Assembly: GCA_029865835.1 (NCBI GenBank)
Contig: JARXAL010000202.1
Coordinates: 1 to 52,406, forward strand
DNA from: Verrucomicrobiaceae bacterium
GTDB taxonomy: Bacteria; Verrucomicrobiota; Verrucomicrobiia; Verrucomicrobiales; Verrucomicrobiaceae
DNA: 52,406 nucleotides
Reading direction: 5' to 3'
Of this stretch, positions 1 through 52,406 are shown one piece after another. The translations under genes and the position numbers were made by a program. The notes below the pieces were generated by a model. That model did not search any database and was not told the origin of the DNA. It saw only the letters and a list, made by a program, of their open reading frames with translations. The first letter of the stretch is position 1. Every line of letters begins with the position of its first letter.

Positions 1-9040: not shown

Positions 9041-10273
9041 TTAGGACCTTTTTCGGGGATGTCCGAGGGCACCCTCCAATTGATGGGTTGCTTCATTCAT
9101 GGAAAAGCATTTTTGGAAACAATGGGCAGGATCGCGCAATACCATTTCATCTGCTAGAAACCGCTGGAGCATGTCCCTCGTTCCTTCTTCTGGATTCTTG
9201 GCAACCAAACCCGCTTGTTCGGACTCGATCTCCCTCCAGATATTTACTTTATTTGAGATGAGCACCGGTTTCCCGCAAGCCAGCGCCTCCACTACTGCGA
9301 TCCCGAAATTTTCCTGATGGCTTGGCAGGACGAAAGCATCACAACCGTAGAACGCGCCCCATTTGGCATTGTCACGGAGCATGCCGGGGAAGAGGATGCG
9401 TGGGGAGAAGTGATCTGAAATGGATGGAAGGGGAGCAACCAGCTCATTGGCGAGCCTTTGCATTTCAGCCGCGTAGGCGGAGTCTAGGGGGCCGGCGATG
9501 ACGAGTGCGGGGACGGATTTCGGGTGATCGGAGGAAGCTGAGGAGAGGGAACCCGCGAGTTGCGCATAGGCGCGGATAAGAAGATCAACGCCTTTCTTGG
9601 GGTGGATCCGGCTGAGGAAAAGAAGATAGGGCCCGTCGCCAAGATCAGGGCAGGCATGGAGGAATGCCTCCCTCATCTCCTCTCTGAAAGCAGGGGGTTC
9701 CTCCACCCCGAGGCCCACCACGGATTCCTGTTTCGGCCGATAAGGGTGGAATGGCTGGCGGGCCAGGAGCATTTCCTCCTCGCAGGTGAAAAGTAGACCC
9801 GTGGCGTCGTTGACGACCTTGTGCTCTATGAATTTCCAGTAGATCCAGTTTCTGAAGGCTTTCACCCTTCGTGAAGGATCGCGTTGGAAGTAGGGGTCGA
9901 GCATGCCGTGGGGCATCACATGAAGGGATGGGAGCGGGGTGTTTCCCCTGCACTTCAAGGTGCGCATTGCTTTTGCCGCCGCATGGGATGGATAAAGCCA
10001 CAAGCCATGGACGATGACTGAATCGAAACGGCCGAGATTCTCAAGCAGCCAGGGAAAGAGTCCTTTGCCGTAGCACCAAGGCCCGCCGGTTGGACCGAGG
10101 GCGTGGACCGTGAAGGGTTCACTGGCGAGGTAATCGGCCCTGGGGTCGTCCAGACAGGCGACTTCGTTGTGGTGATCTCCGGCAAGGACCAGTCCCTGGA
10201 TGATGGTGCGTATGGCCTGGCAAACTCCACCTTGCCTGGGATCCATTCCCGCGACGACGTGAAGGATTCTCAT
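9041..10273 (-). CDS. Glycosyltransferase family 4
   Basis: LLFLSRIHPKKGVDLLIRAYA..., AFVLPSHQENFGIAVVEALACGKPVLIS. Confidence 0.92.
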   Translation of the reverse strand: MRILHVVAGMDPRQGGVCQAIRTIIQGLVLAGDHHNEVACLDDPRADYLASEPFTVHALGPTGGPWCYGKGLFPWLLENLGRFDSVIVHGLWLYPSHAAAKAMRTLKCRGNTPLPSLHVMPHGMLDPYFQRDPSRRVKAFRNWIYWKFIEHKVVNDATGLLFTCEEEMLLARQPFHPYRPKQESVVGLGVEEPPAFREEMREAFLHACPDLGDGPYLLFLSRIHPKKGVDLLIRAYAQLAGSLSSASSDHPKSVPALVIAGPLDSAYAAEMQRLANELVAPLPSISDHFSPRILFPGMLRDNAKWGAFYGCDAFVLPSHQENFGIAVVEALACGKPVLISNKVNIWREIESEQAGLVAKNPEEGTRDMLQRFLADEMVLRDPAHCFQKCFSMNEATHQLEGALGHPRKRS

Positions 10274-11361
10274 GGAACGGCGCTCGGGGATGCGACCACC
10301 GGCGTTCCGGTGGGTTTGCGGCGGTTCACGAATTTTTTCTCAACGAAGATGTAGTAGAGCCATCCCGCGCCGATGGCCACCAGCCAGGTGGCGACGAGGC
10401 AGAGAATCCCTAGCAGTGGATGGGCCGCCATCTGCCTCGCCCCGAAGACGGACATGGCAACGATGCCGAAGCCGTGGACTAAGTAAATCGAGTAAGATCG
10501 GATACCCATGAATCTGAAGACCGGATTGTTGATGGCCTTGTAGGCGATCGTGCCCTGGCCCGCAGATTCAAGGGTGACGGAAAAGACCATGACGAGCGCG
10601 ATGCACCAGCCATAGCGCTCCGAGACGATAAGCAGCAAGCAGGCGAGGACCGCGGGAAGGAAATGCGGCAGCCGTTGCAGCGGGCTCAGCGTGGCCATCG
10701 AGCTGCGGTGGATGGCGATCCATGCCAGCGCCGCACCGAGCGCGAAGTGATTCACGTAGTTGGGGAAGAAGATGAACCAGGTGCCGGACGCCAGCGGCAC
10801 ATGGCCCGTATCGTAGAGGAATTTGACGGTGATCGATGCAAGGACCAGCAGGCCGCCGACCAATCTTCCCGCCAGTTTCGAATATTTGCGGAGGAGGAGG
10901 ACAAGCCCGACGACGACGTAGAACTGCATTTCCACACACAGGGACCAGAACGCCGGATTGACCACGGTGATGTCGCCCATGACCACCTGGAGCAGCGTGG
11001 TGTTGAAGAAGATCATCTGGCCGATCTCCCAGGCCGGAAGCGTTCGTCCCTTGAGCGACTCGATGAGGACGACCTTGAGGAAAAACAATACGACCGCGAT
11101 GATATAGGGCGGATAGATCCGGTGGAACCTGCGGGCGAAGAAGATCTTCCAATCGGTGGGCTTGCCGGCGAAGGACGAATAGAAGATCCCGTAGCAGATG
11201 CAGAATCCGCTGACGGCGAAAAACAGCGGGACGGCCATCGCCCCGAAAAACTGATAGATGGGCAGCTTGCCGGTGTAGAAGCCGAAAGTGTGCAAGACGA
11301 GCACGTTGATGATGGCAATGCCCTTGAGAGCGTCCATGATCCGGATGTCTTTCGAGGGCAT
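10270..11361 (-). CDS. Acyltransferase family 3 (OafA-like membrane protein)
   Basis: IRIMDALKGIAIINVLVLHTFGFY..., VPLFFAVSGFCICYG, FFARRFHRIYPPYI, multiple TM segments. Confidence 0.88.
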   Translation of the reverse strand: MPSKDIRIMDALKGIAIINVLVLHTFGFYTGKLPIYQFFGAMAVPLFFAVSGFCICYGIFYSSFAGKPTDWKIFFARRFHRIYPPYIIAVVLFFLKVVLIESLKGRTLPAWEIGQMIFFNTTLLQVVMGDITVVNPAFWSLCVEMQFYVVVGLVLLLRKYSKLAGRLVGGLLVLASITVKFLYDTGHVPLASGTWFIFFPNYVNHFALGAALAWIAIHRSSMATLSPLQRLPHFLPAVLACLLLIVSERYGWCIALVMVFSVTLESAGQGTIAYKAINNPVFRFMGIRSYSIYLVHGFGIVAMSVFGARQMAAHPLLGILCLVATWLVAIGAGWLYYIFVEKKFVNRRKPTGTPVVASPSAVP

Positions 11362-11389
11362 GATGATCTTGAAAATGATGGATCGAGGC

Positions 11390-12416
11390 TCAGGATTTTC
11401 CGAGCATCCACCCGCAGTGCAGCCGCTTGATGAGCTGGGAGGTTGCGAGGCAGGCGGGAAGGACGATCAGAACGAGGATGAAGGAGAGCGGCAGCGGAGG
11501 AAATCCGGCGAATGCCGGAGCGAATGGATTGCGTGGAGATCGGATTGCGATCGTGAACAGCGGATTGAGGACGAAGATGCCCATGGTGTGTGGGGCGATG
11601 ATTTTAACCGTCTTCGACACCCAGGGAATGTTTCCGATGCTGAATTGCGTTTTGGAAAGAAAGGCGAGTGTGACGATGCCCTGAACCGAGAAACACGGCC
11701 GGACGGAGGTAGGGGTCCGACCTGATCCACGCATCCGACAGCAGGTGGTTTTCCAAGGGAAGCAGGAGCACCAGCGGCAGGGTCCATGCGGGTATGACGG
11801 GAATCTTTCCGCGGGCGGCGAGAATGCCGATGATGCCGTAGGCGAACCAGTAGGGGGCGGGTCTTAGCGAGAGGCTCTGCAGGGCGGGCGGGCTCGTTTC
11901 GGGAAAATAGCCGAGCCAGATGAAGAGCGGGACGGTTGCAAGGATGGTGCCATAGGCGGTCCATCGGTTCCCCGCCAGCTTCTGCAGCAATGGGAAGAGC
12001 AGGATCATCTGGAAGAGGATGATGAAGAAATATTGGCCAGCCCAGCCAAAGCCGCTGAAATGGGTGGTGAGTAGAGTGGAAGGCGTTAATTTGGACCAAT
12101 TGGCTTCGATCAGGAAGTAAAGCACTGACCAGAAGAAGAATGGGATCAGCAGGGATCGGATGCGCGAGGTATGATAGCGCAAGCCTTCGCTGGAGCGGGA
12201 GGAGAGCTCAGTGAAGTAGGCGAAGAGGATGATGAAGGCGGGAACGCAGAAGCGGCAGAAGGATTGGATGTCTGGAATCAGGGACGGGTCTGCCGATAAT
12301 CTGCTTGAGACATGGACGTAGACAACGCCTATGATCGAAATCACCTTCAACAGGTCGGCGTTCCAATGCCTGGAGGATTTCTGCGGACTGGTAGAGCCAG
12401 TGGGAGGGGTGGGCAC
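11390..12416 (-). pseudogene. Acyltransferase family 3, interrupted by an apparent frameshift near 11700
   Basis: N-part (ORF 11604..12530): WNADLLKVISIIGVVYVHVSSRLS...SDAWIRSDPYLRP. C-part continues in another frame (ORF 11390..11734): FSVQGIVTLAFLSKTQFSIGNIPWVSKTVKIIAPHTMGIFVLNPLF. Confidence 0.75.
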
Positions 12417-12432
12417 GTTCTGAAAAGGAGAA

Positions 12433-13491
12433 TCAGGTTGGGGTGGGGATCTTTGCCGTGTTCCTGAATAGGGAAGCGAGGAACCTGGAGGCCTTGTGGG
12501 ACGGCTTTTCCACCAGCAGGTAGAAGACATAGGAAGCCGTCAGGATGAAGATCATCTTGAGTCCCCAATCAGCCAGATATCCGAACGCTGGGAGCTTGAG
12601 TGCCATGAAAACATGGAAGGCCGACATGTGAATCAGATAAAGCGAATAGCGCCATCCGCCGGCCCATTCGTTCACCGTCAGAGGCGTTCTGGCGGAGTAG
12701 AACAGGATTTCCTCCTTGATCCAGAAATAGCCGTATATCGCGAAGACATTGAGCGTCCAATACTGGCCTATAATATTCTGGAGAGCTAGGTTGTGGAGCA
12801 CCGCACCGATGGCAATGCCTCCTAATCTCCAGGCCCAGATGGCCGGAATCGTCGAAACGGGGATAGTGGAGAGGGTTGACATTTTTTCCGCCAGCAAGAC
12901 GCCAAGTAGCCAGCAAGGAAGTCCCAGAACCCATGAACTGACATAAGCGCCGCCGATGGCCACGTAGTTTGTGCTTCCGATTGGAACGGTAGTCGCGATG
13001 AGGACGGCAGGGATGTAAGCCGCCATACACATAGCTTTCCAGGAGAAGCGCTGGCTGAGCTGGCGGAGGATCGGGTAGAGCGAGTAGTAGATCATCTCCG
13101 CGACGAGCGACCAAGCAGGCACTCCTGAGAACCAGTCTCCGTTGTCTTTCCAGGCCCCCGAAAGCCGAGCGATCAGCAGTGCGAGGAACATTGGGATCAG
13201 AACCCGGGCGAATCTTCTCACCAGGAAAGAACGCAACTCGAAGATCTGATACCCAGCTCTGAAAGGATAGTGGATGCAGAATCCAGAGATGATGAAGAAC
13301 AGGATGACGGCGGCAGGCCCGTTGATGCTGCCACTGTAGAAGCCATTCACGGACCATGCGATTTTATTGGCGGGGTCACCACCCGCAGTCAGTGGGAAGG
13401 CCCCGCAGTGGGTCATCACAACCCAGAATGCTGCATAGAATCTCAGTGTATCCAGGCCCTGGATGTGTTTTCCCAAAGAGTTGGCCATCAT
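12433..13491 (-). CDS. Acyltransferase family 3
   Basis: IQGLDTLRFYAAFWVVMTHCGAF..., AVILFFIISGFCIHYPFR, RSFLVRRFARVLIPMF. Confidence 0.9.
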   Translation of the reverse strand: MMANSLGKHIQGLDTLRFYAAFWVVMTHCGAFPLTAGGDPANKIAWSVNGFYSGSINGPAAVILFFIISGFCIHYPFRAGYQIFELRSFLVRRFARVLIPMFLALLIARLSGAWKDNGDWFSGVPAWSLVAEMIYYSLYPILRQLSQRFSWKAMCMAAYIPAVLIATTVPIGSTNYVAIGGAYVSSWVLGLPCWLLGVLLAEKMSTLSTIPVSTIPAIWAWRLGGIAIGAVLHNLALQNIIGQYWTLNVFAIYGYFWIKEEILFYSARTPLTVNEWAGGWRYSLYLIHMSAFHVFMALKLPAFGYLADWGLKMIFILTASYVFYLLVEKPSHKASRFLASLFRNTAKIPTPT

Positions 13492-13509
13492 ATCGAAGAT
13501 GAAAAAAAT

Positions 13510-14670
13510 TCAAGAATTGAGGGCTGCTGCATACAGGCGCTCCACCTCGTCCAAACAAAGTCCTGCTCGGAAACGTTCAGCATTTGAGATGCCGTTTATG
13601 ATTCGTTCCTGGCGTTCCTGCGGGCTCAGGGTGAGGAGTTGCTCAAGAGCCCGGGCGGCCTTGGGAGCCCAATCCCGGGGAGGACCGCTGACGGGGATCA
13701 ACGAGGCCGCGCCGCCGGCGACTTCTGTCATCGGGGGGCGGTCGGTGGTGACGACCGGGCAGCCCGATGCCATGGCTTCGGCGATCGGCCAGCCGAAGCC
13801 TTCTTCGAGTGAAGGGAAAAGAAACACACTGGCCGCCTGGTAGGCAAGCCGCAGTGTGGCATCGTCCGCGGCCTGGATGAAATGGATCTCGGCCTTGAAC
13901 GGGGAGTTTGCCTGGAGATCCAGCATTTCCGGCGAAGGTGCTTCCCCGATCATCAGCACCGGCAGTGGCGATGTGGCGGGCAAGGCGCGCCATGCGTGGT
14001 AGAGATGCAATACTCCGGGACGGTTCTTGTACCAGAGATTCCCACCCACATGGAGCAAGAAGCCGCTGGCAAGATCGAGCCCGAGCTTTTCCGAAAGGGC
14101 TTTTCTGGTGGTGATAGGATCGGCGGCCGGGGCGAAGGATTGGTTCAGGCCGTTGTAGACGACATGAGAGAAGTCCGGCGATTTGCCGAGGAATTCGTGG
14201 AGATCTCGGCGGGTGTTTTCGGAAACAGAGATGAAATTCCGGCCCTTGGAATACCCCCAGCGGATGAAGGCCTGATAAATCTGTCCGGACCACGACGTCG
14301 GATTTTCCGGAAATCCACCGCGCGCCGAGCGTTGTGCAAGAAAGTCGTGGCAATGGATCACATGAGGAAGTTTCGCAACCAAGGGAACCCACGGTCCCAG
14401 TGCTTGGTCCGCGAAAACGTAGAGCGTGTCCGTCGGCTGCGACCGGAGCCGGAGCTTCACCGCCAGTGGGAACAATAGGAACTGATCGATGTAGGCCAGC
14501 CACTTTTTCAAGGAGCGTGGTGCGGGCAGTCCGAAAAAATATTTGCGCGCCGTCCACTGTTCCACGGTGTGGCCACGAGCCCGCATGCCTTCTGTTAGCA
14601 TGTTCGCAAAGCGCGGCATGCTCTGTGAACCGAGAAAGGGAGGATGGGTGAATAGGACGATCTTCATCAA
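13510..14670 (-). CDS. Glycosyltransferase family 4
   Basis: SVFLFPSLEEGFGWPIAEAMASGCPVVTTDRPPMTEVAGGAA. Confidence 0.93.
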   Translation of the reverse strand: MMKIVLFTHPPFLGSQSMPRFANMLTEGMRARGHTVEQWTARKYFFGLPAPRSLKKWLAYIDQFLLFPLAVKLRLRSQPTDTLYVFADQALGPWVPLVAKLPHVIHCHDFLAQRSARGGFPENPTSWSGQIYQAFIRWGYSKGRNFISVSENTRRDLHEFLGKSPDFSHVVYNGLNQSFAPAADPITTRKALSEKLGLDLASGFLLHVGGNLWYKNRPGVLHLYHAWRALPATSPLPVLMIGEAPSPEMLDLQANSPFKAEIHFIQAADDATLRLAYQAASVFLFPSLEEGFGWPIAEAMASGCPVVTTDRPPMTEVAGGAASLIPVSGPPRDWAPKAARALEQLLTLSPQERQERIINGISNAERFRAGLCLDEVERLYAAALNS

Positions 14671-15929
14671 TGCGTTTTGGGACCAACAGTGGCCCGAAGA
14701 ACCAAGGCTTCAAAAATCTCGCAGAACGCGGACTCAGTATATTCTGACGCCCGTGTACGGGCGTTCTTTGCACAGGTTTTGAGATTTGCGGGATTGTCCA
14801 GGAAGCCTTTTATCACCCTCGCCATGTCTTCAATATCACCGCAGCGAAACACGCTGCCCGCAGGAGGAGCAGCCATCCAGTCAGGATAAGATCCAGTGTG
14901 ATTTGAAAGCACAAGCGCCAGTCCGGAGATCGCGGCCTCAAGAATGGAATAAGGCCAAGGATCAAGTGCGGACGGATGTAAGAGGAAATCCGCTGCTTGA
15001 AGAATGTCGGGAATCTCACTCTGGTTCTTGAATCCAAGAAATTGAACCTTATCCCCGGCCCCCAGTTCGATCGCTCGCTTTGAAAGAGCCTGCTCGAGTT
15101 CCCCAGAACCCAGGAACCAAAGTTTAAAGTTCCGGTCCTTGAGTTTCACAAGCACTTCAAGCGCATCCATAGGCCGTTTGCGATCAATCAGCTTGCCATT
15201 GACAACTGCTACAATGTCAGCCTTTTGCGCGTTTAGTTTAGCGCGGTATACATCGCGATCGGACGATGTTTCAAAGATCTGCTTTCGATAGACCTCGGAA
15301 TCGGGAACGCATGGAACCCACTCAAGTTGAGGTTCAGACGCGCCGTTTTGTTGCCAGAAAATTTTGTTCTCCCGTCCCTGGAAAGTAACTTTGTCAGCCC
15401 TAGTTGTCATGAACGCCGCGATTTTTTTTCGGATGCCGGACTTAAGCGCATTTTTCTTGACCAAGGTATCTCCATCGCAACGTAACGCGAATGGCTTTCG
15501 ATGGCTTCTTGCCCATAAAAATGCCTGCCAGGCAATGGCATCGGTATAGCCGTTGATATAAAGATAGTCCGGTTGCCATTTATCCAGTTCCGAAGCCAAG
15601 GAGCTTGAATAGCTTTTGAGAAATCCGGGCAACGGCTTGTCTTGGGGCGATTGAAGGAAATGTTCAGGAAAGGAAGTTAGAGTCCGATTGTCCCAATCTA
15701 TCATTTTTCCAAACTCTTTGTCGTTGATCGAGCCCGTAGCGCATCCAAGAAAGAGGGAAATCTCAATGTTGCCTCGCTGGTGAAGCAAATCTATGAGGTT
15801 AACAAAGTACTGGATGCGATGGGTAAGAATCCATGCAACCCTCGGCTTACGCAGGTGCCCGTTTTTTGATGCCATTTGTTTAACTTTCGGTAAAGATGCT
15901 ATCGAGTATCTGCCTGCAAACGTCTTCAT
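14667..15929 (-). CDS. Glycosyltransferase family 4
   Basis: VNGKLIDRKRPMDALEVLVKL..., ADFLLHPSALDPWPYSILEAAISGLALVLSNHTG; stop overlaps the next start (ATGA). Confidence 0.88.
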   Translation of the reverse strand: MKTFAGRYSIASLPKVKQMASKNGHLRKPRVAWILTHRIQYFVNLIDLLHQRGNIEISLFLGCATGSINDKEFGKMIDWDNRTLTSFPEHFLQSPQDKPLPGFLKSYSSSLASELDKWQPDYLYINGYTDAIAWQAFLWARSHRKPFALRCDGDTLVKKNALKSGIRKKIAAFMTTRADKVTFQGRENKIFWQQNGASEPQLEWVPCVPDSEVYRKQIFETSSDRDVYRAKLNAQKADIVAVVNGKLIDRKRPMDALEVLVKLKDRNFKLWFLGSGELEQALSKRAIELGAGDKVQFLGFKNQSEIPDILQAADFLLHPSALDPWPYSILEAAISGLALVLSNHTGSYPDWMAAPPAGSVFRCGDIEDMARVIKGFLDNPANLKTCAKNARTRASEYTESAFCEIFEALVLRATVGPKTH

Positions 15930-16926
15930 TTCCCACTTTGAGCGCCCTTACTTTTGCCATCCCTCCTTGCAGTATGGATATCCTGAGTCCTTCGTTAGCG
16001 ATCAAACGTGTGCATTGCCGCAGGCATTCTTTCGGGGTTTCCCAAAAAACGGCCTCTTTGTCTTCTTTGTAGAGTTCCAGATGTTCTGGAGTTCTCTCGG
16101 CACATAAAAGTCCACCTGCGTAAGGAATCTCAACGGATCTTCGGGTGTGCTGATCCCTGTTTCCATGAGAAAGAAGACCGAGTGAAATTTTTGCACCTGC
16201 GATCGCATTGACATAATCCCGGCCAGAAATCGCTCTGCCTTGCCAACAGTGCTTGAGAAGATCCTCGTCATTGCATTTTTGCCAATGATCGCCCCAGATC
16301 TTCACGTTCAGACTAGCTTCATGTAGTTGGCGCAGAATGACGTGGCGGTTCTCGTGACGCATCCATGACCCGACGAAAGTGACATCAGACTGAAACCTTT
16401 CGGGAACGGGTTTGTCAGGAGAAGGAGGAGAATGAATAATCTCATCATAACTCATCCAGACCCGCAGGGTTTTTCTGGCACCGCGCTGCTGCATTTCTGT
16501 TTCAGTCGGTCGGCGGCGGGTCACGCAGAGATCATAGGAGGGAATCGCTCCAAGGAGTGTGCTCCAAAGTCCGCGGTCTCGGGAGCCGGTGGGATCATCA
16601 TTGTTATAGAGCACCACGGGGCAGCCGAGTTCCCTCAACGCTTGGACGAAATCCTTGGAGAAATGCTCGCCGGAATTCACCCAGCAGAGGTCTGGTTTAG
16701 CGGGCAGTTTGTTCAGTATCCCCACAAGCCAAGATCGCAAGGCCCTATTGGCAAAACGGAAGCCGGTCCGGTAGTTGATGCGTGAAACCCACTTGTTGGA
16801 ATGGATTCCGAAGAGCGCCGTGGCAGGGTTGCGGATCACCACCTGATGCCCTAACCGTTCCAAGGCTTGCGCACGATGGAAACAGGTGCTGCTGCCGCTA
16901 TCATCGCCGAAATAGAGGACAGTCAT
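15880..16926 (-). CDS. CgeB-like glycosyltransferase
   Basis: VLYFGDDSGSSTCFHRAQALERLGHQV..., DVTFVGSWMRHENRHVILRQL, SVEIPYAGGLLCAERTPEHLELYKEDKEAVFW. Confidence 0.78.
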   Translation of the reverse strand: MTVLYFGDDSGSSTCFHRAQALERLGHQVVIRNPATALFGIHSNKWVSRINYRTGFRFANRALRSWLVGILNKLPAKPDLCWVNSGEHFSKDFVQALRELGCPVVLYNNDDPTGSRDRGLWSTLLGAIPSYDLCVTRRRPTETEMQQRGARKTLRVWMSYDEIIHSPPSPDKPVPERFQSDVTFVGSWMRHENRHVILRQLHEASLNVKIWGDHWQKCNDEDLLKHCWQGRAISGRDYVNAIAGAKISLGLLSHGNRDQHTRRSVEIPYAGGLLCAERTPEHLELYKEDKEAVFWETPKECLRQCTRLIANEGLRISILQGGMAKVRALKVGNEDVCRQILDSIFTES

Positions 16927-16982
16927 GACAATTCGAGGGTTTTCTCTTCAACTACACCTCCTTCTCGGACGCGTGTTGGAAA

Positions 16983-18578
16983 CTATTTTTTGGTCGGATG
17001 GCGCCGGGGAAGGGCGGTCAAATGGAAAACCACCCAATAGAGAACCATTGTCTGGAGGAAGCCACGGCTGACCGCACCAAGCAACGTCGACGGTGACTCC
17101 ATCGTGGTGCTCGTACTGAATGTGCTGAAAAGACTAAATCCCTGTAGGTATCCTATCAGCGGAATGATCGTTTTGAACTCGTTTCGCGCGACCCGCACTC
17201 GGAGGGCGAGTAGATCGCTGAGGAAGAATACAGGCATTGCCATTGCTGCAATGATCACAGGAAAGAAAGACCCGACGTAGCAATATGTAGATGCCATGAG
17301 GCTTCCCGCCTTGAATTCGCCGAATGTCCATGGGGTGTTGTTTCTCAATATCCAGATATAGTCAGCGACCGAACCACCGATAGTTTTCTTTTTGTCGATG
17401 CTGACTCCCAGAGACTGCAAAACAGGACTCGGAAGGGTTGCGAGGGCTCGCCGGTAATCCAGTTCCCGGACGGACACTAGATCCGCTTCTTGCAGTTCAA
17501 AGACCACACTCATGAGATTGTCATGCATCCTAGGGTTTGACAGGCGATTGAAAAATTCGTTGCCGCTGTAGTCTTCATCCCAAAGGCCGTATTTAAGTGT
17601 TAGTGCCTCCACCGCTTCGTTATGATCCCGGGAGGACTGCCTATCCTGGAATGCGATCCAAAACTGGGCAAATCGCTGCGATAATGATACCGACGGGTCG
17701 TGCCGAGATATCTGGGCTGCTCGGAACGCTTGTAAAAGAAGCGGGATGAATATCAAACACAATATGGTGCCCATGACCAAAAGAACGGGCCGCACTTTGG
17801 GCTTGGCCAATGCGCCTGTGCACAGACTTAGAAAATAGATGAGACCGGCATTCACAAACCCGAAAACCACATAGCCCCGCCTCCCTGATGCCATGGCAAT
17901 GAAAAACATGATGGCTGTGAAGCAGGCAAGCGCGACGATATTGCCAGATTTGAGATTCTTCTGTGCTCCCCAACTGGGCTGAATTAGGAGGAAGAAGGGA
18001 ACGAAACTGAAGGGAAAGAAGCCATCGACCACCTTCATCATGATTTCTGGCACATTTCCGCCTCTACTGACATTAAGATACGTTGCAAAGAGGCCCAAGG
18101 ATCCCATGATCCAGAGTTGTGAGTTTTTCGGTGGGGTAAAGAGCCCCGCTGGGGTGAAAACTCTTTTTTGAATTTCGATGCGTGGTATCTGGATGAAATC
18201 CGCTTTGCAATACAGTTTGTGGAGGAGGACTACGAAGCCGAATGTCATCAAGGCCCAGCCAAAGACCACATGAGGTATGTTCATCCTGTGCGCCACGGAT
18301 CTGCCCATGATACTGGTAAAGACAATCGGGAAGAAGAAGTGGGTGAATCCGAAGCCCATCACCACAAGCGATGAAAGCGGATTTTTTGCCAGTGTTTTCC
18401 GATCGAAAACTGTCAGTAGCAGGAGGGTGCCTGCAACGCAGTAAAACACCGAGAGAAAGCGGTCGAGGTCACAGATGACAAATAGGCACTGGAAAATGCA
18501 GGCGGGGACCAAAATGGCAATGATCCCTCTCCTGACGAAAGAGAGGGATAAAGCCTGGGAAATGGCGAGCGTGGTCAT
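16983..18578 (-). CDS. O-antigen/EPS polymerase-like integral membrane protein (Wzy-type)
   Basis: 531 aa with many hydrophobic segments, inside the EPS locus next to a Wzx-like flippase; assignment is by context and topology. Confidence 0.65.
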   Translation of the reverse strand: MTTLAISQALSLSFVRRGIIAILVPACIFQCLFVICDLDRFLSVFYCVAGTLLLLTVFDRKTLAKNPLSSLVVMGFGFTHFFFPIVFTSIMGRSVAHRMNIPHVVFGWALMTFGFVVLLHKLYCKADFIQIPRIEIQKRVFTPAGLFTPPKNSQLWIMGSLGLFATYLNVSRGGNVPEIMMKVVDGFFPFSFVPFFLLIQPSWGAQKNLKSGNIVALACFTAIMFFIAMASGRRGYVVFGFVNAGLIYFLSLCTGALAKPKVRPVLLVMGTILCLIFIPLLLQAFRAAQISRHDPSVSLSQRFAQFWIAFQDRQSSRDHNEAVEALTLKYGLWDEDYSGNEFFNRLSNPRMHDNLMSVVFELQEADLVSVRELDYRRALATLPSPVLQSLGVSIDKKKTIGGSVADYIWILRNNTPWTFGEFKAGSLMASTYCYVGSFFPVIIAAMAMPVFFLSDLLALRVRVARNEFKTIIPLIGYLQGFSLFSTFSTSTTMESPSTLLGAVSRGFLQTMVLYWVVFHLTALPRRHPTKK

Positions 18579-18660
18579 AAAACAACTCTGGCATTAATTC
18601 GCAGGCGGACTAAGAGTAACAAATCAGGTGGACGCCAGAAAACGGCACGTGCCCGGCGGA

Positions 18661-19653
18661 TCAACCAATCCTCGCCGAAGGATTTCTTGAATTCCAGGAT
18701 TTGATGAGTGCCCGGGTGGTGAAATCGGCTCCGATTCTTCCATTTATTGTCCCCACATAGAGAAGGTAGGCGAAAATCCTTGGAAGGTGCATGGGCTGGC
18801 GTGATTGCCGGAAAACCTCCAAGAGAGGCCCTATTCTTTTCTCGAGCATCAGAGTGCGGAAGCCCTGGTGGATGAATCGAAAATAATCCCACGACCCTCT
18901 GGTCCTCAGCAGCAGATTGCTACATTTTCCGGCCACCCTCGTGAAGCACTCCTGCCTGATCTGAAGCTGCTGTTTGACCCCTTCACCGTTGCGGTTCAGG
19001 TAGCTCGAGGCTTGGCCCTCGTGAGGTCTGACCCAAGTGACGATTTCTTCAACCGCTTTCCAAGGATGGTCACGGCTCATTTTGGACCAGAAATCAAAGT
19101 CCCCCGCAAACGGAAGATCCTGCCGGAATCCACCACGTTCGTTAATGGTCGCGGTACGGATTCCCACGTTGCTGAGACTTCCTTGCGAGCAGCCGAAGAT
19201 AAAGTATCTGAAATCCGAATTTTTCGGAGAGCATTCAAGAGGGAGCATCTGGTGGGCGATCTTGTACCTGAAGGATTGCGACAACAGCGACCAATTAAAT
19301 CGAAGTGAAACGATTTCAGCGGGAGTTTCGGCCCAGCAGTGCATAATCTTCGACAGCGCACCCGGCACCATGGAATCATCGGCGCAGAGGATTTGTGATA
19401 TGGGGGCGGCGGCTTCCTGGAAAAGGAAATTGAGGTTTCCCCAAAGTCCCAGATTTTTCTCCTGCAGGACAATTCTGATGCGCGGATCAGTCAGGGTACC
19501 CAGATACTCGCGGGTGCCATCGATGGAACCATTGTCGCTGATGAAGAGTTCCCAGTCATAGAAGTTCTGGGCAAGCACTGAATCAATGCACTCCTTGAAG
19601 TAAGGAAGGCCGTTGTAGACGGGAACCAAAATAGAGATCGCGGGAGAACCCAT
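18661..19653 (-). CDS. Glycosyltransferase family 2
   Basis: ISILVPVYNGLPYFKECIDSVLAQNFYDWELFISDNGSIDGTREYL..., ILCADDSM. Confidence 0.92.
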   Translation of the reverse strand: MGSPAISILVPVYNGLPYFKECIDSVLAQNFYDWELFISDNGSIDGTREYLGTLTDPRIRIVLQEKNLGLWGNLNFLFQEAAAPISQILCADDSMVPGALSKIMHCWAETPAEIVSLRFNWSLLSQSFRYKIAHQMLPLECSPKNSDFRYFIFGCSQGSLSNVGIRTATINERGGFRQDLPFAGDFDFWSKMSRDHPWKAVEEIVTWVRPHEGQASSYLNRNGEGVKQQLQIRQECFTRVAGKCSNLLLRTRGSWDYFRFIHQGFRTLMLEKRIGPLLEVFRQSRQPMHLPRIFAYLLYVGTINGRIGADFTTRALIKSWNSRNPSARIG

Positions 19654-19656
19654 GGT

Positions 19657-21219
19657 TTAGAGAATCTTTGGTGATTGCGAGTTTGGGCGGAGCCGGGAAG
19701 TGTTGCGTCGCGCAACCCTATTAAACATGCCGTTAATCTTCTCCTGGGCGATGGAGGGCAGAGACCGCCAATAAAGAAATACAAAAAGAGACTCAAGGAC
19801 CAGAAACAGCGGCAGTGAAGTGCCGTTCCAATGCGGCCTGAGGGAGATGGCTAGTATAGCCGCCCCAGACAGGAAAACCGATCCCGTCACAATCGTGAAT
19901 GCACGGGTCGGCCAGAACATTCCTCTGGTTTCGAGCCATTTCGCGGACCCGCGCACGATGCAGGCGGCAGCGAATATTTCCCCAACCAAAAGGCTCACTC
20001 CCGCACCCCTGAGTCCCCACATAGGAACCAGAACGATCAGACCTCCGGTGGTCAGCACTGCCACACAAAGCGAGATAAGCAACAGCTGCCGCACGAGATT
20101 ATTACCGATAGCAATGGCCATCGCGGGCTGGCTAGCGGCGAAGACGAGAACGCCGAGCGACAATGTGCCGAACAGCAGAGGATCGAACACGATCTTGTTC
20201 CGGGTCCATAGCGTGAAGAAGTATGGAGCGGCGGTCTGGAGGATCACGACACCAGGAATCATCCCCCCCACCAACAGCATCCAGACTGTCCCAAAAGCGG
20301 CTTCGCTCCTCTGCTGATCCCTCATGTTGAGGAAGCGCATGAGTTCAGGAAGAAGAGGATTGGTGATCGAGGAGAGACCTTGGAGCGCCGCATTCGCGCC
20401 GGTGCGCATGGTGGCAAATGCGGTGAGCTGGGCGACCCCTGCGAGAGGAAAAAGGATGAGCCGTGCGCCTGTCGTTCGGGCGATATCCAGCACTGAACGA
20501 AGCGAGAGCAAGAGTGAGTGCTGGAAGTTCCTGAATCCAAGCCGCCATTCTCCGGTGGCGCTATCGTCGATCGAAGGTAGCACATTTTCCCGCAAATCAT
20601 AGATGCAGGCCGCGTGAAGCAAGAGAACCGCGGCTGTTCCAACTAATACCGAAGTGGCGATACCCGCGCCGAATGGAATGACTGAAAGAGGGGCTACCGT
20701 TTTGACCAAGACATCGGCGATGCCCCACCAGACACCTCGCTCATAGCGTCCCATCGCATTACCGCAACGTACCCATAGCCCACCCCAGTTCCATAGAAGC
20801 CCGTTGCCGACGGCCATCGCGACAAGAGCAATACGGAACTCTGTCAGAAAGGCTCCGGGTACTGTCTCCGCCCAAAAAGAGGCAGGAGTGAGCAGAGCGA
20901 AACATGTAGCCGCAGCCAGTTCAAGGATACCGTAAGCGAATCCAATCTTCAGTCCGGACTTCAGGATTCGGCTGAACATCGTTTGGTCGGTATTGGAATA
21001 GCGGAGAAGCTCGTTGCCTACATAGTTCTGGTGCGCAATGCCAGGTATCTGCATCACCTCTGTAATGGCGACTATTGCTAGCCAGATTCCGTATTCATTG
21101 GCTGCCCAATACCCGAGGTAGATCGGCGTGACGATGATCTGTGAAAAGATCACCAGTCCCAGCCGCAACCAAGTTACTAAAGTACTGCGTATGATTCGTG
21201 TTTCCGCTGTGGATGACAT
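19657..21219 (-). CDS. Wzx-like polysaccharide flippase
   Basis: TLVTWLRLGLVIFSQIIVTPIYLGYWAANEYGIWLAIVAITEVMQIPG...; about 12 hydrophobic segments; MATE/MOP-type organisation. Confidence 0.82.
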   Translation of the reverse strand: MSSTAETRIIRSTLVTWLRLGLVIFSQIIVTPIYLGYWAANEYGIWLAIVAITEVMQIPGIAHQNYVGNELLRYSNTDQTMFSRILKSGLKIGFAYGILELAAATCFALLTPASFWAETVPGAFLTEFRIALVAMAVGNGLLWNWGGLWVRCGNAMGRYERGVWWGIADVLVKTVAPLSVIPFGAGIATSVLVGTAAVLLLHAACIYDLRENVLPSIDDSATGEWRLGFRNFQHSLLLSLRSVLDIARTTGARLILFPLAGVAQLTAFATMRTGANAALQGLSSITNPLLPELMRFLNMRDQQRSEAAFGTVWMLLVGGMIPGVVILQTAAPYFFTLWTRNKIVFDPLLFGTLSLGVLVFAASQPAMAIAIGNNLVRQLLLISLCVAVLTTGGLIVLVPMWGLRGAGVSLLVGEIFAAACIVRGSAKWLETRGMFWPTRAFTIVTGSVFLSGAAILAISLRPHWNGTSLPLFLVLESLFVFLYWRSLPSIAQEKINGMFNRVARRNTSRLRPNSQSPKIL

Positions 21220-21269
21220 GTAGAAACGACTAGGATGACCCGATTGAACACTGAGCGGGCCGGAGTCCG

Positions 21270-22649
21270 CTAGATTGCCAGTTTATCCGCAAGTGCAATT
21301 TGGCGACCCCTCAGGGTACAATCATCTGTCCAATGATATTTCCATTCGGCGAAGCGGCCCGCCATCGTGATTAATCCTTCGGGCTCCGGCTCCCGTGTCC
21401 AGTCGGTGGTGGCATCCAGATCATCACTCCGGCGGAGTAGGCCGTAGCGCTCAAGCCAGTTCCAGATCTTCTCGAGAGCCCCGCGCCGCGGATGGGTGAA
21501 GATGACATTGGCGTAGGGAGCCCAGCGCCAGCCGAATTTGCAGCGGCCCGCAGCGAAGTCATCCCCGCTGATGAAGCCCATTTCGACCATCTCCCCGGCA
21601 ACCTGCTTTGCAATGGTGGATGGATTACCTGGGTAGGGTTTGTGCTTGCTGAAGTAAACTTCGACCTGCACTCCAGTCCATCCATCAGGAGTATTACCTG
21701 GAGCGAGCCGCTCGATGCAGTGAATCCGGGTTGCCCATTTGTCCTCATCATAGACGTAAAACCAATGTCCGGGCAGTTCTTGCAGGTGAGGAGCGAAAAT
21801 GTCCACGATAAGGAGTTGGCTGCAATCTAGGTCCGCCGCCGCCTGACGGACTTCATCAGTCACTTGTACGCAGCGGTTGACGAAATCTGGAAGGGGAATA
21901 GTGGAGACGAGACGATCAAACTGATGACGTGACCCATCCGCGAACCAGAGATTACGATCCACCAAATCAATGGATGAGATCTGTTTGGCGAGATGGATGT
22001 CAGCGTTGTGGGAAAATGCATCGAAAAAAGATTGATAACCTCCGCTTTTCGGATACCGAATGCTGGTGATATAGTGGAGATTCTGATAGGTTTCGGGAAC
22101 AAGGCCGGCTTGTAGCTCTTTCACATCAAGCTTTGGCATTCTAGGGCCCAGCCAGTCGACAGAAAGGTTGACGGGATCGGTGGTCCAATACTTGCGTGTG
22201 TAAGCTGCAGGGAAATTCGAGGCGAACGTCTTGCCGTAGCTAAGTTCCAGCCAATGCCGGTAATTTCGGGGAGTCTCCGCAGATGGTGACCCAGCGGCAT
22301 GGATCATCTCATCGGCGCAGATGTTCCGGAGCGGTTGTGGAATTTGCCATAGATGGGCCTGGGCCGGATGCTCAATCCAGGTCCCTTGATAGAGGTTACG
22401 CGTGCGTACGGGAAACTCGAGGAAATCCCGATTAACGTTCTTCGCGAAAAGCTCCTTTACGTATGCATTTTTCGTAAAAGATACGTGTGGCCCGCGGTCG
22501 ACGGTGAAGCCGAAAAAATTCTCGGAGCCCGCGTGGCCGCCGTGGACGGGATCTCGCTCAAAGATCGAGCAATTCCCGTGGCCGAGATGGAATGACGTGG
22601 AGAGGCCCGCAATTCCGGCACCAAGGATGGTTATATGTCCGGGGTTCAT
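21270..22649 (-). CDS. FAD-dependent oxidoreductase (UDP-galactopyranose mutase/amine-oxidase-like)
   Basis: ITILGAGIAGLSTSFHLGHGNCSIFERDPVHGGHAGSENFFGFTVDRGPHVSF. Start assumed at MNPGH; the ORF extends to 22685. Confidence 0.8.
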   Translation of the reverse strand: MNPGHITILGAGIAGLSTSFHLGHGNCSIFERDPVHGGHAGSENFFGFTVDRGPHVSFTKNAYVKELFAKNVNRDFLEFPVRTRNLYQGTWIEHPAQAHLWQIPQPLRNICADEMIHAAGSPSAETPRNYRHWLELSYGKTFASNFPAAYTRKYWTTDPVNLSVDWLGPRMPKLDVKELQAGLVPETYQNLHYITSIRYPKSGGYQSFFDAFSHNADIHLAKQISSIDLVDRNLWFADGSRHQFDRLVSTIPLPDFVNRCVQVTDEVRQAAADLDCSQLLIVDIFAPHLQELPGHWFYVYDEDKWATRIHCIERLAPGNTPDGWTGVQVEVYFSKHKPYPGNPSTIAKQVAGEMVEMGFISGDDFAAGRCKFGWRWAPYANVIFTHPRRGALEKIWNWLERYGLLRRSDDLDATTDWTREPEPEGLITMAGRFAEWKYHWTDDCTLRGRQIALADKLAI

Positions 22650-22735
22650 TTTCGGAAAGGGAGCGGCAAGGCCATAGATACGCATAATAACGGGGTGGAC
22701 TTCATTAGCGGTCCGTGATCCAAGAAGGTGGGGTG

Positions 22736-23932
22736 CTATGCAACGGCGGCTGAGAATATAGAGTGATCGACCTGAGGAACAAAGCGCATCACTTCACCCT
22801 GACGGTAGGACTTCGCCCCGAAAACTAACTTGCCTTGAGCCTTCCATTGCAACCAACAATCTTCAGCAAAAGCCCGCAATGTTTGGGGATTGCCTGTGCC
22901 GATATGGCGGATCTCAGGCTGGCCTGGAGGGGGAGGGTTTGAACATGCATCAAGCACTTGTCTCGCGACCTCAGCAACAGGAACAAAGTCCCGCACTTGT
23001 TCTCCCTTTGTCATTGGGAAGTCTTCTCCGGCAATGGCTGCTTTGCGCAGCGATGGCCAGAATCTCGATTCCGATTCCCCCTCGCCAAAAACATGGAAGG
23101 GCCGCGCGACCGTCAGTTGCCAGTTTCGCTCCGTCGCCAAACTGATTGCTGCTAGTGTTGCTGCTGCCTTTGAGGCGGAATAAGGACCTATGGGCAGCAG
23201 TGGCGCATTCGGGGGTATGAAGTCAAAGGATTCGCCCGATTTCCCATATTCGAAACACGATCCGAAGAGTTCCAATGCCTTCTGGCAAAACCAGCCGACC
23301 CACCCCTGGTCGAAGGTGGCAAACTGACGCCCGCCATAAATTGACGAATGGCGAAAAACCACCGTTTTCAATCCATAAACTCGGCTCCAGTCACGAACGT
23401 ATTGATCGGCAGCGCCCTTGGAGCAGCCGTAGGGAGTGGTAAAGTCAAGAGGGAGAGATTCATCGAACCCTTCAGGGTGATCAGGCAGCGTATAGCGGGT
23501 TGCAGTCTCTACATAGCGCATCTGTTCCAGATCCCCATAAACCTTGTTCGTCGAGCTGTAGGCGATGAACGCCTCAGGTGAGAAAGAGCGTGCAGCTTCC
23601 AGAACATTGAATGTGCCCACGACATTAGTCCGGAAGTCCCTTTCGGGGTCGGTCAGGGACGTGGTCATCGCCACTTGGCCACCCACGTGACAGATAAAGT
23701 CAAAAGGGCCGTATCGTCGGAACACTTGTTGCAAGCCTTCTTTTTCAGCCAAGTCAAGCTGGGCGAAGGCAAGTTGACCGCTTTTCGCTTTGGATTGAAG
23801 CCATCCCAGGTTTTCAGTGGAACCTCGCCGGAACAATGCGTGAATAACTACGACCTTTTCACCACAGTCCAGATAGTGAGCTGCTAAATTGGAACCAAGG
23901 AACCCGCAACCTCCTGTAATTAAGATATTCAT
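22736..23932 (-). CDS. Chimeric SDR: CDP-paratose/tyvelose 2-epimerase-like N-terminus fused to the C-terminal half of a second NAD-epimerase
   Basis: Residues 1-~222: MNILITGGCGFLGSNLA...SSTNKVYGDLEQ...YGCSKGAADQY..FRHSSIYGGRQFATFDQGWVGWFCQKAL (RfbE/Tyv-like). From ~223: GSCFEYGKSGESFDFIPPNAPL..PYSASKAAATL..FHVFGEGE..FWPSL, paralogous to the adjacent gene at 23929..24795. Confidence 0.88.
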   Translation of the reverse strand: MNILITGGCGFLGSNLAAHYLDCGEKVVVIHALFRRGSTENLGWLQSKAKSGQLAFAQLDLAEKEGLQQVFRRYGPFDFICHVGGQVAMTTSLTDPERDFRTNVVGTFNVLEAARSFSPEAFIAYSSTNKVYGDLEQMRYVETATRYTLPDHPEGFDESLPLDFTTPYGCSKGAADQYVRDWSRVYGLKTVVFRHSSIYGGRQFATFDQGWVGWFCQKALELFGSCFEYGKSGESFDFIPPNAPLLPIGPYSASKAAATLAAISLATERNWQLTVARPFHVFGEGESESRFWPSLRKAAIAGEDFPMTKGEQVRDFVPVAEVARQVLDACSNPPPPGQPEIRHIGTGNPQTLRAFAEDCWLQWKAQGKLVFGAKSYRQGEVMRFVPQVDHSIFSAAVA

Positions 23933-24795
23933 GATGCTGATGGAAAAGTTAGGAAAAAGGGATCAAGTGAGGGAACGTAACGATGAATTTCGCCAGGACG
24001 ATCCGGCCGCCCCCCGACTAAAAGGCGCCCCTTTGCACCGAGACGATTCCACTCCTGGGTGGCAAAGTCTGCCAGACTTACCGGGGTGCCGCTGCCCAAA
24101 TTGGCTAAGCACGGCTGTCCTGGGCGCAAGTCCGCACAGCCACAGGCAGTCAAGAGTTGCGAAGCAACGCTTTCCACGGGAATGAAATCTCTCATCTGAC
24201 GCCCTGAGGTCATGATGAAATCCTGTCCTGAAAGCGCGGCCTGGCAAAGTGACGGCCAGAAATTGCCCTTGTGTTGCCCCTCGCCATACGCATGAAATAT
24301 CCGGCCATAAAACAACTCGCAGTGGGTGATACGGGCATGGGCGCAGAGCGCCACTGATGCTGCTGCCTTGGATGCGCCGTACAAGGTATTTGGTTGGAGG
24401 GCTGCGTTCGCCGGAATGAAGTCATAATGTGCCGCACCATCACCATATTCCAAACAAGTTCCCACTGCGACAATCCGTCGGACTCCTGACGCTACTGCTG
24501 TCTCGACAAGCGCACACGCGACATCCACATTCCAATAGATTAGTTCACGCCAAGTGGCTGCCTTAGGGCTGACGCCCGGCGATGCGAGGTGAACTACGAC
24601 CTCGCTTCCCTGAAGGTCGTCCATGGTCAACTTGTCCATCGGTTTTGTGAGCCAGGTGGGTGCGACAGCCAAGGGCAGTACAGGGCCGGATTCGGAACTC
24701 CGTCGAAGGGCGATCACCTCATGTCCAGCAGCAAGAGCCGCTTGTAGAAAATGAGTTCCTATGAAGCCAGTACCACCGGTGACAAATAGTTTCAT
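23929..24795 (-). CDS. NAD-dependent epimerase/reductase (CDP-abequose/paratose synthase-like)
   Basis: KLFVTGGTGFIGTHFLQAAL..., VVHLASPGVSP, VAVGTCLEYGDGAAHYDFIPANAAL.., LYGASKAA; located in the rfbF/G/H cluster. Confidence 0.82.
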   Translation of the reverse strand: MKLFVTGGTGFIGTHFLQAALAAGHEVIALRRSSESGPVLPLAVAPTWLTKPMDKLTMDDLQGSEVVVHLASPGVSPKAATWRELIYWNVDVACALVETAVASGVRRIVAVGTCLEYGDGAAHYDFIPANAALQPNTLYGASKAAASVALCAHARITHCELFYGRIFHAYGEGQHKGNFWPSLCQAALSGQDFIMTSGRQMRDFIPVESVASQLLTACGCADLRPGQPCLANLGSGTPVSLADFATQEWNRLGAKGRLLVGGRPDRPGEIHRYVPSLDPFFLTFPSAS

Positions 24796-24829
24796 GGAAT
24801 GTGTCTGCCTTCGATTGCTCTGGGATTAC

Positions 24830-26380
24830 TCAAAAGCTGCGGACAAAGCGGGTGATGATGTTTATCTCATGGTCAATCATTGCAGGTGTCAGGCCTGGAA
24901 AGGTGCCAAGGAACAGAGCCGTGTTCATGATCTCATCGGCACCCGGATAGCTGTCGAGAGCCATTCGGATCGCATTCGGACGATCTTTCCGGAGCTGAAC
25001 GAACACGGGTTGCCTGAGCAAGTTGCCGCCGAAAAGCATGCGGTTGCCGATCTTGTGGTCGTCGAGGTGTTGGCCGAGTTGGCTGTGGGTGAAGGGGGCG
25101 GTGGGGCGGACGCGGATCATGAAGCCGAACCAGGAGCAGTCGGTACGGTGGCCGCTGGTGTCCCAGGTGAAGCCATTCGTTGACCAACCCGTGGCATGAG
25201 TAGGGAGACTGAACTCGAAGTATTCTTCGAGATCCGCAAGGCCACGGCGCAACTGTTCCCAGTTTTGTTTGCGGGCTTCAATGAAGGCGGGCAGTTTTTT
25301 GAGTTGCTTGCGTCCGATCGCAGCCTGGGGGTCCAAGGGCTTCAGGTTAAATCCCAAATGGCTGTAAATGTACTTGTGATCAAAACCGTCGGGAAGTTCG
25401 CCGAGTTGCCACTGGAAACGTTTGTTGCAGGTGTTGTCTTTACCTGAGGGGCACCAGCAGTCGCGACCCCAGTCACGAAAGCTTTCCGCGTAGGTTTTCA
25501 GCGGCGGCCGACGGATGATGCTCACGGCCCCGCCTTCGCCCATGGTCAAGTGATGGGGGGGATAGAAGGACTGAGTGCTGAGATCACCAAAGGTGCCGGT
25601 GGGGGCGGTCAGGAGTGGCGTGGCGGGATTGGAATCATCAATGTGGATGAACGGATGGTTTCCTTGCTCCGCGATCTTCAAAAGGTGATCGAGACCGAGG
25701 GCTTTAGCCTTGGCGACCGGCAGCGTGTAAGTGCAACCGAGGGCGTCGCAGTTGTCTTCGATTAGCCAGAGGTCGTACTTTTTGCAGAAGGCAATCACCG
25801 CGCCAAAATCGAAGGGATTGCCGAGGGTGTGCGCCATCATGACGGCTTTGGTTTTCCCGGGCGCGTAGGCGGCTTCGAGTTGATCCACCCGGACATTCCC
25901 CGTCGAGGGGTCATTGTCGATGAAGACGGGCACGGCACCGACCTGCAGGATCGGAGCGACGGTCGTGGGAAATCCAGCGGCGCAGGTGATGACTTCATCG
26001 CCGGGTTGGATGCGTTTGTGATCCGGAAGCTTGTGGGTGGTGAGCGCTGAAATGGCCACGAGATTCGCTGAGGAGCCGGAATTAACCAGCAGGCAGTGTT
26101 TCACGCCGAGGAGGGCGGCGAGTTCGGTTTCAAAGGCCTCACCCTCGGGGCCCAAGGTGAGCCAAAAGTCGAGCGTGCAAGATACAGCTGCTTCGACCTC
26201 ATCCTCGGTGAACACACGGCCTGCGTAAGGAACGCCATTTTGCCCGGGCACAAAGGTAGCGCGTTGCGGATCGGCGCCGGGGCGGTTTTCGGTGTGGGTG
26301 AGTCGGGAGTACTCGCGGGTAAGGCGCAGGATCTCGGTTTTGATTTCGGAAGAGTTCATTTTGATTTCGGAAGAGGTCAT
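24830..26380 (-). CDS. rfbH: CDP-4-keto-6-deoxy-D-glucose 3-dehydrase (E1)
   Basis: FWLTLGPEGEAFETELAALLGVKHCLLVNSGSSANL, YPPHHLTMGEGGAVS (His replacing PLP Lys), RDWGRDCWCPSGKDNTCNKRFQWQLGELPDGFDHKY (Fe-S Cys motif). Confidence 0.95.
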   Translation of the reverse strand: MTSSEIKMNSSEIKTEILRLTREYSRLTHTENRPGADPQRATFVPGQNGVPYAGRVFTEDEVEAAVSCTLDFWLTLGPEGEAFETELAALLGVKHCLLVNSGSSANLVAISALTTHKLPDHKRIQPGDEVITCAAGFPTTVAPILQVGAVPVFIDNDPSTGNVRVDQLEAAYAPGKTKAVMMAHTLGNPFDFGAVIAFCKKYDLWLIEDNCDALGCTYTLPVAKAKALGLDHLLKIAEQGNHPFIHIDDSNPATPLLTAPTGTFGDLSTQSFYPPHHLTMGEGGAVSIIRRPPLKTYAESFRDWGRDCWCPSGKDNTCNKRFQWQLGELPDGFDHKYIYSHLGFNLKPLDPQAAIGRKQLKKLPAFIEARKQNWEQLRRGLADLEEYFEFSLPTHATGWSTNGFTWDTSGHRTDCSWFGFMIRVRPTAPFTHSQLGQHLDDHKIGNRMLFGGNLLRQPVFVQLRKDRPNAIRMALDSYPGADEIMNTALFLGTFPGLTPAMIDHEINIITRFVRSF

Positions 26381-26392
26381 TGAATAAGGAGT

Positions 26393-27544
26393 CTAAGCCG
26401 CAAGGCAGGTGCGCTGTGTGGAGGGTTGCGCCCAGGGGAGCCCAAGTTCCCGGGCGGTTTCTGCGTAAACATGGATTTGTGAACGAGTCAGAGCTGAAGC
26501 GGTGGTGGTGTGCGGCCTAGCCGCATACCATGCGGCAGTCTCTGCCAAGGTGCGTTCAAAGCTCCAGACTGGTTGCCACTGGAGAAGATGGAAGGCTTTG
26601 TCGATGGCGAGGTTGAGTTTCGAGGCTTCATGGCGTGCGTGAGGATCTGAATGATCCTCCCAGTTGCAGCCTGGAAAATGCTTGAGAAGTTCGTGAACCA
26701 GGTCAGCGACGGTGCGGTTGCTGGTTAGGGAAGGCCCGAAGTTGAAGGCCGATGAGAGGATCGAAGGCGAAGGTCCAAAGTGGGCTTCACTTCCGGTTGC
26801 CGTTGCCATGCTGGCAGCTAACCAAAGATAGCCCGAGAGGGGCTCAAGAACATGCTGCCAGGGTCGCGTCGCCGTCCTATTGCGCACGGGAATCGCCTTG
26901 CTCGATTCGATGGCGCGGATGCAGTCCGGCACGATGCGGTCTGCGGCCCAGTCCCCGCCGCCAATCACATTCCCTGCGCGTGCTGACGCCAGCCGCACCG
27001 AGCTTTCAGGGGCTGAAAAGAAGGAGCTTCGCCAAGCTGAGACAACTAGCTCTGCGCAACCCTTGGAAGCACTGTAGGGGTCGTAGCCGCCCATGGCATC
27101 CTCTTCGCGGTAGCTATGCAGCCATTCCCGGTTTTCATAGCATTTGTCGGTGGTGACGACCACAACGGCGCATGCGTGCCCGCCCTGGCGCACGGCCTCA
27201 AGCACATGGCTGGTTCCCATGACATTGGAGGCGAAGGTTTCAACTGGTATATCGTAGGAGAGGCGAACCAGGGGCTGGGCAGCCATGTGGAAAACCACGT
27301 CTGGTCGAAGTGCGGCCACGACCGTTTCCAATCGTTTGCGATCTGCCAGATCGCCACGGTGATCGGCTTGTAACCGCTGGCTGAGTCCGAGAAGGTCATA
27401 AAGGACCTGATCAGGTTGGGGATCCAAGGCAAAGCCCGTGACCTTCGCCCCAAGTTCGTGTAGCCACTGGCATAACCAACTGCCCTTAAAGCCTGTGTGG
27501 CCCGTGACGAGGACTTTTTTATCTCGATAGAAATTTCCGAACAT
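26393..27544 (-). CDS. rfbG: CDP-glucose 4,6-dehydratase
   Basis: KVLVTGHTGFKGSWLCQWLHELGAKVTGFALDP..., VVVVTTDKCYENREW..YREEDAMGGYDPYSASKGCAELVV. Confidence 0.95.
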   Translation of the reverse strand: MFGNFYRDKKVLVTGHTGFKGSWLCQWLHELGAKVTGFALDPQPDQVLYDLLGLSQRLQADHRGDLADRKRLETVVAALRPDVVFHMAAQPLVRLSYDIPVETFASNVMGTSHVLEAVRQGGHACAVVVVTTDKCYENREWLHSYREEDAMGGYDPYSASKGCAELVVSAWRSSFFSAPESSVRLASARAGNVIGGGDWAADRIVPDCIRAIESSKAIPVRNRTATRPWQHVLEPLSGYLWLAASMATATGSEAHFGPSPSILSSAFNFGPSLTSNRTVADLVHELLKHFPGCNWEDHSDPHARHEASKLNLAIDKAFHLLQWQPVWSFERTLAETAAWYAARPHTTTASALTRSQIHVYAETARELGLPWAQPSTQRTCLAA

Positions 27545-27571
27545 AACAGGTGAGTATCAGGGTTGCGCTGT

Positions 27572-28351
27572 TTACCAGACTTTCCAAGGGGCCTCGCCCT
27601 TATCCCAGAGTTCTTCGAGGGTGATCTTGTCACGTAGCGTGTCCATGGGCCGCCAAAAGCCACGATGTCGGTAGGCTGCCAGTTGGTCTTCGGCAGCTAG
27701 GGCTTCCAGAGGTCTGCGCTCCCAGATGGTGGCATCGCCCTCTTTGATGTAATTAAGGACGGAAGGGTCCAGCACAAAAAACCCGCCATTGATCCAGGCT
27801 CCGTCGCCTTCAGGCTTTTCCTGGAACTGTCCGATCAATCGTTCATCGCTGCAATGGAAAAGAAGCGAGCCGTAGCGTCCGGGAGGCTGAACGGCCGTCA
27901 GGGTCGCTCGTTTGCCGTGTTCACGGTGGAAGGCAATGGATGCGCTGATATCCACGTCGGCCACACCATCGCCGTAGGTGAAACAAAAAGCCTCATCGTC
28001 CAGGAAGGGTGCGACACGAGCGAGACGTCCGCCCGTCATCGTGTCATCCCCTGTGTCAACGATGGTAACATTCCAAGGTTCCGCTTTGCGCTTGTGCACC
28101 TCCATCTTGTTGTCAGACATGTGAAAGGTGACATCAGACATGTGCAGGAAGTAATTGGCGAAGTACTCCTTGATCACGTAGCCCTTGTAGCCTGCGCAGA
28201 TGATGAAATCATTGATGCCGTGTGAGGAATACATTTTGAGGATGTGCCAAAGAATGGGACGTCCTCCAATCTCCACCATGGGCTTGGGTTTGAGGTGGGT
28301 TTCCTCCGAAAGACGGGTGCCAAGGCCCCCTGCTAGAATGACGGCTTTCAT
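27572..28351 (-). CDS. rfbF: Glucose-1-phosphate cytidylyltransferase
   Basis: MKAVILAGGLGTRLSEETHLKPKPMVEIGGRPILWHILKMYSSHGINDFIICAGYKGYVIKEYF. Start moved from ORF position 28504 to MKAV at 28351. Confidence 0.96.
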   Translation of the reverse strand: MKAVILAGGLGTRLSEETHLKPKPMVEIGGRPILWHILKMYSSHGINDFIICAGYKGYVIKEYFANYFLHMSDVTFHMSDNKMEVHKRKAEPWNVTIVDTGDDTMTGGRLARVAPFLDDEAFCFTYGDGVADVDISASIAFHREHGKRATLTAVQPPGRYGSLLFHCSDERLIGQFQEKPEGDGAWINGGFFVLDPSVLNYIKEGDATIWERRPLEALAAEDQLAAYRHRGFWRPMDTLRDKITLEELWDKGEAPWKVW

Positions 28352-28508
28352 AATGGTTCTTGAATAGACGAGCCTGTGAGACTCATTGGTGGCTTGATGT
28401 TTTCTAACCTTCCGAGCTAGACTTGACTGAGGTTTCCGCTCGATCTGAAGAAGTCCGAACGAAGATCCCCAGCGGCGAAAGAGGGGGAACTGACAATGGT
28501 TCACTGGC

Positions 28509-29561
28509 CTACTGCTTCAGGGTCTTCTCCTTCCGGGCGAGCTCCCAGTCGGCTTCGGTCATGATTTTGACGAGCTCGGCGAAGGTGACCTTCGGTTCCC
28601 AGCCGAGTTCGCGTTTGGCTTTCTCGGGATTGCCAATCAGGAGTTCGACCTCCGCGGGACGGAAGTAGTCGGGATTGACGCGAACGCGGACTTGGCCACT
28701 GGCATCGCGACCGACTTCGTTGACGCCTTCGCCTTCGAAGGTTAGAGGGAGGTCTAGCGTGGAGAATGCGTGCTGGCAGAACTCGCGCACGGTATGCATC
28801 TCATTGGTGGCGCAGACATAGTCACCGGGTTCGTCCCTCTGCAGAATGCGCCACATCATTTCGGTGTACTCGGGGGCGAAGCCCCAGTCGCGCAGGGAGT
28901 CGAGATTGCCGAGTTCAACAACCTCCTGCAGGCCTTCCTTGATGCGGCCGGCGGCACGAGTGATTTTGCGGGTCACAAACGTCTCGCCACGGCGCGGGGA
29001 CTCATGGTTGAACAAAATGCCGTTGCTCGCGTGCAGACCGTAGGACTCCCGGTAATTCACCACGATCCAGTAACCGTAGAGCTTCGCGACGCCGTAGGGC
29101 GAGCGCGGGTAGAATGGGGTCTTCTCGGTTTGGGGCACCTCCTGGACTAGGCCGTAAAGTTCGGAGGTGGAGGCCTGGTAAAAGCGGGCGCGCTTTTCGA
29201 GTCCGGTCTCTTTGATGGCATCGAGAAAACGGAGGGTGCCTACACCGTCCACCTCTGCGGTGTACTCGGGCACCTCGAATGAGACTTTCACATGGCTCTG
29301 AGCGGCGAGGTTGTAGATCTCATCAGGGCCGATCCTTTCCAACAAGCGGTTGAGGTTGCTGGAGTCCGTGAGGTCGCCATGGTGGAGGAAGAGCCGTTGG
29401 CCGTAGATTTCCGGATCTTGGAAAAGGTGTTCGATGCGCTGCGTGTTGAAACTGCTGGAGCGGCGAATCATGCCGTGAACAGTGTAGCCTTTGGCAAGGA
29501 GCTGCTCCGTAAGGTAGGAGCCGTCCTGGCCTGTGATTCCGGTGACGAGAGCGATTTTCAT
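28509..29561 (-). CDS. gmd: GDP-mannose 4,6-dehydratase
   Basis: [45 protein letters not shown]..., [45 protein letters not shown]. Confidence 0.97.
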
Positions 29562-29609
29562 TAATGATGTAGGAAGCGATGGATCATTGGAGATCGATGA
29601 TGGGAGGAT

Positions 29610-30584
29610 TCAGCTTTTTCCCGGCCGGATCTCCAGCCACTTGGCTGTGAGCGGGCCGGTGGGCGCAAGACAGCGTGCGTTGTCTCCCAGTTCTGCGGGG
29701 ATGAGAACAGTGGCCCCCGGCGAGAGAGCCAGACCGCCCAACATCGCGTCACCCCAGGCCATCATTAGGATCAGATGCTCGCCCGCTCTTCCCACCTCAG
29801 CAGTGCTGCCCACTGGAACAGACCGGCTTCGAATCTGGAATGAGGAACAGACGGCAAGTTCCCCATCGGCGATGGAGGTGAACGGTTCCGGCGCCTTGTC
29901 CTCTAGATTGATACAGCGCAAGGCTTGGGGAAGGTGCAGTTCCCGCGGGTTGCCGTCAGGACCTGAACGGCCCCAATCGTGCATGCGGTAGGTGGTATCG
30001 CTGTTCTGCTGAATCTCGAAAACCATGATGCCGCCTCCGAGCGCATGAACATGCCCGCTTTGCAGAAACAGGCTTTGACCACGGGAGGGGTGCCAGGAAT
30101 TCAACAATTCGTCACAACGGCCCTCTTCAAGTGCTAATTCCAGACCCGGTCGGTCGACGCCGGGCTTGAACCCGGCCAGGATACGCGCTTGAGGGTCCGC
30201 TTGAACAACGTACCAAGCCTCTGTCTTGGGTTCGCCGCCAAGTTCGGCGGCTACTTCTGCAGGCGGGTGGACCTGGATGGAAAGATCTTGGGCAGCGTCA
30301 AGAATCTTGATTAGCAACGGGTAGTGCGCGGCGGGATGCTCCTCGAACTCCGTTCCGAAGACAGCGGAACGATGTTCCATCCAGAGCGAATTCAGAGTTT
30401 TCCCTTGATAAGGACCCTCCGCCACGATGCTTTGGCATTCCGGGCGATCAGAGATTTCCCAGGATTCCCCATATCTGGTGCGTTCATCGGGTAACCTCCG
30501 ACCCAGAACCGTAGCCAATCGGCGTCCACCCCAGGGCCTGGGTTGATAGACCGGCGCAAATCTTAGCGGGCTCAACAATTTCAT
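29610..30584 (-). CDS. manA: Class I mannose-6-phosphate isomerase
   Basis: PRPWGGRRL, ESWEISDRP, YPLLIKILDAAQDLSIQVHP, EAWYVV, GHVHALGGGIMVFEIQQNSDTTYRMHDW. Confidence 0.93.
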   Translation of the reverse strand: MKLLSPLRFAPVYQPRPWGGRRLATVLGRRLPDERTRYGESWEISDRPECQSIVAEGPYQGKTLNSLWMEHRSAVFGTEFEEHPAAHYPLLIKILDAAQDLSIQVHPPAEVAAELGGEPKTEAWYVVQADPQARILAGFKPGVDRPGLELALEEGRCDELLNSWHPSRGQSLFLQSGHVHALGGGIMVFEIQQNSDTTYRMHDWGRSGPDGNPRELHLPQALRCINLEDKAPEPFTSIADGELAVCSSFQIRSRSVPVGSTAEVGRAGEHLILMMAWGDAMLGGLALSPGATVLIPAELGDNARCLAPTGPLTAKWLEIRPGKS

Positions 30585-30656
30585 CTGCGGATCAAGTCAA
30601 TGAGAGAGCGAGCATCCATCAGAGCAAAGCCGAATGGGGACTCTGATGTCTCGAAT

Positions 30657-32045
30657 TCATGCGCCAGGGAGCGGCGCGCGACCGATTCCCTCTACCCGGA
30701 ATCCGGCGGTGCGCAGAGCCTGGTGATCCAGGAGATTACGACCGTCAAAGACCCAGGCCGGCTTCATCATTTGTTGGAAAATCTGAGCAGGATTCACACT
30801 GCGGAACTCGTCCCACTCAGTGAGCACCAGCAGAGCGTGCGCACCGTTCACTGTCGTCAAGGCGTCTTCGGCCACACGCACCGCCGGGTCGCCCTCTCCA
30901 ACGCCAAGGGCGCTCCGGATATCCTCCGGTTTCACTTTGGGATCGTAAATGTGCAGCACTGCGCGCTCCTGAAGGAGCTGTCGGCAGATGCTAATGGCTG
31001 GCGACTCCCGAGTGTCGTTGGTGTCCTTCTTGAAGGCGAAGCCCCAGATGGCGATTGCTTTGCCCGCCACGGTATTGAACAGGGCTCGGATCACCCTCAC
31101 AGTGAAGCGCCTCTTCTGCCAGTCGTTCATCTGAATGACCTGCTCCCAGTAGGCGGCAGCCTCTGGCAACCCGAAGTGCTCGCATAGATAAACGAGGTTC
31201 AGGACATCCTTTTGAAAACAAGACCCACCGAAACCGACCGAGGCCCGCAGGAACTTGGGGCCAATGCGCGAGTCGGCTCCGATGGCCAAAGCGACCTCAT
31301 CGACGTCCGCTTCGGTCGCTTCGCAAAGGGCTGAAATACTGTTGATCGATGAGATCCTCTGCGCCAGGAAGGCGTTGGCTACAAGCTTCGACAACTCCGA
31401 GGACCAAAGGTTAGTGGTCAAAATACGATCTCGAGGCACCCATTGCGCATACAGATCAACGAGTACCTGCATCGCCTCGCGGCCCTCTGGCGTGGACTCT
31501 CCGCCGATCAGAATACGGTCTGGATTCTCCAAATCCGCCACGGCCGAGCCTTCAGCGAGAAACTCTGGATTCGAAAGCACTTGGTGGCGCATCCCGTTGC
31601 CACTGTGGGCGAGAATCGTATGGATCAACTCCGCAGTCCGAACCGGAATCGTGCTTTTTTCGACGATGATCTTGGGACGATCCGCGCTGCGGGCGATCGT
31701 GCGCGCGACGGCTTCTACAAAGCGCAGGTCCGCCGCCCGATCCATTCCAAGCCCGAAGGTTTTGGTGGGGGTATTGACGCTTACAAAAACCACGTCCGCT
31801 CTCCTCACGGCCGATTCGACGTCAGTGGTAAAGAACAGATTTCGGCCTTTCGCAGCTTTCACCAAATCCTCCAACCCTGGTTCATAAATCGGCAGTTCAT
31901 CCGAATTCCATGCGGCAATGCGCCGCTCGTTGAGATCCACCACCTCAACCCGGCAATCGGGGCATTTGGCTGCAATCATCGCCATTGTCGGGCCTCCGAC
32001 GTAGCCTGCGCCGATACAACAGATGTTGATTTTGGGTGTCATCAT
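30657..32045 (-). CDS. ugd: UDP-glucose 6-dehydrogenase
   Basis: [89 protein letters not shown]. Confidence 0.96.
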
Positions 32046-32084
32046 AGACTTTGCTTCCATTGAGTCGTCACTCCGAATTCCCCG

Positions 32085-33020
32085 TTAGAGGACGTGTTTG
32101 AAATGGCGAACCGTGCGTACCAACCCTTCCTGCAGGGGCACCTGCGGTTGCCATGCCAGTTTCTCCTTTGCCAGGGTGATGTCCGGGCGGCGCTGCCGCG
32201 GATCATCTGCTGGCAGCGGAAGATGCACCAAGCGCGAGCGCCCGCCGACTTCGGCAAGCACCTGTTCCGCAAGTTCCAGCATGGTGAATTCTTGCGGATT
32301 GCCGAGGTTGACCGGTCCGGTGAGTCCTTCGCTGTTCATCAAGCGGACAAAGCCCTCCACCAGATCATCCACATAGCAGAAGCTGCGGGTTTGGGTGCCA
32401 TCGCCATAAATCGTGAGGTCCTCGCCGCGCAACGCCTGAACGATGAAATTAGACACCACTCGACCGTCGCCCGCCTGCATTCGGGGGCCGTAGGTGTTGA
32501 AGATGCGCGCTACACGAATATCGACGCCGTTTTGCCGGTGGTAATCGAAGAAGAGCGTTTCAGCGACACGCTTGCCCTCGTCATAGCAGGATCGCTGGCC
32601 CACTGGATTGACGTTGCCCCAGTAGGACTCGGGTTGAGGATGGATGATGGGATCACCATAGACTTCAGAAGTAGAGGCCTGAAACACCCGGGCACCGATT
32701 CGTTTGGCCAAGCCGAGCACGTTGATCGCGCCCATCACCGAGGTCTTGATGGTCTTGATGGGGTTCTGCTGATAGTGGCGAGGAGAGGCCGGACAAGCCA
32801 AGTTGTAGATTTGATCCACCTCAAGGCGGATGGGCTCAGTCACGTCATGACGGACCAGTTCGAAATCCGGATGCTGGATCAGGTGACTGACATTTTCCCT
32901 CCGCCCGGTGAAAAAATTATCCAGACATAACACTTGATGCCCAAGGGACAAAAGTTTCTCGCACAAATGCGACCCTAAAAATCCTGCACCGCCTGTGACT
33001 AATATTACTTTTTTTTCCAT
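32085..33020 (-). CDS. UDP-glucuronate decarboxylase (UDP-xylose synthase)
   Basis: [20 protein letters not shown]..., [63 protein letters not shown]. Confidence 0.95.
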
Positions 33021-33345
33021 ACTTTACTTTATTAGATGAGCGCTTGTTAAAACGGATTGATCGAACCTCGATTGAGGCTTGATTGGTTTCGAAGTTTGGT
33101 TTGTGGTGGTTGACCAGTACCCATTTTCCATGTCATCATTAGCTATGACACTTTTTAAGTAGCTGCCGCCATTGGTCGCAGAACAGGCGGCCTAGAAAAT
33201 GTGGAAATCGTATGCTCTGAATCAGGTGATATGTTCCAGTCATGGAGGCCCAACCGCTATGTCTCGATGGTTTAGAAAAACCTAAATAAAGATTTAATTA
33301 GGTCTCTGGAGCCAACTCCGGGTTTCCAGGTGCGGTAGTCAGGGC

Positions 33346-34860
33346 ATGTTGTCCATCATGCCCTGGAACGAACTCCTCCGTCTCACCCTCAGGGCTGTGC
33401 TGGTGCTTGCTACGGCGATGCTTCTGGCCTGCCTGCCAATCTTCCGTGGGGCGGTTCAGCCCGAAGACCGCGCATGGCTGATGACGATCGCGGGCATGCT
33501 AGCGGCGGTTCTGGTCATTGATCTGGTGGCCCGTTTGGGGATGCGGCTTTGGTCCACAAGGCTGGGGCGGCAACGGTTCGAGGCAGGAACGTCGAGATCT
33601 GCGCCCTGGCTGATCTGTTGGTTAGCCTTGGTTCTGAGTTATGGCTGGCTGGCAGCTTTGCTGCCGCGGGGCATGGTTCACGCCGCGACCTCCGGGGTGT
33701 TTTTGTATGCGAATCCGTTGCTGGGCGGTTTCGGGACCGTGCAGCAGGAGGCCTCGCTGGCTGCCATGCAGCTCTATTCGATGGTTGCCGTGATGCTTTT
33801 GGCGGCCTGGCAGTGCGGACGCCATTCGCTTGGGCGGCGAGTCTTGTGTGGCGCGGTGGCGCTGGCTGGAACTTTGGCAGGGTATGCTGGCTCGGCTCAG
33901 AAGCTGGGTCTGCCGATGCCGGACATCTGGGCGGTAGAACGGGTGCCAGGCAACGTCTTCGGCTTTTTCTGGTATCACGCGAATGCCGCGTCATTTTTAC
34001 TGCTGACCCTGCCGGTGACGGTATGGGCTCTGCGCTCCGCCATCCTGGAGCGCAGAGCCCAATTGGGCCGCTTGCTGCTCCTTGTCGCTGTTACCGTCCA
34101 GGTCTGTGGCCTCCTGCTGAACTATTCCAAAGTCGGGCACATGCTGCTGTTGTTGCAAGCGGGAGCGGCAGCATGTCACACCGCTGTCCAACTGCGCCGA
34201 AGCCGCGGGCAATCCCCTCTGTCCCTTGAGCGCACCCTGATCATAACAGTCCCCTTGGCGGCTCTAATCATCGTGTTGGCATGGGTGAATGCTAGCCAGA
34301 TCGTCGGCAAGCGTTGGGAAGATTTTGCCGACCGAGGCTACCGCGATGAAGGCCGTGTTCGGGCGGCAGCCATTTCCTGGCGCATGGCGGCGGACGCTCC
34401 GTTCGGCTGGGGGCCGGGAACATTCGAAGGGGTCTTTGCCCAATACAGCGTGGCCGAACCCAGTCTGAATCGCAACCGATGGAAGTACGCGCACCACGAC
34501 TACGGCCAGTTGGCAGCCGAATGGGGCTGGTGTGGTGGCCTGATACTCGTCTCCGGTCCGCTCATGGCCCTTTGGCGAATGGTGGCTGTGAAAGGGGGCA
34601 AGCGAGGCGGTCCCAGCATGCGCTCGGGGGCATTCTATCCGGGATTGGCGTTGGGTTGCCTGCTGATGCATGCTTGGGTGGATTTTCCGCTGCAGAATCC
34701 TGTCATCCTAATCCTGGCGGCGGCAGTGGTTGGGCTTTGGCTGACAACCTTCGATGACTTGGGTGGACTCCAGCAACGTTCCTCATCCCAGCGGCGCAGG
34801 CCAGAGGTGGCCTTTTTCCGAGGCCGGAGCCGAGACTTGCAGGGTTTCACTGATATCTAG
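33346..34860 (+). CDS. O-antigen ligase/polymerase-like membrane protein (Wzy_C-type)
   Basis: Multiple TM segments; conserved-like periplasmic block FGWGPGTFEGVFAQYSVAEPSLNRNRWKYAHHDYGQLAAEWGWCGGLI. Confidence 0.82.
   Translation: MLSIMPWNELLRLTLRAVLVLATAMLLACLPIFRGAVQPEDRAWLMTIAGMLAAVLVIDLVARLGMRLWSTRLGRQRFEAGTSRSAPWLICWLALVLSYGWLAALLPRGMVHAATSGVFLYANPLLGGFGTVQQEASLAAMQLYSMVAVMLLAAWQCGRHSLGRRVLCGAVALAGTLAGYAGSAQKLGLPMPDIWAVERVPGNVFGFFWYHANAASFLLLTLPVTVWALRSAILERRAQLGRLLLLVAVTVQVCGLLLNYSKVGHMLLLLQAGAAACHTAVQLRRSRGQSPLSLERTLIITVPLAALIIVLAWVNASQIVGKRWEDFADRGYRDEGRVRAAAISWRMAADAPFGWGPGTFEGVFAQYSVAEPSLNRNRWKYAHHDYGQLAAEWGWCGGLILVSGPLMALWRMVAVKGGKRGGPSMRSGAFYPGLALGCLLMHAWVDFPLQNPVILILAAAVVGLWLTTFDDLGGLQQRSSSQRRRPEVAFFRGRSRDLQGFTDI
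34025..34060. repeat. Perfect 14-bp inverted repeat with 8-nt spacer inside the O-antigen ligase-like CDS
   Basis: gggctctgcgctcc-gccatcct-ggagcgcagagccc. Confidence 0.95.
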
Positions 34861-35096
34861 TGAGCTGCGGCGAGTCTATCAGGGAAGTAGCCAACGATGA
34901 AGTGAGGTGGCAGTTCGCTGTGATGACGCACGCATCACGTCACTTATAGAAGCCATGACCACAATGCCGGGACGGCGCGGCATCGGTGGTTTCAAGCTTC
35001 CACATGCTATCTCTGTCCGAGGCATGTAAATAAACACTTAGTCGTCAATGAATGCTGCGGAAGCGGAACTTCCAGTGACGTGACCTAACTTAAAGG

Positions 35097-36509
35097 GTGG
35101 TAGATCCCATTAAAGCGAGAATCTCAGATTGGGCAAAGTTTCAGCTTTTCGCCGATCTTACGGCTGTCATAGCTTCGTGGCTACTGGCAAACCAATGTAG
35201 GGGCTTAGTGCTTGGGTTGCAAGCATGGCCATTTCCCGAGGCGGCGGTGGGCCCTTTAGTCGCTGGATCGCTGGCCCTCACTGCGCATCACTTCGCCAAG
35301 GGCAGCAACGAGGCCGTGCTACAGACTCTCGCGGGACGGCTGGGTGGCCTGGTCATTCGCCAGTGCATCCTGGTTGCACTTGGGGGCGTGCTCTATATTG
35401 CACTTTCCCAGAACTATGTGATTTCGCGAGCCTTATGGGTGACTCATTTGATGATCCTTCCTGCGATGCTTTACCTCCTGAAGTTGGGTGTCTTGTGGCT
35501 GACTCGGAACTGGGTGACGAAGCAAACAAGGCAGGGCCGCGTGATCGTGATTGGCTATCCGGAACGGGCGAGGGAATGGCAACAGTGGTTTAAAAGGCAC
35601 CCTTGGCTGGGTTTCCAGGTGTGCAGCAGGATACCAGTGGATGAGGAAATCCTGGGGTTTTGCCCGGAGACGCAGTTCAACACGCTGTTGGGGAAAGTGC
35701 AGGAGTCTATTGGACAAAAATCGCCGTCGCTGGTGCTGTGCGGGTTGTCCATGCATGGCAATCACCTCGCGGCGCTCAAGCGCCTGGTGGAAAGCCAGGG
35801 CGCCCACCTCATGCTCGACCTGCACGGCATTGTGGGGATCAATCGAGGGATGGAACTGCGAACCGGGTTGTTGGCCGGGGTGGTGGGTTTTCATCAAGAG
35901 CCTCTTGCCAGTCCCTTGAACCGCATCATCAAGCGCACGTTCGACATCCTGGTCAGTCTGCCAGTGGTCGTGTTCATCCTTCCGCCCCTCTGTCTGGCGG
36001 TCTGGCTTCTCCAAAGAGTCGTCTCGCCAGGGCCTCTCTTTTTCCTTCAAGAGCGGGGCGGAATCGGCGGGAAGCCCTTCCAGATCTACAAGTTCCGGTC
36101 GATGCATCGATTCAATCCAGACGAGGCTGCCCAAGCGAGGCCGGGGGACGGCAGGTGCTACACAGGGGGCGGTTTACTCCGGAAGTTGAGTCTGGATGAG
36201 TTCCCCCAATTCCTCAACGTTCTGGCAGGAAGCATGTCCCTCATCGGCCCCAGACCCCACATGCTCAGCCATGATCTCCGTTTCTCCTCAGAGAGTGAAG
36301 CTTACCGGATGCGGCAGCGGGTCAAGCCTGGAATCACGGGACTAGCTCAAGTGCAGGGATGGCGGGGACCACTGGACTCCCACAGCGAACTACAAGGGCG
36401 GATCCGCGCTGATCTGGACTACGCGGAAAGCTGGACGCTGTGGTTGGATTTGACGATCCTGCTACGGACGGTGGCTCACGTGGTATCATTTCACCACAAG
36501 TCTTGTTAA
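35097..36509 (+). CDS. Undecaprenyl-phosphate sugar transferase (WbaP/WcaJ-like polyprenyl glycosylphosphotransferase)
   Basis: IIKRTFDILVSLPVVVF..GPLFFLQERGGIGGKPFQIYKFRSM...GGLLRKLSLDEFPQFLNVLAGSMSLIGPRPHM...RQRVKPGITGLAQVQGWRGP; GTG start. Confidence 0.95.
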   Translation: MVDPIKARISDWAKFQLFADLTAVIASWLLANQCRGLVLGLQAWPFPEAAVGPLVAGSLALTAHHFAKGSNEAVLQTLAGRLGGLVIRQCILVALGGVLYIALSQNYVISRALWVTHLMILPAMLYLLKLGVLWLTRNWVTKQTRQGRVIVIGYPERAREWQQWFKRHPWLGFQVCSRIPVDEEILGFCPETQFNTLLGKVQESIGQKSPSLVLCGLSMHGNHLAALKRLVESQGAHLMLDLHGIVGINRGMELRTGLLAGVVGFHQEPLASPLNRIIKRTFDILVSLPVVVFILPPLCLAVWLLQRVVSPGPLFFLQERGGIGGKPFQIYKFRSMHRFNPDEAAQARPGDGRCYTGGGLLRKLSLDEFPQFLNVLAGSMSLIGPRPHMLSHDLRFSSESEAYRMRQRVKPGITGLAQVQGWRGPLDSHSELQGRIRADLDYAESWTLWLDLTILLRTVAHVVSFHHKSC

Positions 36510-36803
36510 GCCATGAGGCATGGGTGCTTGGATATCAATGGTGGGGGAGCATTGCCCGGAAGATTCAGCCCTTTGTCTAATCTAAACGGGGTTTCCTGAC
36601 TGGGCCAACCGGTGCGCGGAGCCTTGCGCAAACAAGAGCGCACCCAAGAATTTGACTGTGTACAGATAAACCTTTATTTACTCGCTAAGCCGCATGATTC
36701 AACATAACCTCCATGTTAAAGAATATAATTTTTCTCTCAAACTTGACTAATCTTGCCTTTATTGTTCTGGATCGAATCTAGCTTATTCTAAACCTTCAAA
36801 GCT

Positions 36804-37487
36804 ATGTTCACACCCACTCCGCTCGCATACCGCCCACAGATCTTGATCGTGGAGGATCACCCTTTGTATCGTGACGCTTTGGAGCTGATCGTGCTTTCCT
36901 GTTACCCCGACGCCAGAACGACTGGTGCCGACTCTGTCCTGGAAGCCAAGAGGATGCTGATGGAGAAACATTTTGATCTCCTGATCCTCGACCTTGAGCT
37001 AGATGACCGGCCGGGCATGGATATCTTGGAAGAGTGCAAGTTCCTGGAAACCCCCCCTGCGGTTCTGGTCGTGTCCGGGCATACCCGGAGCGATTATGTC
37101 GTTCGTGTGCTGCGTTTTGGGGCACTTGGCTATGTCTCAAAGGCCGCCCCCAAGGAGGAGTTGACGGACGCGATCCAATCTGTGCTAAACGGTAAGCTCG
37201 CGCTCTCCAAGGACGTGGCGAGGACGGTGGCTGAATCCACCATCTTTAATCAAAACCTTCCCGCCCATTCCCTTTTAAGTGCAAGGGAACTCGAGGTGAT
37301 TCTGCTTTTGGCGCGCGGTTTACAGCCCAAGGAAATCGCTGCAAGATTGAACCTGAGTGTGCGCACGATTGCAGTCCACAAATTCAAGGCATTCCAAAAA
37401 ATAGGCGTCAAGACCCTCATTGATCTTTTTCAGTACTGCCGTGAACACAACATGTTCCGGTATGAGACTGACATGCAGAAAGCATAG
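36804..37487 (+). CDS. Response regulator, REC + LuxR/GerE HTH
   Basis: ILIVEDHPLYRDALELIV.., LLILDLELDDRPGMDIL, VVSGH, LSARELEVILLLARGLQPKEIAARLNLSVRTIAVHKFKAFQKIGV. Confidence 0.94.
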   Translation: MFTPTPLAYRPQILIVEDHPLYRDALELIVLSCYPDARTTGADSVLEAKRMLMEKHFDLLILDLELDDRPGMDILEECKFLETPPAVLVVSGHTRSDYVVRVLRFGALGYVSKAAPKEELTDAIQSVLNGKLALSKDVARTVAESTIFNQNLPAHSLLSARELEVILLLARGLQPKEIAARLNLSVRTIAVHKFKAFQKIGVKTLIDLFQYCREHNMFRYETDMQKA

Positions 37488-37585
37488 TCAGGTGTCTGAT
37501 GAAGACTGAGCGTCCAATGGCCAGCAAAGAAAATCGGAGCAGGGGCTTTTCCCCCGCCTCCGTCCCGTGTCGGCTCAACCCATCC

Positions 37586-38401
37586 TCAACCCGGGCTCAC
37601 CGAACCGCTCATTGGAGCACGTTCGCAAAGGCCGTAGGAATGCCGTTCCATTTGAAGAAAAGCATCCGCATTCGCAGCCTTCGGACAAAAGACCGCCGGG
37701 CCGTGGCTGAGCACCAGTTGGATAAAGGTTCCGCTAAGATCCTCCTCGTGCAGGAATACCAGCATCGATCGCTGACCCTCAGCACCACGAAGCCGTTTGA
37801 GTGTGGGCACCACGGACGTCAACGGAACGGCCTGCAGGGCGGCGCTGTCGATAAAAGTGATGCAGGGTTCAAGGCTGCCGAATTGATGGCACTCCGCAAT
37901 GGGAACGATCACGGGAGTCAGTCGGGCCCCACTGGCCCATTGCACCCAGGCGCGCATGGCCGGGTCGTCCCCTGCCATGCCGACAAAAAGCGCGTGGGCA
38001 GATTGCGGTTTGACGTCAGGTGGCGTGCCGGGAACTGCGTCTTGCAAAGGTGTCTCCCACGGGTCTGGATTGATCGAACTGGGGGACTCTTCATCGTTAA
38101 GGGTGATGCCCCGCTTCAAAATCTGTTCAATATCAAACAGGGAATACCGAATGCGGCCACCAATCCTGATAGAGGGTATCCGTCCTCCTTTGGTGTGGAA
38201 ATAAACGGTGGGCCGGGGCATCCTGAGAAAGTGGGAAACTTCGCTGGCGGTCAGAAGATTGACCGAATCCTTGCCCAACTCGAACGGCAAACCTGGAAGC
38301 TTTCCGGGGCGCCGCCGTTTGAACACTTCATTGCTGGAATAAGAGGCCTGCTTTGGGGCTTGAAAAGCCAAGGGTTTTCTAAAGTGCGTAAACTGCTCCA
38401 T
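37586..38401 (-). CDS. Excisionase-type HTH_17 protein with C-terminal degenerate receiver-like domain
   Basis: NLLTASEVSHFLRMPRPTVYFHTKGGRIPSIRIGGRIRYSLFDIEQIL (HTH_17). C-terminal region from HALFVGMAGDDPAMRAWVQW through ITFIDSAALQ and SMLVFLH to GPAVFCPKAANADAFLQ has a REC-like layout. Confidence 0.75.
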   Translation of the reverse strand: MEQFTHFRKPLAFQAPKQASYSSNEVFKRRRPGKLPGLPFELGKDSVNLLTASEVSHFLRMPRPTVYFHTKGGRIPSIRIGGRIRYSLFDIEQILKRGITLNDEESPSSINPDPWETPLQDAVPGTPPDVKPQSAHALFVGMAGDDPAMRAWVQWASGARLTPVIVPIAECHQFGSLEPCITFIDSAALQAVPLTSVVPTLKRLRGAEGQRSMLVFLHEEDLSGTFIQLVLSHGPAVFCPKAANADAFLQMERHSYGLCERAPMSGSVSPG

Positions 38402-38679
38402 AATTTTTTTGTGAATCTGCTAGGCTTTGAATTTTCCATAAAAATCGGAATCTTTCCGTTGCGGCTTGGTTTTTGATTGCCATCACTTCAATTTATAAAG
38501 CTATACTTCATGACTAAGCGCAGTTTTTAGAGTATAAATGTCGACCTCACCATGGCTTCCGGGCCGAAACCCTTCCGACCCCTGCCTGAGAGAGTTCCAA
38601 ACGCCTTCGATCCCACCGCGAGCCAAATCCGGCTCATTTTTCCATCACATCATGATCTCAACCTCCCCAGCCGCGCCCC

Positions 38680-39234
38680 ATGTACGGCCCAGTTAACAAA
38701 GCCATTTGCGAGATGATGCTAACCGGGGGAGGTCCCTCGGACTGGCATGACGTCTTCGCGCCGGCCGCTGTGGAAGACAACGCTTTCACGATCGCTGAAC
38801 CCTACGATGATCGGGTGTCGTTCGCGCTTGCAGAGGCGTCGGATGGGGCTCTCCAAGTTCTCATCCGGGAGTTTTTGCACAACTTGGGCCATTGGTGGAT
38901 TCGGGAGATCGCTAGGCGTGACCACCAGCACGTGATGACGGCCTCCGGTTCGTCGCGAAGGAGCTTCCTGTTCAGATTGCCAGACTTTCACACGCGGGTG
39001 GTCGGGATCATCTTCCACCGTTCGCAAACCCTGAAGTTCGAGTGCACTGGTTCATTGACCGCCAGCCCCCGCCTGGGTGGCCGAAGCCACAGCTGCGGGC
39101 TTTCTCCATTTTTGATGGGCATGCTTGAAACCTTGTCCATTCACTTCCAGACTCCCATAGGCTTCACCCTCGAGCCTCAGACAGGTGCCGAGGACAGGCA
39201 TGACGTCCATTTAATCGAGTGGACCCACCAGTAA
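38680..39234 (+). CDS. H-NOX (heme NO/O2-binding) domain protein
   Basis: N-terminus MYGPVNKAICEMM (canonical MYGlVNkAie); FLHNLGHWWI; proximal His in FRLPDFHTRVV (H104) followed by LKFECTG; GLSPFLMGMLETLSIHFQTPIGFTLEPQTGAEDRHDVHLIEW. Confidence 0.9.
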   Translation: MYGPVNKAICEMMLTGGGPSDWHDVFAPAAVEDNAFTIAEPYDDRVSFALAEASDGALQVLIREFLHNLGHWWIREIARRDHQHVMTASGSSRRSFLFRLPDFHTRVVGIIFHRSQTLKFECTGSLTASPRLGGRSHSCGLSPFLMGMLETLSIHFQTPIGFTLEPQTGAEDRHDVHLIEWTHQ

Positions 39235-39245
39235 CTTACGTCCTC

Positions 39246-42200
39246 ATGAAATTGTCTGCCGATCTCCTTGACCAGTTGTTTCCGTTCCACTTCACCTGGG
39301 ACTCTGCTTTTCGGGTGGTTCAGTGCGGCAAGTCGCTGGCAAAGCTTTGGCCTGGCATGGCCGGCAGGAAGGTGTCCGCCTGTGTGCGGATTGAGCGGCC
39401 GGCGCAGCCAATCAATGCCAAAACCTGCGCGCAGCTGCAAGGCAGTCTGATCCTGCTTGCGCACGTCAACGAATCAGCCCCCACCCTGAGGGGGCAGTTG
39501 GTGGTCAATGACGACGGCACGGGGTGCTTTGTGGGCACGCTGAGCTTGCGCGCCCCCGAGGAGCTGGCCCCGCTGGGTCTGACGCTGAACGACTTCGCGC
39601 CGCATGACCCAACCTTGGATTTTATCGCGCTCGCCCAAATCCATGATGCGACCATCAAGGAGTTGACGGACAGCAACGCCGAACTGCGGCAGATCGACAA
39701 GGCACTGCGACTTCGCGAGACGGAGGCCCGTAGGCTGGCAACGGTGGCGGAGAGCACGGACAATGCGGTCGTTATCGCCACCGCCTCGTTTGAGGTGGAG
39801 TGGGTGAATCGGGCCTTTGAAAACTTGACTGGCTGGACCCTGCAAGAAATCAGAGGCCGTAATCCAGGTGATCTTCTTGTGGGGAAGGGCACAGATCTCC
39901 GGGTGTCGAAGCGCATCAGCCAGAATCTTCGTCGTGGCCGCAAGGTGAAGGAGGAGATTCTCAACTATCGCCGCGACGGCAGCGCGTATCTGGCACGAAT
40001 CGAGATCGACCCCATCCGTGATGAAGCCGGGCGGGTCACGCATTTTATCTCATTGCAGGACGACGTCACGGAACAGTGGCAGCATGAAAAACTGCTGCGC
40101 ATGGAGACCGAGACGCACTCGCTGCTCTTTAAGGTGGGTTCGTCACACACGGCGATTCGACACCTGCTAGAAAGCTTTGCGGTGACCCTCGGGGCTTCGA
40201 CGGCCTCTTGGTGGCCATCCGGCCGCTCCGAGCACGCCTTTCGGCCGGAACTGAAGTGGGTCGAAGGCGTCTTCTTATCGGAGGAAGAACTGGGCAAGAA
40301 TGGCCCACACGATAAGCCACTGCCTATCGGCGCGGACGCCAAGCCGGAGCCGCAGGATCTACTTCCGCCGAATACTCTCCGAATCGTCACCCTCCGCCTG
40401 CCCCTAAAGTCGGGCAGCCTCCATATGGGCTGCCTGACTTTTGAAGGCGCGGGGGTCCTACCTTTTGTCGCGGGACTCGAATCGCGGTTCCTGGGCCTGG
40501 GATTGCAGGTCGGATTCTTCCTGGATCGGCTGAACGCGGAGAAGGAACTCCGCGTTCAACGCAGTCTGCTCTCCCTTGGCCATCAATTCGCAGGAATCTG
40601 CACCTTTCTCCTGCACATTGATACCCTTGACATCAAGTGGAGCCCTGAATGCGATGATCGGCTTGGCACGGATCGTGTCGCAATGCCCGAAACCGCCGCC
40701 CAATTGTGCGCCGTCATGTTGGACGAGAAGGGTGGGCTGGCACTTCACGAAGGCATACGTGTGGTCGCCCTGACCCACGAACCCTTTGTCTTCGCTTGTT
40801 CCCTCAAGTGTCCGGACCAGCCTGCAAAAGATGTGCGCATCCTCCTTAGCTATAGCGGGGAGGATCCCAACGATAAGGAAATACTTGGCGTCATTCAGGA
40901 TGTGTCGGTTTTTGTTGCCGAACAAGAGGCCCTCCTCAGGGCGGAAACCATCGCTCACTTGGGCAGTTGGCGTCTTGACCCTATCAAAGGGACCATGACG
41001 TGCTCCGGAGAGCTTCGCCGCATTCTCGGCTGGAAGAGTTCCCTGCCGAATCCCCGTTATGAAGACTGGTGTCAGAAGATCCACAAGGATGACCGGGAAC
41101 GGGTCATTTTGGCGATACAGGGCCTAATCGCCCATAGCGGACGAGTCAGCCTGGAGCACCGTATTGTCGGTCCGAATAAGAGCGTGCGTCACCTGCGGTG
41201 TGATGCAGAGTCGGACGGCATACACGGCATCGTGGGCGTCCAGCTCGATATCACCGAGATTGTTGAGGCCCGGCACGCTCTGATATTGAACGAACAGCGC
41301 TGGCAACTGGCGATGGAGAACTCCGATTTGGGGGTGTGGGACTGGAACACTCGCAACGGTGACGTGATCTACACACCGAAGATCTTTGAAATGCTGGGTT
41401 ACCAAGCAAAGGACTGGCCTAACCGCTTCGAAACCTGGTCCTCCAGAGTTCATCCTGAGGATCTTGCTGAAGCTCAGAAGCAGATCGCCGCTTGCTGGAA
41501 TGGGACAATTGACACTTATCGCTCCGAGTATCGACTGCTCTGCGCGGATGGATCCTGGAAGTGGGTGCGCTCGGTAGGCCGGGTCGTGGCATTGGATGAG
41601 CGGGGCCAACCAATACGAATGCTGGGAACCAACATGAATGTGGACGGGGAACACCGGGTGGCAGCCGCCCTCAAAAAGCGCTCAAAGTTGATTCAGGACC
41701 TTCAGAAGATGCAACATGAGTTCTTCTCGGAGCACCGGACCAAAAATGCCTTCAGGTCATTGCTGGACATCGTAATCAACCAAACCAACAGCCAATATGG
41801 ATTCATTGCGGAGGTGTTGTCTAAAGAATCCGAGGCTCCCCATGCCCGGTGCCTGGTAAGCTCTGATTTCTCCTGGGATGATGCAAGCCGTAAGAACAGC
41901 AATACGGCGGAGGCAAGCGGCCCGGAGGTTCGAGATCTGAACTCCTTGTTTGAAGCCACGTTGCGGACCGGTGAGGTGGTGATTTCCAATGAGATGGATA
42001 GTGAAACCCATGTGGAGGGATCACTGCCAAGCCACCCGGACCTGCACAGTTTTTTCAGCGTTCCGGTGTTTCATGGAATGGAGATGGTCGGCCTGATCGG
42101 TCTTGCCAATCGGCCGGGCGGATATGGCCAGGAGCAGTTGCTGGATCTTGATCCAGTCACAGCCCCATTGAGCGCGGTCATCGTGCAGCTGCGCCAGCAC

Positions 42201-44270
42201 ATCAACCGGGCGGAGGTGGAGCAGAGGTTGCGTGTCGCTCTGGAACAGGCGGAGAGGGCAAACCGCGCCAAAAGCAATTTCCTTGCGATCATGAGCCATG
42301 AAATTCGCACACCTCTAAGTGGCATGCTCGGGATGGCTGAATTGATGAAGATTGGCAGACTGTCCCCGGACCAGTATCAGCACTTGGACTCGATGATGCA
42401 GAGTGGAAATGCCCTCGTCTCCATCATCGACGACATTCTGGATTTCGCCAAGATTGAAGCGGACGCCATCAAGATACGCGAGGAAACCGTTGATCTGGCG
42501 TCGATGATTGACAGCGTGTTGGATTTGCTTGTCTCCCAGGCGTCCGAGAAGGGACTGGTCTTTGCCTCGATCATTGAGCCCAACATGCCTTACCAGGTGT
42601 TAGGAGACGCAGGCCGGATTCGTCAGGTGTTGATCAATCTGGTCGGCAACGCCCTGAAGTTCACCCTGGCGGGTGCGGTAACGATCCGTGTGGAAAGAAG
42701 TGGACGGTGGCTGAGTTTTAGCGTGACCGATACGGGGCGCGGCTTGACGAGGCAGGAACAGACCAAACTCTTCGAGCCTTTCACCCAAATTGACAGCTCA
42801 GACTCCAGGCGTCACGGCGGCACAGGACTCGGTCTGGCCATCTGCAAGAGGCTTGTCAGCCTGATGAAAGGCACGATCGGCGTGACAAGCCGGCGGGGCG
42901 AGGGATCCTGCTTCCGGTTCCGGATTCCCTTCCGGCAACCGCCGCAGGCCCACGAAGCAGCGACGATCGGCCTGCCTCCTGGGGCGGCGAAGATCGCCTG
43001 GGTGGCTGACCCGAGCCCGGAGCTTCGTGAATCCATTCAATGTGTTTGCCAACGCTGCGGGTTTGAGGTTCGCGAGTTTTCCACAGCTCAAACCTTGCTG
43101 CGGGCAGCGAAAGACCTTTCAAAGCCTTTTGACTTGCTGTTCATCGACGGGGCCTGGCTGTCGCCCGCCTTTCACAGGAGTTTTGTCGGCGCTTTGGGAA
43201 AACGAAGTGAAAAGAATTCCCGCGTCATCGTCACCCGGTCAAGAAAGGACAACCACGAGTTCAATGCTGTGGGCTGGCAGTTCATGCCGCGGCCTTGGCG
43301 GACCGCCTCACTGACGTCCCTCTGTCGTAACCAAACTGTCGATCCCGCTCCCCCCAAGCCTGTGAACAAAAGTTGGATTTCTCCCATTTTTTTATCACGC
43401 TTGCTACAGGGTCGTGACCACGCTGTCGATTCCTCCCCCCCCAAGCCCGTGAACAAAAGAGTGGGCATCCTAGGCCTCGATTTGCGGGTTTTAGTCGCCG
43501 AAGACAATCCCATCAATGCCACGGTGCTGACGACGATACTGGGCCACCTAGGTTGCACCTGCAAGCTGGCGAAGGATGGAGCGCAGGCCGTCGCGCTGTT
43601 CCGGGAGGAAAAGTTCGACCTGATTCTCATGGACTGCCAGATGCCGGTTCTTGACGGCTATGAGGCGACGCGTCAAATCCGGACAATTGAAGCAAAGCGG
43701 CAGAGAGGGGAACCCATCCGGATCGTGGCTGTCACGGCCAACGCCTTTGCCGAAGACCAGCAACGCTGTCTGGAGGCGGGCATGGATGATCATCTCTCCA
43801 AGCCGTTCACGCCAGAGCGGTTGAGTGCGGTGCTGCTGGCGCAAAACCCCAAGAAACCACCGAATCCACCGCTCGTTGGATCCCCGGTGCTATCCGGAGG
43901 CTTCGAAGAATTGGTTGGGATTGTGGGCATCGCAGGCGCGGGCAAGCTTGCCTCGAGGTGGGTGAAGGAGGTGCCCGAACGTTTGGCCAGGATTCGGGAT
44001 GCAATGCTTGAGGGGGACTGGAAACGGATCCGCAGGGAGGCCCATTCCATCCTCGGAACCAGCGGGCTGTTCGGATTGTCGGAACTGGAGCGCCTCGCCA
44101 GGCTGATTGAAGCCGAGATAAACGAGATGCATTATCTGTCCGCAGCTTCGATGGAAGCGTTCGAGGCCGCCATCGGAAAAGCTCAACGGGCACTCATGGA
44201 CAGGATCGACGAACCGGCCCGCGCTCAACCCGCGGAACCGGGAGCAAAGTCGCGAAAACGCCGCCTGTAG
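39246..44270 (+). CDS. Giant hybrid sensor histidine kinase: HNOBA-PAS-(GAF-like)-PAS-PAS-GAF-HisKA-HATPase-REC(degenerate)-REC-Hpt
   Basis: HNOBA: LFPFHFTWDSAFRVVQCGKSLAKLWPGMAGRKV...LTLNDFAPHDPTLDFIALAQ. HisKA: FLAIMSHEIRTPLSGMLGMAEL. HATPase: DTGRGLTRQEQTKLFEPFTQID..GGTGLGLAICKRLVSLM. REC: VLVAEDNPINATVL..LILMDCQMPVLDGYEATRQIR. Hpt: RIRREAHSILGTSGLFGL. Start set at MKLSADLL, 11 bp after the H-NOX stop. Confidence 0.95.
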   Translation: MKLSADLLDQLFPFHFTWDSAFRVVQCGKSLAKLWPGMAGRKVSACVRIERPAQPINAKTCAQLQGSLILLAHVNESAPTLRGQLVVNDDGTGCFVGTLSLRAPEELAPLGLTLNDFAPHDPTLDFIALAQIHDATIKELTDSNAELRQIDKALRLRETEARRLATVAESTDNAVVIATASFEVEWVNRAFENLTGWTLQEIRGRNPGDLLVGKGTDLRVSKRISQNLRRGRKVKEEILNYRRDGSAYLARIEIDPIRDEAGRVTHFISLQDDVTEQWQHEKLLRMETETHSLLFKVGSSHTAIRHLLESFAVTLGASTASWWPSGRSEHAFRPELKWVEGVFLSEEELGKNGPHDKPLPIGADAKPEPQDLLPPNTLRIVTLRLPLKSGSLHMGCLTFEGAGVLPFVAGLESRFLGLGLQVGFFLDRLNAEKELRVQRSLLSLGHQFAGICTFLLHIDTLDIKWSPECDDRLGTDRVAMPETAAQLCAVMLDEKGGLALHEGIRVVALTHEPFVFACSLKCPDQPAKDVRILLSYSGEDPNDKEILGVIQDVSVFVAEQEALLRAETIAHLGSWRLDPIKGTMTCSGELRRILGWKSSLPNPRYEDWCQKIHKDDRERVILAIQGLIAHSGRVSLEHRIVGPNKSVRHLRCDAESDGIHGIVGVQLDITEIVEARHALILNEQRWQLAMENSDLGVWDWNTRNGDVIYTPKIFEMLGYQAKDWPNRFETWSSRVHPEDLAEAQKQIAACWNGTIDTYRSEYRLLCADGSWKWVRSVGRVVALDERGQPIRMLGTNMNVDGEHRVAAALKKRSKLIQDLQKMQHEFFSEHRTKNAFRSLLDIVINQTNSQYGFIAEVLSKESEAPHARCLVSSDFSWDDASRKNSNTAEASGPEVRDLNSLFEATLRTGEVVISNEMDSETHVEGSLPSHPDLHSFFSVPVFHGMEMVGLIGLANRPGGYGQEQLLDLDPVTAPLSAVIVQLRQHINRAEVEQRLRVALEQAERANRAKSNFLAIMSHEIRTPLSGMLGMAELMKIGRLSPDQYQHLDSMMQSGNALVSIIDDILDFAKIEADAIKIREETVDLASMIDSVLDLLVSQASEKGLVFASIIEPNMPYQVLGDAGRIRQVLINLVGNALKFTLAGAVTIRVERSGRWLSFSVTDTGRGLTRQEQTKLFEPFTQIDSSDSRRHGGTGLGLAICKRLVSLMKGTIGVTSRRGEGSCFRFRIPFRQPPQAHEAATIGLPPGAAKIAWVADPSPELRESIQCVCQRCGFEVREFSTAQTLLRAAKDLSKPFDLLFIDGAWLSPAFHRSFVGALGKRSEKNSRVIVTRSRKDNHEFNAVGWQFMPRPWRTASLTSLCRNQTVDPAPPKPVNKSWISPIFLSRLLQGRDHAVDSSPPKPVNKRVGILGLDLRVLVAEDNPINATVLTTILGHLGCTCKLAKDGAQAVALFREEKFDLILMDCQMPVLDGYEATRQIRTIEAKRQRGEPIRIVAVTANAFAEDQQRCLEAGMDDHLSKPFTPERLSAVLLAQNPKKPPNPPLVGSPVLSGGFEELVGIVGIAGAGKLASRWVKEVPERLARIRDAMLEGDWKRIRREAHSILGTSGLFGLSELERLARLIEAEINEMHYLSAASMEAFEAAIGKAQRALMDRIDEPARAQPAEPGAKSRKRRL
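40531..40558. repeat. Perfect 11-bp inverted repeat with 6-nt spacer inside the hybrid kinase CDS
   Basis: tgaacgcggag-aaggaa-ctccgcgttca. Confidence 0.92.
43325..43459 (+). repeat. Imperfect ~48-bp direct repeat pair (offset 87 bp) inside the hybrid kinase linker
   Basis: tcgtaaccaaactgtcgatcccgctccccccaagcctgtgaacaaaag (43325..43372) versus tcgtgaccacgctgtcgattcctcccccccaagcccgtgaacaaaag (43412..43459); protein VDPAPPKPVNK / VDSSPPKPVNK. Confidence 0.85.
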
Positions 44271-45085
44271 CCGATCAGTCCGATGGCACTCATGCAGAGC
44301 AGCACCCATCTGGAGGGTTCGGGAACAGTTGATAACTGAACCCCTTTCAGAGTGTCTGAAAAAGACAGGCCTGTTATGGAATAATCCACTCCAGGTGTTA
44401 GGTTGGTAAAGCGAAATTCGGCATGAGTGGCGCTCGAACTGACAGCCTCCCAATTGTCAAGTTCTGACAAGCTGAAGCTGTTTAAGCCTTTGGCGTTCTC
44501 GATTGCATCGCCTTGAGCGTTTGAAAATCCAATCATCGCTGACGCGCAAGTGAGGCTACTATTGCGGATCACCAGTTCCAAAAGGAGCGATTGCGTCGCC
44601 GTGATATCCCTTGAACGGATGTCAACGACCACCCATTTTGGAAGCTTCAGCCCAGTGAAGCTGTAGGAGAGGGTCAAATTGCTACTCGCATCAGTGGCGT
44701 TGGCAATGTGCATTGCGCCATTGAGCACAGCGAAAGAGTTACCCGTATCCGCAGCGCCAAAATACGGTCCAAAAACGACGTTTCGTCGGCCGCCTAAAAT
44801 GTCAGTTCCAATGGATTCGTCATACCCTATCGCGTTGTTGAAGTCTTGCTATCCAAAGGTATAAACGGATCCAGCCGACCTATTGCCTGGGGGGCCCTTG
44901 GCAAAATTCCCTCCTGTCCCTCCATTTGCCGTGTACTGAATCGTCGTCGTGAACGAATCGATCATGATAGAATCGGACTGACACCAGGATGATCCTGGCG
45001 AAAACAGAATGAGAAGACCTAAACCGAATAAATTTTGAAAGTATATCAACTGACTAATCGAATGAAATTTGATCGGCAACCTCAT
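44225..45085 (-). pseudogene. PEP-CTERM sorting-domain protein interrupted by one in-frame TAG
   Basis: C-terminus TVPEPSRWVLLCMSAIGLIGYRRRFRD is a PEP-CTERM motif. N-terminal signal peptide ORF 44849..45085 ends ...SVYTFG* (TAG 44849..44851) and continues in the same frame QDFNNAIGYDESIGTDILGG...MHIANA into ORF 44225..44728. Confidence 0.82.
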
Positions 45086-45198
45086 TTAAGGCTGTCATTA
45101 TGTCCGCACGCTGCGCAGTTTTGCCATGAAAACGGGTTGCACAGGTTTGGACGAAGACGGTGAGGCATGGTCACCTGGAGGGTGGCGGAACTTCGCCG

Positions 45199-45432
45199 TC
45201 AGTCATTGGAGTCACACCGCCAGTTTACAAGCATCCAAAGGCCAAGAAACATCGCCGAAGCCGACAACCAAGCCAACAGCCCGCCTAACAAGATCGCAGT
45301 CCAAGTTTCGGGCTCCGAAAGCAAACGCCATGCGCCAAAGCTCAACAACAAACCGAAAGACATCACTCCAATCAAATCCCTCGTTCGGCCAGACCTCCCG
45401 GGGGCATGGTCGGATACTCCATTTCGACTCAT
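45199..45432 (-). CDS. Small hypothetical membrane protein
   Basis: MSRNGVSDHAPGRSGRTRDLIGVMSFGLLLSFGAWRLLSEPETWTAILLGGLLAWLSASAMFLGLWMLVNWRCDSND; two hydrophobic segments. Confidence 0.4.
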   Translation of the reverse strand: MSRNGVSDHAPGRSGRTRDLIGVMSFGLLLSFGAWRLLSEPETWTAILLGGLLAWLSASAMFLGLWMLVNWRCDSND

Positions 45433-46131
45433 GCCCCCATTTGGCCGAGGGTTTGTGCGGTTCGAGCCCAACAACACACACGAAGCCCGCCGGCTTCGAT
45501 TTTTGAACTCAAACTCATTCAGACCCCTCAAGGTAGATATAATGTGGGCAGAACGGATTAAAGAAACGGCACGAACATTTATTGTGGTCTAAATGAAAGC
45601 TCACTAATCGAATGGCCCCTCAGTTTGCTGGGCAAGCATGGCTTCCAGAAAAAGGTCAAGCGCACAAGGGCAAGGACGCCCCCCGCAGACGACTGAATTG
45701 AGATTTCACCGCAGACGCACTGGCGCACGGTGACCTGAGCGCCCCATCCTCATCGCCGCTAAAGTCAGTGCGGATGGAGCGCTGTTTGCGCTTGCCCGTA
45801 CTCACCTTAGCCTTGCGGCCTCACTCCGACCCTGGCGTCTACAGCGGTGCAGCGTCAGGTCATGCAGTAGAGAGGAGATACGGATTACAATGCATACGTT
45901 CCAAGCTGGCAGAGGACCAGATCCGCCTCCGCCGCCCTTAACGTGCGGGCGGACAGCCGCCCGAAGCAGGGAGATGTCCGCCATACCATGCGCCGCTGTC
46001 GCTCTCATGAAAATCAAACTTGGCTGCTAACGCTCAGTGCTTGCCTGAAATGGGAGCGTCTACTTCAGCTACCTGAATAGCTTTGTTGTGACTTTCGTTC
46101 TCCTAGAGAATGGCTCTTTGACTGTAAAAGC

Positions 46132-46223
46132 TGGCGGAAGGGGCGGGATTCGAACCCGCGGTGAGTATTACCCCACGTTCGATTTCGAGTCGAGTGCCTT
46201 AAACCGAGCTCAGCCACCCTTCC
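46132..46223 (-). tRNA. tRNA-Ser (anticodon CGA)
   Basis: Minus strand: GGAAGGG TGGCTGAG...CTCGA CTCGAAA TCGA...long variable arm...GCGGGTTCGAATCCCGC CCCTTCC G CCA. Acceptor pairs; the T-arm, type II variable arm and encoded CCA are present. Confidence 0.92.
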
Positions 46224-46620
46224 GTCTTCGCTTTTGCGTTGAGCCGCAGAGGATAGCCGTTGCTGGAACCATTGCAAGCGGCAGGAATGCCCGCCTTTCA
46301 AACTTCCCCTCGGCCGCGCTCCGCCCCAAAAACGTGTCCAACGGCCTTTCTCACTCGTTATCACGAGGTGATTCGGCTCAGCGCCGAAAAAAAGTACGGT
46401 TCAAGTCCCATTTTGAAACCCCCATCTTGCCGATCATCTTTGCAGAGAAATCCGCAAAGGCTTGATTCATAAAGGACTGCGCACGTCTTGAGAATGATCT
46501 CGTTTTTGGTATGCCAAAGTGAGGTTTTAACGCAGAAAAAAAAAGATCGACGTGGAACGCCCCTAGCTACAACGAAAGCCTCAACAAACCCCTACCCATT
46601 GTGAAAAAGTATTTGGAGAA

Positions 46621-46668
46621 ACACAACATCTTGTGCATGATCTAAACCGGGACATGGATATCTAGTAT
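46621..46668 (+). promoter_or_regulatory. Two NrdR-box-like sites upstream of nrdB
   Basis: ACACAACATCTTGTGC (46621..46636) and weaker CATGGATATCTAGTAT (46653..46668), centres 32 bp apart; compare the general NrdR box ACACwATATATwGTGT. Confidence 0.5.
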
Positions 46669-46743
46669 TTATCATGTTCGTGGCCGCTCCCAGTTCTTCC
46701 TCAAAATCCGCTTAAAACCCCTCAATTCTGTTACAAAATCGTC

Positions 46744-47826
46744 ATGGACAAAACCTACACCATCGGAACCCGCCAATTCGTTCTCGACCAAGACAAAGCC
46801 GAAGCCGCTTTTGCTGCCAAACGCATCATCAATGGTCGTCAGACCATGACCTTCAATCTCCTCCCCCTGAAGTATCAATGGGCCTACGATATCTACCGCA
46901 TCATGAAGGCCAATCACTGGGAGCCCGAGGACATTCAGATGCAAAAAGACGTCGAACAGTGGCGCTCCAATGACATTTCCCAGAACGAACGCTGGATCAT
47001 CATGATGGCGATCGGCTACTTCTCCGCCGCCGAAGGCATCGTCGGAGACAACATCCAGCACGTCGTCCGGGAACTCGTCACCGCTCCCGAGTTGAAACTC
47101 GTCCTCGGCCGCCATGCCCACGAAGAAAACATCCATGCGGACAGCCTCCTCTATATGATCTCCAGCCTCGGCATCAACCCGCACGAGTGCGAGGCCATGT
47201 TCGAGCAGATCCCGACCATCGTCCGCAAGAACGAGTTCGTCACCCGCCACTCGAACTCTCTTCGCCGCGCCCTCGACCTCACCCAGGTCGAAAACAAAAA
47301 GATCCTCGCCAAAAACATCTTCGTTTTCGGCCAGTGCATGGAAGGCACCCAGTTCTACGGCCTTTTTGGCATGGTCCTCAGCCTCTATCGCCAAAACAAG
47401 TTCCCCGGCATCGGCCAAATGTTCCGCTACACCCTCCGGGACGAGTCCAACCACATCGAAGTCTTCCGCAACCTGTTCATGGATCTCGTTGAAGAGAACC
47501 AGGAAATCTGGACCCCCGAGTTCCGCGAAGAACTCGTCGACACCATGCGCGAAGCCGTCTCCCTCGAAAAAGAATTCATCCGCGACTGCCTCCCCGTCAA
47601 TGCCGTCGGCCTCAGCCCCGAAGAGTTCGAGACCTACATCGACTTCATCGCCGACCGCCGCCTCGCCGGTTGCGGTTTGCCGCCCATCAACCCCGGTATC
47701 TCCAATCCGCTCCCCTGGCTCGCCGAGATGATGGACATCCGCAAAGAGCAGAACTTCTTCGAAGGCAAAGTCACCGATTACCAAAAAGCATCCTCCCTCA
47801 TCTCCGGTTCCGACGACGATTTGTGA
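46744..47826 (+). CDS. nrdB: Ribonucleotide reductase subunit beta (R2), class Ic-like
   Basis: R2 fold motifs AAEGIVGDNIQHVVREL..HAHEENIHADSLLYMI..., RYTLRDESNHIEVF. Metal ligand Glu replaces Asp84 and Leu occupies the E. coli Tyr122 position. Confidence 0.95.
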   Translation: MDKTYTIGTRQFVLDQDKAEAAFAAKRIINGRQTMTFNLLPLKYQWAYDIYRIMKANHWEPEDIQMQKDVEQWRSNDISQNERWIIMMAIGYFSAAEGIVGDNIQHVVRELVTAPELKLVLGRHAHEENIHADSLLYMISSLGINPHECEAMFEQIPTIVRKNEFVTRHSNSLRRALDLTQVENKKILAKNIFVFGQCMEGTQFYGLFGMVLSLYRQNKFPGIGQMFRYTLRDESNHIEVFRNLFMDLVEENQEIWTPEFREELVDTMREAVSLEKEFIRDCLPVNAVGLSPEEFETYIDFIADRRLAGCGLPPINPGISNPLPWLAEMMDIRKEQNFFEGKVTDYQKASSLISGSDDDL

Positions 47827-47973
47827 CCTCCACCGCCTCTCTGCCCAACTGGCCCGTGTTCACTCCCACGGGCTCGGTCGGGCAAAAGCGTTGCCGTGTC
47901 AAAAAATGCTTCCCATCTGCTAATCTTTCCCGTCAAATTCAGTCACACACACACCCTCAGCTCCCCTCCCGCC

Positions 47974-52406: not shown

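Follow-up and report, generated by a model that had tools for sequence, protein, structure and literature searches.

The 3,6-dideoxyhexose cluster of a Verrucomicrobiaceae bacterium (GCA_029865835.1, contig JARXAL010000202.1) hosts a gene whose two ends resemble two different sugar-nucleotide enzymes. Is this gene a working hybrid, or is it what remains of a recombination event? The analysis covers 52,406 nucleotides, referred to below as the window. We put at roughly 0.6 the probability that the gene is a recombination scar in a cluster of the O-antigen type, with the tyv step abolished and CDP-paratose (or abequose) as the end product.

Two parents in one reading frame

The rfbF, rfbG and rfbH genes make CDP-4-keto-3,6-dideoxyglucose, which is reduced by prt or abe to CDP-paratose or CDP-abequose. 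The tyv gene inverts C-2 of paratose, resulting in tyvelose. In the window these genes lie on the minus strand in the order rfbF (glucose-1-phosphate cytidylyltransferase, 27572..28351, counted from the ATG where the family model begins; TIGR02623, 463 bits against a cut-off of 300), rfbG (CDP-glucose 4,6-dehydratase, 26393..27544; TIGR02622, 467 bits against 278) and rfbH (CDP-4-keto-6-deoxyglucose-3-dehydrase, 24830..26380; NF011936, 616 bits against 423). These are followed by an intact prt-like SDR of 288 aa, a probable CDP-paratose/abequose synthase (23929..24795, minus strand, 57% identity to Cyanobium prt), then by the chimeric gene and, directly downstream of it, by an FAD-dependent amine-oxidase-like gene (21270..22685, minus strand).

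The chimeric ORF occupies 22736..23932 on the minus strand and encodes 398 aa between an ATG start and a TAG stop. Its reading frame is intact, as is the 4-bp ATGA overlap between its start and the stop of the upstream prt. The preliminary description had reported both of these features, as well as an architecture with two parents. BLAST and alignments to PDB structures confirm the architecture, and add that the strand, which had been left unstated, is minus.

The first parent is a CDP-tyvelose 2-epimerase. Residues 1-222 (23267..23932, minus strand) contain the Rossmann NAD domain, the TNK segment, a YGCSK motif, the CDP-closing loop and the first helix of the substrate domain. Over residues 1-221, identity is 75-77% to tyv of Cyanobium/Synechococcus (76-77% for Cyanobium) and 52-62% to the tyv genes of many other bacteria. 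With the solved CDP-tyvelose 2-epimerases 9rl0 and 1orr the alignment covers residues 1-223 and then stops, and chance cannot account for the family assignment (E = 3e-86 against the PDB).

The second parent is another sugar-nucleotide SDR, which we label SDR2. Residues 223-398 (22736..23266, minus strand) begin at a catalytic GSCFEYG strand, continue to a YSASK motif and end in a C-terminal domain with QVRDF (R314). The match, over residues 224-390, is only to the C-terminal half of prt-like SDRs, from about residue 112 onwards. Identity reaches 58-59% for SDRs of other genomes (G220/G234), compared with 45-46% for the neighbouring prt at 23929-24795, and this assignment is also far beyond chance (E = 4e-61 against genomes). 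The C-half shares the catalytic YxxSK and the motifs of the C-terminal lobe with the prt/abe-type CDP-3,6-dideoxyhexose synthase SDRs that follow rfbH; the common set is GSxxEYG, YxxSK, WPSL, QVRDF, GTG and P/YR..E..RxVP. A fold search with the AlphaFold model of this half matched only a generic SDR half.

The halves meet where QKALEL runs into FGSCFEYG (23255..23275, minus strand), and the alignments place them about 90 aa out of register. The switch falls between residues 222 and 223, at window positions ~23264-23269, which is inside the interval 23250-23275 that had been proposed for it. The two YxxxK motifs were likewise found at the residues given for them, YGCSK at 168-172 (23417..23431, minus strand) and YSASK at 251-255 (23168..23182, minus strand). 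The Pfam Epimerase model matches two separate stretches of the protein.

Occurrence of the architecture in other genomes

A scan of 85,488 species genomes, with one genome per species, provided 61 related loci, none of which hosts the same tyv-SDR fusion. Every tyv in these loci is a separate ORF, and the adjacent related SDR, where present, is upstream of tyv. In the loci of the same order and class tyv is likewise a separate full-length ORF after the prt-type SDR. This is the order of intact clusters in general, with nothing prt-like downstream of tyv. A second full-length match was also sought in 57 relatives and in 291 class, 394 phylum and 389 order genomes (the sets overlap, about 1,135 genomes being counted in all), and none was found. 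Among the plasmid records with a query coverage of at least 80%, the best matches (Azospirillum) are two adjacent genes, an SDR and then tyv. The fusion is absent from the viral contigs, and a literature search for a chimeric O-antigen epimerase found nothing.

With no homologue of the same architecture in the loci, the related genomes, the best plasmid matches or the viral contigs, an established family of fused epimerases is ruled out. Homologues of 398 aa across many taxa, which the preliminary description had named as evidence against its reading, were looked for and none was found among the genomes searched. This particular fusion is found nowhere else that was searched, and events of this kind are ordinary for surface-polysaccharide clusters.

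In two loci, Tyv-like epimerases form the C-terminal part of stop-to-stop ORFs, one of 801 aa (L118 1066-3468) and one of 717 aa (L120 1120-3270). The 370-430 residues ahead of them have no Pfam match, and both may simply be frames that happen to stay open, not fusions.

A junction seen in no other strain, in an assembly of 292 contigs that is 85.56% complete, could be a product of assembly or binning. Two molecules or strains of the metagenome would then have been misjoined, and the organism would have separate intact genes. We regard this as unlikely but keep it as a serious rival. The join is exactly in frame and the GC of the two halves is similar (0.52 and 0.54). The tyv-derived part and the SDR2-derived half share only short chance DNA matches, while those between the latter and prt are scattered, about 25 bases or less, and contain mismatches; no repeat able to drive a collapse was seen. 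Furthermore, neither the last ~120-130 aa of tyv nor the first ~110 aa of SDR2 was found anywhere else in the assembly, other contigs included.

Kept and lost parts of the two enzymes

The N-terminal part resembles Tyv/RfbE (PDB 1orr and 9rl0) in its glycine-rich NAD motif (GGCGFLGSN, residues 7-15), VAM and TNK segments, Thr/Tyr/Lys triad, Gly197-Trp207-type loop and first C-domain helix. The triad and the TNK segment are present and aligned as SSTNK, Y168 and K172, which correspond to Thr124, Tyr164 and Lys168 in the numbering of the Thermodesulfatator enzyme. Near-invariant Tyv positions are kept at 61 of 62 sites. The exception is residue 31, at the end of the second Rossmann strand, where a CAC codon (23840..23842, minus strand) encodes His; all 65 of 65 Tyv homologues have Asp here. 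This Asp presumably holds the adenosine ribose of NAD, as in extended SDRs.

Apart from the His at position 31, the chimera differs from Tyv/RfbE in that the C-terminal CDP-sugar-binding lobe (~219-340) is absent and an SDR half is attached instead. Tyv homology ends at residue 221-223. The Thermodesulfatator enzyme uses the C-terminal domain to bind the CDP-sugar. In simulations its Arg237 and Arg299 touch the alpha-phosphate, a mobile loop at 297-302 covers the site, and strand 13 forms part of the Rossmann sheet (PMC13098431). Both arginines, the loop and strand 13 are beyond the junction, and hence lost. The C-half has the complementary deficit. It keeps 24 of 25 near-invariant SDR positions, the sole change being Pro to Ser, but it differs from prt/abe-type SDRs in that the N-terminal Rossmann half, and with it any site for binding NAD(P), is absent. 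The loss of the Tyv substrate domain and of the N-terminal half of the second enzyme had both been proposed from the sequence, and the limits of homology, at residues 221-223 of Tyv and ~112 of the SDR, bear this out.

Could the remaining pieces cooperate? In a working hybrid the NAD domain and triad of Tyv would act with the homologous C-terminal lobe of SDR2, with C-2 specificity either kept or changed, and the duplicated segment of ~60-80 aa would be looped out. Almost all conserved sites are kept, neither the frame nor the translational coupling is disturbed, and AlphaFold predicts the C-half with confidence from its own alignment (pLDDT > 90). In addition, R237 of Tyv (the R of QVRDV in 339-340-aa Tyvs) and R314 of the chimera are found in the same motif, QVRD(F/V). 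It is conceivable from this correspondence that the SDR2 lobe could take over the lost function, provided that the duplicated segment is looped out. However, the out-of-register join gives the protein two catalytic segments and two first helices, the Asp of the NAD site is His, and no second genome among those searched has the fusion.

AlphaFold was run on two half-alignments, as a joint MAFFT alignment had put the SDR fragments on the homologous Tyv segment. Each half was confident only when its own relatives were in the alignment, and in neither run did the halves fold together (pTM 0.46 and 0.51), although neither alignment spanned both halves and the models thus say nothing about the packing of one against the other. 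We give a working hybrid epimerase only a small chance. A functional enzyme in which the Tyv NAD/catalytic domain uses the substrate lobe of a different SDR, making a 3,6-dideoxyhexose other than tyvelose, seems less probable still.

The chimera most likely has no CDP-paratose 2-epimerase activity, and the end product of the cell would then be that of prt, CDP-paratose or CDP-abequose. The preliminary description had left a choice between a novel hybrid enzyme and a dead pathway step. The lost Tyv lobe, the out-of-register join and His31 make the dead step the likelier of the two.

The outcome itself, paratose in place of tyvelose, is already known. In Salmonella group A and Paratyphi A tyv (rfbE) is a pseudogene and paratose replaces tyvelose (PMC6712391, PMC12068720). 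Both cases involve an rfbFGH-prt cluster that has lost the epimerase step, with a paratose side sugar predicted here. The Salmonella gene carries a frameshift, whereas ours is an in-frame join of two genes in an unrelated bacterium, known from sequence alone. If the gene is indeed a scar, it is a second, independent loss of the tyv step in a 3,6-dideoxyhexose cluster, in a different phylum, and it illustrates with one gene that the reshuffling of O-antigen clusters also goes on at a scale smaller than the gene. If instead the protein works, an SDR epimerase can tolerate the replacement of a lobe out of register. Curators should be warned that an automated pipeline would name the gene as an epimerase, with tyvelose as the predicted sugar.

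Origin of the join

The breakpoints are not homologous. The join connects Tyv residue 222, in the first helix of the substrate lobe, with SDR residue ~112, at the catalytic GSCFEYG strand, and aligners put the SDR fragments on Tyv's own catalytic segment. An in-register domain swap is ruled out by these breakpoints and by the duplicated catalytic segment. A homologous swap would leave one YxxxK motif and the chimera has two; the join is illegitimate. Microhomology at the junction is limited to 11-12-mers that are repeated in the window, as expected by chance.

Which gene donated the C-half? The preliminary description had called it paralogous to the adjacent gene and regarded the chimera as a likely fusion-deletion between neighbours. 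The adjacent prt is intact and is not the donor. A recent duplication of prt is ruled out by a protein identity of 45% and by DNA matches that are short and scattered, about 20-25 bases or less.

Phylogenetic trees suggest different histories for the two halves. The closest group to the tyv-derived part is the Cyanobium tyv clade, its sister with support 98/93, and the intact prt is likewise sister to Cyanobium prt (93/87). Since both are sister to Cyanobium, prt and tyv have a common history. The C-half is placed outside the Cyanobium clade, among SDRs of the class that follow rfbH, mostly in clusters without tyv, though support here is weak. The rfbF, rfbG and rfbH genes of the window are closest to genomes of the same order, e.g. 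rfbF is 82% identical to that of G820 and 71-72% to those of Cyanobium. In G820 (locus L152) rfbF-rfbG-rfbH are followed by one SDR, which matches the C-half at 53% identity and prt at 46%. This cluster is a useful reference for the ancestral one, and the simplest reading is that SDR2 was resident and that prt-tyv is the newcomer.

Further down, the G820 cluster contains relatives of window genes 16983-18578 (52%), 15880-16926 (63%) and 14667-15929 (28%). The region 13608-17529 of L152 is a same-order cluster that shares a putative polymerase-like gene and the next two genes with the window.

We propose that a piece of prt-tyv DNA from a Cyanobium-like lineage was placed between rfbH and the resident SDR2. 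The downstream end of the incoming piece would have been inside tyv and joined inside SDR2, at a cost of ~120-130 codons from the end of tyv and ~110 from the start of SDR2. The product keeps the NAD domain and catalytic triad of Tyv and has lost the C-terminal CDP-sugar lobe. In place of this lobe it has an SDR half, joined out of register, in which the catalytic segment occurs a second time and which brings no NAD domain. Homology-facilitated illegitimate recombination relies on homology at a single end, the other end having none (PMC3240628). One such one-sided event, anchored upstream, would probably suffice in a single step, and an insertion followed by a deletion could give the same product; the order of events is inferred. 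The truncated end of an incoming gene, joined inside a resident gene, is what the remnants of this process have in common with our locus. They differ in that an upstream homologous crossover was not located here; sliding identity along rfbH gave no clear switch and no change at the 3′ end.

Several observations do not sit easily with a scar. The frame, the start and the prt overlap are intact, and the conserved positions of both parents are nearly all in place. The end branch of the tyv-derived part, at 0.24, does not exceed those of its intact relatives (0.26-0.43). With conserved sites kept and an ordinary branch, there is no sign of long decay. The join may be recent, or the product may still be constrained, alternatives that the sequence alone cannot tell apart. 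Furthermore, GC3 is similar in the C-half (0.51), prt (0.53) and the tyv-derived part (0.55), while that of rfbH and rfbG is 0.70 and 0.62. This would fit a joint arrival of prt, tyv and SDR2, and is a point against the proposed insertion.

Joint arrival would also allow a plain deletion, where prt, tyv and SDR2 were all full-length and ~0.7 kb was then lost from the middle of tyv to the middle of SDR2. Once the three genes were adjacent a single in-frame deletion would be enough, and the functional consequence would be the same. Yet no prt-tyv-SDR2 array is found in any locus read and the trees give the genes different histories, which makes this quite improbable. The fusion-deletion of neighbouring genes in the preliminary description can therefore be upheld in part. 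The join of two parents and the one-off architecture stand; a simple deletion within one cassette does not fit the intact order of SDR(prt)-tyv or the grouping of the C-half elsewhere.

Two minor observations concern the genes on either side of the prt-chimera pair. The amine-oxidase-like gene at 21270-22685 may be a member of the dideoxyhexose pathway, because in G103 (L122 8425-9939) a relative with 45% identity comes right after the SDR. The rfbH of the window is 516 aa long, compared with ~440 for the curated RfbH model, owing to extra segments, one of them before GTFGDLSTQSFYPPHH. Long versions of rfbH are common to the same-order relatives, and in some loci (L128) the rfbH ORFs reach ~750 aa.
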